This document shows positions 1 through 64,000 of a DNA stretch of 64,000 nt, piece by piece. The stretch lies in the NCBI GenBank assembly GCA_029266455.1, contig JAQSWV010000007.1, positions 1 to 64,000 on the forward strand, in the 5' to 3' direction. A program made the position numbers and the translations under genes. The DNA is from Nocardioidaceae bacterium. GTDB lineage: Bacteria; Actinomycetota; Actinomycetes; Propionibacteriales; Nocardioidaceae. Every line of letters starts with the position of its first letter. Within the stretch, counting starts at the first letter, position 1. Below the pieces are notes generated by a model that was not told the DNA's origin, did not search any database, and saw nothing but the letters and a program-made list of their open reading frames with translations.

Positions 1-113
1 CGGGCCCTCGACCGGCCCCTCGACCGGCCCCTCGACCGGCCCCTCGACCGGCCCCTCGACCGGCCCCTCGACCGGCCCCTCGACCAGCCCCTCGACCGGC
101 CCCTCGACCAGCC
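1..113. repeat. 12-bp tandem repeat, about nine copies
   Basis: The unit cggcccctcgac is repeated head to tail with two single-base variants (cag for cgg) near positions 86 and 110. Twelve is a multiple of three, so every forward frame stays open: GPST repeats in frame 2, RPLD repeats in frame 1 (stop at 124-126) and PRPA repeats in frame 3 (stop at 162-164). Frame 2 continues without a stop into the ATP-grasp gene, and its codons between 127 and 166 nearly all end in G or C, so the repeat may be a low-complexity N-terminal extension of that protein. It could also be the tail of an upstream gene cut off by the window. Confidence 0.85.
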
Positions 114-166
114 CCGCAAGGGATGACGTCGCCGAGCCCCGGACCGACTCCGAGGGCCGGCTGAGC

Positions 167-1039
167 GTGCTGCTGGCGACCTGCGCCGAGGTGGCCGCCG
201 GCGACCCCGACGAGAACCTCGGCGCGGACGCGTTGCGCCGGCTCGGCGTCGCCGTGGACTTCGCCGTCTGGGACGACCCTGACGTCGACTGGGGGGCTGT
301 CGACCTGACCGTGGTCAGGTCCGCCTGGGACTATGCCCGGCGGCGCGACGACTTCCTCGCATGGGCGCGCGACGTACCCCGCCTGGCGAACTCGGCGGCA
401 GTGCTGGCCTGGAACACCGACAAGCGCTACCTGGCCGAGCTCGCGGCGGTCGGCGCACCGGTCGTTCCCACGCGGTGGTACGCACCCGGCGACCCACCGC
501 CGCGGCCCGACGGGCCGGTCGTGGTCAAGCCGTCAGTCAGCGCCGGCGCCCGCGACACCCGCCACCACGACGACCCCGACGCCGCGACGCGGCACGCCTC
601 CGAGCTGCTCGCAGCCGGCCGCACCGTCATGGTCCAGCCGTACGTCGGAGCGGTCGACGCCGCGGGCGAGACCGGGCTGGTCTTCATGTCGGGACGGTTC
701 AGCCACGCCTTCGGAAAGGCCGCTCTGCTCACCGCGGGCGACCGGGCGACCAGCGCGCTCTACGCAGCCGAAGAGATCTCGCCACGGGCGCCCTCGCAGC
801 GCGAGCTCGCCGTGGCCGAGCTGGTGCTCGACGCTGCCGAGATGCGCGGACCTGCGCCCAGGTCGGCCCTCCTCTACGCCCGGGTCGACCTCGTCCCCGG
901 CGACGACGGCGAACCGCTGCTGCTCGAGCTCGAGCTGGCGGAGCCGTCCCTGTTCTTCGGCTCGGCTCCCGGCTCGGCACAGCGATGGGCCGACGCGGTG
1001 CGCGCTGCCGCTGCTGCCGCGTCGGTCACGCGTCGATAG
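167..1039 (+). CDS. ATP-grasp domain protein (glutathione synthetase-like)
   Basis: The 290-residue protein resembles the actinobacterial ATP-grasp family that begins with a beta strand such as SVLLATCAE followed by VWDDPDVDWGAVDLTVVRSAWDY. ATP-grasp enzymes join a carboxylate to an amine or thiol with ATP; the substrate is unknown here. The glycine-rich ATP loop and basic residues appear around VVVKPSVSAGARDT (about residues 115-130), and the acidic metal-binding part is ARVDLVPGD...LLLELELAEPSLFF near the C-terminus. The GTG at 167 has gaggg 10 bases upstream, but the frame stays open to the window edge, so translation may begin upstream and include GPST repeats. It ends 9 bp before ndk. 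Confidence 0.8.
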   Translation: MLLATCAEVAAGDPDENLGADALRRLGVAVDFAVWDDPDVDWGAVDLTVVRSAWDYARRRDDFLAWARDVPRLANSAAVLAWNTDKRYLAELAAVGAPVVPTRWYAPGDPPPRPDGPVVVKPSVSAGARDTRHHDDPDAATRHASELLAAGRTVMVQPYVGAVDAAGETGLVFMSGRFSHAFGKAALLTAGDRATSALYAAEEISPRAPSQRELAVAELVLDAAEMRGPAPRSALLYARVDLVPGDDGEPLLLELELAEPSLFFGSAPGSAQRWADAVRAAAAAASVTRR

Positions 1040-1048
1040 GGTCCGCCC

Positions 1049-1459
1049 ATGTCGCAGCGCACCCTGGTCCTGCTCAAGCCCGACACCGTCCGCCGAGGTC
1101 TGATGGGAGAGGTGCTGGGCAGGTATGAGGCCAAGGGCCTGACGGTGGTGGCGATGGACCTGCGCCGCATCGACCCGGCCCAGGCCGACCGCCACTACTC
1201 CGAGCACGTCGACCGCGACTTCTATCCCCCGCTGCGGGACTTCGTGACCTCGGGTCCCCTGGTCGCGATGGTGCTCGAGGGCGACGAGGCGGTCGAAGTG
1301 GTGCGCATGCTCAACGGGGCCACCGACGGCCGCCAGGCGCAGCCCGGCACCATCCGGGGTGACCTGTCGGTGTCCAACCGAGAGAACCTGGTACACGGTT
1401 CCGACTCGGCCGAGTCGGCCGAGCACGAGATCTCGCTGTGGTTCCCGGACCTGGCGTGA
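1049..1459 (+). CDS. ndk: Nucleoside diphosphate kinase
   Basis: This cytosolic enzyme moves the gamma phosphate from ATP to other (d)NDPs through a phosphohistidine and so balances nucleotide pools. At 136 residues it has the standard bacterial length. The N-terminus RTLVLLKPDTVRRGL and the active-site block NLVHGSDS with the phosphorylated histidine at about residue 116 are diagnostic. The start is ATG. It lies directly upstream of mreB, the common actinobacterial order. Confidence 0.97.
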   Translation: MSQRTLVLLKPDTVRRGLMGEVLGRYEAKGLTVVAMDLRRIDPAQADRHYSEHVDRDFYPPLRDFVTSGPLVAMVLEGDEAVEVVRMLNGATDGRQAQPGTIRGDLSVSNRENLVHGSDSAESAEHEISLWFPDLA

Positions 1460-1571
1460 CGACCGGGACCGACCCCGCCTGAGTGCCGCGGACCGGAACC
1501 GAGCCACTGAGCGCCGCCGGGCGCGTGTCGTGCCACCAGCCCCGCCGAGGCGACACCTAGCCTGAGGCAAC

Positions 1572-1588
1572 GTCACAACTGCTGTGAC
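1572..1588. promoter_or_regulatory. Inverted repeat and possible -10 upstream of mreB
   Basis: GTCACA-ACTGC-TGTGAC forms 6-bp perfect arms 22 bp before the mreB start. A TAGCCT hexamer at 1558-1563 could be a -10 element; no good -35 is visible at the expected distance. A repressor site or an mRNA hairpin are both possible. No known operator family is recognised. Confidence 0.3.
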
Positions 1589-1610
1589 GGGTGTGCAACG
1601 TGGGGGTTGC

Positions 1611-2636
1611 GTGGCGAACAGCATCCTCGGCCGCGACATGGCGGTCGACCTCGGCACCGCGAACACCCTGGTCTACGTCCGGGGCCGCGGGGTCCTGCTC
1701 AACGAGCCGTCCGTGGTGGCACTCGACGCCGAGACGCAGGAGATCCTCGCGGTGGGATCAGAGGCCAAGCAGATGCTGGGGCGCACCCCGGGCGGGATCA
1801 CCGCGATCCGGCCGCTCAAGGACGGCGTCATCGCCGACTTCGAGTCGACCGAGCAGATGCTCCGGCTGTTCATCCAGCGTGTGCACCGACGCCGCTACTT
1901 CGCCAAGCCGAGGCTGGTGATCTGCGTGCCGTCGGGCATCACGGCGGTCGAGCAGCGAGCCGTCAAGGAAGCCGGATACCAGGCGGGCGCCCGACGTGTC
2001 TACATCGTCGAGGAGCCGATGGCGGCCGCGATCGGTGCCGGACTCCCCGTCCACGAGGCCACCGGGAACATGGTGGTCGACGTGGGGGGAGGGACCACGG
2101 AGGTCGCCGTCATCTCGCTCGGGGGCGTGGTCACCAGCCTGTCCATCCGTACCGCGGGCGACGACCTCGACGCGGCGATCGTGTCGTGGATGAAGAAGGA
2201 GTACTCCCTGATGCTCGGGGAGCGCACCGCCGAGGAGGTCAAGCTCACCCTCGGCTCGGCGTTCCCGCTCGCCCAGGAGCCCGAGGCCGAGATCCGTGGC
2301 CGTGACCTGGTCTCCGGCCTGCCCCGCAGCGTGCTCGTGTCGTCGGCCGACGTCCGGCTGGCCCTGGAGGAGCCGTTGCAGGACGTCGTCGACGCGGTAC
2401 GCACCACCCTCGACCGCACCCCGCCGGAGCTGGCCGGGGACATCATGGACCGCGGCCTGGTCCTGACCGGCGGAGGCGCGCTGCTGCGTGGCCTGGACGA
2501 GCGGCTGCGGCACGAGACCGGCATGCCCGTGCATGTCGCGGACGACCCGCTGCACTCGGTCGCCATCGGTGCTGGTCGCTGCGTCGAGGACTTCGACGCG
2601 CTCCACCAGGTGCTGGTCGCGGAGCCACGCCGGTGA
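1611..2636 (+). CDS. mreB: Rod shape-determining protein MreB
   Basis: MreB is a bacterial actin that forms membrane-bound filaments guiding lateral wall synthesis or, in actinomycetes, often spore-wall synthesis. The GTG at 1611 gives MANSILGRDMAVDLGTANTL, the usual N-terminus, after a G-rich ribosome-binding tract; a GTG at 1584 is in frame but adds nine atypical residues. The 341-residue length is normal. The first phosphate loop DLGTANTL and the second, VVDVGGGTTEVAVIS (about residue 155-170), are both present, as is the C-terminal LTGGGALLRGL nucleotide motif. It heads the mreBCD-mrdA-rodA cluster. Confidence 0.96.
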   Translation: MANSILGRDMAVDLGTANTLVYVRGRGVLLNEPSVVALDAETQEILAVGSEAKQMLGRTPGGITAIRPLKDGVIADFESTEQMLRLFIQRVHRRRYFAKPRLVICVPSGITAVEQRAVKEAGYQAGARRVYIVEEPMAAAIGAGLPVHEATGNMVVDVGGGTTEVAVISLGGVVTSLSIRTAGDDLDAAIVSWMKKEYSLMLGERTAEEVKLTLGSAFPLAQEPEAEIRGRDLVSGLPRSVLVSSADVRLALEEPLQDVVDAVRTTLDRTPPELAGDIMDRGLVLTGGGALLRGLDERLRHETGMPVHVADDPLHSVAIGAGRCVEDFDALHQVLVAEPRR

Positions 2637-2715
2637 CGGCGGCCGCGGCGCCCCCCACCGCACCGGGGACCGCACCGGAGACCGCGCCGGTGGCCCGGCG
2701 GGGTCCGGCGACGCC

Positions 2716-3657
2716 GTGAGCGCACGCCCCCGTCCCTGGTCCCCGGGCCGCGAGCGCGACGCGGCCCGCCGGGCGCGTACCGCGGTGGCCCTGACGGTGC
2801 TGACCTCGGTGACGGTGATGACCCTCGACGCCGGAACCGGCGAGGACTCCCCGGTGGAGCCGGCGCGCTCGGCGGCGAGCCAGGTCTTCGGGCCGCTGGA
2901 GTCGGGGTTGTCCACACTCAGCGCACCGGTGGTGACCGGGGTCGACGCGCTCGTGAACGTCCGGCGGCTCAAGAGCGACAACACGCGGCTGGAGCGTGAG
3001 GTCGCCACCCTGCGCACCGAGCTGGCCCGGAGCGAGGTCGACCGCAACCGCCTGGCCCAGTACGACGCCCTGGCCGCGGTGAGCGAGGGCAGCGGGTTCC
3101 GGCTCGTGCCGGCGAGAGTTGTCGCGGTGGGTCCGGCGCAGGCGTTCGCCCGCACGGTCACCATCGACGCCGGCACCACCGACGGCGTGCGTCCGGACCT
3201 CACCGTCGTGGAGTCGGGCGGCCTCGTGGGCCGGGTGCTTCGTGCCGGTGCACACACCGCGACCGTGCTGCTTGCCGTCGACGCCGAGTCGGTCGTCGGC
3301 GGACGGCTGGCCGAGTCCATGGAGCTGGGCTACCTGCGCGGCAGCGGTGATCTCGGGGGTGACGGGCTGCTGCACATGAACGTCGTCGACCCCACGGTGG
3401 ACCCCGAGCCGGGCGACGCGGTGGTGACATGGGGCTCGCGCGGCGGCGGCCCGTACGTCGCCGGCGTCCCGATCGGCACGGTCGTCGATGCCCGGGCCAG
3501 TGCCGGGGACCAGTCGGTCACGGCCCGGGTGGAGCCGTTCGCCGACATGAGCGCGCTCGACTTCGTGGGCGTCGTGGTCGGTCCGCAGCGACAGAAGCAG
3601 CGCTCCGAGCTCAGCCGGGTCGCCCCCGCCGACGCCACCGACCCAGGGGGGCGGTGA
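2716..3657 (+). CDS. mreC: Rod shape-determining protein MreC
   Basis: MreC is a bitopic membrane protein that links MreB to the periplasmic wall machinery and activates PBP2-RodA. The 313-residue protein has an N-terminal hydrophobic segment (AVALTVLTSVTVMTL), then a coiled coil (LKSDNTRLEREVATLRTELARSEV), then the beta-rich MreC core (residues about 115-300). The GTG at 2716 is chosen because the upstream in-frame sequence is Arg/Gly-rich and overlaps mreB. An 84-nt open frame (2633-2719) links the mreB stop to this start with overlapping stop/start codons. Confidence 0.93.
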   Translation: MSARPRPWSPGRERDAARRARTAVALTVLTSVTVMTLDAGTGEDSPVEPARSAASQVFGPLESGLSTLSAPVVTGVDALVNVRRLKSDNTRLEREVATLRTELARSEVDRNRLAQYDALAAVSEGSGFRLVPARVVAVGPAQAFARTVTIDAGTTDGVRPDLTVVESGGLVGRVLRAGAHTATVLLAVDAESVVGGRLAESMELGYLRGSGDLGGDGLLHMNVVDPTVDPEPGDAVVTWGSRGGGPYVAGVPIGTVVDARASAGDQSVTARVEPFADMSALDFVGVVVGPQRQKQRSELSRVAPADATDPGGR

Positions 3658-3658
3658 C

Positions 3659-4171
3659 GTGGGCCTGCTGCGCTCGTCGGCCGTCGGCGTGCTGCTGGTC
3701 GTCACCGTGACCGTGCAGGTCGGCCTCTTCACCCACCTGTCGATCGCCGGCGTGGTGCCCGACCTCGCGCTGCTCGTCGTCGTCGCCGCCGCGCTGGTGC
3801 GCGGCCCGGTGTACGGCACCGTCCTCGGTCTGGTCGCCGGCCTGCTGGTGGACCTGGCACCGCCTGCGGACGGCGTCGCCGGGCGGTGGGCCCTCGCGCT
3901 CGCCGTGGCCGGCTGGCTGGCCGGCCTGGCGCGCGGCGAGGCCAGGCAGTCAGCGGTCGCGACGGTCGTGACAGTGGCTGTGTCGTCGTTCGCTGCCACG
4001 TCGTTGTACGCGATGAGCGGGCTGGTGCTGCGCGACCCGGGCGTCACCGTCGGCAGGGTGATCGAGGTGCTCCCCGTGGCGGTGCTCTACGACGTGGCCG
4101 TGACCCCGCTGGTCGTGCCGCTCGCTGTGCTCGCCTTCCGCCGGCTCGATCCGGCGCCGATCCGGTGGTGA
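3659..4171 (+). CDS. mreD: Rod shape-determining protein MreD
   Basis: MreD is a small polytopic membrane protein of the elongation complex. The 170 residues contain about five hydrophobic segments, starting with SSAVGVLLVVTVTVQVGLF and ending with LPVAVLYDVAVTPLVVPLAVLAF; MreD is poorly conserved in sequence, so the call rests on length, topology and position. GTG start, one base after the mreC stop. Confidence 0.93.
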   Translation: MGLLRSSAVGVLLVVTVTVQVGLFTHLSIAGVVPDLALLVVVAAALVRGPVYGTVLGLVAGLLVDLAPPADGVAGRWALALAVAGWLAGLARGEARQSAVATVVTVAVSSFAATSLYAMSGLVLRDPGVTVGRVIEVLPVAVLYDVAVTPLVVPLAVLAFRRLDPAPIRW

Positions 4172-4178
4172 GCCCGCG

Positions 4179-6341
4179 ATGAGCGGGCAGCCGCGCGCCT
4201 CCGACCTCTCGCGTACCCGCCTGGTGGTCGTCCAGGTGCTGCTGGTGTCCCTGATGGTCACGCTGGTCGCCCGGTTGTGGTTCCTGCAGGTGGTGTCGGC
4301 CGACAGCTATCAGGCTCAGGCGGCGGACAACGCTGTCCGCGACGTAGCGGTGCAGCCCGAGCGGGGCCTCATCGTCGACGCCATGGGCCGGCCGCTCGCG
4401 GCCAACCGCCACTCATGGGTGCTGAGCATCGACCGCACCCTGCTCGACGAGCTGTCGCCCCGGCGCCGCAGCGTGCTGCTCGAGCGGGTCGCCGACCTCG
4501 GTGACGTTCCCGTCCGGCAGGTCCGTGACCGGCTCTCCCTGTGTGGCTCGGCCGGAGCTCCGCCTCCTCCGCAGTGCTGGAACGGCTCCCCCTACCAGGC
4601 CGTGCCGGTCGCCGAGGACGTCTCCGAGCGCGTCGCCCTGGCGGTGCAGGAGCAGGCCGAGAACTATCCCGCCCTCGTCGTCGAGCGGCTCACCCTGCGG
4701 GACTACCCCGCTCCGCACGGGGTCAACGCCGCCCATGTGCTCGGCTATCTCAGCCCGGTCACCGACGACGAGTACGCCCGGGCCCAGGAGCGCGAGGACG
4801 CGACGCTGACGGCCAGCTCACTGGTCGGACGATCCGGCGTGGAGCGGGCCTACGACCGGTGGCTGCGCGGCACCCCGGGCACCGACCGGCTCGGTGTGGA
4901 CTCGCTGGGTCGGGTGCTCGGGCAGGAGGGCAGGAGGGCGCCGCGGCCCGGTGACACCCTGGTGACGAGCATCGACGCACGCGTGCAGGGAGTCGTGGAG
5001 CGCGAGCTGCGTCAGACCATCATGCGGACGCGGCAGGTGACCGACCCCGTGACCGGCCGGCCCTACGCGGCGTCGTCCGGCGCCTCGATCATTCTCGACC
5101 CCGACAACGGCCGGGTCATCGCCATGGCGAGCTACCCCACCTACAACCCCAGGGCATGGGTCGGCGGCATCAAGAGCTCGACGCTCGACTACCTGTACGA
5201 CAAGCGGGCCGGCGAACCGCTGCTCTCCCGGGCCACCCAGGCCCAGCTGGCGCCCGGCTCGACGTTCAAGCCGTTCATGGCCCTGGGCGCCCTGTCCAAC
5301 GGCTACTCGATGAGCTCGCAGCTGGACTGTTCGTCCTCGTTCACCGTCGGCAACCGGGCGTACAAGAACTTCGAGTCGGGCGCCTACGGCTACATCGGCA
5401 TCGCCAGGGCGCTGCAGGTCTCGTGCAACTCCTTCTTCTACCGCATCGGCTACGCACTGTGGCTGGACGCCGGTGGCGAGGACGCCCCGCTGAACACCCA
5501 GGACCCGCTGGTGCAGGCCGCCAAGGGGGCCGGATTCGGTTCCGTTACCGGGATCGACCTGCCCTCGGAGGCGACCGGTCGGATCGCCGACCGACGCTGG
5601 AAGATGCAGTACTGGAAGGACAACAAGGACTACTACTGCAAGATCGGCGAGGAGCCGGGGAGCGACTACCTGCACGTCTTCGCGCGCGAGTTCTGCATCG
5701 ACGGCTATGCCTTCCAGGCCGGCGATGCCGTCAACTTCGTCATCGGCCAGGGCGACACGATCATCACCCCCATGCAGCTCGCGGTGGGCTACGGCGCGAT
5801 CGCGAACGGTGGCAAGCTGTACGCCCCGCGGGTCGGGAAGGCGATCCTGAGCCCCGGGGGTGACCTGATCCGGCGGATCAAGCCGGTCGTGCACGACCGG
5901 ATGCCCTTCCCGAAGTCCGACATCGCCGCCATCGACGAGGCCCTCAAGGGCACCCCTCTCGACGGCACGCTGTCGTGGAAGATGGGTGGCTTCCCGCTGG
6001 ACCGGGTCAAGCTCCGCGGCAAGACCGGCACCGCCGAGGTCTACGGCAAGCAGACGACGTCGTGGCTCGCCACGTACAACGACGACTTCGTCGTGGTGCA
6101 GATGATCGAACAGGGCGGCACCGGCTCGGGCACCTCCGGCGACTCGATGCGCCGGATCTGGGAGGCGCTGTACGGCATCGACGGCACGGAGGTGCATCCG
6201 AAGCAGGGCCTGATCCCCGGGGTCACGCCACCGCGTGCGCTGCCCTCGGTCGGCGATGACGGGACCATCGACGCGCCCGATACCGCGGCGACGCCGGCAA
6301 GGCAGCGACAGGGCGAGCGACGAGGGCGGCGCCGGTGGTAG
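4179..6341 (+). CDS. mrdA: Penicillin-binding protein 2 (peptidoglycan transpeptidase)
   Basis: This class B PBP cross-links peptidoglycan on the outer face of the membrane during elongation, in partnership with the glycosyltransferase RodA encoded next. The 720-residue protein has an N-terminal transmembrane anchor (about 15-38), a pedestal/dimerisation domain (about 50-260) and a transpeptidase domain with the three active-site motifs: STFK with the nucleophile at Ser361, SCN at 415-417 and KTG at 615-617. The last 40 residues are a basic tail. ATG start; the stop overlaps the rodA start by 7 bp, suggesting translational coupling. Confidence 0.96.
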   Translation: MSGQPRASDLSRTRLVVVQVLLVSLMVTLVARLWFLQVVSADSYQAQAADNAVRDVAVQPERGLIVDAMGRPLAANRHSWVLSIDRTLLDELSPRRRSVLLERVADLGDVPVRQVRDRLSLCGSAGAPPPPQCWNGSPYQAVPVAEDVSERVALAVQEQAENYPALVVERLTLRDYPAPHGVNAAHVLGYLSPVTDDEYARAQEREDATLTASSLVGRSGVERAYDRWLRGTPGTDRLGVDSLGRVLGQEGRRAPRPGDTLVTSIDARVQGVVERELRQTIMRTRQVTDPVTGRPYAASSGASIILDPDNGRVIAMASYPTYNPRAWVGGIKSSTLDYLYDKRAGEPLLSRATQAQLAPGSTFKPFMALGALSNGYSMSSQLDCSSSFTVGNRAYKNFESGAYGYIGIARALQVSCNSFFYRIGYALWLDAGGEDAPLNTQDPLVQAAKGAGFGSVTGIDLPSEATGRIADRRWKMQYWKDNKDYYCKIGEEPGSDYLHVFAREFCIDGYAFQAGDAVNFVIGQGDTIITPMQLAVGYGAIANGGKLYAPRVGKAILSPGGDLIRRIKPVVHDRMPFPKSDIAAIDEALKGTPLDGTLSWKMGGFPLDRVKLRGKTGTAEVYGKQTTSWLATYNDDFVVVQMIEQGGTGSGTSGDSMRRIWEALYGIDGTEVHPKQGLIPGVTPPRALPSVGDDGTIDAPDTAATPARQRQGERRGRRRW

Positions 6342-7567
6342 CGACCCTCCCGGTCAGGGGCACCAGGCGGCAGGCGCCGCTCGGGTCCCGGCGCCCGCCT
6401 GCGCTGTGGCGCCGGCTCGACTGGTTGCTCGTCGCGTCCGTACTGGCCCTGCTGGCTGTCGGGATGCTCCTCGTCTGGTCGGCGACGCTGCACCGCGACG
6501 ACCTCACCGGCGGCGACACCGCCGCGTACCTGCGCAAGCAGGGGGTCAACGCCGCCATCGGGCTGGTGCTGGCCGCGGTGGTGGCCGCCACGGACTATCG
6601 CTGGCTGCGGCTGTGGGCACCCGTGGTCTACCTCGCCTCGATCCTCGGCCTGGCCCTGGTCTTCGTGCCAGGGGTAGGTGCCACCATCAACGGCTCGCAC
6701 TCGTGGCTGCTGGTGGGCGGGCTGTCGCTGCAGCCGGCCGAGCTGGCGAAGTTCGGCGTGGTACTCGGAATGGCGCTGGTGCTCGCTGAGCGCACCGAGG
6801 CGCACCTGCGCCAAGGGGTCAACTCGGTCGACGTGGTGCCGGCGCTGCTGATCGCGGCGGTCCCCGCAGTGCTGATCCTCGCCCAGCCCGACCTGGGCAC
6901 ACTGATGGTTCTCACCGCCACCGTCTTCGGGGTGGTGGGCCTGTCCGGGGCGCCGAAGCGGTGGCTGCTGATGCTGCTCGCCAGCGGGGCCGTGCTCATC
7001 TACGGCGCCGTGCGCACGGGGTTGCTGGAGTCGTACCAGCTGTTGCGGTTCGAGGCGTTCACCGACCCGTCACTGGACCCGCGAGGAGCCGGCTACAACA
7101 CCATCCAGGCGCGGATCGCCATCGGGAACGGCGGTGTCACCGGCCAGGGGCTGTTCGACGGGACCCAGACCCAGTCGGGCTTCGTGCCCGAGCAGCACAC
7201 CGACTTCGTCTTCACGGTCGCGGGCGAGGAGCTGGGCCTCGTCGGCGCGACGGTGCTGGTGGGGCTGTTCGCGCTGCTGCTGTGGCGGGCCCTGCGGATC
7301 GCCCTGCGTGCCGAGGACCTGTTCGGTCGGGTGGCGGCGGCAGGCGTGGCGTGCTGGTTCGGCTTCCAGATCTTCCAGAACATCGGGATGTGCCTCGGCA
7401 TCATGCCCGTCACCGGGGTGCCGCTTCCGCTGGTGTCGTACGGCGGCACGTCGATGTTCGCCTCGTTGACCGCCGTCGGCCTGCTGCTCAACGTGCACCT
7501 GCGTACCCAGGGACGCGCCGGCTCCGGAGTCGTCGTCCGCTCGAGGTTCGCCCGTTCCCGCTTCTGA
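6335..7567 (+). CDS. rodA: Peptidoglycan glycosyltransferase RodA (SEDS family)
   Basis: RodA polymerises lipid II into glycan strands for cell elongation. The 410-residue protein is hydrophobic with about ten transmembrane helices. SEDS signatures are visible: the LSLQPAELAKFGVVLGMAL motif, the extracellular loop containing YNTIQARIAIGNGGVTGQG, the EQHTDFVFTVAGEELG block and PLPLVSYGGTSM. It starts at GTG inside the end of mrdA and is the last gene of the shape operon. Confidence 0.96.
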   Translation: MVATLPVRGTRRQAPLGSRRPPALWRRLDWLLVASVLALLAVGMLLVWSATLHRDDLTGGDTAAYLRKQGVNAAIGLVLAAVVAATDYRWLRLWAPVVYLASILGLALVFVPGVGATINGSHSWLLVGGLSLQPAELAKFGVVLGMALVLAERTEAHLRQGVNSVDVVPALLIAAVPAVLILAQPDLGTLMVLTATVFGVVGLSGAPKRWLLMLLASGAVLIYGAVRTGLLESYQLLRFEAFTDPSLDPRGAGYNTIQARIAIGNGGVTGQGLFDGTQTQSGFVPEQHTDFVFTVAGEELGLVGATVLVGLFALLLWRALRIALRAEDLFGRVAAAGVACWFGFQIFQNIGMCLGIMPVTGVPLPLVSYGGTSMFASLTAVGLLLNVHLRTQGRAGSGVVVRSRFARSRF

Positions 7568-7610
7568 CGGCGCGATCACCAGGTTCAGCCAGCGCGGCCC
7601 TGATGCGACC

Positions 7611-7639
7611 AGACCTCGGGCACGGGCCGGCCGAGGTCT
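7611..7639. terminator. Stem-loop after rodA
   Basis: AGACCTCGG and CCGAGGTCT make a 9-bp perfect stem with an 11-nt loop, 43 bp beyond the rodA stop. There is no T tract, so Rho-independent termination is only possible. A TACCCT at 7646-7651 just after it could be the -10 of the next gene. Confidence 0.4.
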
Positions 7640-7690
7640 CGGGGTTACCCTGAGTCCTTCCGCCCCGACCCGATCCGGAGCCCGCGCCGT

Positions 7691-9634
7691 ATGCCCGTCC
7701 AGTCAGTCTTCGCCCGGCTCGAGCCGCTGCTGTCCGGAGTCAGCAAGCCGATCCAGTACGTGGGCGGCGAGCTCAACTCCGTGGTCAAGGACTGGGACGC
7801 CTCGGAGGGGTCGACCATGGTCCGGTGGGCGCTGATGTACCCCGACGCCTACGAGGTGGGCCTGCCCAACCAGGGCTTGCAGATCCTCTACGAGGTGCTC
7901 AACGAGCGCGAGGCCACCCTGGCCGAGCGCACGTACGCGGTGTTCCCGGACATGGAGCAGGTGATGCGGGACCACGGCATCCCGCAGTTCACCGTCGACG
8001 GCCACCGTCCGGTGGGTGACTTCGACCTGCTCGGGGTCTCGTTCGCTACCGAGCTCGGCTACACGAACCTGCTGACGGCGCTCGACCTGGCCGGCATCCC
8101 ACTGCACTCGGCCCACCGCACCGACGACGACCCGCTCGTGGTGGCAGGCGGTCACGCGGCGTTCAATCCCGAGCCGGTCGCCGACTTCGTCGACGCAGCC
8201 GTGCTCGGTGACGGCGAGGAGGTTGTGCTCGCGATCACCGAGGTGGTGCGGGAGTGGAAGTCGGAGGGCCGGCCGGGAGGACGCGACGAGCTGCTGCTGC
8301 GGCTGGCCGCCTCGGGCGGCGTCTACGTCCCACGCTTCTACGACGTCGAGTACCTGCCCGACGGTGGCATCCGCGCTGTGGTGCCCAACCGTCCGGGTGT
8401 GCCGTGGCGGGTGCACAAGCACACGGTGATGGACCTGGACTCGTGGCCGTACCCCAAGGCCCCGCTGGTCCCCCTGGCGGAGACCGTGCACGAGCGTTAC
8501 TCGGTCGAGATCTTCCGCGGCTGCACGCGGGGGTGCCGGTTCTGCCAGGCCGGCATGATCACGCGGCCGGTCCGCGAGCGCAGCATCACCGCGATCGGGG
8601 ACATGGTCGAGAACGGCATCAAGAGCTCGGGACTCGACGAGGTCGGACTGCTGAGCCTCAGCAGCGCCGACCACTCCGAGATCGGGGAGGTGGCCAAGGG
8701 GCTGGCCGACCGGTACGAGGGGACCAACGTCTCGTTGTCACTGCCCTCGACACGCGTGGACGCGTTCAACATCACGCTGGCCAACGAGCTCAGTCGCAAC
8801 GGGCGGCGCTCCGGCCTCACCTTCGCTCCCGAGGGCGGCAGCGAGCGGATGCGCAAGGTGATCAACAAGATGGTCACCGAGGACGACCTGATCCAGACCG
8901 TCGCCGCGGCTTACTCGCACGGCTGGCGCCAGGTCAAGCTCTACTTCATGTGCGGTCTGCCGACCGAGACCGACGACGACGTGATGCAGATCGGTGAGCT
9001 CGCCAAGCGGGTGATCCAGACGGGTCGCGAGGTCTCGGGCCGCCGCGACATCCGGTGCACCGTCTCGATCGGTGGTTTCGTGCCCAAGCCGCACACTCCG
9101 TTCCAGTGGGCCGAGCAGCTCGACCACGAGACCACCGACGCCCGGCTGGCCCGGCTGCGCGAGTCGGTCCGGTCTGACCGGCAGTACGGGCGGGCGATCG
9201 GCTTCCGTTACCACGACGGCCGGCCCGGCACCATCGAGGGACTGCTGTCCCGTGGGGACCGACGGGTGGGCCGGGTGATCGAGTCGGTCTGGCGCAGCGG
9301 TGGCCGCTTCGACGGGTGGAGCGAGCACTTCTCGTACGACCGGTGGGCTCAGGCCTGTGCGACCGAGCTGGCCGACGAGCCCGTCGGCCTCGACTGGTAC
9401 ACCACCCGGGAGCGGGGCGTCGACGAGGTGCTTCCGTGGGACCACCTCGACGCGGGCCTCGACCGTGAGTGGCTGTGGGAGGACTGGCAGGACGCACTCG
9501 ACCCCGACGGCGCTCGTGAGGTCGAGGACTGTCGCTGGACCCCGTGCTACGACTGCGGCGTCTGCCCCGAGATGGGCACCGAGATCCAGATGGGTCCCAC
9601 CGGCAAGCAGCTGCTGCCGCTGTCCGTCGTCTGA
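7691..9634 (+). CDS. B12-binding-type radical SAM protein (TIGR03960 family)
   Basis: This 647-residue protein belongs to the TIGR03960 family, whose biochemical role is not settled. The N-terminal half (about 30-190) has the cobalamin-binding-like Rossmann region (ALMYPDAYEVGLPNQGLQILYEVL). The radical SAM core follows, with the cluster-binding RGCTRGCRFCQAG (CxxxCxxC, about residues 278-285). The C-terminus ends in a cysteine-rich segment (CRWTPCYDCGVC). In most actinobacteria I know of, the partner TIGR03936/DUF2344 gene follows at once; here it lies 4.3 kb downstream at 13963, separated by three unrelated genes. ATG start, no strong ribosome-binding site. Confidence 0.9.
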   Translation: MPVQSVFARLEPLLSGVSKPIQYVGGELNSVVKDWDASEGSTMVRWALMYPDAYEVGLPNQGLQILYEVLNEREATLAERTYAVFPDMEQVMRDHGIPQFTVDGHRPVGDFDLLGVSFATELGYTNLLTALDLAGIPLHSAHRTDDDPLVVAGGHAAFNPEPVADFVDAAVLGDGEEVVLAITEVVREWKSEGRPGGRDELLLRLAASGGVYVPRFYDVEYLPDGGIRAVVPNRPGVPWRVHKHTVMDLDSWPYPKAPLVPLAETVHERYSVEIFRGCTRGCRFCQAGMITRPVRERSITAIGDMVENGIKSSGLDEVGLLSLSSADHSEIGEVAKGLADRYEGTNVSLSLPSTRVDAFNITLANELSRNGRRSGLTFAPEGGSERMRKVINKMVTEDDLIQTVAAAYSHGWRQVKLYFMCGLPTETDDDVMQIGELAKRVIQTGREVSGRRDIRCTVSIGGFVPKPHTPFQWAEQLDHETTDARLARLRESVRSDRQYGRAIGFRYHDGRPGTIEGLLSRGDRRVGRVIESVWRSGGRFDGWSEHFSYDRWAQACATELADEPVGLDWYTTRERGVDEVLPWDHLDAGLDREWLWEDWQDALDPDGAREVEDCRWTPCYDCGVCPEMGTEIQMGPTGKQLLPLSVV

Positions 9635-9650
9635 GTCCGGACCCCCACCA

Positions 9651-9694
9651 ACGTCATACGACGCGCCGCCGATCGGCGGCGCGTCGTATGACGT
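9651..9694. repeat. 44-bp perfect palindrome, copy 1
   Basis: The sequence begins ACGTCATACGACGCGCCGCC and reads the same on both strands over 44 bp, with GATC at the centre (9671-9674) and no unpaired loop. It lies 17 bp after the radical SAM gene. An identical copy is at 11115-11158. Either a bidirectional terminator or a mobile/repeated palindrome; there is no T tract. Confidence 0.9.
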
Positions 9695-9718
9695 CGGTCC
9701 GGCGACAGCCGGCTCGGG

Positions 9719-9745
9719 TTGTGGCCCCGACCCGACGGCCATAGC
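9719..9745 (+). promoter_or_regulatory. Possible fdhA promoter
   Basis: TTGTGG at 9719-9724 and CATAGC at 9740-9745 are separated by 15 bp, slightly short for a housekeeping promoter. It sits between the palindrome and the dehydrogenase start. Weak evidence. Confidence 0.25.
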
Positions 9746-9850
9746 GTCGCGAGGGACGCACTGAGGCGTCGTCCGGACCCGAGGCGGAAGCGGCAGACGG
9801 GGGTTCGCGGACCGCCGGGCCGGTGCAACCTTGATGAGGAGGCTGGATCA

Positions 9851-11077
9851 ATGGCGGGCAACAAGGCAGTGGCATACGCAGGCGCGGGCAAGGTCGAGAT
9901 ACAGACGACCGAGTACCCGACGTTCGATCTCAAGGATGGTCCGGGCGTCAACCCGGACAACGTCGGGCGAACGCTCCCGCACGCGGCGATCATCAAGACC
10001 GTGGCCACCAACATCTGTGGCTCCGACCAGCACATGGTGCGCGGGCGTACGACGGCACCCGAGGGTCTGATCCTCGGTCACGAGATCACCGGCGAGGTCG
10101 TCGAGACCGGCCCGGGCGTCGAGTTCATCAAGGAAGGCGACCTCTGCTCGGTACCGTTCAACATCTCCTGCGGACGCTGTCGCAACTGCAAGGAGGGCAA
10201 GACCGGCATCTGCCTCAACGTCAACCCCGACCGGCCGGGCTCCGCCTACGGGTACGTGGACATGGGCGGCTGGGTGGGTGGGCAGGCGCAGTACGTGCTG
10301 GTGCCGTACGCCGACTGGAACCTATTGCGCTTCCCCGACAAGGACCAGGCGATGGAGAAGATCCTCGACCTGACCATGCTCAGCGACATCTTCCCCACCG
10401 GCTTTCACGGCTGCGTCACCGCAGGCGTGGAGGTGGGTTCGACGGTCTACATCGCCGGCGCCGGGCCGGTGGGGCTCGCCGCCGCAGCGAGCGCGCAGCT
10501 GCTCGGTGCGGCCGTGGTGATCGTCGGTGACCTGAACGAGGAACGGCTCGCGCAGGCGCGCAGCTTCGGCTGCGAGACCGTCGACGTGTCCCGGGGCGAT
10601 CCGAAGGACCAGATCGAGCAGCTTCTCGGCACGCCGGAGGTCGACTGCGGGGTCGACGCGGTGGGCTTCGAGGCGCGTGGTCACGGCGAGGGGTCGGCGA
10701 CAGAGGCACCGGCCACGGTGCTCAACTCCCTGATGGACATCACGCGCGCCGGCGGGGCACTCGGCATCCCGGGTCTGTACGTCACCGGGGACCCGGGCGC
10801 CGTGGACGACGCCGCCAAGGAGGGGTCCCTGTCGATCAAGATCGGTCTCGGCTGGGCGAAGTCGCACAGCTTCGCCACCGGCCAGTGCCCGGTGATGAAG
10901 TACCACCGGGGACTCATGCAGGCCATCCTTCACGACCGCGTCCAGATCGCGAAGGCCGTCAATGCCACCGCGATCCCGCTCGACGACGCTCCGCGCGGCT
11001 ACGAGGAGTTCGACAAGGGCGCGTCGAAGAAGTACGTGCTCGACCCCAACGGCTACCTGGGCTCCCAGGCGGCCTGA
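9851..11077 (+). CDS. fdhA: Formaldehyde dehydrogenase, glutathione-independent
   Basis: The 408-residue zinc-dependent medium-chain dehydrogenase closely resembles Pseudomonas putida formaldehyde dehydrogenase/dismutase, which oxidises formaldehyde to formate with tightly bound NAD. Seen directly: catalytic zinc ligands Cys56 and His77 (TNICGSDQH and GHE), structural zinc cysteines 107, 110, 113 and 121, the nucleotide loop AGAGPVGLAAAASAQLLGA, and the family blocks DAVGFEARGHG and GLGWAKSHSF. The ATG at 9851 has a perfect AGGAGG 8 bases upstream, so the longer frame from 9719 is rejected. The gene stands alone between two identical palindromes, on the plus strand, facing genes on the minus strand. 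Confidence 0.93.
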   Translation: MAGNKAVAYAGAGKVEIQTTEYPTFDLKDGPGVNPDNVGRTLPHAAIIKTVATNICGSDQHMVRGRTTAPEGLILGHEITGEVVETGPGVEFIKEGDLCSVPFNISCGRCRNCKEGKTGICLNVNPDRPGSAYGYVDMGGWVGGQAQYVLVPYADWNLLRFPDKDQAMEKILDLTMLSDIFPTGFHGCVTAGVEVGSTVYIAGAGPVGLAAAASAQLLGAAVVIVGDLNEERLAQARSFGCETVDVSRGDPKDQIEQLLGTPEVDCGVDAVGFEARGHGEGSATEAPATVLNSLMDITRAGGALGIPGLYVTGDPGAVDDAAKEGSLSIKIGLGWAKSHSFATGQCPVMKYHRGLMQAILHDRVQIAKAVNATAIPLDDAPRGYEEFDKGASKKYVLDPNGYLGSQAA

Positions 11078-11114
11078 CGGCCGGAACCCCACCCGCACCC
11101 CCCGCACCCTCAGG

Positions 11115-11158
11115 ACGTCATACGACGCGCCGCCGATCGGCGGCGCGTCGTATGACGT
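11115..11158. repeat. 44-bp perfect palindrome, copy 2
   Basis: Identical in all 44 bases to 9651-9694; the flanking bases differ, so identity stops exactly at the palindrome ends. It lies between the convergent fdhA and MFS genes, 37 bp after the fdhA stop and 18 bp from the end of the MFS gene, where a bidirectional terminator would make sense. Confidence 0.9.
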
Positions 11159-11176
11159 TGCGGGGGGCGGCGACGG

Positions 11177-12415
11177 TCACCGGGACCGGCCGCTGGCCGC
11201 CAGCTCGTCCTCGAGGCTGCGGGGCCGGGCGAAGTGCACACCGGTCCAGAGCATCGGGAGCGTCAGGGCCATCAGACCCCAGAGCGGCAGCGTCCAGCTG
11301 CCGGTGATGTCGTGGAGCAGGGCGGTGCCGAGCGGCCCCACCGCGGACATCAGATAGCCGGTGCTCTGCACGAAGCCCGACAACGCAGCCGTCCCCTCGG
11401 TGGTCCGCGTGCGGAGCGCGATCATGGCTAGCACCCAGGGGAAGGCGGCGCCACCCAGTCCCAGCAGCGCCGCCCACAACCACGGCACCGTCGTCGGGAC
11501 GACCAGTAACCCCGTCCATCCGGCAGCCGTCACCACCGAGAACGCCACTACCAGCGGGCGGTGGTCGTCGGTCGCCCGGGCATAGGCCGGCAGGACGAGC
11601 GGCGCCGGAACGCCGATCAGGGTGAGCACCATGAGCATCAGCGCGGCCGACCCTGGAGACAGGCCGGCGTCGGTGTAGATGCTGGGCAGCCAGCCGAACT
11701 GGGAGTACGCCTGCGCCGACTGGGCTCCGAAGAAGATCGCCATCGACCAGGCCAACCTTGAGCGCACCAGGCGGCGCGGGACGAGCTGAGCTGGCGGTTC
11801 CCGTTCGCGGACGTCCTGACGAAGCAGCAGGATCCACGGCAGCGCTGCCACGCCGGCCGCGACAGCCCACACCCCCAGCCCCCATCGCCAGGTGCCGGCC
11901 GCGTCGGCGATCGGCACCGTGAGCCCGGCCGGGATCGCAGCACCGGTCAGTAGCGCACACGAGTACACCGCGGTCAGCGTCGGGATCCTGTCCGGGAAGT
12001 GCAGCTTCACCAGTGGCGGCAGTGACACGTTGCCGACGGCCATCCCCGCCAGCGCCACCGCAGACCCAGCGGTGAACAGTGCGGGCGAGTCCGCGATGGC
12101 GCGCACACCCGAGCCGGCCACGATCGCCAGCAAGGCGAACAACGCGGTGCGGTGCACCCCGAGCCGGTGCGTGAGGAGGTGGGTGAGCGCGCCCACGGCC
12201 GCGAAGCTGAGCACCGGTAGCGCGGTCAGCACACCCGCGAGCCAGCCGGCGATACCGAGGTCCTCGCGGACGAGATCCAGCACCGCGCCCAGTGACGTCA
12301 CGGCCGGACGCAGGCTGGCGGCCAGTACCACGATGCCGACCACCAGCAACGCTCGTTCGCCGCGGCCATCGCCCGAGGACCGCGCCGGGCCGGGGTCGGC
12401 TCCGGGCGCGCTCAC
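11177..12415 (-). CDS. MFS transporter, CynX/NimT-like
   Basis: A polytopic inner-membrane carrier with about 12 hydrophobic helices. The N-terminal ASLRPAVTSLGAVLDLVREDLG is typical of the CynX/NimT subgroup (cyanate, nitroimidazole and related small-solute exporters or importers); the substrate here is unknown. The GTG at 12415 places the first helix close to the N-terminus (412 residues); an in-frame TTG at 12493 would add 26 Arg-rich residues. The aminotransferase gene lies upstream in the same direction, about 100 bp away, so they may be cotranscribed. Confidence 0.85.
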   Translation of the reverse strand: MSAPGADPGPARSSGDGRGERALLVVGIVVLAASLRPAVTSLGAVLDLVREDLGIAGWLAGVLTALPVLSFAAVGALTHLLTHRLGVHRTALFALLAIVAGSGVRAIADSPALFTAGSAVALAGMAVGNVSLPPLVKLHFPDRIPTLTAVYSCALLTGAAIPAGLTVPIADAAGTWRWGLGVWAVAAGVAALPWILLLRQDVREREPPAQLVPRRLVRSRLAWSMAIFFGAQSAQAYSQFGWLPSIYTDAGLSPGSAALMLMVLTLIGVPAPLVLPAYARATDDHRPLVVAFSVVTAAGWTGLLVVPTTVPWLWAALLGLGGAAFPWVLAMIALRTRTTEGTAALSGFVQSTGYLMSAVGPLGTALLHDITGSWTLPLWGLMALTLPMLWTGVHFARPRSLEDELAASGRSR

Positions 12416-12512
12416 CGCGCCATCCTGTCTCCCGGGTCTTCGCGTCCGACGGCCGGGTCGGCTCCGCGACCGGCCGTCCGTGACAGGGCGCAAAGCTCAG
12501 GCCGCCCGACGG

Positions 12513-13886
12513 TCAGACGAGCGCGTCCACCACCGCGCCGAACTCCCGCGTGTGCGTGTCGACGTCCGCCATGGTGGTGGCGGGGCACATCAGGGCCATG
12601 TTGTGGAAGGGCGTGATCAGGACTCCTCGGTTGAGCAACGCCAGGTGCAGGTACGTCTCCAGGTCGGGGTCCTCGGCCGCGGCCGATCGAGTCCCCGAAC
12701 GAGGTGCGGGCGAGCAGAAGCGGTACTCGGAGCGGGCGCCGAGCCCGACCACCGACCACGCCAGCCCGTGTCGGTCGATGACCTTCTGGACACCTGCGGT
12801 GAAGCGCTCTCCCAGCGCGCACATCGAGACGAAGGCCTCGTCGGTCAGCACCTGCTCCAGCGTCGCCCGAGCAGCCGCCAGGGACAGTGCGTTCCCCGCC
12901 AGGGTGCCGCCGACGCCGCCTACGTCGATGAGGTCGACCTCCTGCGTGGCCACGGCGTGGTCCACCCGTGTCGCCAGCTCCCCGCTGATCCCGTACGCCC
13001 CGATCGGCACACCGCCGGCGATCGACTTGCCGATGACCACGATGTCCGGGCGCAGCCCGAGCTCGCCGGTCATGCCTCCCGGGCCGGCGCTGAAGGTGTG
13101 CGTCTCGTCGTTGAGCAGGAGGGTGCCGTGCCGGTCGCAGAGCTCACGTACCCCCTGCAGGAAGCCGTCCTCGGGGAGCACGATGCCGATGTTGGTCAAT
13201 GCCGGTTCCATCAGCAGGCACGCCACGTCGCCATGCGCCAGCGTCTGCTCGACCGACTCGAGGTCGTTGAACTCCGCAACCCGGGTCGTGTGGTCCACCG
13301 GGACGGCCGGCCCGACGTTGCCCGCCCGCGGCAGCGTGCGGCCGTCGTCGGCCCGCACCACGAAGGTCTCGTCGACAGTGCCGTGATAGCAGTACGCGAA
13401 CGCCGCGACCTTGGGGCGGCCGGTGACCATCCGGGCCAGCCGCAGGGCCCAGCGGTTGGCGTCGGTCGCGCTGAGCGCGAACGACCACTTCGGCACACCG
13501 AACCGGCGAGCCAGCTCCGAGGCGACCCAGGGCGCGTCCGCACTGGGCAGCATGGTGGTGAGACCGCCGTCCACGCTGGCGCGGCGCATCAGCGCGGCGA
13601 CGGTGGGAGCGGGGGAATGCCCGGCCATGGCACCGGTGTCCCCCAACGCGAAGTCGAGGTAGGAGTGTCCGTCGATGTCGGAGATGACGTTGCCGGCGGC
13701 GGTGGCCTGCACCAGCGGGAACCCACCGGCCCACTTCGCCATCCAGGTCATGGGTACGCCGCCGACCAGCGCCCCGGCGGCATCGGCAGCGGCGCGGGCC
13801 AGGGGGTGCGTGTCGGTGAACCGCTGCTGCTCCTCGGCCAGCAGCGTGGTCAGCGCGGAGCGATCGATGTCGGTCATACCCGGCAT
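12513..13886 (-). CDS. Class III aminotransferase (glutamate-1-semialdehyde mutase-like)
   Basis: A PLP-dependent fold-type I enzyme of 457 residues. Seen: the DIDGHSYLDFALGDTGAMAGHSP block typical of the aspartate-aminotransferase-family/hemL-like group, LLLNDETHTF with the PLP-binding aspartate replaced by the local NDE context, and the PLP lysine in VIGKSIAGGVPIGAYG. The substrate cannot be told from sequence; it is not in a heme context. ATG starts at 13886 and 13877 are both possible, neither with a strong ribosome-binding site. With the MFS gene it forms a minus-strand pair lying between the two halves of the radical SAM system. Confidence 0.85.
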   Translation of the reverse strand: MPGMTDIDRSALTTLLAEEQQRFTDTHPLARAAADAAGALVGGVPMTWMAKWAGGFPLVQATAAGNVISDIDGHSYLDFALGDTGAMAGHSPAPTVAALMRRASVDGGLTTMLPSADAPWVASELARRFGVPKWSFALSATDANRWALRLARMVTGRPKVAAFAYCYHGTVDETFVVRADDGRTLPRAGNVGPAVPVDHTTRVAEFNDLESVEQTLAHGDVACLLMEPALTNIGIVLPEDGFLQGVRELCDRHGTLLLNDETHTFSAGPGGMTGELGLRPDIVVIGKSIAGGVPIGAYGISGELATRVDHAVATQEVDLIDVGGVGGTLAGNALSLAAARATLEQVLTDEAFVSMCALGERFTAGVQKVIDRHGLAWSVVGLGARSEYRFCSPAPRSGTRSAAAEDPDLETYLHLALLNRGVLITPFHNMALMCPATTMADVDTHTREFGAVVDALV

Positions 13887-13962
13887 GGTCGCAGCCGCGA
13901 GGCAGCGCCGCTGCAGCCCTGCGGCTCGGGCGACCGGCCGCTGCTGCGTAGTGTCCTCGGAC

Positions 13963-14733
13963 GTGCCTCCTGCGGACCAGCCTCCGTCGCAGCAGCCGGC
14001 TCCCGTGCAGCGGGTCCGGATCCGCTACACCAAGCGCGGCCGGCTGCGCTTCACGAGCCACCGCGACATCGGGCGGGCGATGGAGCGGGCTCTGCGTCGG
14101 GCCCAGGTACCGGTCGCCCTTTCGTCCGGGTTCAACCCGCACCCCCGCATCTCGTACTCCGGAGCGGCCCCGACCGGTGCGGCGAGCGAGGCGGAGTATC
14201 TCGAGATCGCCCTCGCCGCACCGGTGTCGCCGTACGAGCTCCGCAGCGCGTTGGACTCTGCGCTGCCGCCGGGGCTCGACGTGGTGGATGCCGTGACCGC
14301 AGGACCGGGGTCGCTGGCCGAGCGGCTGCAGGCGAGCCACTGGCAGTTGCGGCTGCCCGGGGTGTCGCCCAGCGCCGCTGCCGCAGCGGTGGAGAGCTTC
14401 CTGGCCGCCCCCCGGGTCGAGGTGCAACGGGTCACCAAGAAGGGCCTGCGGACGTTCGATTCCAGGGCCGCGGTGGTGCGACTCGCGGCGTCTGCGGACG
14501 TCGGTGCAGACCCCGGCGACACCGACTGTGCGATACTGGACCTGGTCGTGCGGCACGCAGAACCGGCTGTGCGACCCGACGACGTCCTCGCCGGTCTCCG
14601 TGAGATCGCCGGACTCCGGACCTCCGTGGCACCGCTGGTGCGGCGGCTGGCCCAGGGACCCCTTGATCTGCAGGCAGGCACGGTGGGTGACCCGTTGGTA
14701 CCCGACCGCGACACCTCGACCCCGCCGGGGTAG
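13963..14733 (+). CDS. TIGR03936 family radical SAM-associated protein (DUF2344)
   Basis: The 256-residue protein has the family hallmark QRVRIRYTKRGRLRFTSHRD, followed by SSGFNPHPRISYSGAAPTG and AEYLEIALA. The family partners the TIGR03960 radical SAM protein; in Firmicutes the two are fused into one polypeptide. It has no cluster motif of its own. Start GTG at 13963 is chosen near the conserved domain; GTG 13951 is also in frame. Located just upstream of rne, its usual place, which shows that the radical SAM gene was the one separated. Confidence 0.9.
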   Translation: MPPADQPPSQQPAPVQRVRIRYTKRGRLRFTSHRDIGRAMERALRRAQVPVALSSGFNPHPRISYSGAAPTGAASEAEYLEIALAAPVSPYELRSALDSALPPGLDVVDAVTAGPGSLAERLQASHWQLRLPGVSPSAAAAAVESFLAAPRVEVQRVTKKGLRTFDSRAAVVRLAASADVGADPGDTDCAILDLVVRHAEPAVRPDDVLAGLREIAGLRTSVAPLVRRLAQGPLDLQAGTVGDPLVPDRDTSTPPG

Positions 14734-14915
14734 GCGTTGACCGCGGTGTGAGCCAGCGGGCCGTCCACCGACGCAGCAACGGAGGGCGTCGCCGCTCGGC
14801 AGCGGCACCCGTCGCCGTCGAGTGCACCACAGGCTTGCGTCCACGAGCGTTTCGCGACCGTGGACGACGACAGGCCCCCGTGCGGCGCACCGCGCCCGGG
14901 GGCGGAGGAGAGCGA

Positions 14916-17900
14916 ATGCTCGACCAGGATTCCAGCGGTACCCAGAACGGCAACGGCGACGGCGCGGGCGAGAGCAGCGGCACGGGTGCGCCGGCCTCGG
15001 CGTCACCGGCAGCCGCACCACCCAAGGGCCGCCGCGCCGCGAGCCGACCGGCCGGGCCACCGGCCGCACCCACGTTCGCGGCAGCCGCCGCCCAGGCACC
15101 CGGCTCGGACCCGACACCCGACTCGCCGCCGTCGGCTGAGCCCGGCGACGAGGCGTCCGCCTCTGCGCGGCGTACCCGCCGGAGCACCAAGAAGTCCGCC
15201 ACCTCGCGCGACGCCACCTCGCGCGACGCCACCTCGCGCGACACCACCTCGCGCGACACCACCTCGCGCGACGCCACCTCGCGCGACGCCGCCGTCGCGG
15301 ATGCGACGGCGCCGGAGGGGGACCACGCCGACACATCGGGAGGGGGGGAGCCGGCGAGGTCCGGTCCGGGCCTCGAGGAGACCCCGACCCCGCCCCGCCG
15401 GGCCCGCCGGAGCACGCGCAAGACAGCCGCACCCGCGGAGCCAGACGCGCCAGCAGGGGCGGTTGCCGGCACCTCGGCGCAGGCTGACCCACCGGCGGAG
15501 ACAGCGTCGGCCACCCTGGACGACGGCGTGGTCGAGGCCGCAGCGGGTCTCGAAGCCGCAGCAGGACCCGAAGCCGCAGCGGGACCGGAAACCGCAGCGG
15601 GACCGGAAGCCGCAGCAGGACCCGAAGACACGGTGGGTCCCGACGAGGCGGCAGGTTCGGAAGCGGCGGCAGGTCCGGAGGAGCCTTCGTCGCTGTTCTC
15701 CGCCTCGGCCCCGCCGAGCCGTCGCCGGCGTACGCGGAAGACGACAGCTGACACCGTCGACCCAGGACTCGAGCAGCCCGAGCGGCCCGATGCCCCGGAC
15801 GGGACCGATGACGCCGATGCGGCCGGTACCACAGCGGTCGGATCGGTGCCGCTGTTCAAGGCTCCCGATCCCGACGCGGTGCCGTCGAGGCCTTCCGCGC
15901 GACGCGCGCCACCCACCGAGCGCTCCGAGCAGGACGCCACCACCACCGAGAACGAAGCCGGCCCGTCCTCGGCGGCGGGCCAGACGAGCCAAGACGACGA
16001 CTCGGACGACGAGTCGGGAGCGCGCCGGCGTCGCCGCCGGGGCGGACGCCGCCGCCGGAAGAGTGGCGCGGGCGACACCGAGGCGGCCCAGTCAGGCGGC
16101 GAGGTCGACGCCTCGGGCAGCCGGTCGCCCGCCGAGGAGTCGGCGGTCACGCGTACCGACACGCCGGGCGACCAGGAGCAGGGGGAGGGCGGACAGAGCG
16201 CCCGGAGCGACGAGAAGCAGACCGGGGCCGGGGAGTCGGCCGGAGGTGACGGCGAGTCCACGTCCGGCTCGACGCGCCGCCGCAGGCGTCGGCGCCGCAA
16301 GGGGGAGCCGGAGGCGCCCTCCGACGACGATCCCGAGAACACCGTGGTCCGTGTGCGCGACCGCCGACCGGCCTCCGACGAGATCACCAGCGTCGAAGGG
16401 TCGACGCGGCTAGAAGCCAAGAAGCAGCGCCGCCGCGAGGGGCGTGAGGCCGGCCGCAAGCGGGTGCCGATCCTTTCCGAGTCGGAGTTCCTGGCCCGGC
16501 GTGAGTCGGTCACCCGCGAGATGGTGGTCCGTCAGCGCGGTGAGGTCACCCAGATCGCCGTGCTGGAGGACAACGTCCTGGTCGAGCACTACGTGGCCCG
16601 GGAGTCGCAGACGTCGCTGATGGGCAACGTCTACCTCGGCCGGGTGCAGAACGTGCTGCCGAGCATGGAGGCGGCGTTCGTCGACATCGGCAAGGGTCGC
16701 AACGCCGTTCTCTACGCGGGCGAGGTGGACTGGAAGGCGCTGGGCTTCGAGGGCAAGCCCCGCAAGATCGAGGACGCCCTGACCTCGGGGCAGTCCGTGC
16801 TCGTCCAGGTGTCCAAGGACCCGGTCGACCACAAGGGCGCCCGACTCACCGGTCAGGTCAGCCTGCCCGGACGGTTCCTTGTCTATGTGCCCCGAGGCCA
16901 CAGCAACGGCATCTCGCGGAAGCTGCCGGAGAGCGAGCGCAGCCGGCTGAAGGGTCTGCTCAAGGACATCCTGCCCGAGCACGCCGGCGTGATCGTGCGT
17001 ACGGCGGCCGAAGGCGCGACCGAGGAGCAGCTGAGCCGGGACGTGTCCGGACTGACCGCCCGCTGGGAGGACATCGAGAAGAAGTCCAAGACCGGCCAGG
17101 GACCCAAGCTCCTGTACGGCGAGCCGGATCTCCTGCTCAAGGTCGTCCGCGACCTGTTCAACGAGGACTTCACGGCACTCACCGTCCAGGGCGACGACGC
17201 CTGGGACAACATCGAGGCGTACGTCAAGCACGTGGCTCCCGATCTCGGCGACCGGCTCAGGCGCTACGAGGGCGATGACGTGTTCTCCAACTACCGCGTC
17301 GACGAGCAGATCGCCAAGGCACTCGACCGCAAGGTGTTCCTCCCGTCCGGCGGCTCCCTGGTGATCGACCGTACGGAGGCGATGACAGTCGTCGACGTCA
17401 ACACCGGCAAGTTCACCGGCTCGGGAGGCAACCTCGAAGAGACCGTCACCCGGAACAACCTGGAGGCCGCGGAGGAGGTCGTACGCCAGCTGCGACTGCG
17501 CGACATCGGCGGCATCATCGTCGTCGACTTCATCGACATGGTGCTCGAGCTGAACCGCGACCTGGTCCTGCGGCGCCTGGTCGAGTGTCTCAGCCGGGAC
17601 CGTACCCGGCATCAGGTCGCCGAGGTGACGTCGCTGGGTCTGGTGCAGATGACTCGCAAGAAGATCGGTACCGGGCTGCTGGAGGCCTTCGGCGAGACGT
17701 GCGAGCAGTGCGGGGGGCGGGGTGTGCTCATGCACACCGACCCGATCGATCCGGCCAAGAGTGGCGACGACGGCGGGCGCAAGGGGAGTCGCCGCCGGGG
17801 CGGGGGCAGGGCACAGGCAGCCAAGACTGAGGACACCCCTGACGACAAGGGGACGGGTGACCCGGCCACCGCGCCGGTCACGGAGGCCGTCGGTGCAGAG

Positions 17901-18020
17901 CCCGCGACCGAGTCCGTCGATGAGGCTGCGACTGGGTCCGCCACCGAACCCGCCGCCGAATCCGCCGGTGAGCCCGTCACCGGGTCTGCCTCGGACTCTG
18001 GCGAGAGGCCGCAGACCTGA
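14916..18020 (+). CDS. rne: Ribonuclease E/G family endoribonuclease
   Basis: This endoribonuclease processes rRNA and drives mRNA decay. The 1034-residue protein begins at ATG 14916, with GGAGGAG 5 bases upstream. Residues 1 to about 500 are disordered and rich in Ala, Pro, Glu and Arg, with two repeat tracts (ATSRD pentapeptides and AAAGPE hexapeptides) and basic RRRRRGGRRRR patches likely to bind RNA. The S1 domain is near residues 565-650. The catalytic metal aspartates lie in VVDVNTGKF (about 827) and VVDFIDM (about 868), and the zinc-link CEQCGG is near 929. A second disordered acidic tail follows. The layout with a long N-terminal extension is usual in actinobacteria. Confidence 0.95.
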   Translation: MLDQDSSGTQNGNGDGAGESSGTGAPASASPAAAPPKGRRAASRPAGPPAAPTFAAAAAQAPGSDPTPDSPPSAEPGDEASASARRTRRSTKKSATSRDATSRDATSRDTTSRDTTSRDATSRDAAVADATAPEGDHADTSGGGEPARSGPGLEETPTPPRRARRSTRKTAAPAEPDAPAGAVAGTSAQADPPAETASATLDDGVVEAAAGLEAAAGPEAAAGPETAAGPEAAAGPEDTVGPDEAAGSEAAAGPEEPSSLFSASAPPSRRRRTRKTTADTVDPGLEQPERPDAPDGTDDADAAGTTAVGSVPLFKAPDPDAVPSRPSARRAPPTERSEQDATTTENEAGPSSAAGQTSQDDDSDDESGARRRRRRGGRRRRKSGAGDTEAAQSGGEVDASGSRSPAEESAVTRTDTPGDQEQGEGGQSARSDEKQTGAGESAGGDGESTSGSTRRRRRRRRKGEPEAPSDDDPENTVVRVRDRRPASDEITSVEGSTRLEAKKQRRREGREAGRKRVPILSESEFLARRESVTREMVVRQRGEVTQIAVLEDNVLVEHYVARESQTSLMGNVYLGRVQNVLPSMEAAFVDIGKGRNAVLYAGEVDWKALGFEGKPRKIEDALTSGQSVLVQVSKDPVDHKGARLTGQVSLPGRFLVYVPRGHSNGISRKLPESERSRLKGLLKDILPEHAGVIVRTAAEGATEEQLSRDVSGLTARWEDIEKKSKTGQGPKLLYGEPDLLLKVVRDLFNEDFTALTVQGDDAWDNIEAYVKHVAPDLGDRLRRYEGDDVFSNYRVDEQIAKALDRKVFLPSGGSLVIDRTEAMTVVDVNTGKFTGSGGNLEETVTRNNLEAAEEVVRQLRLRDIGGIIVVDFIDMVLELNRDLVLRRLVECLSRDRTRHQVAEVTSLGLVQMTRKKIGTGLLEAFGETCEQCGGRGVLMHTDPIDPAKSGDDGGRKGSRRRGGGRAQAAKTEDTPDDKGTGDPATAPVTEAVGAEPATESVDEAATGSATEPAAESAGEPVTGSASDSGERPQT
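15198..15287 (+). repeat. 15-bp tandem repeat, six copies, inside rne
   Basis: Unit gccacctcgcgcgac, with a in place of g at the first base in copies 4 and 5. It encodes six ATSRD/TTSRD pentapeptides in the disordered N-terminal region of RNase E/G. Near-identity of the copies at third positions suggests recent expansion by slippage. Confidence 0.95.
15537..15626 (+). repeat. 18-bp tandem repeat, five copies, inside rne
   Basis: Five 18-bp units encode AAAGLE/AAAGPE/TAAGPE hexapeptides, followed by more degenerate copies to about 15690. A low-complexity acidic spacer in the disordered N-terminal region of RNase E/G. Confidence 0.9.
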
Positions 18021-18048
18021 CCGGCTCTCTCGCCTGCACGTACCGGTT

Positions 18049-18078
18049 TTGACCACTGCTGGGGCTGGTCCGTAGACT
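18049..18078 (+). promoter_or_regulatory. Housekeeping promoter of rplU-rpmA
   Basis: TTGACC at 18049-18054 and TAGACT at 18073-18078 are separated by 18 bp, close to the actinobacterial SigA consensus. Transcription would start near 18085, leaving a leader of about 100 nt before rplU. Confidence 0.75.
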
Positions 18079-18183
18079 GGGCGGTCGATGTGCTCAGGCA
18101 CTGCTCAGGCGCATGGCCGGGCACATCGTCTCGCGCGTGCAGTCGCGCTTCGAGTGTTCCACCTAGACGAGAGTGAGCCAGCG

Positions 18184-18495
18184 GTGTACGCGATCGTGCG
18201 CAGCGGCGCCCGCCAGCAGAAGGTCGCTGTCGGAGACGTCATCCGGATTGACAAGGTCGCCGCGCAGCCGGGGGCGAGCCTGTCGCTGCCCGCGGTGCTG
18301 GTCGTCGACGGCGAGTCGGTGACGTCGGACGCCGCCACGCTCGCCAAGGTCGACGTGACTGCTGAGGTAGTCGGTCCTGCAAAGGGCCCGAAGATCGACA
18401 TCGTGAAGTTCAAGAGCAAGACCGGTTACCGCAGGCGCCAGGGTCACCGCCAGCACTACACGACAGTCAAGGTCACCGGTATCTCCGGCGCCTGA
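18184..18495 (+). CDS. rplU: 50S ribosomal protein L21
   Basis: L21 binds 23S rRNA in the large subunit. The GTG at 18184 gives [18 protein letters not shown], the expected N-terminus, and 103 residues, the normal length; longer in-frame starts run into the promoter. The C-terminal [19 protein letters not shown] is diagnostic. Followed by rpmA after 34 bp, as in nearly all bacteria. Confidence 0.97.
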
Positions 18496-18529
18496 GCGGC
18501 CCGGACCAGATTCGAGCGAGGACGAAGCG

Positions 18530-18793
18530 ATGGCACACAAGAAGGGTGCGGCCTCCACCAGGAACGGTCGCGACTCCAACGCCCAGCGGCTCGGCGTGAA
18601 GCGGTACGGCGGCCAGGTCGTCAACGCCGGCGAGATCATCGTCCGTCAGCGCGGCACCCACTTCCACCCGGGAACCGGTGTCGGGCGGGGCGGCGACGAC
18701 ACCCTGTTCGCATTGGTCGGCGGCGCGGTCGAATTCGGCACCCGTCGCGGTCGACGGGTCATCAACGTCGTACCCGGCGCGCCGGTGCAGTGA
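18530..18793 (+). CDS. rpmA: 50S ribosomal protein L27
   Basis: L27 reaches into the peptidyl-transferase centre. The 87-residue sequence [20 protein letters not shown] is canonical, without the cleavable N-terminal extension found in Firmicutes. A 13-bp stretch at its 3' end (gccggtgcagtga) is repeated at 18844-18856 in the spacer before obgE. Confidence 0.98.
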
Positions 18794-18909
18794 GCCTGCG
18801 CAGACCCCGCGTGGTGAGCTGCCCAGTGAAGCCGCGTAGCGAGCCGGTGCAGTGACGACGCGCTGTGAGCCGATGACTCCTCCGGTGCGCGGCCTCACCG
18901 TGGGCTGAG

Positions 18910-20268
18910 ATGGCGGTCCCCACGTTCGTCGACCGGGTGGTCCTGCACGTCGAAGGCGGCCGCGGTGGCGGCGGCGTGGCCTCTGTCCACCGGGAGAAGT
19001 TCAAGCCGCTGGGTGGGCCAGACGGCGGCAACGGCGGCAACGGCGGCGACGTCGTGCTGCGGGTCGACCCCGGCCTCACCACACTGATCGACTACCACCA
19101 CGAGCCCCGCCGTCGGGGTGGCAACGGCGGACACGGTGCGGGGTCTCATCGCAGCGGGACCGACGGCGCCACTCTGGTGCTGCCCGTTCCGGAGGGGACG
19201 GTGGTGCGCGACGACGGTGGCGACGTGCTGGCCGACCTCGTCGGCGCCGGCACGGAGATGGTCGTCGCCGAGGGTGGGCGCGGCGGGCTCGGGAACGCGG
19301 CCCTGGCCTCGCACCGGCGCAAGGCCCCCGGCTTCGCCCTCAAGGGAGAGCCCGGGGATGCCCGGACCATCGTGCTCGAGCTCAAGGTCGTCGCCGACAT
19401 AGGCCTGGTGGGTTTCCCCAGCGCCGGCAAGTCCAGCCTGGTGGCCGCGATGTCGCGGGCCCGCCCCAAGATCGCCGACTACCCATTCACGACGCTGGTG
19501 CCCAATCTCGGCGTCGTGACCGCCGGCGAGACGACGTACACGGTGGCCGACGTACCGGGGCTGATCGAAGGAGCCAGCGAGGGGCGCGGCCTCGGGCACG
19601 ACTTCCTGCGGCACATCGAACGCTGCGCGGCGCTCGTGCACGTCGTCGACTGCGCCACGCCGGACCCGGGGCGAGATCCGCTCACCGACCTGGACGTCAT
19701 CGAGGCGGAGCTCGGCCGCTACGGCGGGCTCGACGACCGACCGCGCCTGGTGGCCCTGAACAAGGTCGACGTCCCCGAGGCGCGCGAGCTCGCCGAGATG
19801 GTCCGCCCGGAGCTGGAGTCGCGCGGTTTGCAGGTCCTGCTCGTGTCGGCCGGCTCGCGGGAGGGGCTCCGTGAGCTCACGTTCGCCATGGGGCGGGTGG
19901 TGTCGGATGTGCGCGCGGCCCGTCCCGCGCCCGAACCGACCCGTATCGTCCTGCATCCACAGGCCGTCGCGGGACCCGACTTCACTGTGGCCGCCGAGGG
20001 CGACGTCTGGCGCGTACGGGGCAGCAAGCCCGAGCGATGGGTGCGTCAGACCGACTTCGCCAACGACGAGGCGGTGGGCTTCCTCGCCGACCGGCTGGCC
20101 CGGCTCGGTGTCGAGGACCGACTGCTCGAGCTCGGCGCTGCGCGCGGCGACACCGTCGCGATCGGGCCCGGTGACGACGCCGTGGTATTCGACTTCGACC
20201 CGGCGGTCGAGGCCGGCGCCGAGACCCTTCTCGGCCGCCGGGGCACCGACCTTCGCCTCGACCCCTGA
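18910..20268 (+). CDS. obgE: GTPase Obg
   Basis: Obg is an essential GTPase that associates with the 50S subunit and links ribosome assembly to nutritional state. The 452 residues show the glycine-rich Obg fold (1-160, with [10 protein letters not shown] and [12 protein letters not shown]), then the G domain with [10 protein letters not shown] (G1), [16 protein letters not shown] (G3) and NKVD (G4), then the C-terminal OCT domain ending near residue 420. ATG start. Position after rpmA is the conserved one. Confidence 0.97.
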
Positions 20269-20301
20269 CCCCGACCCCTCGGCCACCCGCGATCCGCGGC
20301 C

Positions 20302-20366
20302 TTCGGTTGTGCGGTCCGCGGGTTGTGGTTGTGCGGTCCGCGGGTTGTGGTTGTGCGGTCCGCGGC
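20302..20366. repeat. 22-bp tandem repeat, nearly three copies
   Basis: The unit gttgtggttgtgcggtccgcgg occurs twice in full, with a partial copy in front. It lies between the convergent ends of obgE and the maleylpyruvate isomerase-like gene. The gcggtccgc core can pair with itself, so a run of small hairpins is possible in the transcript. Confidence 0.85.
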
Positions 20367-20388
20367 TTCTGGTGTCAACCGACTTGGA

Positions 20389-21024
20389 TCAGAGGCGGGG
20401 GCGCAGAACCACCACACCGTCCCCGGTGAGGTCGTCGAGCGCGACGGAGCGTCCCGCCAGTGCCATCACCAGGGCTTCGGTGGGCCCGGCCAGGCGGAGC
20501 CCGTGGCCCCACGACTCGCCCAGGTCGGTAGCGTGGACAGCGAAACCTTGGGCTCGCTGCCGCGGGATGGTGCCGCTGCGGGCTTGAGCCGAGAAGAGGC
20601 CCTCCAGTATCGCTCGCCACGCCGCCAGCGGGGCACAGACGTCGAGGTCGAGCGGTCGCGCCACGTCGCGCACATGTACCCAGAGGTCGCTCAGTGGCGC
20701 GAGGGCCCCCTTTCCGGGCGGCGTCCACCGGCTCTGGGCGTTGCCCCTCAGCATGCGGACCAGCTCGCTGACGGGTCGTGAGCCGACCTCACGCGACGCC
20801 TTGGCGGAGTAGCTGCCGAAGTTGCCACGGTGTCGAAGCATGCCCACCATCACCTTGGGCAGCGACACTGCGAACGGCAGAGCCAAGTGACCAGCCATGT
20901 CGCGCGCGGACCATGCCGAGCAGAGGCTGGGCGAGGCGAGTTGCTGCTCGTCCAGTGCTGCGAACATGTCGGCAGCGCGTCGTCGCTCGACGGCGACCAG
21001 TGCGAACAGGGTGTCGTCGTCCAT
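20389..21024 (-). CDS. Maleylpyruvate isomerase family mycothiol-dependent protein
   Basis: A 211-residue DinB-fold protein of the mycothiol-dependent maleylpyruvate isomerase N-terminal family (TIGR03083 type). The N-terminal helix (ALVAVERRRAADMFAALDEQQLASPSLCSAWSARDMAGHL) carries the usual CxxWxxxDxxxHL-like metal/thiol region (here LCSAWSARDMAGHLA). Such proteins use mycothiol in isomerisation or detoxification; the substrate is unknown. It is transcribed away from ileS; the genes share an upstream region holding four 22-bp repeats. Confidence 0.85.
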   Translation of the reverse strand: MDDDTLFALVAVERRRAADMFAALDEQQLASPSLCSAWSARDMAGHLALPFAVSLPKVMVGMLRHRGNFGSYSAKASREVGSRPVSELVRMLRGNAQSRWTPPGKGALAPLSDLWVHVRDVARPLDLDVCAPLAAWRAILEGLFSAQARSGTIPRQRAQGFAVHATDLGESWGHGLRLAGPTEALVMALAGRSVALDDLTGDGVVVLRPRL

Positions 21025-21050
21025 GCGAGGACGCTATGACACCGGATGCA

Positions 21051-21138
21051 GCCGCTGATGGTGCAACCGGGAGCCGCTGATGGCGCAACCGGGAGCCGCT
21101 GATGGCGCAACCGGGAGCCGCTGATGGCGCAACCGGGG
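21051..21138. repeat. 22-bp tandem repeat, four copies
   Basis: Four units of gccgctgatggcgcaaccgg plus two bases; the first has t for c at one position and the last ends in g. They lie between the divergent isomerase-like gene and the ileS T-box leader, starting 26 bp from the isomerase start codon, so they overlap where both promoters should be. Confidence 0.95.
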
Positions 21139-21149
21139 ACCGGCCCCGG

Positions 21150-21391
21150 TACCATTCCAGGCACAGGCATCGACCCGGCCATCACCGGCGAGCCTCCGGA
21201 AGAACGGACCGACGACCGCTCCAGGGCGGCGGCCTCAGTAGAACCGGACGGAACCGGCCCGTCACAGCCGACGAATGAGCGGTCTTGCACGGCCACCGGC
21301 CGGACAGGGCACGCGAGGTGGTACCGCGGCGCCGACCGCTTTTCGTGGCCGGCGTCGTCCTCGCACCCGGCAACGACGTGCAAGGAGTGCC
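21150..21391 (+). promoter_or_regulatory. T-box leader of ileS (isoleucine tRNA-sensing)
   Basis: The leader has the actinobacterial ileS T-box landmarks. A short stem I has ATC (21181-21183) followed by accggcgagcctccggaaga, consistent with an isoleucine specifier. The T-box block aggtggtaccgcgg is at 21316-21329; its TGGT bulge (21319-21322) matches the ACCA end of tRNA-Ile. GCGAGG (21313-21318) pairs with CCTCGC (21359-21364). No terminator with a T tract follows; instead AAGGAG (21382-21387) lies 4 bases before the ATG, so control is probably of translation: uncharged tRNA-Ile would free the ribosome-binding site. Confidence 0.88.
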
Positions 21392-24300
21392 ATGCCCTAT
21401 CCCCTGACCGGTGGCGACGTGCCCGCGAGCCCGTCCTTCCCGGCGCTGGAGATCGAGGTCCTCGACCACTGGCGCCTCGACGGCACGTTCCAGGCCTCGA
21501 TCGACCAGCGCGACCCCGGCACCGACGGTGCGAACGAGTTCGTGTTCTACGACGGGCCTCCCTTCGCCAACGGGCTGCCGCACTACGGCCATCTGCTGAC
21601 CGGGTACGTCAAGGACGTCGTGCCGCGCTACCAGACCATGCGCGGCCGCCGGGTCGAGCGTCGCTTCGGCTGGGACTGCCACGGCCTGCCCGCCGAGGTC
21701 GAGGCCGAGAAGCAGCTCGGCATCGGCCACAAGTCCGAGATCGAGGCCATGGGGATCGCGGCGTTCAACGAGGCCTGCCGCACCTCGGTGCTCCGCTTCA
21801 CCGACCAGTGGCAGGACTACGTCGAGCGGCAGGCCCGCTGGGTCGATTTCGTCAACGACTACAAGACCCTCGACCTCGACTACATGGAGTCGGTCATGTG
21901 GGCCTTCAAGTCCCTGTGGGACAAGGGGCTGGTCTACGAGGGGTTCCGGGTCCTCGCGTACTGCTGGCGCTGCGAGACCCCGCTGTCCAACACCGAGACG
22001 CGCATGGACGACGTCTACCGGCAGCGTCAGGACCCGGCGCTCACCGTGGGCTTCCGGCTGGAGTCCGGTGAGGTCGCGCTGGCATGGACCACGACCCCAT
22101 GGACCTTGCCCAGCAACCTCGCGATCGCGGTCAACCCGGCCATCGACTACGTCGTCGTCGCGCACGAGGGGGAGCGCTACCTGCTCGCAGAGGCGCGGCT
22201 GACCACGTACGAACGCGAGCTCGGCGGCGGAGAGGTCGTCGACCGCGTACGAGGCAGCGACCTGGTGGGCCGCCGCTACGAGCCGCTGTTCGACTTCCTC
22301 ACCGACACCGGACGGTTCGATACCGCCAACGCCTTCCAGGTGCTCGAGGGCGACTTCGTCACCGTCGAGGACGGCACCGGTGTGGTGCACATGGCGCCTG
22401 CCTATGGCGAGGAGGACCAGAACGCGTGTGCCGCGGCCGGGATACCCGTCGTGCTGACCGTCGACGACCAGGCCCGATTCACCGATGTCGTCCCTCCGTA
22501 CGCCGGCCAGCACGTCTTCGAGGCCAACCGGCACATCGCCGCGGACCTCAAGGCGGCCGGCCGGGTCCTGCGGCACGAGACCTACGAGCACCCTTACCCG
22601 CACTGCTGGCGCTGCGACAACCCGCTGATCTACAAGGCGGTGTCGAGCTGGTTCGTCCAGGTGACGGCATTCCGCGACCGCATGGTGGAGCTGAACCAGC
22701 AGATCAACTGGACCCCGGCGCACGTGCGCGACGGCAGCTTCGGGAAGTGGCTGGCCAACGCGCGGGACTGGTCGATCAGCCGGAACCGCTACTGGGGCAG
22801 CCCGATCCCGGTCTGGCGCTCCGACGACCCGGCCCATCCGCGCACCGACGTGTACGGATCGCTCGACGAGCTCGAGCGCGACTTCGGCACACGGGTCAAG
22901 GACCTCCATCGTCCCGACGTCGACGACCTCACCCGGCCCAACCCGGACGACCCGACCGGCCGCTCGACCATGCGCCGGGTCCCGGAGGTGCTGGACTGCT
23001 GGTTCGAGTCGGGCTCGATGCCGTTCGCCCAGGTGCACTACCCGTTCGAGAGCACGAACTGGTTCGAGCACCACTACCCGGGTGACTTCATCGTGGAGTA
23101 CACGCCGCAGACACGGGGCTGGTTCTACACCATGCATGTCCTGGCGACAGCACTGTTCGACCGTCCGGCCTTCAAGGACTGCGTGGTCCACGGCACGCTG
23201 CTCGGCTCCGACGGCCGCAAGATGAGCAAGAGCCTGCGCAACTACCCGGTGGTGACGGAGGTGTTCGACCGGGACGGCTCCGACGCCATGAGGTGGTTCC
23301 TCATGAACTCGCCGGTGATGCGGGGAGGCGAGCTCGTGGTCACCGAGCAGGGCATCCGTGAGGGCGTTCGCCAGGTGCTCATCCCGCTGTGGAACGCGTG
23401 GTACTTCTTCGCCCTCTACGCCAACGCCGACACCCACGAGGCTCGCTGGCGCACAGACTCGCCCTCGGTGCTCGACCGCTACCTCCTGGCCAAGACGCGA
23501 GAGCTGGTCGAGTTCGTCACCGGCCAGATGGACCGCTACGACGTGGCCGGCGCCTGCGGATCGGTGCGGGCACACCTCGACATGCTCACCAACTGGTATG
23601 TGCGCAGGTCACGACAGCGGTTCTGGACGGGGGACGCGCCCGCGTTCGACACGCTGTGGACCGCCCTGCACGTGCTGACGCGGGTGGTGGCTCCGCTGTT
23701 GCCCCTGACGTCCGAGGCGGTCTATCGCGGCTTGACCGGTGAGCGGAGCGTGCACCTGACCGACTGGCCCGATCCGGCCGACCTACCGGCCGACAACGAG
23801 CTGGTGACCAGCATGGACGCGGTACGTGAGGTCTGCTCTGCTGCCTCATCGCTGCGCAAGTCCCGCGGGCTGCGGGTACGGCTGCCCTTGAACAGCCTCA
23901 CGGTCGCCGCCGCGGACGCTCAGCGGCTGGCGCCGTACGAGGACATCATCCGGGCCGAGGTGAACGTCCGCGAGCTCCGCCTGACCGAGCCGGTCCACGG
24001 CGAGCACGGGGTCGAGCGGCGGCTTACCGTGCTGGCCCGCAAGGCCGGACCCCGCCTGGGCGCCGACGTGCAGAAGGCCATCCGTGGCAGCAAGTCGGGG
24101 GACTGGAGCGATACGGGCGGACGGGTGGTGGCAGGCGGTGTCGAGCTCGAACCGGGGGAGTACACCCTCGACGTCGTGGTCGGCGATGCGGCCGACGCGA
24201 GCGGATCCGCGTCGGCGCCGCTCGGTGCCGGCTCCGTCGTGCTCGACACGACCATCACGCCAGAGCTGGCGGAGGAGGGTGTGGTGCGCGACCTGATCCG

Positions 24301-24532
24301 CGTCGTGCAGCAGGCCCGCCGCGATGCCGGCCTCAACATCTCGGACCGGATCAGGCTCGGGGTCGACGGTGGTGACGACGTCACCGACGCCGTCACGAAG
24401 CACCGTGGCATGCTGGCTGCCGAGACGCTCGCCACGGTGGTCGAGGTCGGAGCCGTGCCTGCAGACGGCTGCGTGGACGCCCAGGTCGGCGACGGGCTGC
24501 CGGTGCGGGTGACCGTGGAGCGCACCGGATGA
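21392..24532 (+). CDS. ileS: Isoleucyl-tRNA synthetase
   Basis: This cytosolic class I synthetase charges tRNA-Ile and hydrolyses mischarged Val-tRNA. Start ATG 21392 has AAGGAG four bases upstream; longer frames would translate the T-box. The 1046-residue length and the N-terminus [25 protein letters not shown] fit the long, eukaryote-like IleRS type found in many actinobacteria. HYGH is at residues 64-67 and KMSKS begins at residue 610. The CP1 editing domain lies between them, including [13 protein letters not shown]. obgE is usually followed by proB; ileS and the preceding gene interrupt that order here. Confidence 0.96.
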
Positions 24533-24539
24533 GCCGACG

Positions 24540-25640
24540 GTGAGCGGTCGACGAGTGGTCGTCAAGGTCGGCTCCTCGTCGCTGACGACCACGGTGGGGG
24601 GCCTCGACCCGGCGCGCCTCGACGCCCTGGTCGACGTGCTGGCGGCCGCGCACCTGGGCGATGACGACATCGTGCTGGTGAGCTCCGGCGCCATCGCCGC
24701 CGGCCTGGCGCCGCTTGGCCTGCCGCGCCGGCCTCGTGACCTCGCGACCCAGCAGGCCGCCGCGAGCGTCGGGCAGGGAATGCTCGTGCACCGCTATGCG
24801 GACCGCTTCGCCGCACACGGCCTGGTGACCGGCCAGGTGCTGCTGACCGTCGACGACGTGACCCGGCGGGGCCACTACCGCAACGCCTACCGCACCTTCG
24901 AGCGCCTGCGGGAGCTTGGCGCCGTACCGGTGGTGAACGAGAACGACACCGTCGCGACGACGGAGATCCGGTTCGGCGACAACGACCGGCTGGCCGCACT
25001 GGTGGCGCACCTGGTGCACGCCGACCTGCTGGTGCTGTTGTCCGATGTCGACGGGCTCCACGACGGGGACCCCCTGACACCGGGGGCGCGTCGCCTCACC
25101 GACGTGCACGGCGAGGGTGACCTGAAGGGGGTCCGCATGGGCCGTACCGGACCCGCAGGCGTGGGCACGGGGGGGATGGTCACGAAGGTGGAGGCGGCCA
25201 AGATCGCCACAGGTGCCGGGATACCTGTGGTGCTCACCACGGCTGCTCAGGTGCGGCCGGCGCTTGCGGGACAGCCGGTCGGCACCACCTTCCATCCCAC
25301 CGCCGGCCGCCGGCCCACCCGGTTGCTGTGGCTCGCGCACGCTACCGAGGGCCGCGGCCGGCTCGTGCTCGACGCCGGCGCCGTCCGTGCCCTGGTCGAG
25401 CGGCGCGCGTCCCTGCTTCCCGCCGGGGTCCTCGCCGTGGAGGGACGGTTCGAGGCCGGGGACCCGGTCGACCTCGTGAGCGCGGACGGCGTGCCCGTCG
25501 CCCGCGGTCTGGTCAACTACGACAGCGGGGAGCTGCCCGAGCTGCTGGGCCGTTCCACCCGCGAGCTGGCCCGCTCACTGGGTGCCGGCTACGAGCGCGA
25601 GCTCGTGCACCGCGACGACATGGTGCTGCTCGGACGCTGA
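24540..25640 (+). CDS. proB: Glutamate 5-kinase
   Basis: First enzyme of proline synthesis: phosphorylates glutamate with ATP. The 366-residue protein has an amino-acid kinase domain (1-255; VVVKVGSSSLTT, VSSGAIAAGLAPLGLP, NENDTVATTEIRFGDNDRLAALVA) and a C-terminal PUA domain (about 280-360), the usual two-domain form. GTG start 7 bp after ileS. proA follows after one small gene. Confidence 0.96.
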   Translation: MSGRRVVVKVGSSSLTTTVGGLDPARLDALVDVLAAAHLGDDDIVLVSSGAIAAGLAPLGLPRRPRDLATQQAAASVGQGMLVHRYADRFAAHGLVTGQVLLTVDDVTRRGHYRNAYRTFERLRELGAVPVVNENDTVATTEIRFGDNDRLAALVAHLVHADLLVLLSDVDGLHDGDPLTPGARRLTDVHGEGDLKGVRMGRTGPAGVGTGGMVTKVEAAKIATGAGIPVVLTTAAQVRPALAGQPVGTTFHPTAGRRPTRLLWLAHATEGRGRLVLDAGAVRALVERRASLLPAGVLAVEGRFEAGDPVDLVSADGVPVARGLVNYDSGELPELLGRSTRELARSLGAGYERELVHRDDMVLLGR

Positions 25641-25772
25641 CGGGGCTCGACGGCGGCCTGAGCCGGTCGTCGGCGGGCGGACGATCCCGCGTTTCCCGGC
25701 GGCCAGGTGGGGTTCGGCGCCACACTGGGGGACGGGGACGGGGCAACGGGCACGTCGAGCAGGAGAGTGGAA

Positions 25773-26126
25773 GTGGATCAGGAGGCCAGGCTCTGGCACG
25801 TGACGGTGACCGTCGCAGGCGCCGAGCACGACCCCGATGTGGTACGAGCGGCGATGGCGCGGCTGTCGGAGGAGCGGCCGTTCCTGCACTCCCTGCGGTA
25901 CTCGAGCGATCACGCAGAGATCCGCTACTGGGAAGAGGCCTACGACATGCTCGACGCCGCCTCACTCGCCCTGCGTGTCTGGAACGAGCACCGGAAGACC
26001 GCGGGCCTTCCCCGGTGGGAGGTCGTGGGCCTCGAGGTGCTCGAGCGGGAGGCTTTCCAGCGCCGTGGCGCGGAAACCGCCCCGGTCGCCATCGGCGTGC
26101 ACCAGCCACAGCCCCAGCCGTTCTGA
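25773..26126 (+). CDS. Conserved hypothetical protein between proB and proA
   Basis: A 117-residue protein with no family I can name. It begins MDQEARLWHVTVTVAGAEHD, has alternating strand/helix character (VRAAMARLSEERPFLHSL, AEIRYWEEAYDMLDAASLALRVWNEHR) and ends in a Gln-Pro-rich tail. No signal peptide or membrane segment. GTG 25773 is preferred because AGGAG lies 7 bases before it; GTG 25767 is too close to that site. Lying between the two proline genes, it is probably cotranscribed with them, but a link to proline synthesis is only inference. Confidence 0.75.
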   Translation: MDQEARLWHVTVTVAGAEHDPDVVRAAMARLSEERPFLHSLRYSSDHAEIRYWEEAYDMLDAASLALRVWNEHRKTAGLPRWEVVGLEVLEREAFQRRGAETAPVAIGVHQPQPQPF

Positions 26127-26183
26127 TCGACCCGGCCTGCGCCGTTCGTCCGGGCGGGCCGACCTAGGACCTAGGCTGGCCGC

Positions 26184-27443
26184 GTGAAGGATCCGATCGA
26201 GTACCAGGTCCACGAGGCGGCCAGGAGGGCCGGCGTCGCCGCCCGCGAGCTGGCGCTGCTTCCGCGCGCGGCCAAGGACGAGGCTCTGGTGACCATGGCC
26301 GAGGCGCTGGTCGCCGGCACCGACGACGTGCTGGCCGCCAACACCGACGACGTACGGGCGGCGGAGGAGTCGGGCGCCGCCCCGCACCTCGTCGACAGGC
26401 TCCGGCTCGACGCGTCCCGGGTGGCCGGCATGGCCGGTGGGCTGCGGCAGGTGGCCGCCCTCGCTGATCCGGTGGGCGACGTCGTGCGCGGCCTGACACT
26501 GCCCAACGGGCTCGAGCTCCGCCAGCGACGGGTGCCGCTCGGCGTGGTCGGGATCATCTACGAGGCGCGCCCGAACGTGACCGCCGACGCGGCCGGACTG
26601 TGCCTCAAAGCGGGGAACGCCGTGCTGCTGCGAGGCTCAGGCTCGGCCATGCGCAGCAACGCCCGTCTGGTCGAGATGCTGCGCGGCGCGCTGGCCGCAG
26701 CGGGCGTGTCCACCGACGCCGTCCAGCTGCTCGACGCCACCAGCCGGTCCAGCGCCACCGCGCTGATGCGCGCCCGAGGGCTGGTCGACCTGGTCGTGCC
26801 GCGGGGAGGTGCCGGGCTCATCCGTACGGTCGTCGAGCAGTCGACGGTGCCGGTCGTCGAGACCGGCGTCGGCAACTGCCACGTCTACGTGCACGCCGAC
26901 GCTGACCCCGACATGGCGCTCGCCGTCGTGCTCAACGCCAAGACGCACCGGCCCGGAGTGTGCAACGCCGCCGAGTCGCTGCTCGTGCACAGCGCGCTCG
27001 TGGACAGCTTCGTGCCGAAGGTGGTGGCCGCTCTGCACGAGCACGGTGTCACGGTGCACGGAGACGACGCCTTCCAGCGTGCGTCGGCCGACGTCGTCCC
27101 GGTCACCGAGGAGGACCACGCCACCGAGTACCTCGGGATGGAGATCTCCGCAGCCACGGTGCCCGACCTCGACGCCGCGTTGGCGCACATCCGGCGGTAC
27201 TCCACCGGGCACACGGAGGCGGTCGTCACGGACTCGGTGGCCGTCGCGCACCGCTTCACCACCGAGCTCGACTCGGCCGCGCTGATGGTGAACGCGTCCA
27301 CCCGGTTCACCGACGGTGAGCAGCTGGGTTACGGCGCCGAGATCGGCATCTCCACCCAGAAGCTGCACGCTCGCGGACCGATGGGGCTGAGCGAGCTGAC
27401 CACGACGACGACCATCGTGACGGGGCAGGGACATGTCCGCTGA
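26184..27443 (+). CDS. proA: Gamma-glutamyl phosphate reductase
   Basis: Second step of proline synthesis: NADPH-dependent reduction of glutamyl phosphate. The 419 residues match the normal length. Visible are the nucleotide-binding blocks [19 protein letters not shown] and [22 protein letters not shown], and the active-site cysteine in [19 protein letters not shown] start, about 57 bp after the preceding small gene. Confidence 0.96.
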
Positions 27444-27476
27444 CCGGCCGCGCAGCCTTGCCGTTAGATTGGACGC

Positions 27477-27620
27477 ATGCTGACTGCCATGGTGCGCGCC
27501 GCGGAAGAGCTGCGAGAGCTTCCGATCGACCCCCTGTGGGTGGGCGTCATCACGCTGGGCGTGCTTCTCGCGATGATGTGGGCGCTGCTCGCCTTCGGCA
27601 GGGGACGCCCGCACACGTGA
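27477..27620 (+). CDS. Small single-pass membrane protein between proA and nadD
   Basis: A 47-residue open frame: ATG start, then [18 protein letters not shown] leading into one hydrophobic helix (about residues 20-41) and a short basic tail. Small membrane proteins of this form occur at this position in related actinobacteria, as I recall. A possible -10 (TTAGAT at 27463-27468) lies 8 bp before the ATG, so the mRNA may be nearly leaderless. Function unknown. Confidence 0.7.
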
Positions 27621-27636
27621 GCGGACGACCTCGACC

Positions 27637-28317
27637 GTGACCGATCCCGCTACGCCCGTCGTCGACGGAGACCGCGGTGCCGCCGCCCCGCGCAGCCGCC
27701 GGGTGGGCATCATGGGCGGCACGTTCGATCCCGTCCACCACGGACACCTGGTGGCCGCCAGCGAGGTGCAGGCCTGGTTCGGCCTCGACGAGGTGGTGTT
27801 CGTCCCTACCGGCCAGCCCTGGCAGAAGAGCGCTCAGCGTGTCTCACCGGGGGAGCACCGCTACCTGATGACCGTGATCGCCACCGCCTCCAACCCGCGG
27901 TTCTCGGTGAGCCGGGTCGACGTCGACAGGGGCGGGCCGACGTACACGATCGACACCCTGCGCGATCTGAGAGCGCGGCGGCCGGAGGACGAGTTCTTCT
28001 TCATCACCGGCGCCGACGCGCTGGCGCAGATCCTCACCTGGCGCGACCACGGTGAGATCTTCGAGCTGGCCTGCTTCGTCGGATGCACCCGCCCCGGCCA
28101 CCGGCTCGAGCCGGACGTCCTTGCCGGTCTGCCGGCCGACCGGCTGACACTGGTGGAGATCCCCGCACTGGCGATCAGCTCCACCGACTGCCGTGAGCGG
28201 GTGGAGCGCGGTGAACCGGTGTGGTATCTCGTGCCCGACGGCGTCGTGCAGTACATCGCCAAGCACGGGCTGTACCGGGAAGCCGTCGCCGACCTACCAC
28301 TTCGAGAGAGCACGTGA
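27637..28317 (+). CDS. nadD: Nicotinate-nucleotide adenylyltransferase
   Basis: Adenylates nicotinate mononucleotide in NAD synthesis. The nucleotidyltransferase motif [12 protein letters not shown] (about residues 27-38) and the C-terminal [15 protein letters not shown] (ISST motif) are clear. The 226 residues include about 20 extra N-terminal residues before the core. GTG start; the stop overlaps the rsfS GTG start by 4 bp. Confidence 0.95.
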
Positions 28318-28706
28318 CCGCGACCGAGCAGGCGCTGGCGCTGACCGCAGCCGCGGCGGACGCCGCCGCCGACAAGCTGGCACGAGACCTGGTCGCGTAC
28401 GACGTCTCGGACCAGCTCGTCATCACCGACGTCTTCCTGATCTGCTCGGCAGCCAACGACCGTCAGGTTCGCGCCGTCGTCGACGCGGTCGAGGAGCGGC
28501 TGCTCACCATGGGCGTCAAGCCCGTGCGGCGGGAAGGCCAGCGCGAGGGCCGGTGGGTGCTGCTCGACTTCGTCGACATCGTGGTGCACGTCCTGCACGA
28601 GGAGGAACGGACGTACTACTCCCTGGAGCGGATCTGGCGGGACTGCCCGGTCGTGCCGGTGCCCGCCGAAGCGGCGGCCGGACCGTCCGGCGAGGCAGGT
28701 CGATGA
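28314..28706 (+). CDS. rsfS: Ribosome silencing factor RsfS
   Basis: RsfS binds ribosomal protein L14 and blocks subunit joining when nutrients are low. The 130 residues include [26 protein letters not shown] and the signature [20 protein letters not shown]. The start GTG 28314 overlaps the nadD stop (GTGA), and its stop overlaps the next ATG (ATGA), indicating translational coupling across three genes. Confidence 0.95.
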
Positions 28707-29467
28707 CCCGGCGCCTGGTGCTCTGGCGGCACGGGCAGACCGCGTGGAACGCCCAGGGGCGGGCTCAGGGGCAGCACGACGTTCCGCTCGACGAGACCGG
28801 GGTCAGCCAGGCCCGGGCGGCGGCCACCCGGCTGGCGTCCCTGGAGCCGGCCGGGATCGTGTCGAGCGACCTGGCGCGGGCGGCCGACACCGCGGCGGAG
28901 CTGGCCAGGCTGACCGGCATCGAGGTGCAGTACGACCGTCGCCTGCGTGAGGTCCACTTCGGTGAGCGGGAGGGGCTCACCATGGAGGAGTCGCTGGCCC
29001 GGTTCCCCGACGTGACGCGTCGTTGGCTGCGGGCGGAGAATGTGCGCTTCCCCGGAGGAGAGACCTACCGTGAGACCGCGCAGCGCTTCGCTGCAGCACT
29101 GACCGATCTGGCCGCGCAGACGAACGACGGCGACACCGTCGTGGTCGCCGCGCACGGCGGCGCGATGCGGGTGGGTACCGGCGCCTTCCTCCGCTTCCCC
29201 CCGTCGCTCTGGCAGGCCTTCGGAGGCTTCGCCAACTGCAACTGGGCGGTGCTCGTCGAGGCTCGGCTCGGGTGGCGCATCGACGAGTGGAACGCCGGCT
29301 CGCTCCCTGAGCCGGTGATGGGTGACGACGAGCTCCGGCCGGCCGGGATCGCGGGCTCTGACGGCACCCGGGCCGGCGGCCGGGCCGGTACCGGGGACGC
29401 GCCCACGGCGGGCACGCACCGGCCGGCCGGCACGCCGGCTCGGTCAGCACTGCCTGAGCGAGGTTGA
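28703..29467 (+). CDS. Histidine phosphatase family protein
   Basis: A phosphoglycerate mutase-like phosphatase with the RHGQT motif (residues 9-13) bearing the phosphorylated histidine, SSDLARAADTA, and the second histidine in VVVAAHGGAMR. The 254 residues include a disordered Gly/Ala/Thr tail after residue 210. In mycobacteria the gene at this place (after the RsfS gene) is the glucosyl-3-phosphoglycerate phosphatase GpgP; the same role is plausible but not proven. ATG overlaps the rsfS stop. Confidence 0.85.
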   Translation: MTRRLVLWRHGQTAWNAQGRAQGQHDVPLDETGVSQARAAATRLASLEPAGIVSSDLARAADTAAELARLTGIEVQYDRRLREVHFGEREGLTMEESLARFPDVTRRWLRAENVRFPGGETYRETAQRFAAALTDLAAQTNDGDTVVVAAHGGAMRVGTGAFLRFPPSLWQAFGGFANCNWAVLVEARLGWRIDEWNAGSLPEPVMGDDELRPAGIAGSDGTRAGGRAGTGDAPTAGTHRPAGTPARSALPERG

Positions 29468-29488
29468 CCGGCGCGCGACGATGAGGTC

Positions 29489-29950
29489 ATGACGAGCATC
29501 GATGGGGCGATACGCCCGGCACAGCCTGCCGACCTGTCCGAGCTGGTGCCGCTGATGGAGGCCTACTGCGGCTTCTACGACACCGCCCCAGGTGCCGCGG
29601 CCCTCACCGTGCTCGCCCAGTCGCTGCTGGCGGAGCCCGAGTGCGAGGGCATGCAGATGCTTGCCCGCGACCGGCACGGACGGGCGGTCGGTTTCGCGAC
29701 CATGTACTGGTCCTGGGACACCACCGAGGCCGTGCGCATCGCGATCATGCACGACCTGTACGTCGACCCGGAGGTCCGCGGCACCGGGGTCGGCAGGGCG
29801 CTGATCGAAGCGTGCGGGGCCGAGGCGGCCCGACGCGGCAAGGGCAGGCTCGACTGGCAGACGGCACCCGGCAACGTGCGCGCCCAACGGCTGTACGACG
29901 CGGTGACCGCCGACCGCTCGACGTGGGTCTGCTACGGCCTGGCGCTGTGA
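29489..29950 (+). CDS. GNAT family N-acetyltransferase
   Basis: A 153-residue acetyltransferase using acetyl-CoA. The acetyl-CoA pyrophosphate loop VRGTGVGRALIEACGAEAAR (motif A) and the C-terminal DWQTAPGNVRAQRLYDAV (motif B) are clear. Substrate unknown. ATG start; last gene before tRNA-Ala. Confidence 0.9.
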   Translation: MTSIDGAIRPAQPADLSELVPLMEAYCGFYDTAPGAAALTVLAQSLLAEPECEGMQMLARDRHGRAVGFATMYWSWDTTEAVRIAIMHDLYVDPEVRGTGVGRALIEACGAEAARRGKGRLDWQTAPGNVRAQRLYDAVTADRSTWVCYGLAL

Positions 29951-30058
29951 CCAGGGCCCGTCCGTGCAGCCCAGCCGCGTTTCGGCCAGCGTACGGCGGC
30001 GGCTATGCTGTGCCCGCTCGTGTTCTTCCCCGTGGGGATGTGCTGTACGAGCCGACCC

Positions 30059-30131
30059 GGGGCTGTGGCGCAGCTGGTAGCGCACCTCCATGGCATGGAG
30101 GGGGTCAGGGGTTCGAGTCCCCTCAGCTCCA
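30059..30131 (+). tRNA. tRNA-Ala (anticodon GGC)
   Basis: All four arms can be folded by eye: acceptor GGGGCTG (30059-30065) with CAGCTCC (30124-30130), D stem GCGC/GCGC, anticodon stem CCTCC/GGAGG around a seven-base loop with GGC at 30092-30094, and T stem AGGGG/CCCCT with TTCGAGT. Discriminator base is A and the CCA tail is not encoded, the actinobacterial norm. The next locus is a transposase relic and an arabinose operon, so this tRNA may have been an insertion landmark. Confidence 0.95.
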
Positions 30132-30204
30132 CTTTGAGGTGTCGCGATACATCCCCGTGTTGTGTGATGTCCGTGCGTCGAGTGTCCGGTGCATCAGGCC
30201 GCGG

Positions 30205-30325
30205 TTTGGCCCGTGCACGGGCGATGCCGATGTGGTGGAGTCGGCTGTTGTGGCCGCAGGGTGAGCTTGCCGTCGGTGTCGACACGGTCCTCGCGGACTC
30301 GGATGTGCTCGTCGACATCGCGCGA
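30205..30325 (-). pseudogene. IS481-type transposase, C-terminal remnant with frameshift
   Basis: Reading the minus strand, one frame gives VDEHIRVREDRVDTDGKLTLR, followed after a single-base shift by HNSRLHHIGIARARA. Joined, they match the C-terminal signature of IS481-family transposases (HxRVRxDxVDxxGKVTLRHNSRLHHIG), here recalled from memory. The shift lies near 30257, where one surplus base separates CTG CG from CAC AAC. No full catalytic DDE domain or terminal repeats are found, so only a dead fragment remains between the tRNA and araA. Confidence 0.6.
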
Positions 30326-30404
30326 TCAAGAGGAGCACCCAGGTAGCGCTCCGTTGCAGAGATGCGACGGTGAGTCGAGGGCCATGCAGCTCTAGCCGTC
30401 TGCG

Positions 30405-31913
30405 CTAGAACCCTTGGGCGAGCCGGTAGTAAGCCTGATTCCAGCGGAGTTCTTGGATGAAGCGCCGCATCTGCGTTTCCTGGTCGATGAGCAGCAATTC
30501 GGTGTTGGTCATGTCGGCTAGATCCCACAGATGTTCAGCATGCAAAGCAGTCGACAAGACCGTGTGGTGAGGACCTCCGGCCGTCAGCCACGCCTCACTG
30601 GAGGTGCGGAGGTTCGGTGCGGGGCGCCACACGGCTCGGGCCACCGGCAGGTTGGGCAGTGGCTCATCGGGCGGAACCACCTGCGCCTCATTAGCCACGA
30701 AGCGGAACCGCTCGCCGAGGTCGATTATGCCGAGTATCACCGCTGGGCCGGGTGCTGCGTCGAACACCAAACGGACGGGATCCTCGCGATTGCCGATCGC
30801 CAGCGGGTGGATTTCCAAGGAAGGTCGCCCGCCCGCAATCGTCGGACAGACCTCCAGCATGTGCGCCCCGAGGATTTTCTCCTCGCCGGGCACCAGGTGA
30901 TACGTGTAATCCTCCATGAACGAGGTGCCGCCGGGCAATCCGTCCGCCATTGCCTTCAGCGTTCGCAACATGACCGACGTCTTCCAGTCCCCCTCGCCGC
31001 CGAAGCCGTACCCGTCCGCCATCAGGCGCTGAACAGCCAGGCCGGGCAGCTGCCGTAGGCCGCCGAGGTCCTCGAAGTTCGACGTGAAGGCGGTGAAGTC
31101 TCCAGCCTCGAGGAAGGCCCGTAGACCGGCCTCGATCCGAGCGCCGTAGCGCAGGGACTCGTGCCGGTCACCGCCCGCGCGCAGTTCCGGCGCGACGTCG
31201 TAGAGGTCTTGGTACTCCTCGACCAGCCCTTTCACGTGCGCTTCGGGCGCCGAGTCCACGGCATCCACGAGGTCGTTGACCCCGAATGTGTTCACTGAGA
31301 CGCCGAAATGCAGTTCGGCGTCCACCTTGTCGCCCTCGGTATCCGCAACGTTGCGCATGTTGTCGCCGAATCGAGCCAGCCGCATCTTTCGCATTGCGTG
31401 CAATCCTGCGGCCGCTCGGGCCCATGTACCCACTCGTTCGGCCACTGTCGGGTCGCTGACGTGGCCCGCTACTGTCTTTCGCGGGACACCGACTCGGGTC
31501 TGGATGTAGCCGAACTCTCGGTCACCATGGGCGGCCTGATTCAGGTTCATGTAATCCATGTCGAGCCGCGCCCAAGGCAGGTGCAAATCGGCCTGGGTGT
31601 GCAGATGCAGCAGGGGTCGACGCAAGGCATCGAGCCCAGAGATCCACATCTTGGCCGGAGAGAACGTGTGCATCCAGGCGATCACCCCGATGCAGGCCTC
31701 ATCCGCATTGGCCTCTTGGAACATCTTTCGGATGGCGCCGGCGTCGGTGAGAACTGGCCGGTGAATGACGCGAGCCTTGACTTGTGATGCGTTGTCCAAG
31801 ATCCCGGCGATGTCGCGCGACTGTGCGTCCACTTGGCGCAGAACATCGGTGCCGTACAACTCTTGGCTGCCGGTCAGGAACCAGATCTCGTGCTCCTTGG
31901 ACGTGCCGTTCAC
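30405..31913 (-). CDS. araA: L-arabinose isomerase
   Basis: Converts L-arabinose to L-ribulose, the first step of arabinose catabolism. The 502 residues match the family throughout, from [20 protein letters not shown] to [15 protein letters not shown]; the catalytic and metal-binding region includes [17 protein letters not shown] and [28 protein letters not shown] start overlaps the araD stop by one base (TAGTG). A hand count of the first 85 codons gives about 80 percent GC3, against about 95 percent in a sample of the leuS core, hinting at foreign origin. Confidence 0.97.
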
Positions 31914-32611
31914 TATTGTGCCTCTCTGGACGTGGCACTGTCGCTACGGGGCCCGTAGACGGTCTGGTATCGCTCATACAATGCGTCCACGTCTTTTCGA
32001 TTCATGGGAATCGGCTCACCGATCTGTCGCGCGATGTGCACAGTACGCGCCACGTCCTCGAGCATGACGGCCGCCTTGACAGCGGACACTGCGTCTTTTC
32101 CGATCGTAAAAGGTCCATGGTTCTGCATGAGCACAGCCGGTGAATTGCTGGTGTCCAGCGTTTCCACGATGCCTCGACCGATTGAGTCATCCCCGATGAG
32201 AGCAAAGGGCCCCACCGGCACCTCCCCGCCGAACTCATCCGCGACCATCGTGAGGACACAAGGGATGGGCTCCCCACGCGCAGCCCATGCCGTGGCGTAT
32301 GTGGAGTGTGTGTGCACGACACCGCCTACCTGCGGCATGTGTCGATACACGTAGGCGTGCGCCGCCGTGTCCGAAGAGGGCGCATGGGCGCCCTCGACGA
32401 GGTTGCCTTCGAGGTCGGTGACGACCATGTGCTGAGCGCTGAGTTCTGCGTACGAGACACCTGAAGGCTTGATCACCATCAAGTCCTGCCCGGGAACACG
32501 CGCCGACACGTTGCCGGCGGTCCAGACGACCAATCCGTACCGGGTCAGCTCGCCATGCAACGCCGCCACATGTTCGCGCAACTGCTCGACAGTGTCGCCA
32601 TTGACGCTCAT
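31913..32611 (-). CDS. araD: L-ribulose-5-phosphate 4-epimerase
   Basis: Epimerises L-ribulose 5-phosphate to D-xylulose 5-phosphate, feeding the pentose phosphate pathway. The 232-residue class II aldolase-fold enzyme shows [18 protein letters not shown], the zinc histidines in [15 protein letters not shown] and a third in the [10 protein letters not shown] block. ATG start overlaps the araB stop by 4 bp (ATGA). Order araB-araD-araA on one transcript. Confidence 0.97.
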
Positions 32612-34353
32612 TGAGATGCCTCCACGTGATTCACCACGGTGTCGTCGTGCGCGGCGTCCGCGTCATGCCTGCCCTGCATTGCCTCCCGGCGTCGTTGCTT
32701 TAGCCGGTGCATGACCTTGTTCGCACCCCGGCCGAAGTAGTCGTGGAGGGTGGAATACTCGGCATAGAGCTCTTCGTAAGCCGCGACGTTCGCCGGTATC
32801 GGTTGGTATACCGCCTTGTTCGCGCGCCCCATCGCTTCGGACGCCGCGTGGACGTCAGGGTAGGCCCCGGCCGCGACGGACGCATGGATGGCAGACCCAA
32901 CTGCTGGCCCCTGCGACGACCCGATCGTGGACAGCGGCAGGTTCGTTACGTCCGCGTAGATCTGGATCAGCAAGGGGTTCCGCAGCAGTCCACCTGCGAT
33001 GATCAGCTCAGTCACCGGAACGTTGGATGCGTTGAACGCCTCGATGATCGTCCTGGTGCCGAACGCAGTGGCCTCCAGCAGTGCCCGGTAGATGTCTTCG
33101 GGCGTTGTGGCCAAGGTCTGGCCGAGGATGAGACCGGACAACTCGTGGTCGACGAGCACTGACCGGTTGCCACTGTGCCAGTCCAGCGCGACCAGACCAT
33201 GTTGGCCGACTGACTGCGTGCTGGCCTTGTCGGTGAGAAGTGCGTGGACGGAGACCCCTTGCTCGGCCGCCTCCCGGTGATACTGCGGCGGCACGCAAGA
33301 GGTCACGAACCAGTTGAAGATGTCGCCGACACCGCTTTGTCCGGCCTCGTATCCCCACAGACCCCGGACGATGCCGCCCTCCACCACGCCACACATGCCC
33401 GGCACTTCCTGCAGCACCTGGCTGTTCATCACATGGCAGGTCGACGTACCCATGATGGCGACCATCTGCCCCGGCTGGACTGCCTGTGCAGCAGGCGCCG
33501 TGACGTGCGCATCCACGTTTCCGACGGCGACAGCGATCCCTTCCGGAAGGCCCGTCCAGTCGGCGGCCTGTGCCGTCAGGGTGCCGGCGCGGTCACCGAG
33601 TTGCCCGATCGCACGTTCCAGTTTGGCCTCGACGAAGTCGGCGAACCCCGGGTTGAGAGCGGCCAGGAAGTCCCGCGATGGATACGCCCCGTCTTGGAAG
33701 ATTCCTTTGTATCCAGCGGTGCAAGCGTTGCGGATGTAGGTTCCGCACAGTTGCCAGACGATCCAGTCAGCTGCCTCCACGAAGTGATCCATCGCGGCGT
33801 AGACATCGGGCGCCTCCTCTAGAATCTCCAGCCCCTTGGCGAACTCCCATTCGGGCGAGATGACTCCCCCGTAGCGGGACAACCACGGTTCTTCGCGATC
33901 GCGCGCGAGGGTGTTGATCCGGTCGGCATGGGGCTGCGCCGCGTGGTGCCGCCACAGTTTGACGTAGGCGTGCGGGTTGTTCGCGAACTCGTCCAACTCG
34001 CAGAGGGGGGTGCCGTCGTCCTTCGTGGGGACCATCGTGCACGCAGTGAAATCGGTGGCGATACCGATGACGTGCGAGGGGGAAACACCGGAGGCGCGGA
34101 CGGCTTCCGGGACCGCGTGGCGCAGCACCTGGACGTAGTCAGACGGCACCTGCAGGGCCCACTCGGGTGGAAGCTGCTCCCCCGAAGCAGGCAGTGCTTG
34201 ATCGACCACCGCGTGCGGATACTCGTAGGTGGCGCCAGCGAGTTCCGCCCCATCGGACACGCGCACGACGACCGCCCGCCCGGACAGCGTCCCGAAGTCC
34301 ACACCCACCACAACGTCGAAGGTGGCAGCGTCGCTCGCCTCGCCAAGACGCAT
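32608..34353 (-). CDS. araB: Ribulokinase
   Basis: Phosphorylates L-ribulose with ATP. The 581-residue FGGY kinase has the N-terminal phosphate loop GVDFGTLSGRAVVV, the IMGTSTCHVM and GLWGYEAGQSGVGD blocks and the C-terminal nucleotide site IIAGGLLRNPLLIQI. The ATG at 34353 is preferred over an upstream TTG because aggggcgggacgg just before it supplies a ribosome-binding tract. First gene of araBDA. No arabinose regulator or ABC transporter is next to it. Confidence 0.97.
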   Translation of the reverse strand: MRLGEASDAATFDVVVGVDFGTLSGRAVVVRVSDGAELAGATYEYPHAVVDQALPASGEQLPPEWALQVPSDYVQVLRHAVPEAVRASGVSPSHVIGIATDFTACTMVPTKDDGTPLCELDEFANNPHAYVKLWRHHAAQPHADRINTLARDREEPWLSRYGGVISPEWEFAKGLEILEEAPDVYAAMDHFVEAADWIVWQLCGTYIRNACTAGYKGIFQDGAYPSRDFLAALNPGFADFVEAKLERAIGQLGDRAGTLTAQAADWTGLPEGIAVAVGNVDAHVTAPAAQAVQPGQMVAIMGTSTCHVMNSQVLQEVPGMCGVVEGGIVRGLWGYEAGQSGVGDIFNWFVTSCVPPQYHREAAEQGVSVHALLTDKASTQSVGQHGLVALDWHSGNRSVLVDHELSGLILGQTLATTPEDIYRALLEATAFGTRTIIEAFNASNVPVTELIIAGGLLRNPLLIQIYADVTNLPLSTIGSSQGPAVGSAIHASVAAGAYPDVHAASEAMGRANKAVYQPIPANVAAYEELYAEYSTLHDYFGRGANKVMHRLKQRRREAMQGRHDADAAHDDTVVNHVEASQ

Positions 34354-34386
34354 CCGTCCCGCCCCTCTCCTCAAGTGGACGCGAAC

Positions 34387-34427
34387 GTTACCGCCAACGT
34401 CATCCGGGCTCTAATCCACTGCAGTGG
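34387..34427 (-). promoter_or_regulatory. Candidate operators upstream of araBDA
   Basis: Two palindromic sites lie 34-74 bp before the araB start. GTTACCGCCAAC (34387-34398) has matching GTT/AAC ends and a CG centre, as in LacI/GalR-type sites. CCACTGCAGTGG (34416-34427) is a perfect 12-bp palindrome. On the minus strand ATTAGA lies between them and could be a -10. The regulator is not in the window. Confidence 0.4.
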
Positions 34428-34535
34428 CATAGTCGGCCTGCGGATCGCCCATCCGACGCGGTGGCGGTCGCGGCGGGTGGGCACGGTGGGATTGTCTGCG
34501 TGGGGCGGCAAGAAACCGGAGCAGCGTGATGCGGC

Positions 34536-35792
34536 TCAGCCGCGGATGGTGAGCACGATCAGCAGCACGTTGAGCGCGATGATCACCACGGCGACGGCAG
34601 TGGCCACCGCCGTGGTCGAGCGGTAGTTGACCAGGGCTCCCATCACATCGCGCCGACGCGTGAGCAGTACCAGGGGCACCAGCGCGAACGGGATGCCGAA
34701 AGACAGCACCACCTGTGACAGCACCAGGGCCCGGGTGGGGTCCACCCCGACCGCGAGCACGATCAGCGCCGGCAGCAACGTGACCAGCCGACGCACCAGG
34801 AGCGGGATCCGCCGCTGCAAGAACCCCTGCATGACCACCTGGCCGGAGTACGTTCCGACGCTCGATGCCGCGAATCCCGACGCGAGCAGCGCGAGCGCGA
34901 AGAACAACGCCGCTACCGGGCCGAGGGTGGCGTCGAGGCCAGCATGCGCCCCCTCGATCGTGTCGACCGTCTCCCCGCCGCGGAGCACCTGAGCCGCGAT
35001 GACCAGCATGGCCAGGTTGACCAGGCCGGCGAGCGTCATCGCGACCACGACGTCCACCCGCTGGCTGCGCAGCACGGCCAGCCGCTGGGCGTCTGTGTCC
35101 CGGACGTAGCGGCCCTGGGTGAGGGCGCCATGCAGGTACACGACATGGGGCATGACCGTGGCCCCCAGCATCCCGGTTGCGAGCAGCACGCTGTCGGTGC
35201 CGTCGAACCGCGGCACGCTCCCGGCGGCGAACGCCCCGGGATCGATCCCGCCACCGACGAGGCTGTAGCAGAAGCCCAGCAGGATGACGGCGAGCAGGCC
35301 CGTGATGACGGTCTCGAACGGGCGGTGTCCGCGCGTGGGCAGTGCGAGCAGGGCGAAGGCGACGAGCGCGGTGATGACGCCACCGGCCAGCAGCGGGAGG
35401 CCGAACAGCAGCTGCAGCGCCAGGGCACCACCGAGCACCTCGGCCAGGTCGGTGGCGATGGCCACGACCTCGGCCTGTGCCCACAGCCCGCGACTGACGC
35501 GCCGGGAGAAATGGGCACGGCACAGCTCAGGCAGGTTCAGGCCGGTCGCGATCGACGCTTTGGCCGAGAGGTACTGGATGAGCATCGCCATCGCGTTGCT
35601 CACCAGCAACACCCAGACGAGCAGGTAGCCGTACGTCGAGCCGGCGGTGATGTTGGTGGCGAAGTTGCCGGGGTCGACGTAGGCGATCGCCGCGACGAAG
35701 GCGGGTCCCAGCAGGGGCAACGGGCCGCGGACCAGCGCCGAGGCGCGGGTCCGCCCGCGTGCGTCGCCGGTGCGGCTCGGTGCAGGACTCAC
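34536..35792 (-). CDS. mntH: Nramp family divalent metal transporter
   Basis: A proton-coupled importer of Mn(II) or related metals in the inner membrane. The 418 residues have about 11 helices. Family motifs: AYVDPGNFATNITAGS in helix 1 (DPGN metal site) and GATVMPHVVYLHGAL in helix 6 (MPH metal site), plus the SFGIPFALVPLV C-terminal helix. No metal-responsive operator was recognised upstream. Same strand as araBDA but separated by about 180 bp with its own features. Confidence 0.94.
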   Translation of the reverse strand: MSPAPSRTGDARGRTRASALVRGPLPLLGPAFVAAIAYVDPGNFATNITAGSTYGYLLVWVLLVSNAMAMLIQYLSAKASIATGLNLPELCRAHFSRRVSRGLWAQAEVVAIATDLAEVLGGALALQLLFGLPLLAGGVITALVAFALLALPTRGHRPFETVITGLLAVILLGFCYSLVGGGIDPGAFAAGSVPRFDGTDSVLLATGMLGATVMPHVVYLHGALTQGRYVRDTDAQRLAVLRSQRVDVVVAMTLAGLVNLAMLVIAAQVLRGGETVDTIEGAHAGLDATLGPVAALFFALALLASGFAASSVGTYSGQVVMQGFLQRRIPLLVRRLVTLLPALIVLAVGVDPTRALVLSQVVLSFGIPFALVPLVLLTRRRDVMGALVNYRSTTAVATAVAVVIIALNVLLIVLTIRG

Positions 35793-35849
35793 AGGCGAAG
35801 CATCCCTTGAGCGGTCTTGATCGGGGAAGCCGGATGGTCCATGGAGCCG

Positions 35850-35882
35850 AGGCTGCCCCGCCAGAAGGAGGCGGGGCAGCCT
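35850..35882. terminator. Strong stem-loop after the ferritin-like gene
   Basis: AGGCTGCCCCGCC and GGCGGGGCAGCCT form a perfect 13-bp stem with a 7-nt loop, 13 bp past the stop of the ferritin-like gene. There is no T tract on either side. It probably ends that minus-strand transcript before mntH. Confidence 0.6.
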
Positions 35883-35894
35883 GTCGGACCGGGG

Positions 35895-36824
35895 TCAGGC
35901 GCCGCTCCGGCCGCTGCTGGTGTTCACCTGGCCGTTGACGCCGTCGGGGAAGAAGCCGCCGCGCCTGGCACGGTCGGCCGTCAGGTAGACGACGTTCAGC
36001 ACCCGGCCCGGGCCGCGGCTGTAGGCGATGCCGTTCGCGTCGGCCGGGAGGATGTTGGCCCTGTTTCGGTTGCCTATGCCCTGATCCCGGTCAGCCATGC
36101 CGTCGAGCGAGTCGCGGGCGTCGGAGATCTTCCGAGCGGCCTCGTAGAACTTGCCCTCGTACAGGCTCGTGCGGATCGTGGCCGCGTGGTAGGCCTCGGC
36201 GGCGAGGATGCCCGCTGCGGCCTCCAGGTACGCCTTGTTGTTGATCAGTGGGGCTGCGGCCTTATAGGCCGTCACGCCGACGTCCTCGAAGATGTACGCG
36301 GCAAGCAGGAAGTTGTTCTCGTTCGCGTACGGGTCGAACGTCTGACTGGGGCCGATCAGCCCGGCCGCCTGAGCCGCCGCGGTGAAGCTCTCCTTGATGT
36401 TGATCTTCGGGCGGGAGACCTTGGCCGAGCCGAGCGCGGAACGCAGGAACTTGACGTGGGCGATCTCGTCCTGGGCGATCTCCAGCGCGTAGTTCTTGAT
36501 CACCCTGGACTCGAACGAGACCTGCCGGCCGCCGATGACGGGGCCACGGTCACCCCTTCCGGTGGTCAGCGCGGCGCTGAGCCCGCGGCCGAAGACCGCG
36601 TGCGAGTAGAACTCCGCCTCGAGGTACTCCAGGTTGAGGGCGAAGTTCAGGACTGCCGCGTCACTCGGCGCCGCCGAGGCGGCACTTCCCAGCAGTCCCG
36701 ATGCGGTTCCGGCGCCGACGACGCCGAGACCGGCGATTCCGGCTGTTCGCAGGAAGTTGCGGCGGTCAGCGTCGTTCTCGGCGCTCCGGTTGATCATGTC
36801 TACGACGGTTCGCTTTCCGAACAC
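35895..36824 (-). CDS. Tat-exported ferritin-like domain protein (PF13668 type)
   Basis: A 309-residue protein. The N-terminus DRRNFLRTAGIAGLGVVGAG followed by a hydrophobic stretch and ASA is a twin-arginine signal. The mature part resembles the Ferritin_2/desiccation-related family: NLEYLEAEFYSHAVFG and EIAQDEIAHVKFLR supply Glu/His pairs that could bind a di-iron site, and ILAAEAYHAATIRT supplies a second pair. Role probably extracellular stress protection, but uncharacterised. GTG start with GAGGAGG a few bases upstream. The first about 15 residues before the signal are unusual in length but tolerable. Confidence 0.85.
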   Translation of the reverse strand: MFGKRTVVDMINRSAENDADRRNFLRTAGIAGLGVVGAGTASGLLGSAASAAPSDAAVLNFALNLEYLEAEFYSHAVFGRGLSAALTTGRGDRGPVIGGRQVSFESRVIKNYALEIAQDEIAHVKFLRSALGSAKVSRPKINIKESFTAAAQAAGLIGPSQTFDPYANENNFLLAAYIFEDVGVTAYKAAAPLINNKAYLEAAAGILAAEAYHAATIRTSLYEGKFYEAARKISDARDSLDGMADRDQGIGNRNRANILPADANGIAYSRGPGRVLNVVYLTADRARRGGFFPDGVNGQVNTSSGRSGA

Positions 36825-37344
36825 AGGTCCTCCTCAGGACGTCGAGGTGTCGCTGTGTCGCCGATAACAGCGTGTCAGCGGACCTCTGAGCCCTGGCGTG
36901 CACGGCATCTGGCCGGCGCGACGTGACCGGGCTCACACCCTCTTGTTCGCCGCTGTCCCGCCACGGGATTGGTCGACGGGCACCTCAGTACGCGAACCTG
37001 TCCCCGCGCTCGCCGCCGCCCTTCCTCGCCGACGGGGCCAGTGGGCGTCGGCTGTCCCTCCTGGGCGGCACGGTCCCAGGCGAGCTGAGCCTCGTCGTCG
37101 ATCGTCGGTCAGGTGTCGCTGATGGCGGCGAGTCAGTGAACCTTTCGAGCCCTCGAACTCCACGGCCGCCGACCGGCACGGCGTGACCGCTTCACAGAGC
37201 CCTCCGCAGCCGCGTCGGTCCGGATCGCTCGTTGGCACCGATCACGCCGGAAAAAAATCTCCGCGCGGCCAGTGAGCCGGAGCGGACGACAGGCGCTACG
37301 GTATCCGCGCCCAGCGGGTCCCGACGAGCCGCTCAGCCGACCGG
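36825..37344. other. Gene-free divergent intergenic region
   Basis: About 520 bp between the ferritin-like gene and the symporter gene. The open frames here have no good start, no ribosome-binding site and no recognisable product. Some features: an A7 tract at 37250-37256, which stands out in this GC-rich DNA, and TACGGT at 37298-37303, a possible -10 for the symporter. Both neighbours must have their promoters here, but I see no convincing -35/-10 pair. Confidence 0.6.
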
Positions 37345-37359
37345 AAATGGAGGACAGCC

Positions 37360-39033
37360 ATGGTGCTGGCAGCGACCACCGACATGAGTCTGGACGCCCA
37401 CCTCGTTGACTACGCCATCGTCGGGCTCTACTTCGCCTTCGTCCTCGGCATCGGCATCGCTGCCCGACGAGCGGTGTCGAGCAGCCTCGACTTCTTTCTC
37501 TCCGGCCGCTCGCTGCCGGCTTGGGTGACCGGCCTGGCGTTCATCTCAGCCAACCTCGGCGCCATCGAGGTCATGGGCATGTCAGCCAACGGCGCGCAGT
37601 ACGGCATGGCGACAATGCACTACTTCTGGGTCGGCGCCATCCCGGCAATGGTGTTCCTCGGCATCGTCATGATGCCCTTCTACTACGGCTCGCGGGCGCG
37701 CAGTGTCCCGGAGTTCATGCTCATGCGGTTCGGTACCGGGGCGCACCTGGTCAATGCGATCAGCCTGGTGGTCGCCCAGGTTCTCATCGCGGGGCTGAAC
37801 CTGTACCTGCTCGCCTCCATCCTCGAGGCGCTCCTAGGCTGGGCTCTGTGGGTCTCGATTGTGGCCGCTGCCGCCGTCGTGCTGACGTACACGGCCCTGG
37901 GCGGCCTGTCGGCGGCGATCTACAACGAGGTCCTGCAATTCTTCGTGATCGTGGCTGCGTTGCTGCCGCTTACGCTGGTGGGTCTGCACAAGGTCGGTGG
38001 ATGGGGCGGTCTGGTCGACGCCGTCTCGGCCGATGCTGGGGCCGAGCAGATGTCGTCGTGGCCGGGCTCGGAATTCACCGGGCTCGACCCGTTCTGGTCG
38101 GTCGTCGGGCTGGTGTTCGGGTTGGGGTTCGTGCAGTCGTTCGGCTACTGGACCACCAACTTCGTCGAGGTGCAGAGGGCGATGGCGGCGGACAGCCTGT
38201 CTGCCGGCCGGCGGGCCCCGATCATCGGTGCGTACCCGAAGATGCTGGTGCCGTTCATCGTCGTGATCCCGGGAATGATCGCCGCGGTCCTGGTTCCAGA
38301 GCTCGCCGCGTTCAAGGCCGGCAACACCGCCGAGGCAGGTGGCGTCGACTACAACGACACGCTGGTGCTGCTGATCCGAGATCTGTTGCCCAACGGCATG
38401 CTGGGGGTCGCGCTCGCCGGCCTGCTGGCGGCGTTCATGGCCGGCATGGCCGCCAATATCAGCGCCTTCAACACAGTGTTCAGTTACGACATCTGGCAGA
38501 CCTACATCGTCAAGGGCAGGCCGGACAAGTACTACCTCGAGGTGGGGCGGGTCGTGACCGTGATCGCGACCGTGATCGCGATCGGCACCGCGTTCATCGC
38601 CTCCAACTACACCAACCTGATGGATTATCTGCAGACGTTGTTCAGCTTCTTCAACGCCCCGCTGTTCGCGGTGTTCATCGTGGGCCTGTTCTGGAAGAAG
38701 ACCAGTCCTACCGCGGCATGGATGGGCCTTGTGCTGGGAACCAGCGCTGCGGTGCTGTTGTTCATCTTCAACGAGACCGGCGTTTACACGCTCCCCGGCC
38801 AGGGCGGGGCGTTCGTCCAGGCGGGAGCCGCGTTCGTGGTCGGAGCCCTGGTCTGTTTCCTGGTCACCCCGTTCACCACGTCGCGGGACCCGGCCGAGCT
38901 TCAGGGACTGGTGTGGTCGGAGACGGCGACGCAGCTCGGCGACGAGCCGGGCACCCCGGTGTGGCAGTCGGCAGTCAAGCTGGGAACAGGCGTCATGGTC
39001 CTGACCATCATCCTCAACTTCGTGTTCGCCTGA
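37360..39033 (+). CDS. Sodium:solute symporter (SSS family)
   Basis: A 557-residue membrane carrier with about 14 helices that imports a solute with Na+. Family features: LDFFLSGRSLPAWVTGLAFISANLGAIEVMG in helices 1-2 and QSFGYWTTNFVEVQRAMAADSLSAGRRAPI, which resembles the sugar (SGLT-like) branch. The substrate is not determined; a sugar is possible. GGAGG lies 9 bases before the ATG. It is followed after 10 bp by a small membrane protein gene with which it forms an operon. The nearby araBDA operon has no transporter of its own, so arabinose is a candidate substrate, by inference only. Confidence 0.9.
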   Translation: MVLAATTDMSLDAHLVDYAIVGLYFAFVLGIGIAARRAVSSSLDFFLSGRSLPAWVTGLAFISANLGAIEVMGMSANGAQYGMATMHYFWVGAIPAMVFLGIVMMPFYYGSRARSVPEFMLMRFGTGAHLVNAISLVVAQVLIAGLNLYLLASILEALLGWALWVSIVAAAAVVLTYTALGGLSAAIYNEVLQFFVIVAALLPLTLVGLHKVGGWGGLVDAVSADAGAEQMSSWPGSEFTGLDPFWSVVGLVFGLGFVQSFGYWTTNFVEVQRAMAADSLSAGRRAPIIGAYPKMLVPFIVVIPGMIAAVLVPELAAFKAGNTAEAGGVDYNDTLVLLIRDLLPNGMLGVALAGLLAAFMAGMAANISAFNTVFSYDIWQTYIVKGRPDKYYLEVGRVVTVIATVIAIGTAFIASNYTNLMDYLQTLFSFFNAPLFAVFIVGLFWKKTSPTAAWMGLVLGTSAAVLLFIFNETGVYTLPGQGGAFVQAGAAFVVGALVCFLVTPFTTSRDPAELQGLVWSETATQLGDEPGTPVWQSAVKLGTGVMVLTIILNFVFA

Positions 39034-39043
39034 GGAGGCCGTC

Positions 39044-39349
39044 GTGAGCGACAAGCAGCACACCCCGGGGAACGATGAGGGCGGCGCAAAGACGGCGGGC
39101 GCCTTCGACATCCGCATGATCATCGCCATGCTGATCGGCGTCTACGGGCTGGTGCTCGTCGTCACCGGTCTCTTCTTCACCAGCGAAGCCGACCTGGCCA
39201 AGGCCGACGACTTCAACATCAATCTGTGGGCGGGACTCGGCATGCTCGCCGCCGGTGCGGGCTTCCTGGCCTGGTCGCGGCTGCGGCCGATCGTCGTGAA
39301 GACCCCCGACGAGCCTGCCAACGAGCAACAGAAGGCCCACGACACCTGA
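39044..39349 (+). CDS. Small membrane protein, partner of the symporter
   Basis: A 101-residue protein with two hydrophobic helices (IIAMLIGVYGLVLVVTGLFF, about 26-45, and LWAGLGMLAAGAGFLAW, about 64-80) between polar ends. I have seen genes of this form next to SSS-family symporters in actinomycetes, but no function is known. GTG start with GAGGAGG just upstream, 10 bp after the symporter stop. Confidence 0.8.
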   Translation: MSDKQHTPGNDEGGAKTAGAFDIRMIIAMLIGVYGLVLVVTGLFFTSEADLAKADDFNINLWAGLGMLAAGAGFLAWSRLRPIVVKTPDEPANEQQKAHDT

Positions 39350-39369
39350 GCCGACGGGTCCGGATGAGG

Positions 39370-39375
39370 TACCCT
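39370..39375 (+). promoter_or_regulatory. Possible -10 element of the leuS leader transcript
   Basis: TACCCT lies 7 bp before the GTG of the leader peptide, so the transcript would begin at or next to that GTG (leaderless). No good -35 is visible. Confidence 0.4.
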
Positions 39376-39382
39376 GGCCCAC

Positions 39383-39409
39383 GTGCCTAACGACCTGCTT
39401 CTCGCCTAG
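39383..39409 (+). CDS. Leu-rich leader peptide (MPNDLLLA) upstream of leuS
   Basis: An eight-codon frame GTG-CCT-AAC-GAC-CTG-CTT-CTC-GCC-TAG encodes three leucines in a row, using three different Leu codons. It is followed by a hairpin CCGTCC/GGACGG (39417-39432) and then by an intrinsic terminator (39440-39466), 87 bp before leuS. This is the layout of ribosome-mediated transcription attenuation: stalling at the Leu codons for lack of charged tRNA-Leu would let an alternative structure form and transcription pass into leuS. The peptide itself is not expected to have a function. Confidence 0.6.
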   Translation: MPNDLLLA

Positions 39410-39439
39410 ACGCGGACCGTCCACCAGGACGGCGCGCCT

Positions 39440-39466
39440 GCCCCTCATGACCTGAGGGGCTTTTTT
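39440..39466 (+). terminator. Intrinsic terminator (attenuator) before leuS
   Basis: GCCCCTCA pairs with TGAGGGGC across a five-base loop, followed at once by TTTTTT. This is the clearest Rho-independent terminator in the window, and it lies just upstream of leuS rather than after an operon, so it is best read as an attenuator. Confidence 0.85.
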
Positions 39467-39495
39467 CTGCCAGGAGGAGCGGACAGGAGGTTGGC

Positions 39496-42000
39496 GTGAC
39501 CAGCCAGCAGGACAGCACCCCGGCCAGTGAGTCGCATGCGCCGACCGCGCGTGCGGTATACGACGTCCATGCCGCCCAGGAGAAGTGGCGACCGGTCTGG
39601 GAGCGGCTGGACCCGTTCCGGGCCCTGGACGACGGCAGTCGTGAACGACGCTACGCGCTGACCATGTTCCCGTACCCGTCCGGAGACCTGCACATGGGTC
39701 ACGGCGAGGTGTTGGCGCTGCACGACGTCCTGGCGCGGTACTGGCGGCTGCGGGGATACGACGTCCTGAACCCGATCGGGTGGGACTCGTTCGGGTTGCC
39801 GGCCGAGAACGCCGCCATCCGGCGGAACGAGCACCCGGCGGTCTACACCTACGCCAACATCGAGACCCAGGCCGAGTCACTGCGCCGCTACGCCATCAGC
39901 TTCGACTGGTCCCGCCGGCTGCACACCTCTGATCCCGACTACTACCGCTGGACGCAGTGGCTGTTCCTGCGGTTCCGCGAGGCCGGGTTGACCGACCGGC
40001 GGGCCAGCTACGTCAACTGGTGTCCCAACGACCAGACCGTGCTGGCCAACGAGCAGGTGGTCGGCGGCGTCTGTGACCGGTGTGGCGCGGTGGTGACCAA
40101 GCGCGAGCTGACCCAGTGGTACTTCCAGATCACGCGGTACGCCCAGCGGCTGCTGGACGACATGGAGATGTTGCAGGGGCGCTGGCCGGAGCGGGTGCTG
40201 GCCATGCAGCGCAACTGGATCGGCCGCTCCGAGGGAGCCTTCGCCGACTTCGCGGTCGAGGACGACGGCGAGCCGCTGCGCGTCTTCACCACCCGCCCCG
40301 ACACGTTGTTCGGCGCGACCTTCATGGTGGTCGCTCCCGAGTCGCCGTTGGCCGCACGACTGGTGTCCGCCGGACAGCGGGGCGCGTTCGAGACCTACCT
40401 GGCGCAGACACAGCGCGCCACCGAGATCGAGCGGATGTCGACCGAGCGACCCAAGACCGGTGTCTTCCTGGGCGCGTACGCGACCAACCCGGTCACCGGC
40501 CGGCAGATCCCGATCTGGGCTGCCGACTACGTGCTGGCCGACTACGGCACCGGGGCCATCATGGCCGTGCCCGGACAAGACCAGCGGGACTGGGACTTCG
40601 CGGCGGCCCACGACCTACCGATCGTCCGGACGGTGCAGCCGCCCGATGGTTTCGACGGTGAGGCGTACGTCGGGGAGGGCGTGGTCGTCAACTCGTCCAA
40701 CGACGAGATCAGCCTGGACGGGCTGGGCGTCGAGGAGGCCAAGGCGCGGATCACCGACTGGCTGGAGGCCAAAGGCCTGGGGGAGCGGACGGTCAACTAC
40801 CGGCTGCGCGACTGGCTGCTGAGCCGCCAGCGCTACTGGGGGTGCCCGATCCCGATCGTGCACTGCGACGCCTGCGGGGAGGTCGCCGTGCCGGACCAGG
40901 AGCTGCCGGTCGAGCTGCCCCACCTGTCGGGCACCGATCTCGCCCCCCAGGGGACGTCACCGCTGGCCGCGGCGACCGAGTGGGTGCAGACCACGTGCCC
41001 GTCATGCGGTGGCCCCGGCCGTCGCGACACGGACACGATGGACACCTTCGTGGACTCGTCGTGGTACTTCCTGCGCTACTGCTCGCCCGGCTACGAGGAC
41101 GGTCCGTACGACCCCGAGGTGGCCAACCGGTGGATGCCGGCGGCGAACTACTTCGGTGGCGCCGAGCACGCGGTGCTGCACCTGCTGTACTTCCGGTTCT
41201 TCACCAAGGTCCTGCACGACCTGGGCATGCTGGATGCTGTCGAGCCCACGTTGTCCCTGATCACGCAGGGTCAGGTGATCAACCTGGGCAGGTCCATGAG
41301 CAAGTCGCTGGGCAACGGGGTCGACCTCGGCGAGCAGCTGGACCGCTTCGGCGTCGACGCCGTCCGGCTGACCTTGGTGTTCGCCGGGCCGCCGGAGGAC
41401 GACATCGACTGGTCCGACCTGTCGCCCGGCGGCTCGCTGCGGTTCCTGCAGCGCGCATGGCGGCTGGCCCATGACGTCACCAGCCCCCCCGAGGCCGATC
41501 CGGCCGCCGGTGCCGAGGACCTGCGGCGGGTGACGCACCGCACGGTGCGAGAGGTCGAGCAGCTACTGGACACCCGCCGCTTCAACGTGGCGGTGGCCCG
41601 GATCATGGAGCTGGTCAATGCCTCCCGGCGCGCGGTCGACGCGGGTCCCGGTGGCTCCGATCCAGCCGTGCGCGAGGCCGTGCAGGTGGTGGCGCAGCTG
41701 CTCAGCCTGGTCGCGCCATACACCGCCGAGGAGATGTGGGAGCTGCTGGGTCACGAGCCGACGGTGGCGACGAGCGCCTGGCCGGAGGTCGACGAGCGGC
41801 TGCTCGTCGAGGACACCGTCACCTGCGTGGTGCAGGTGCAGGGCAAGGTGCGTGCCCGGCTGGAGGTGGCCCCCGACATCGGTGCCGCAGAGCTGGAGGA
41901 GCTGGCGCTGGCCGACCGGGCCGTCCAGCGCCTGGTCGACGGGGCGCAGGTCCGCCGGGTCATCGTGCGCGCACCCCGCCTGGTCAACGTCGTGCTCTGA
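39496..42000 (+). CDS. leuS: Leucyl-tRNA synthetase
   Basis: Class I synthetase charging tRNA-Leu. The 834-residue protein has HMGH at residues 66-69 ([15 protein letters not shown]), the [12 protein letters not shown] block, the CP1 editing domain with [17 protein letters not shown], the tRNA-binding [13 protein letters not shown] region, and the signature loop [10 protein letters not shown] at about 598-607, where the usual first Lys of KMSKS is Ser. GTG start with AGGAGG 6-11 bases upstream. Expression is probably governed by the leader just upstream. Confidence 0.96.
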
Positions 42001-42049
42001 CGCGCAACACGACCGGGTGGTCGCCCGTCCTACGGGTACTCTGCCGCGC

Positions 42050-42901
42050 ATGTCGGGGCCCGTCGCTGTCGTCACCGACTCGACCGCTTCCCTGCCTGAG
42101 GACGTGGTCGTGGCTCGGGGCATCACCGTCGTGCCGCTGCAGGTGGTCATCGGATCCGACGTGTACGAGGAGGGCAGCGACGAGACCCATCGCGTGGTGA
42201 CCGAGGCGCTGCGCGGGCGCACAGCCGTCTCCACCTCGCGGCCGGCGCCCGAGACGTTCGCAGCGGCGTACGAGGCCGCGGCGGCTGCCGGCGCAGCCGC
42301 CGTCGTCTCGGTGCACCTGTCTGCTGAGGTCTCCGGCACCTACGACTCCGCCGTGCTCGGCGGCTCGCACGTCGACATCCCGGTACTGGTGGTCGACAGT
42401 CGGCAGGTGGGACTCGCCACGGGGTTCGCCGCGCTGTCGGCGGCGGCCGCCGCCGACCGCGGCGACAGCGCCGACGCCGTTGCCGCCGCAGCGCGTGGCC
42501 GGGCGCTGGCTGCGTCGTCGTACGTCTACGTCGACACCCTCGAGTACCTGCGAAGAGGCGGGCGCATCGGCGCCGGCGCCGCCCTGCTGGGCAGTGCCCT
42601 GGCCGTGAAGCCACTCCTCACCGTTGCTGACGGCCGCGTGGAACCGCTCGAGAAGGTGCGGACCGCTGGTCGCGCCATGGCGCGGATCGAGGAGCTCGCC
42701 GTCCAGGCTGCGGGCACCGGTCCGGTCGACGTGGCAGTCCAGCACCTCGGCGCCGAAGGGCGTGCGCGCGCCCTCGCGGCGGCGCTCGGCGAGCGCGTGC
42801 CGGACGCCGCCGAGGTGTGGGTGCGTGAGGTGAGTGCGGTCATCGGGGCGCATGTCGGCCCCGGCATGGTGGCGGTCGTCGTGGCGCCGTACTCCCCCTG
42901 A
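42050..42901 (+). CDS. DegV family protein
   Basis: A 283-residue fatty acid-binding fold. The N-terminal VAVVTDSTASLPEDV, the SRPAPETFAAAYEAA block, LSAEVSGTYDSAVLG, and TLEYLRRGGRIGAGAALLGSALAVKP are all DegV signatures. DegV proteins bind fatty acids and, in Firmicutes, serve as FakB subunits of fatty acid kinase; the role here is open. TACTCT eight bases before the ATG may be a -10 of a leaderless mRNA. Confidence 0.92.
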   Translation: MSGPVAVVTDSTASLPEDVVVARGITVVPLQVVIGSDVYEEGSDETHRVVTEALRGRTAVSTSRPAPETFAAAYEAAAAAGAAAVVSVHLSAEVSGTYDSAVLGGSHVDIPVLVVDSRQVGLATGFAALSAAAAADRGDSADAVAAAARGRALAASSYVYVDTLEYLRRGGRIGAGAALLGSALAVKPLLTVADGRVEPLEKVRTAGRAMARIEELAVQAAGTGPVDVAVQHLGAEGRARALAAALGERVPDAAEVWVREVSAVIGAHVGPGMVAVVVAPYSP

Positions 42902-42980
42902 GCTCCGCCTCGTCGTGGCGGTTGTCCACAGTGCTGGCCGGTGCCGGCCGCGGTCGGGCGAGTCCGCCTAGCGTCCCGGC

Positions 42981-43973
42981 ATGCCCCGTCTCGTTCGGCG
43001 TCGCGACCGCCCCGGCAGCTCGAGTGTCGCCCAGCAACGGCTCGTGCGCCTTGCCGACCAGTTGGCCACTGAGTCGGGCGAGGTGCCACCCGACGTGGAG
43101 CAACGTGCGGATGATCCGTCCGCCGACATCCCCGGCCGGCACCGCGCAGCGTCCCTGCCGGCCGGGCGCATGATGGCGGCCTCGGTCACCGACCGGCTGC
43201 CCGCAACGGCGCTGCGGCTGCGCGCCGAGCACGGCATGAGCGGTCAGCACGTGACAGTCCTGGCGCTGGCCGTCGCGGCACTCGTGGCGCTGGGTGCCTG
43301 GTGGGTGCTGCTCGGGCGACCGGGCGAGCCGACCGCGGTGGCTCCGGTGGTCAGCGCAGCGGATGAACCGTCAGCAGCGGCCGGCCCCGGTGCTGACCCT
43401 GACGACGACCCAGCCGTCGGATCACCCTCCAGTGTGCCCGCGACGAACTCGGAGCCGGCAGCGCCACCGAGCACCGGCGCGACGGCCGATCCGGTTGCTC
43501 CGGCTCTGGGCAGCGAGCTGGTCGTGGTCGACGTGACGGGCAAGGTGCGCACTCCCGGGCTGGTGTCACTGCCGGCCGGCTCCCGGGTCGCTGACGCGCT
43601 GGAGGCCGCGGGCGGCACCCGCCCGGCGGTCGACGTGAGTCTCAACCTCGCCCGCCCCCTCGTCGACGGTGAGCAGATCCTGGTGGGTGTCGCACCGGCC
43701 CAGCTGCCCGCGCAGGCCCCGGCGACAGCCCCGGCGCCGGTGTCGCCGGGCGCGCCCGCGACTCCCGCCTCTCCGGTCACCGCACCGGTGAACCTGAACA
43801 CCGCCACACTCGAGCAGCTCGACACCCTTCCCGGGATCGGGCCGGTGACGGGACAGGCCATCCTCGACTGGCGTGCCGCCAACGGAGACTTCACGAGCGT
43901 GGACGAGCTGCTCGAGGTCGACGGCATCGGCGACATCACGCTTGCCGACCTCCGTGACCAGGTGACGGTGTGA
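42981..43973 (+). CDS. comEA: ComEA family DNA-binding protein
   Basis: ComEA binds incoming DNA at the outer face of the membrane during natural transformation. The 330 residues have a cytoplasmic N-terminus (1-87), one transmembrane helix (VTVLALAVAALVALGAWWVLL, about 90-110), a Pro/Ala/Asp-rich linker, a SLBB domain (VVVDVTGKVRTPGLVSLPAGSRV, about 175-230) and a C-terminal helix-hairpin-helix (VNLNTATLEQLDTLPGIGPV, about 273-330) that contacts the DNA backbone. It precedes comEC by 4 bp. Confidence 0.92.
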   Translation: MPRLVRRRDRPGSSSVAQQRLVRLADQLATESGEVPPDVEQRADDPSADIPGRHRAASLPAGRMMAASVTDRLPATALRLRAEHGMSGQHVTVLALAVAALVALGAWWVLLGRPGEPTAVAPVVSAADEPSAAAGPGADPDDDPAVGSPSSVPATNSEPAAPPSTGATADPVAPALGSELVVVDVTGKVRTPGLVSLPAGSRVADALEAAGGTRPAVDVSLNLARPLVDGEQILVGVAPAQLPAQAPATAPAPVSPGAPATPASPVTAPVNLNTATLEQLDTLPGIGPVTGQAILDWRAANGDFTSVDELLEVDGIGDITLADLRDQVTV

Positions 43974-43977
43974 CCCC

Positions 43978-46353
43978 GTGCTCACCCGTGCCCCGGATGA
44001 CGGCGCGGCGGACCGACCGGCTCCGGCCGACGCCGACCGGTCGGCCCCGGGCGCCGCCGACGCCGACCTGCTCGATGCCCGGCTGGTGGGGCCGGCTCTG
44101 GCCGCATGGGCCTCGGCCGCGCTGTTCCTGGGCAGTCCTGCACTCGGTGGCCTGACGACGGGGCTGCTGCTGGTCGCCGGTGCCATCGCTGTCTCGGGCC
44201 GGCACCGGACCGGAGCGGTGGTTCTCACTGCGGCCGCCGCCGCCGCGCTGATGGCCGCGCTGCGGGTGGCCCAGGTGGGTGTCGGACCGGTGCCTGACCT
44301 GGCCGGCGAGCAGGCGGTCGTCGAGGCCTCGGTTGTCGTCACCGGTGACGTGCGCACGGTCTCCGGCAGCTTCGCCGACACCGACATCGTCACAGCATCG
44401 GCGCGCGAGGTGACCGGCCGCGGCACCCGGACGCAGGTACGGTCACCGGTTCTGCTGATGGCGCCGGAAGGTGAGCTGTCAGGGCTGCAGCTCGGGGAAC
44501 GGGTGCGCCTGGTCGGGCGGTTGCAGGTGGCAGACGACGCCGATCTGGCGGCGATCGTCCGTGTTCAGCGCCTGGTCGGCGTCGAGGCGTCGCCCGCGTG
44601 GTGGTGGACAGCGGCCGACGAGGTGCGTACGGGGCTTCGTACCGCGGTCGCGTGGGCGGGGGACGCCGGAGCGCTGGTGCCCGCGTTGGTCACGGGTGAC
44701 GACCGGGCGCTGTCGACGGAGGTGACCGAGAGCTTCCGTGCCAGCGGACTGACCCACCTGCTGGCGGTGTCCGGCACCAACCTCACGCTCGTGCTCGGCG
44801 CGCTGCTCATGACGGCAAGGGCTGTGGGCATCCGCGGGCGCGGTCTGCGCGTCGTCGGCGTTCTCGGCGCCGTGGGCTTCGTGGTGCTGGCCAGACCCGA
44901 CCCCAGTGTCCTGCGGGCGGCGGCCATGGGCCTGGTGGCCCTGGCCGGTCTGACCGCAGGCGGTCGACGCCGAGGCCTGCGCTCGCTGTCCGTCGCCGTC
45001 CTCGTCCTGGTCCTGGTGGACCCGTGGCTGGCCCGTTCTGCGGGCTTCGCCCTGTCGGTCGTCGCGACGGGCGCCATCGTCGTGCTGGGTCCGCCGTGGC
45101 GCCGTGCGCTGCAGCGGTGGTTGCCCGGCTGGGCGGCCGAGGCGGTGGTCGTCCCGCTCGCGGCACAGCTGGCATGCACACCGCTCGTGGCCGTGCTGTC
45201 GGGGCAGGTCTCCGTCGTGGCGGTCGCTGCCAACGTGCTGGTGGCGCCGGCGGTCGGCCCGGCCACGGTGTTCGGCCTCGCTGCCGGAGTGGCTGCGGTC
45301 ATCTCCGCCCCCGCGGCGACCGCCCTCGGCGTTCCTGCCGTGGCCCCGGCCTGGTGGATCGTCGCGGTGGGCCGGCACGCAGCCGGTCTGCCCGGGGCCG
45401 ATGTGGGGTGGGGGGCGTCCCCGGTCTCCATCGCTGCACTCACCGGCGCCTGCCTGGCGCTGGTACTCGCAGCCCCCTGGGTGCTCTCGCGGCGGAGTGC
45501 CAGCGCGGTGTGCGCCGTGGTTCTGGCGGTGGCCGTGCTGCGGCCGCTGCCCAGTCCGGGCTGGCCGCCAGCAGGCTGGGTGCTCGTGGCGTGCGACGTG
45601 GGGCAGGGCGACGGCTTGGTCCTTGCCGCCGGTGCCGGCTCGGCGGTCGTCGTGGACACCGGCCCCGACCCGGCCGCCATGCGCGGCTGTCTCGACGCGC
45701 TGGGCGTGCGCTCCGTGTCCGCGGTCGTCATCACCCATCTGCATGCCGACCATGTCGACGGCCTGTCCGGCGTCCTCGACGCCTACCCGGTCGGGGAGAT
45801 CCAGGTGAGTCCTGGCCCTGCTCCCCCCGACGCCCACGGGCGCTTGCACGCTCTGGCCGCCGAGGCCGATGTGGACGTCCGGACGGTCGTCGGCGGAGAG
45901 GTCGCCATGGCCGGGTCGTTGAGGTGGCGAGTCCTGTACCCACCGGCCGAGATGGCTGACTCGACGCCCGAAGGCTCCACGGACGGCACCGTGATCAACA
46001 ACGCGAGCCTGGTGCTCCTTGTCGAGGCGACCGGCGCCCGGCTGCTGCTGACCGGTGATATCGAGCCCGAGGCACAACGTGTCCTGACCGGCAGTGGGGT
46101 CGACCTCGACGTCGACGTGCTGAAGGTGGCCCACCACGGCAGCGCCGATCAGGATCCGGGCTTCCTGGCGGCGGCCGCCCCCGAGGTGGCGGTGGTGTCG
46201 GTGGGCGCCGACAACGACTACGGTCACCCGGCCGTGCCGGTCCTTACGACGCTGGCCGCCGCGGGGGCCCAGGTCGCCCGCACCGACACCGACGGCGATG
46301 TCGCCGTGGTGGTGTCCGGAGGAATGCTGCGGCTGGCGACCCGTGGCCCGTGA
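43978..46353 (+). CDS. comEC: ComEC/Rec2 family DNA uptake channel
   Basis: A 791-residue polytopic protein thought to carry single-stranded DNA across the membrane. It has N-terminal helices and an OB-fold-like domain (about 50-200), the Competence domain with LTHLLAVSGTNLTLVLGALL, and a C-terminal metallo-beta-lactamase domain (about 535-790) with DVGQGDG, the zinc motif THLHADHVDG and AHHGSAD. All its metal residues seem intact, so the nuclease-like domain may be active. GTG start. Downstream holA is typical. Confidence 0.93.
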   Translation: MLTRAPDDGAADRPAPADADRSAPGAADADLLDARLVGPALAAWASAALFLGSPALGGLTTGLLLVAGAIAVSGRHRTGAVVLTAAAAAALMAALRVAQVGVGPVPDLAGEQAVVEASVVVTGDVRTVSGSFADTDIVTASAREVTGRGTRTQVRSPVLLMAPEGELSGLQLGERVRLVGRLQVADDADLAAIVRVQRLVGVEASPAWWWTAADEVRTGLRTAVAWAGDAGALVPALVTGDDRALSTEVTESFRASGLTHLLAVSGTNLTLVLGALLMTARAVGIRGRGLRVVGVLGAVGFVVLARPDPSVLRAAAMGLVALAGLTAGGRRRGLRSLSVAVLVLVLVDPWLARSAGFALSVVATGAIVVLGPPWRRALQRWLPGWAAEAVVVPLAAQLACTPLVAVLSGQVSVVAVAANVLVAPAVGPATVFGLAAGVAAVISAPAATALGVPAVAPAWWIVAVGRHAAGLPGADVGWGASPVSIAALTGACLALVLAAPWVLSRRSASAVCAVVLAVAVLRPLPSPGWPPAGWVLVACDVGQGDGLVLAAGAGSAVVVDTGPDPAAMRGCLDALGVRSVSAVVITHLHADHVDGLSGVLDAYPVGEIQVSPGPAPPDAHGRLHALAAEADVDVRTVVGGEVAMAGSLRWRVLYPPAEMADSTPEGSTDGTVINNASLVLLVEATGARLLLTGDIEPEAQRVLTGSGVDLDVDVLKVAHHGSADQDPGFLAAAAPEVAVVSVGADNDYGHPAVPVLTTLAAAGAQVARTDTDGDVAVVVSGGMLRLATRGP

Positions 46354-46423
46354 CGCGGACCCCTGACCCGGACGCATGACCCGGACGAGCCGGCGGTGGG
46401 CGGCCGGTGCCATAGTGGCGCCG

Positions 46424-47419
46424 ATGGCAGCCACGTCCGCACGCGTCCTGGGCACGGTGGTGCTCGTGAGCGGGTCTGCCGAGTACCTCAGTGAGCGCGT
46501 CGTCGAGCAGGCACGAACCGCGATTCGCGACGACGACCCTGCAGCCGATGTCACCGAGGTGGACGCCGCGTCACTCGACGTCGGCACATTCGTCGAGCTG
46601 ACCAGCCCCTCGCTGTTCGCCGACAGCAGGGGCGTGGTCATCCGCGGCATCGACGCGCTGCCTGAGCCCATGCATGACCCGCTGATCGCCTACGCGGCCT
46701 CGCCGAGCGACGAGGTGGCGCTGGTCGTCATGCACCCGGGTGGCCAGCGCGGTCGGAGTCTGCTCGACCGGCTGCGCGAAGCAGGCGCCCGTGAGGTCAA
46801 GGTGGAGGCTCCCAAGCCCTGGCAGCTGGGCGGCTGGGTCGGCGCCGAAGCCCGCCGGCTCGGCAGCCCGCTCGACGATGCGGCCGCCGATGCCCTGATC
46901 GCCGCCGTGGGCGGCGACCTGCGCACGCTCGCCGGAGCGCTCGAGCAGCTCGTCGCCGACAACCCAGGTCGGCGGATCGACGCCGAGCGCGTGCGGGGCG
47001 CCTTCGAGGGCCGGGCAGAGGTCAAGACCTTCGACATTGCCGACCGCGCCATTGCTGGCGACGCAGCCGGAGCGCTCGAGCTGCTGCGCTGGGCCTTGTC
47101 GCAGCGGGTTCCACTGCCGCTGGTCACGTCGGCGTTCGCACTGAGCCTGCGCCGGCTGGTCAAGCTTGCCTTCGCCCCGAGCGGGCTCAAGGACGCAGAC
47201 CTGGCCCGCGAGGTCGGCTGCAGTCCCTACCAGCTCAAGCGGCTGCGTACGCAGGCCCGAGGCTGGACCTCGGAAGGGTGGGCGGACGCCGTCTCCGCCG
47301 TCGCGGACGCCGATGCTGCTGTCAAGGGAGCCGGGGCGGACGGCGGACACGCGCTCGAGTCCATGGTGCTGGCCGTGGTGGCCGCCGGACACACGCAGGG
47401 CGCCGCGCGCATCGGGTGA
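46424..47419 (+). CDS. holA: DNA polymerase III subunit delta
   Basis: Clamp-loader subunit that opens the beta sliding clamp. The 331-residue protein starts at ATG 46424 (MAATSARVLGTVVLVSGSAEYL); a CATAGT hexamer at 46411-46416 may be the -10 of a leaderless transcript. The divergent N-terminal AAA-like domain, the helical core (DNPGRRIDAERVRGAFEGRAEVKTFDIAD) and the C-terminal collar (LSQRVPLPLVTSAFALSLRRL, GCSPYQLKRLRTQAR) are visible. Longer starts at 46376 overlap the promoter. Confidence 0.92.
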   Translation: MAATSARVLGTVVLVSGSAEYLSERVVEQARTAIRDDDPAADVTEVDAASLDVGTFVELTSPSLFADSRGVVIRGIDALPEPMHDPLIAYAASPSDEVALVVMHPGGQRGRSLLDRLREAGAREVKVEAPKPWQLGGWVGAEARRLGSPLDDAAADALIAAVGGDLRTLAGALEQLVADNPGRRIDAERVRGAFEGRAEVKTFDIADRAIAGDAAGALELLRWALSQRVPLPLVTSAFALSLRRLVKLAFAPSGLKDADLAREVGCSPYQLKRLRTQARGWTSEGWADAVSAVADADAAVKGAGADGGHALESMVLAVVAAGHTQGAARIG

Positions 47420-47489
47420 CGCCCTGGCGGGCGGTCCCGCGGTTCGCTCCGCCCAGTCGTCCCGGTCGGCCCGACGCAGGCACGTGTGC

Positions 47490-47750
47490 TTACAGCTGGG
47501 CGGCGCGCTTCGCTATCGCCGACTTGCGGTTGGCGGCCTGGTTCTTGTGGATCACGCCGGCGGAGGCGGCCTTGTCCAGGCCGCGGGAGGCGCTGCGGGC
47601 GAGTTCCCTGGCGCGGTCGGCATCGCCGCTCTCGGCTGCTTCCCGAAAGCTCCGCACCGCGGTCTTGAGGCGCGACTTGACGGCCTTGTTGCGCTCGTGC
47701 GCCAGGTCGTTCTGCCGGTTGCGCTTGATCTGGGACTTGATGTTCGCCAC
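47490..47750 (-). CDS. rpsT: 30S ribosomal protein S20
   Basis: S20 binds 16S rRNA near the 5' and 3' minor domains. The 86-residue sequence ([20 protein letters not shown], ending [12 protein letters not shown]) is canonical and basic. GTG start; longer starts are excluded because Ser-Val-Ala-Asn-Ile is the true N-terminal region. Convergent with holA and divergent from the kinase gene, the normal orientation after holA. Confidence 0.97.
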
Positions 47751-47889
47751 GGAGCATGCCTCAAATGTCGTACGAGTGTGGTCGGGTTCGCATGCCGGTT
47801 GTACGGCGCGCACGCGACTGGCCACGATATCAGCGAGGCACGGACCACCCCAAATTTCTCGCCGGCCCCCGGTCCGATAGAGAGTGCAC

Positions 47890-49722
47890 ATGCCTGACGA
47901 ACTCCGGATGCTGGCCGGCCGGTACCGGCTCCGGTCCGTACTGGGGCACGGTGGCATGGGGCAGGTGTGGCTCGCCGACGACGAGGTGCTCGGCCGACAG
48001 GTGGCGGTCAAGGAGATTCGCTTCCCCTCCGACCTGCCGGCCGAGGAGCGGGAGGTGCTCCGCGAGCGCACCCTCCGGGAGGCACGGCTCACGGCGCGGC
48101 TCAGCCATCCGGGGATCATCACGGTCTACGACGTGGTGTCGCACGAGGGCAGCCCCTACATCGTGATGGAGCTGATCACTGCGCCGAGCCTGGCCACCGC
48201 AATCGACATGGAGGGCTCACTGCCCCCGCAGCGGGTGGCACAGATCGGCTTGCGGCTGCTGGATGCCCTGGACGTGGCGCACTCCGCAGGCATCGTGCAC
48301 CGGGACGTGAAGCCGAGCAATGTGCTGCTGGACGGCAGCCGAGTGGTTCTGTCCGACTTCGGCATCGCCACGAGCAGTCAGGACGCCACCCTCACCAGGA
48401 CCGGTCTGGTGGTGGGTTCGCCGACCTACATGTCGCCCGAACGGCTGCGCAGCGAGGGCGTCGGCCCGGGCGGCGACATGTGGTCGCTCGGCGCCACCCT
48501 CTACGCCGCGCTCGAGGGTCACCCGCCGTTCCGGGCGCGCAACGTCATGGGCACCATCACGGCGGTCCTGGTTGACGACCCCGACCCACCATCGGTAGGA
48601 GGTGCCCTGCGCGACGCCGTCGTGGGCCTGCTGGCCAAGACGCCGGACCAGCGCCTCGACAGTGATCAGGTCAGGGCACTTCTGGCGCAGGCGCTGGAGG
48701 AGTCGCCGCACCCCGACGCGGCCGGCGCACACGCCGCGCACGTGTCGGAGCCGGTGGACACCGCAGACCCACCGACCGCGGAAGACGTCCCGGTCATGGC
48801 ACCGGCTCTCGATGACCCCTCGACGCAGACGCCGGTCGTGGCCGCCACGGCCCTGCAGGCGGAGGTCCCCGGCGACGGCACAGCCGGGGACGTCGGTCGG
48901 GACGGCGGGGACGTCGCCGCGGAGGACGCCGCGGAGGACGAGGACCGGCGCGGGGAGGTGCCGGCGGCCGGCGGTTGGCATGCGCACCCGGCCGCAGGTT
49001 CGTCGGCGACTCCGCCCACCCCGGTTCCGGTCACCCCGCCGCCCGACCCGGGGCCGTCGAGCCGACGTCCCGGTCGACGCCTGCTGGCGGGTCTGCTGGC
49101 AGGCGCGCTCCTGCTCACGGCGCTCATCGCTGGCCTGGTGCTGCTCACGGGCACCGACGATGGCGGCGGCACTCCCGCTCAGGAAGACAGCTCGGGTGGC
49201 GGGCGTGGCGGTGGCGGCCAGCAGACCGAGGAGCCCGGAACCGGTTCGGAGCAGACCGACCCCGGTGGTGCAGCACCGGACGTACCCGACGGTTACCGGC
49301 TCGTCCGGGATCCGCTGGACTTCACCGTCGCCGTGCCCCGCGGATGGCAGCGCAGGCTCGACGGTGCGACCCGGGTCGACTACGTCTCGCCGGACGGAGA
49401 CCAGTTCCTCCGCATCGATCAGATCGCCGAGGCCGGGGCCGACGCCGAGCAGGCCTGGCTCGACGCCGAGCAATCACTGGCCGACTCCCTGTCCGACTAC
49501 CAGCGCATCCGCATCGAGCCGGTCGACTACCGCAGCTGGGAGGCCGCGGACTGGGAGTTCACCTGGGCCGGTGAGTCCGGCCGGGTGCATGTCCTGAACC
49601 GCGGCTTCATCACCGACCCGCGCGGCTTCGCGATCTACGTCTCCGGTCCGGACGAGTCCTGGGAGACCGAGACGTTGCCTGTCTTCGAGGTCGCGGCAGA
49701 CACCTTCCGGCCGTCCTCCTGA
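47890..49722 (+). CDS. Membrane Ser/Thr protein kinase
   Basis: A Hanks-type (PknB-like) kinase. The cytoplasmic kinase domain (about 10-270) has the glycine loop LGHGGMGQV, the ATP lysine in VAVKEI, the catalytic loop HRDVKPSN (Asp at about 139), DFG and GSPTYMSPE, all intact. An acidic linker is followed by one transmembrane helix (about residues 397-419), a Gly-rich spacer, and an extracellular domain of about 150 residues ([18 protein letters not shown]...) without PASTA repeats, so the ligand is unknown. ATG 47890 or GTG 47884 could be the start; GATAGA just upstream may be a -10. An accessory gene in the rpsT-lepA interval. Confidence 0.9.
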
Positions 49723-49939
49723 GCGGCTGGGGGCACCGTGGTCGGCGGGATTGTCCGAAAGTTCCGAACCCACGGTAACGGTCCGGCAACGATGAGCTCC
49801 CAACCCCTTACCGCGGCGAGCCGACCCCGTTCCACTGCTCCACGCACCTGAGCCTGCCGACGCGGACCTGCCGCCGGAGGCACTGGTGCCTCCGGGCGCG
49901 CACGAAGCTCGCCGAGGGAACTCCGATGGGGGAAGCTGC

Positions 49940-52282
49940 ATGAAGAAGTTCACACCGGCCGCCGCCGCCACCGTGTGCCTGCTCGGCATGGCACTCGCGG
50001 TCCCGCTCGCCACCCCGTCGGCCGGTGCGTCGCCCCGGATCGCGCCCGCCGTCCCGGAGGTCGGCGAGGGACCGCGACTGGGGTCGGACTACCTGACCAG
50101 GCCGTGGCAGGCCAAGTACGAGGCGCGGCGCCAGGCCGCCCTCGAGCAGCGCCTGCGGTCCGGTGGCCACGAACCAGTCCAGCGACTGGCTCGGGGGAAG
50201 TACGCGAAGGTCACCCAGGCAGGCCGGGACAAGGTCTTCGTCGTCCTCGCGGAGTTCGGGAACACCCGGCACCCCGACTACCCCGACGACCCGGACACCG
50301 GCGCCACCACCTTCCAGGGCCCGCGGCACAACCGGATTCCGAGGCCCGACCGGTCCGTGGACAACACCACCATCTGGCAGCGCAACTACAGCCGGTCGCA
50401 CTACGAGCACATGTACTTCTCGCGGATGAAGGGCTTCTTCAAGGACCAGTCCTCGGGCCGCTACACCATCCACGGTGACGTCACCCAGTGGGTGCGGGTG
50501 CCGTACAACGAGGCGAGGTACGGCCGGAACGACTGCGGTGAGGTCGTCTGCAACAACGTCAACCCGCTCATCCGGGACGCGCTGGCGTACTGGGTGCAAC
50601 GGCAGCTCCGAGCGGGCAAGACGATGCCGGAGATCCGTCGCTACCTGCGGACCTTCGACCGCCAGGACCGCTACGACTTCGACAACGACGGCGACTTCGC
50701 CGAGCGGGACGGCTACATCGACCACTTCCAGATCGTGCACGCCGGCGGCGATGAGGCCGCCGGGGACCCTGTGTACGGCGAGGACGCCATCTGGAGCCAC
50801 AAGGGCTTCGCCCAGATCAGGCCCTACGGCACGGGCCCGTCGACAGGGGCAGGGCTCGGGGGCGTGAACATCGGCATGGGCGGGGAGGACGGAGGCGTCG
50901 TCATCCCCCACCACCGCACCGGCGTCTGGGTCGGCGACTACACCATGCAGCCCGAGAACGGGGGACTTGGTGTGTTCGCGCACGAGTACGCCCACGACCT
51001 CGGTCTTCCCGACGCATACGACACCGCGTTCGGGGCCAACTCCACGGGCTTCTGGACGCTGATGAGCCAGGGCTCGTACGGCAACCGGCCGGCCGACGTG
51101 GAGATCGGCAACCACCCGGTCGGCTTCACCGCGTGGGAGAAGTTCGCCCTGGGCTGGCTCGACTACGACGTCACGCGCTCCGGACGCAGCAGCACCGAAC
51201 ACCGGATCCGTCCGCAGGCCGGTGACGGCAGGGCACCCCAGGCCACCATCGTGCTGCTGCCCGACAAGGACGTCCCGTTGGACCTCGGCCCCCCGTGTGA
51301 GGGCTGCGGCGAAAGGTACTTCTACAGCGAGAAAGGCGACGACCTCAACAACACGATGACCCGCGAGGTCACCGGTGGCGGTGCCCTCACCGCCCAAGTC
51401 CGATACGACATCGAGGAGGGCTACGACTACGCCTACCTCGAGGCGAGAGCGGCCGGGCAGCCAACCTGGCAGGTCGTGGAGACCAGCCTGTCGACCGGCA
51501 GAGGTGCGAGCCGGAACGGGATCACCGGCACCAGTGACGGATGGGTCGATCTCACCGCCACCGTCCCGGCGGACGTCGACGCGATCCGCTTCCGCTACTC
51601 CACCGACCCCTCCGTGCAGGGCACCGGATTCGAGATCGACCAGATCACGCTTGCCGGTCAGCTCATCGGCTCTGCGGAGGGGGACGCGGAGGACGACGAG
51701 GCGTGGGACCTCGACGGGTTCCGTACCACGCCCGGATTCGAGGAGCGCTCCTTCGTCAACGCCTACATCGTCGAGAATCGCCAGTACGTGGGGACCGACC
51801 GGTCCCTGCGCTCCGCCTACAACTCCGGGTTCCTCAACCGTCGACCCGACTGGGTGGAGAAGTACCCGTACCAGAACGGCATGCTCGTCTGGTACTGGGA
51901 CTCGTCCTACAGCGACAACGACGTCAGCGTGCACCCCGGCGAGGGCCTGTACCTGCCGGTGGACGCCCATCCGGGTCTCACGCACTACCCGACCGGGGAG
52001 CTGGCCAACGGGAACATCCAGTCGTTCGACTCGACGTTCACGAGCGAGCGCACGGACCGGACGGTGCTGCACCGCAACGGCGTCCGGTACGTCATCCGCT
52101 CGACGCCGGCCGCGCCGGTGTTCAGGGACCGGTTGGACTGGTGGTACCCGACCGACGAGCACGGGGACCATGCCGAGGGCATGCAGGTCGGCTGGCTGAG
52201 CGTGGACGTGCCCAAGACCGGCACCAAGATCCGGCTGCTGAAGACCAGCAAGGCCGGGGTGATCACCGTCGGGGTGCGGTAG
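49940..52282 (+). CDS. Secreted M6 family metalloprotease (immune inhibitor A-like)
   Basis: A 780-residue exported zinc protease. The N-terminus has a signal peptide (MKK, then [18 protein letters not shown], cleavage near SAGA-SP). The catalytic site is [11 protein letters not shown] with His348, Glu349 and His352, the HExxHxxGxxD signature, followed by a met-turn-like LMSQGSYG. Long N-terminal prodomain (about 35-160) and C-terminal beta-rich region with paired cysteines (PPCEGCG). The ATG has GGGGGA 8 bases upstream. InhA-type M6 proteases degrade host antimicrobial peptides or nutrients in bacilli; here the role is unknown. Confidence 0.92.
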
Positions 52283-52306
52283 CACCCGCCCACGGTTCTC
52301 AGCCGG

Positions 52307-52339
52307 GCGGGCCCCGGCGTCTCCGGACGCGGGGCCCGC
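52307..52339. terminator. GC-rich stem-loop after the M6 protease
   Basis: GCGGGCCCCG and CGGGGCCCGC form a perfect 10-bp stem around a 13-nt loop, 24 bp after the protease stop. No T tract follows, so it may act as a terminator or as an mRNA 3' stabiliser. Confidence 0.5.
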
Positions 52340-52437
52340 TCGCGTGGTGGCCTGACGCGCGCACGGATTCTGCCCCGTCGGTCTGGGATGATGGGGATGC
52401 CCGCCGATCCCGGTCCACCCGCGTCCAGAGAGTGCCT

Positions 52438-54306
<1,869 letters not shown>

Positions 54307-54426
54307 CCGCTGCCGGTCGAGATCCCACCGGCGTTCCTCGGGTACGCCACCGGCGGCGACGACTGGCACACCTGCACGGAGTCCTTGCCCCGGCTGCTGC
54401 GCGCCGACCCCGGCGCGCCGCGCTAG
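54307..54426 (+). pseudogene. Coding-like frame directly after the lepA stop
   Basis: In frame with lepA and starting one codon after its TAG, 39 codons run to another TAG at 54424-54426 (PPAFLGYATGGDDWHTCTES...). 38 of 39 end in G or C by hand count, which is coding-like, and no start codon other than one TTG is present. It could be a remnant of a lost gene or a rare read-through extension. Its stop shares the palindrome CTAG with the stop of the convergent emfourin gene. Confidence 0.35.
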
Positions 54427-54689
54427 TCGCGCAGCGTCTCCTCGAGCAGCGTGCGGTCGTCGGCGTCGAGGTCGGGTTCGTGCACGACCAGGTCGGTGCC
54501 GTCGTCGCCGGTGATCCGGTAGACGAACCGGTCGGCCTGGGCGTCGGAGGGGGTGTCCAGCAGCCGTCCGGAGTCCAGCAGGTCCGCCCACGCCTGCGCC
54601 CGGGGCGAGCCGTCGTCGAGATCCACCGCGCGCTCGCGCCGGGTGCCGGCGAGCCCGCCCGAGCGACTGACACGCACGTACCTGCTCAT
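54423..54689 (-). CDS. Emfourin-like metalloprotease inhibitor
   Basis: An 88-residue protein resembling emfourin, the inhibitor encoded next to the M4 peptidase protealysin in Serratia: RYVRVSRSGGLAGTRRERAV, then a helix (AQAWADLLDSGRLL), then DRFVYRIT...DLVVHEPDLD. No signal peptide, so it probably acts in the cytoplasm against its producer's own protease. Strong GAGGAGGT a few bases before the ATG. No M4 peptidase is in the window; the nearest metalloprotease gene is the M6 gene 2.1 kb upstream on the other strand, beyond lepA. Its stop overlaps the convergent frame after lepA. Confidence 0.7.
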   Translation of the reverse strand: MSRYVRVSRSGGLAGTRRERAVDLDDGSPRAQAWADLLDSGRLLDTPSDAQADRFVYRITGDDGTDLVVHEPDLDADDRTLLEETLRD

Positions 54690-54771
54690 CTCGACCTCCT
54701 CGGCGGACTTCCCCGGTGCCGGTGGCGCCACCGTAGCCCGGCCTGCGGCGCTGCCGCCGTAGCCTGGGCGG

Positions 54772-55446
54772 GTGAGCGTCCTCGTGTCCGCGAACGTCGG
54801 GAGAAGCCGCCCGCTGCGCATCCGCGGCCGCGACCGGCACTCCGCGATCGACAAGCGGCCCGTCGCCGGTCCCGTCGGAGTCCACCGGCTCGGGCTCGAC
54901 GGCGACGTGCAGGTCGAGCGCCGGCACCATGGCGGGCCCGACCAGGCGGTCTACGCGTACGCCGCGGAGGACCTCGAGGTGTGGGCCGGGCGGCTGGGCC
55001 GGCCCCTGCCGCCGGGTTCGTTCGGCGAGAACCTCACCGTCTCGGGACTCGACGTGACCGAGTCCCGGATCGGTGAGCGGTGGCGGATCGGCACCGTGCT
55101 GCTGGAGATCGACGATGTCCGCACTCCCTGCCACACCTTTCAGGCATGGTTGGGCGAGCCGGGCTGGATCAAGCGCTTCCGCGCCGAGGGTCGACCGGGT
55201 GCCTACCTGCGTGTCCTGGAGACGGGCACGGTGCAGGCCGGCGACCCGCTCGAGGTGGTCGAGCGCCGTGACCACGACCTGACGGTCGGGCTCATGTTCC
55301 GGGCCCTCACCACAGAGCGGGAGCTGCTGCCGCGGTTTCTCGCCGAGCCACGGACCCGCGCGAAGGTGCTGGCGCGGGCCCGCAGATACGTCGCCGCACG
55401 CGCTCCTGACCAAGGGGCGGCGAGCGTCGCGGCTACCACTGCGTGA
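54772..55446 (+). CDS. MOSC domain-containing protein
   Basis: A 224-residue YiiM-like protein. The MOSC fold has the GLDGDVQVERRHHGGPDQAVYAY block, FGENLTV and the conserved cysteine in DVRTPCHTFQ thought to bind the molybdenum cofactor or sulfur. Such proteins reduce N-hydroxylated compounds or deliver sulfur; substrate unknown. GTG start. Divergent from the emfourin-like gene, 82 bp apart. Confidence 0.88.
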   Translation: MSVLVSANVGRSRPLRIRGRDRHSAIDKRPVAGPVGVHRLGLDGDVQVERRHHGGPDQAVYAYAAEDLEVWAGRLGRPLPPGSFGENLTVSGLDVTESRIGERWRIGTVLLEIDDVRTPCHTFQAWLGEPGWIKRFRAEGRPGAYLRVLETGTVQAGDPLEVVERRDHDLTVGLMFRALTTERELLPRFLAEPRTRAKVLARARRYVAARAPDQGAASVAATTA

Positions 55447-55494
55447 CCGTCTGCTTTACCCTCTGCACACGTCCCAGACCCGTGAAGGGTGGTC

Positions 55495-57348
<1,854 letters not shown>

Positions 57349-57391
57349 GCGTGGCCGAGGCGCCCGTGGAGTCCGCCTGCACACTGGAGCC

Positions 57392-58615
57392 GTGCCCTCG
57401 ACCCTGCCGCCCGGTGACCCGGCGCCTCGCGACGGCGCCCTCCCGGCGGCGGCGCTGCACGAGCTGGGGACACGCCCCTTCGGGGTATACGTGCACGTGC
57501 CCTTCTGCTCGGTGCGGTGCGGCTACTGCGACTTCAACACCTACACCGCGGCCGAGCTGGGACCGGGTGCGTCGCGTACCACCTACGCCGACAGCGTGAT
57601 CACCGAGCTCAAGCTCGCGACGGACGTGCTCGCCGCTGCGCCACGCGGTCTGCCGCCCGTCTCCAGCGTGTTCGTCGGTGGAGGGACGCCGACGCTGCTG
57701 CCGGCCGCCGACCTGGTACGCCTCGTCGACGCCGTTCGCTCGGTATTCGGGTTCACCGACGACGTCGAGGTGACGACCGAGGCGAACCCCGACAGCGTCG
57801 ACCCTGCGCAGCTGGAGACGCTGCGGTCAGGGGGGTTCACTCGCGTCTCGTTCGGCATGCAGTCGGCCGTTTCCTCGGTGCTGGCCACCCTGGACCGCAC
57901 CCATGACCCGGCCAACGTCCCCCGCGCGGTCGCAGCGGCGCGGGCGGCAGGCTTCAGCCAGGTCAGCCTGGACCTGATCTCCGGCACCCCCGGTGAGTCG
58001 CTCGCCGACTGGCGGACATCGGTGGAGGCGGCGCTGTCGCTGTCGCCTGACCACGTCAGCGCCTATGCGTTGGTCGTCGAGGAGGGCACCGCGCTGGCGC
58101 GGCGGGTGGCGCGCGGAGAGCTGGGGGCTCCCGACGACGACGACGTCGCCGACAAGTATCTGCTGACCGACGAGCTGCTGGGAGCCGCGGGCTACGACTG
58201 GTATGAGCTGTCGAACTGGGCCAGGACACCGACGGCGCGGTGCCGGCACAACCTCGGCTACTGGACGGGCGCAGACTGGTGGGGAGCCGGTCCGGGGGCG
58301 CACTCGCACATCGGTGGCGTGCGCTGGTGGAACGTCAAGCACCCCACGGCGTACGCCGCCCGGCTGGACGACAGGACAAGCCCTGCGAAGGCGCGGGAGA
58401 CCCTCGACCCGGAGACCCGGCGGGTGGAGCGGGTGCTGCTCGAGTCACGCCTGGCCACGGGGCTTGCGGTCGAGGTGCTGGACGAGCATGGCCGCGCTGC
58501 TCTGCCGGCTCTGGTCGCCGACGGGCTGGCGGCGCGTCCCGACCCGAACCGGGTCGTGCTGACCAGGCGCGGCCGCCTGCTGGCCGACACGGTGGTCCGC
58601 GCCCTGCTGCCGTGA
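57392..58615 (+). CDS. hemW: Radical SAM heme chaperone HemW
   Basis: A coproporphyrinogen dehydrogenase-like protein (HemW) that binds heme and may insert it into proteins. The cluster motif VPFCSVRCGYCDFN (CxxxCxxC, about residues 42-50), GGGTPTLL, and the HemW-type RRVERVLLESRLATGL C-terminus are clear. It lacks the extra cysteine before the cluster motif of true HemN, so no decarboxylase activity is expected. GTG start. Confidence 0.93.
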   Translation: MPSTLPPGDPAPRDGALPAAALHELGTRPFGVYVHVPFCSVRCGYCDFNTYTAAELGPGASRTTYADSVITELKLATDVLAAAPRGLPPVSSVFVGGGTPTLLPAADLVRLVDAVRSVFGFTDDVEVTTEANPDSVDPAQLETLRSGGFTRVSFGMQSAVSSVLATLDRTHDPANVPRAVAAARAAGFSQVSLDLISGTPGESLADWRTSVEAALSLSPDHVSAYALVVEEGTALARRVARGELGAPDDDDVADKYLLTDELLGAAGYDWYELSNWARTPTARCRHNLGYWTGADWWGAGPGAHSHIGGVRWWNVKHPTAYAARLDDRTSPAKARETLDPETRRVERVLLESRLATGLAVEVLDEHGRAALPALVADGLAARPDPNRVVLTRRGRLLADTVVRALLP

Positions 58616-58619
58616 CCGG

Positions 58620-58979
58620 TCAGGGCTGGTCGCGCGTCAGGTGCAGCAGCCAGTCGCGCCCGGTCCGGATGAGCGCATAGCGGCGGCTGCCGGTACGCCC
58701 GTGCAGCACGAACACCAGTCGCCGGTCGTTGCGGTCGACCTCCTCCCACCAGCCGGTGTCCGCGACCGACTTGTCGGCGTCTGAGTAGTCGACATGGTCG
58801 AGGTCGTGGTCCGGAACCGCTACCGCCAGGCGGTCCTGGGAGGACGTGGTCGGCAGGCCCTTCGGCACCGCCCAGGAACGGAGTACCCCATCCTCCTCGA
58901 GGCGGAGGTCGAAGTGCGGCTGCGGCTTTCGGTGGTCGTGCAGCACGAAAGCGAGCCGGTCGTGCTCGTCGGCGGTCAC
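58620..58979 (-). CDS. Stand-alone LigD-type 3'-phosphoesterase domain protein
   Basis: A 119-residue protein that matches the 3'-phosphoesterase domain of LigD, a DNA-end repair nuclease/phosphatase. The metal and substrate block HDHRKPQPHFDLRLE supplies His16, His22, Asp24 and Arg26, aligning with His42, His48, Asp50 and Arg52 of Pseudomonas LigD (numbering from memory). In the second motif DHDLDHVDY, His58 aligns with His84, but the usual Tyr88 position is His62. No ligase or Ku gene is nearby. GTG start overlaps the stop of a 25-codon upstream frame (58976-59053). Confidence 0.85.
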   Translation of the reverse strand: MTADEHDRLAFVLHDHRKPQPHFDLRLEEDGVLRSWAVPKGLPTTSSQDRLAVAVPDHDLDHVDYSDADKSVADTGWWEEVDRNDRRLVFVLHGRTGSRRYALIRTGRDWLLHLTRDQP

Positions 58980-59053
58980 CGGGAGGACCAGAACTGCTCC
59001 ATGAGCTCTACGTCATGCACGTCCACGGCCCCTTGCGCGAAGCGGGCGGTCAT
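58976..59053 (-). CDS. Possible 25-residue upstream peptide
   Basis: ATG at 59053 opens MTARFAQGAVDVHDVELMEQ and ends with a TGA that overlaps the GTG start of the phosphoesterase gene (GTGA). This 4-bp overlap is typical of translational coupling. The peptide is too short to assign, and no similar family is known to me; it may simply be an uncoupled leader or chance. Confidence 0.3.
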   Translation of the reverse strand: MTARFAQGAVDVHDVELMEQFWSSR

Positions 59054-59078
59054 GGGCCCATCCCAGCAGCGGAAGGGG

Positions 59079-59471
59079 CTAGCTGACGAATCGCATGGTC
59101 AGCGGGTAGCGGTAGTCGCGGCCGCCGCTGGCCCGGACGCTCGCCAGCACGACGACCACCACGTAGAACAGCGCCACCGCGATGGCCACGGGAAGGATCA
59201 CCAGCAGCCCGATGCCCAGGGTGACCACGGCCAGCACGAACGCGACGGCGGCCCAGATCAGCACGGTGATCTGGAAGTTCAGCGACTCGACCGAGTGTCG
59301 TCGCACGTACGGGGACGAGTTGCCCTTCACCAGCAGGACCAGGAGCGGCGCCAGCAGGCCGAGTGCGAGGTACGCCGCAACGAACGAGCCGAGATGGGCG
59401 GCCATCGCCCAGTTGCGCTCCTCGGGCGTGGGCGTCAGGTCGGCGGTCGGGTCCCACTGCGGTGTGCTCAT
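59079..59471 (-). CDS. DUF4870 domain-containing membrane protein
   Basis: A 130-residue protein with about three hydrophobic helices. The N-terminal EERNWAMAAHLGSFVA, the NSSPYVRRHSVESLNFQIT block (Pxx-R-HxxxSLNFQ), and FYVVVVVLASVRASGGRDYRYPLTM are hallmarks of DUF4870, whose role is unknown. ATG overlaps the end of the DUF3097 gene by 4 bp, so the two are coupled. Confidence 0.9.
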   Translation of the reverse strand: MSTPQWDPTADLTPTPEERNWAMAAHLGSFVAAYLALGLLAPLLVLLVKGNSSPYVRRHSVESLNFQITVLIWAAVAFVLAVVTLGIGLLVILPVAIAVALFYVVVVVLASVRASGGRDYRYPLTMRFVS

Positions 59472-60358
59472 GCCTCCATCTCACCACGCGGCTCGGCAGT
59501 CACGAAGTCGATGAGCTCCTCGACGCGGCCCAAGAGTGCAGGCTCGAGATCGGCGTACGAGTCGACCGCTGCCAGGATGCGTCGCCACGCGGCGGCCAGA
59601 TCAGCCGAGGTGCGGTGCGGCCACCCCAGCGCCTGACAGATGCCGTGCTTCCACGGCACGGAGCGGGGCACGTTCGGCCAGACCGCGAGACCGAGACGGT
59701 TCGGCTTGACCGCCTGCCACACGTCGACGTAGGGGTGCCCGACGACCAGCACGTAGTCGCCGTCGCGGCCGCGGTGGATCGCGTCGGCGACCCGGGTCTC
59801 CTTCGAGCCCGGCACCAGGTGGTCCACCAGCACCCCGACCCGGCGGCCCGGCCCGGGCTGGAAACCGGCGAGGCGGTCAGCGAGATGGTCGACCCCTTCG
59901 AGGTACTCCACGACCACTCCCTCGACGCGCAGGTCGGCGCCCCACACCCTCTCCACCAGCTCGGCGTCGTGCCGGCCCTCGACGTAGATGCGGCTGGCCC
60001 GGGCGACTCGGGCCCGCGTGCCGGGCACCGCAACGGACCCCGACGCGGTTCGGGAGGCAGCGCGCGGACGGGGGCGCACCGGGGCCTGCAGCAGCACGGG
60101 GCGCCCCTCGAGCAGGAACCCTGGCCCCAGCGGGAACGTCCGCCGCGTCCCTTTCCGGTCCTCCAGCTCGACCGTGTGCAGGTCGCGGTCACAGCGCACG
60201 ACTGCCCCACACCAGCCGGTGATGACCTCCTCGACCACGAGGTCGCGCACTGCCTCCACGCCTTCCGTGGCAGCCCTCGCCGGGCGGGCCGGGGCGGCGA
60301 GCACGTCACCGCGGTAGCGGTCCTCGGGGACACGGCCGGCGGAGGGGGTGCGGGTCAC
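59468..60358 (-). CDS. DUF3097 domain-containing protein
   Basis: A 296-residue actinobacterial protein of the DUF3097 family. Conserved parts: RYRGDVLAAPA at the N-terminus, IYVEGRHDAELVERVWGADLR and VGVLVDHLVPGSKETR, which resemble a TOPRIM-like fold with acidic residues, and YVLVVGHPYVDVWQAVKP. Role unproven; the TOPRIM likeness suggests nucleic-acid work, by inference. Its last bases overlap the DUF4870 start. Confidence 0.9.
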   Translation of the reverse strand: MTRTPSAGRVPEDRYRGDVLAAPARPARAATEGVEAVRDLVVEEVITGWCGAVVRCDRDLHTVELEDRKGTRRTFPLGPGFLLEGRPVLLQAPVRPRPRAASRTASGSVAVPGTRARVARASRIYVEGRHDAELVERVWGADLRVEGVVVEYLEGVDHLADRLAGFQPGPGRRVGVLVDHLVPGSKETRVADAIHRGRDGDYVLVVGHPYVDVWQAVKPNRLGLAVWPNVPRSVPWKHGICQALGWPHRTSADLAAAWRRILAAVDSYADLEPALLGRVEELIDFVTAEPRGEMEA

Positions 60359-60417
60359 CCGTTGACGTTACGGCCGCCTGCAGCCGGCGTTCTCCGGGAC
60401 ACGCTGGCAGGTACCGC

Positions 60418-61659
60418 TCACACGCCTGCAGTGACCGGGGTGGACGGCTCGGGCCGGCGGTCGATCTCGCGCCACTGCGGCAGCAGCGCCGGCAGCGTGG
60501 TCGCGACGAGGTAGGCGGCCCCGAACACCGCCAGCGCAGGGGCCAGGCCGATCGCCGTCACGGCGACGCCGCCGAGCAGTCCGCCGAAGGGGACCAGCGC
60601 CCAGCACAACGAGGTGCTGAGCGAGGTCACCCGGCCGACCAGCGCCTCGGGGATCCGCTCGAAGATCACGGCCCCGAGAATGGGGTTGATGAAGCCGGTC
60701 GAGAAGCCGGCGATCACGGCCACGGTCAGCACGGCTGCGATCGGCAGGTCGACAGCCAGTACGAGGAACCGCGGGGCGCCCACCAGCAGGAACGCGATGA
60801 GATAGGTGAGTCGGCGCGGGAGTCGCTCAGCGTAGGTGGCGGCGACCACGCTGCCGACCACGGCCGCCCCGCCGAAGGTGGCGAACAGCAGCCCGATCGC
60901 CGCCGGGCCGCCACCGGTCTCCTTCGCCCAGACCGGCACCAGGACGGTGGCGTACGCCAGGTCGAACAGGTTGGTCACCGCGACCATCGCGGTGATGGCG
61001 ACCAGCACGCGGTCGTGTCGCAGGAACATCAAGCCCTCGCGCAGCCGGGCGAGATAGGGGGTGTCGTCGGACGCCTCCGTGCCGGAGCGGCGGTGCGGCG
61101 CGGTCAGCCCGATGAGCAGGGCGGACACACCGAAGCTCGCGGCATCGAGCACCAGGGCCTGGGCCGGGCCCACCGCAGCCACCAGCAGGCCGGCAACGGC
61201 AGCGCCGACGGTGCCGGCCAGCCGCTCGACGGCCCCGGCCAGACCCGTGACCCGCTCCAGCGGGGCGCCCGCGGCTTCGGCCACGGACGGGACCAGCGCC
61301 CACTTCGCCCCGTCGGCCGGCCCACGCAGTGCGCCGGCGATCGCGACCAGGACCAGCAGCAGCGGGAACGGCAACAGGTGCAGCGCGTGCAGCAGCGGGA
61401 TGACGCCGACGGCTGCCACGCTCGCCGCGTCGGTGGCCACGCAGACCCGCCGAGGGCCGATGCGGTCCAGAAGCGGTCCGCTCAGCGCCTTCGCCCCGAC
61501 GTACGGCGCCATCTCCGCAAAGGCGACGAGTCCGGTCTGGGCGGCGCTTCCGGTGGTGGTGAGGACGAACCAGGGGATCGCCACCATGGAGATGCGGGTG
61601 CCGGTGAGCGAGATCGTCTCGGCGGCGAGCCAGCCGACGAGCGGGACCCGGCGGCTCAC
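60418..61659 (-). CDS. MFS efflux transporter
   Basis: A 413-residue carrier of the major facilitator superfamily with 12 helices; LLDRIGPRRVCVATDAASV is the typical loop after helix 2 (GxLxDRxGrr). The substrate is unknown; the type fits drug or macrolide-like efflux. Start GTG 61659 overlaps the regulator stop (GTGA), so it is cotranscribed and coupled with the ArsR-type regulator upstream. Confidence 0.9.
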   Translation of the reverse strand: MSRRVPLVGWLAAETISLTGTRISMVAIPWFVLTTTGSAAQTGLVAFAEMAPYVGAKALSGPLLDRIGPRRVCVATDAASVAAVGVIPLLHALHLLPFPLLLVLVAIAGALRGPADGAKWALVPSVAEAAGAPLERVTGLAGAVERLAGTVGAAVAGLLVAAVGPAQALVLDAASFGVSALLIGLTAPHRRSGTEASDDTPYLARLREGLMFLRHDRVLVAITAMVAVTNLFDLAYATVLVPVWAKETGGGPAAIGLLFATFGGAAVVGSVVAATYAERLPRRLTYLIAFLLVGAPRFLVLAVDLPIAAVLTVAVIAGFSTGFINPILGAVIFERIPEALVGRVTSLSTSLCWALVPFGGLLGGVAVTAIGLAPALAVFGAAYLVATTLPALLPQWREIDRRPEPSTPVTAGV

Positions 61660-62324
61660 CGGTCCGCATCCGGGGTGAGCCGGCCCGGCCGCGGGTAGGT
61701 GTGCAGGACGACGGTGAACAGCTCTGCCGGGTCGTGCCCGTTTGCCCTGTCTGCCCTGTCTCCCCCGTCCGCCCCGTCTGCCGCGTCCGCCCCGTCTGCT
61801 CCTTCGGGGCTGCCGGCGGTGTCCGGCGACGGGTCGTGCTGCCAGCCGTCGACGACGGCGACGAGGGCGTTCAGCAGCTCCTCGGCCCGCTGTGGCGTCA
61901 GTCGCAGCTGCCAGTCGCTCAGCGTGGACGCGCGGCGCCAGGAGTCCGGCAGCAGCGGTCGCTCCTCGACCGCCCGTTGCAGGCTCTCGGTGTGCACCAC
62001 GGCGATGGCCTGCCCGAAGGCATCGATCGCGTCCCGGCCTTCCGGCGTCGCCTCGCTGTCCGGCGTGGTCTCGGTCGACCGGTGCGCCGCCCGCCACCAA
62101 CGGTCCCGGCCGTTGCCGCGCTCGGGGTCGTCGACCACGAACCCGTGGCCGGCGAGCTGGCGCAGGTGGTACGAGGTCGCACCGGAGTTGAGGCCGAGCC
62201 GGACGGCCAGCGTGCTGGCGGTGGCCGGCCCGTCGGTGCGCAGCAGCCCGAGGATGCGCAGCCGCACCGGGTGCGCGAGGGCCCGCAGGCCCGCGGGCTC
62301 GGGGGTGATCGACTCGACACTCAC
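61656..62324 (-). CDS. ArsR/winged-helix transcriptional regulator
   Basis: A 222-residue DNA-binding protein with a winged helix-turn-helix at the N-terminus (LRALAHPVRLRILGLLRTDGPATASTLAVRLGLNSGATSYHLRQL). The C-terminal part (about 90-200) lacks cysteines that would mark a metal sensor and includes a Gly-Ala-Asp-rich stretch from a short nucleotide repeat (plus-strand 61740-61800). GTG 62324 is preferred: the -10 hexamer lies 8 bp before it, making it leaderless. It probably represses its own operon and the MFS gene. Confidence 0.88.
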   Translation of the reverse strand: MSVESITPEPAGLRALAHPVRLRILGLLRTDGPATASTLAVRLGLNSGATSYHLRQLAGHGFVVDDPERGNGRDRWWRAAHRSTETTPDSEATPEGRDAIDAFGQAIAVVHTESLQRAVEERPLLPDSWRRASTLSDWQLRLTPQRAEELLNALVAVVDGWQHDPSPDTAGSPEGADGADAADGADGGDRADRANGHDPAELFTVVLHTYPRPGRLTPDADR

Positions 62325-62331
62325 CCGAAGC

Positions 62332-62361
62332 AGGCTAGACCACAAAGGTCTCTTTGCAAAG
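62332..62361 (-). promoter_or_regulatory. Promoter and candidate operator of the regulator-MFS operon
   Basis: On the minus strand TTGCAA (62359-62354) and TAGCCT (62337-62332) are 16 bp apart, a credible housekeeping promoter. CAAAGGTCTCTTTG (62343-62356) and CTTTGCAAAG (62352-62361) are overlapping palindromes sharing the arm CTTTG, and cover the -35 and spacer, the ideal place for repression by the regulator. Confidence 0.65.
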
Positions 62362-62378
62362 GAGTGTTTGGCATCTGT

Positions 62379-63209
62379 TCAGCGGCCGAGCTGCGCGTAC
62401 CCGCGACGCACTGCCTCCACGAGGTGCTCGACGGGGAACGGCCAGCTGCCCCGCGCCGGCGCGTCGTCCACCGGCACCCCGTCGGCGGCGAGCGCCTGGA
62501 TCTGGCCGGCCACGTCGGCCAGGTCGACCCGCTGGCCGAGCACGAAGTCCTTGTCCACCGGTGCGCCGTGCCCGGGCACCACGAGGCTGGAGCCGGACAG
62601 CAGCCCGACCAACAGCTCCACGGTCTGCGGCCACTCCAGCGGCCAGCTGTCGGCGCCGTACGCCGGCGGACCCGACTCCTCGACCAGGTCGCCCGCGTAG
62701 ACGAGGTCCACGTCGGGAACGCGGACGACGACGTCCCCCTCGGTGTGGCCGCGGCCGGGGTGCACGGCCTCGACGTAGCGGTCGCCGAGGTCGATCGACC
62801 ACACCGACGCGAAGAGCGTGTCGGGTGCGACCAGCTCGGTGGACAGGATCTCGTCCCGGTGGGGGTCGCCGACATCGGCGGCGTACCTCCCCTTGATCCT
62901 GGCCTCGTCGGCGAGCAGCCCCTCGGGCACCGACTCATGGGCGGCGATCGGCACCTGCGGCCAGGCGTCCCGCAGCGCCCGGTTGCCGTACGTGTGGTCG
63001 AAGTGCAGGTGCGTGTTGAGCACGGCTCGCACCGGTGCGGCGGACAGGGTCCGTACGTCGTCGGCGAGCTCACGGCCCTGCGCGGTGGACATCCGGCTGT
63101 CCACCACGAGCAGCCCCTCACCGCCCACCACCACCCCGCACGACACGTCGAACGGGTCATAGCGGCGGACGAAGCAGCCCGCGGCGACCTCGGTCCAGAG
63201 ATTGCCCAT
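62379..63209 (-). CDS. Metallo-beta-lactamase-fold hydrolase
   Basis: A 276-residue MBL-fold protein. The zinc motif THLHFDHTYGN (about residues 65-75), then HPGRGHTEGDVVV and YAGDLVE, and VVPGHGAPVDK supply the ligands. Substrate unknown (hydrolase or lactonase type). ATG 63209 gives a proper MBL start; the longer frame reads into hrcA. It is divergent from hrcA with 60 bp between start codons, in which the CIRCE element lies. Confidence 0.88.
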   Translation of the reverse strand: MGNLWTEVAAGCFVRRYDPFDVSCGVVVGGEGLLVVDSRMSTAQGRELADDVRTLSAAPVRAVLNTHLHFDHTYGNRALRDAWPQVPIAAHESVPEGLLADEARIKGRYAADVGDPHRDEILSTELVAPDTLFASVWSIDLGDRYVEAVHPGRGHTEGDVVVRVPDVDLVYAGDLVEESGPPAYGADSWPLEWPQTVELLVGLLSGSSLVVPGHGAPVDKDFVLGQRVDLADVAGQIQALAADGVPVDDAPARGSWPFPVEHLVEAVRRGYAQLGR

Positions 63210-63215
63210 GACGCG

Positions 63216-63246
63216 TAGACTGGCACTCGGCCAAGATGAGTGCCAG
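63216..63246 (+). promoter_or_regulatory. CIRCE operator and -10 of hrcA
   Basis: CTGGCACTC (63220-63228) and GAGTGCCAG (63238-63246) are 9-bp perfect inverted repeats around 9 bp, the CIRCE form (GCACTC-N9-GAGTGC core) bound by HrcA. TAGACT at 63216-63221 is a good -10 element overlapping its left arm. HrcA should repress its own gene here. The divergent MBL gene shares this region and might be affected. Confidence 0.9.
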
Positions 63247-63269
63247 ACGGACCGGCGAGGAGGCTGCCC

Positions 63270-64000
63270 GTGCTCGACGAACGCAAGCTCGCCGTGCTGC
63301 GCGCCATCGTCGAGGACTACGTCTCCACCCGGGAGCCGGTGGGATCCAAGGCGCTGGTCGAGCGCCACAGCCTCGGGGTGTCCCCGGCCACGGTGCGCAA
63401 CGACATGGCCGCGCTGGAGGAGGACGGGTTCATCGCCCAGCCGCACACCAGCGCCGGGCGGGTCCCGACCGACAAGGGCTACCGGCTCTTCGTCGACCGG
63501 CTGACGTCGGTGCGCCCGCTCTCGGTGCCCGAGCGGCGGGCGATCACCACCTTCCTCGACGGTGCCGTCGACGTCGACGACGTCGTACAGCGCAGCGTGC
63601 GCCTGCTGGCGCAGATGACCCGGCAGGTGGCGATCGTGCAGTACCCCACGCTCACCCGCTCCACGGTGCGACACGTCGAGCTGGTGACGATGGCCCCGAG
63701 CCGGCTGCTGGCGGTCCTCATCACCAGCACGGGAAGGGTCGAGCAGCGGGTGGTCGAGATGCCCGGTCCGGTGTCGGACGTGCTGGTCGCCGACCTGCGC
63801 GCCCGGCTGAACACCGCCACGCTCGGTCAGCGCCTGCCCGAGGCGGTCGAGCGGCTGACGGAACTGGCCGAGACGGTGCCTGTGCACGACCGTCCCGCGG
63901 TCGCAGTGGTGATCAGCGCGCTGGTGGAGGCATTCTCCGACGACCGCTCCGACGAGCGGGTGCTCGTGGGCGGGACGGCGAACCTGGCTCGCTTCGGCGA
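63270..64000 (+). CDS. hrcA: Heat-inducible transcription repressor HrcA (runs off the window)
   Basis: HrcA represses chaperone genes (typically dnaJ and groE) until heat or misfolded proteins release it. About 243 residues are in the window. The N-terminal winged helix ([33 protein letters not shown], with helix-turn-helix [20 protein letters not shown]) and the following GAF-like domain ([12 protein letters not shown]) are present. GTG start with GAGGAGG 7 bases upstream. dnaJ is expected just outside the window. Confidence 0.95.

Follow-up and report, generated by a model that had tools for sequence, protein, structure and literature searches.

A conserved leucine-codon leader, hairpin and terminator upstream of leuS in Nocardioidaceae, a probable ribosome-mediated transcription attenuator

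We identified a compact leader unit immediately upstream of the leucyl-tRNA synthetase gene, leuS, in a 64,000-nucleotide stretch of a Nocardioidaceae genome (the whole stretch analysed is referred to here as the window). The unit is most probably a ribosome-mediated transcription attenuator of leuS. Judged by sequence comparison, most Nocardioidaceae genomes carry it ahead of leuS. We predict that leucine shortage would very probably cause more leucyl-tRNA synthetase to be made.

All features of the unit lie on the forward strand. A -10-like element, TACCCT (39370..39375), is separated by a 7-nt spacer from the GTG of a leader open reading frame, GTG CCT AAC GAC CTG CTT CTC GCC TAG (39383..39409), which encodes MPNDLLLA and contains the sensor codons CTG CTT CTC (39395-39403), a Leu run that is kept in relatives. 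These features were read directly and are as the original prediction had described them. The frame is followed by a hairpin, P1 (39411..39436), with the loop ACCA and the pairings CGCG 39411-39414 with 39433-39436 and CCGUCC 39417-39422 with GGACGG 39427-39432; P1 was delineated by RNA folding, in which its lower register is slightly different, and by covariation in relatives. Next comes an intrinsic terminator (39440..39466), GCCCCTCA-TGACC-TGAGGGGC plus TTTTTT, with its stem at 39440-39447 and 39453-39460, its loop at 39448-39452 and the six Ts at 39461-39466. The order of a hairpin and then a terminator of 8-bp stem, 5-nt loop and six Ts before leuS had likewise been claimed and was read directly; folding and covariation also recovered the terminator. 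The Shine-Dalgarno sequence AGGAGG (39485..39490, read directly) precedes the GTG start of leuS at 39496 (39496..42000), whose product of 834 amino acids was assigned to the leucyl-tRNA synthetase families by a family search. In RNA folding, the leader stretch of the window folds better than shuffled sequence (z -2.4).

TANNNT near a start codon at a 6-nt spacing is frequent by chance in the window, so the weight of the -10-like box rests on its conservation. No other strong terminator appeared when 20 kb around the leuS leader were scanned. In a crude scan, terminators made of a hairpin and a T-run were otherwise almost absent from the GC-rich stretches of loci L001-L028 and the window, which makes the attenuator terminator conspicuous. 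A motif close to RTGYCCGG lies directly 3' of the T-run in most relatives, is weak in the window (39467-39476) and also follows several terminators upstream of cimA; too few other terminators were available as a control for this motif (a first, over-strict scan gave none).

Comparison of leuS upstream regions in relatives, the check suggested with the original prediction, showed that a Leu-codon run before a terminator is kept. The start set comprised 80 loci with LeuS, among which 31, mostly from Nocardioidaceae, had at least two consecutive Leu codons in the leader; an alignment of 28 of these leaders and the window gave the covariance model R1. At E<=0.001, R1 matched 100 of 121 family genomes and 211 of 395 class genomes, counts that are upper limits because weaker matches precede other genes. 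Tallied by hand among the matches listed, 82 of the family genomes had matches at E<1e-12 and about 138 of the class genomes at E<4e-9. Of the 74 elements fetched outside the family, 72 have LeuS downstream, and the remaining two (L112 and L128) gave no LeuS match.

From all loci we drew a comparison set of 148 distinct elements, selected for LL in the leader peptide and, beyond the first 31, also for a -10-like box 4-9 nt upstream. Selection therefore accounts in part for these two features, but not for codon choice, the sharpness of the spacing at 6-7 nt, the terminator or covariation. TANNNT stands 6-7 nt before the leader start in 147 of the 148 elements, a sharp peak that marks them as leaderless by sequence, and a terminator is present in every one. 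Spacing, Leu run, hairpin and terminator are each shared by 147-148 of the 148 homologous elements; the predicted leader peptide, leaderless-type start, Leu codons and terminator are strongly conserved at the sequence level. By this comparison, the leader-terminator unit before leuS is not a chance arrangement.

Genomes lacking the unit were consistent with this. In 22 leuS upstream regions from such genomes, we detected no hairpin with at least four Ts within 400 nt, and the pattern named as contrary to the original prediction, a terminator kept where the Leu codons are lost, was absent from these regions. In several of the unit-free genomes leuS itself appears to be leaderless, and one locus (L152) has an apparent decayed leader before leuS, with no terminator. 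Another group (L163-L177, many genomes of genus g19 of the family, and others) encodes a longer LeuS that is only ~40% identical and has no unit. This combination suggests that the gene may have been replaced and its control lost along with it.

The sensor codons show a strong bias. The last Leu codon of the leader is CTT in 129 of the 148 elements and CTC in 16 (CTY in 145), and it is CTT in 112 of 130 when each leader peptide is counted once. By comparison, the leuS genes at these loci use CTT for 38 of 4233 Leu codons (0.9%). The middle Leu codon is CTC or CTT in 126 of the 148. In theory developed for E. coli, the codons found in leaders are the ones read with the greatest sensitivity to supply, and they are often, not always, rare (PMC1183508). 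The geometry is fixed as well. In 136 of 144 elements P1 begins 5 nt past the last Leu codon. The stop codon falls one codon (TAG, 39 elements) or four codons (TGA, 89 elements) past the Leu run, which in most elements places the end of the leader within the P1 5' arm or directly ahead of it. Going by these positions, the P1 5' arm is within reach of a ribosome at the sensor codons, as in a classical hairpin 1:2.

Both hairpins covary. Across 74 elements aligned to R1, standard pairs occupy 99.2% of the cells of P1 and the terminator. Changes on both sides of a pair number 64 versus 10.5 in shuffles, with none of 500 shuffles as high, in an alignment fitted to the tested structure, which favours that structure. 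Mutual information over all alignment columns, an unbiased measure of covariation, revealed coherent helices only at P1 (extended to ~11 bp) and the terminator, and no third helix.

A third helix is what a textbook attenuator would call for, and the original prediction had proposed that 39409-39432 might pair alternatively with a terminator arm. The pairing probability of the terminator with and without a ribosome was considered as a test and rejected, as most E. coli attenuators keep the terminator at equilibrium. It was replaced by the energy gain of structures that engage a terminator arm while a ribosome is held on a sensor codon. For the E. coli controls, the best sensor-codon values were -13.7 (thr), -9.3 (trp), -8.4 (leu), -7.1 (pheM) and -6.0 (his) kcal/mol; the gains for the first three are clearly larger than in their own shuffles, those for pheM and his only marginally so. 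For the 148 leuS elements, pairing of the upstream arm under a stalled ribosome averaged -1.3 versus -3.3 kcal/mol in shuffles and fell below -5 kcal/mol in just one; the gain in the window was 0.0 kcal/mol, and the proposed alternative pairing is not above chance there. The terminator arm on the U-run side showed no pairing above chance either, in the leuS elements or in the window. A classical antiterminator (2:3 versus 3:4) thus seems to be absent from the leuS unit; given the relatedness of the elements and the approximations of the energy model, this is evidence and not proof.

These results bear on a trp-type attenuator with a hidden antiterminator, in which stalling would free the P1 3' arm or loop for a terminator arm through a pairing too weak or variable for the folding model. 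The layout of leader, hairpin 1:2 and terminator 3:4 is classical, antiterminators are drawn for Streptomyces leuS units by Seliverstov et al. 2005 (PMC1262725), and an antiterminator between the P1 loop and the terminator has been proposed for the Corynebacterium ilvB-II motif (PMC10272879). However, the test that made the thr, trp and leu antiterminators of E. coli clear, and his and pheM marginal, found none in the leuS units; pairing of their terminator arms with upstream sequence is weaker than in shuffled controls, and no covariation marks a hidden antiterminator. We consider this reading rather unlikely.

Under ribosome-mediated attenuation, the reading we prefer, transcription would have a leaderless start at or beside the GTG at 39383, and the leader would be translated without a Shine-Dalgarno sequence. 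With ample charged tRNA-Leu, the ribosome would read MPNDLLLA and depart, P1 would fold, and the polymerase would stop at the U-run (39461-39466). When charged tRNA-Leu is scarce, the ribosome would stall on the Leu codons, waiting foremost for the GAG isoacceptor, the expected reader of CUU/CUC. With the last Leu codon in the A site, the leading edge of the ribosome would reach ~9 nt past the codon and cover the foot of the P1 5' arm. P1 would then not close fully and, we propose, read-through would let more polymerases enter leuS. No mutually exclusive antiterminator was found that would link an opened P1 to less termination.

One route for this link would be a tandem of P1 and terminator, in which efficient termination depends on P1, or P1 serves as a pause hairpin, and a stalled ribosome lowers termination simply by opening it. 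The gap between P1 and the terminator is 0-2 nt in 137 of 144 elements. A UG step 10-12 nt 3' of P1, the distance expected for a hairpin-stabilised pause, occurs in 109 of 144, versus 27% with shuffled loops. Against the tandem, G at -10 is not enriched, UG is missing from the loops of the cimA units described below, and neighbouring structure can reduce termination, as cited in a terminator study (PMC8355165). We regard this route as a serious possibility that falls somewhat short of probable.

Control of translation and not termination is very unlikely. It would have the Leu run pair with purine-rich RNA past the terminator or with the leuS Shine-Dalgarno sequence, like the leuA LEU element, and in the MFE structure of the window CUGCUUCUC is indeed paired with sequence just 3' of the terminator. 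Over the 148 elements, however, Leu-run complementarity is barely above controls (mean percentile 0.62 versus shuffled sequence; 13.6 versus 12.9 in swapped leaders), and the conserved terminator would be left unexplained. According to PMC1262725, the leuA LEU element resembles the present unit in carrying a Leu-codon run before a leucine gene and differs in having a pseudoknot, a base stem at the Shine-Dalgarno sequence, and Leu codons reported to have no regulatory effect. A starvation frameshift at a hungry CUU, by which the ribosome would pass the stop and unfold the terminator, is less probable still. Of the shifted frames with a later stop found, 106 of 113 and 110 of 125 run open as far as the terminator, but there is no clear excess, since 81-83% of shuffled GC-rich sequences are open and the two counts were made differently; in the window, both shifted frames end inside the terminator. 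The ileS gene is under T-box control in some actinobacteria, as stated in PMC1262725. At the gathering thresholds of Rfam 15, the single match in the window is a tRNA away from the leader, with no T-box before leuS, and the chance that a T-box riboswitch or other known RNA family accounts for the unit is negligible.

The original prediction knew of no established attenuation of leuS in actinobacteria; in this respect it was anticipated. Seliverstov et al. 2005 (PMC1262725) had predicted leuS attenuators for S. avermitilis and S. coelicolor, and RNA-seq of S. lividans TK24 mapped the leuL2 leader MRAVRLLLSEPR as leaderless with a terminator after it (PMC8079986). R1, which was built without any S. 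lividans-type unit, recovered MRAVRLLLSEPR exactly before leuS in one locus (L181; E 1.2e-16 per genome). Going by the alignments, the window unit is homologous in sequence and structure to the Streptomyces leuS units; as the Streptomyces attenuator was both predicted and mapped by RNA-seq, and R1 finds the same peptide, the window unit belongs to a known type. It shares with that type (PMC1262725; leuL2, PMC8079986) a short frame with a predicted leaderless start, a Leu run, a hairpin and a U-run terminator; it differs in occurring in Nocardioidaceae, in a TAG one codon past the Leu run and in a bulged P1. An antiterminator of the kind proposed in the 2005 work (PMC1262725) has no support in the present tests. 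The conserved leader, leaderless-type start, terminator and, at the level of sequence, putative Leu sensing of the original interpretation are retained, and its novelty and classical alternative pairing are not.

Other known attenuators are similar in part. Those of E. coli trp, leu, thr, his and pheST, the last a tRNA synthetase operon as in the leuS case, share the cognate-codon leader, a hairpin over the leader end and an intrinsic terminator, whereas the leuS leaders are leaderless by sequence, mostly of 8-12 codons, and have no antiterminator pairing above chance. The actinobacterial ilvB-II motif of the Corynebacterium ilvBNC leader has an upstream frame, P1 and a terminator P2, and differs in its amino acids, its gene and the antiterminator proposed between the P1 loop and P2 (PMC10272879). 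That article also cites work from 2010 on the attenuation of genes for aminoacyl-tRNA synthetases. In a comparable S. coelicolor ilvB leader, altered regulatory codons had no effect, as cited in PMC1262725, which counts against reading the leuS unit as an attenuator.

A parallel unit occurs elsewhere in the same genome. At G000:C8 10963-11048 (L131, L280), a leader with Ile codons at its end is followed by a GCGCG hairpin, a terminator and then a gene for citramalate synthase (cimA), named by reading the protein sequence and not by a family search. Ile units of this type with the geometry of the leuS unit are widespread in the class (also L132-L141, L143, L146-L149 and most of L266-L316). At E<=0.001, a covariance model of 16 cimA-type units, R2, had matches in 157 of the 247 class genomes, cross-hits to leuS and ilvB units included; among 50 fetched loci with a downstream match, 46 precede cimA and four ilvB, a few places having been fetched twice. 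The structure of the cimA unit covaries. ATT is the last sensor codon of 29 of 43 leaders; among the Ile codons of cimA genes it accounts for 58 of 909. No antiterminator was detected in the 14 cimA units tested (mean -0.7). Comparable units lie before ilvB (L142, L144, L145, L150, L283, L297, L312, L315), and the leaders of the first four carry Leu/Val codons ending in GTA; the ilvB-type unit is a known kind of attenuator in actinobacteria. Tentatively, we speculate that leuS, cimA and perhaps ilvB of actinobacteria form a leaderless attenuator class acting without an antiterminator, in which a stall on a rare synonymous sensor codon at a fixed 5 nt before P1 opens the P1 foot, the loss of P1 being enough by itself to weaken the terminator next to it.

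Three features were not found in the literature: the rare CTT as last Leu codon of leuS leaders; the covariation of only two hairpins with no antiterminator above chance, unlike E. coli attenuators in the same test; and the parallel Ile-codon unit before cimA, for which the literature searched, partial in coverage, contains no description and so gives weak evidence of novelty. Leucyl-tRNA synthetase across a large share of actinobacteria, beyond Streptomyces, appears to carry one conserved leader switch. The textbook antiterminator is apparently missing from this switch, which poses a testable question: what converts a stalled ribosome to read-through? Two independent handles on it are the rule of a rare codon at the final sensor position and the sibling unit before cimA.
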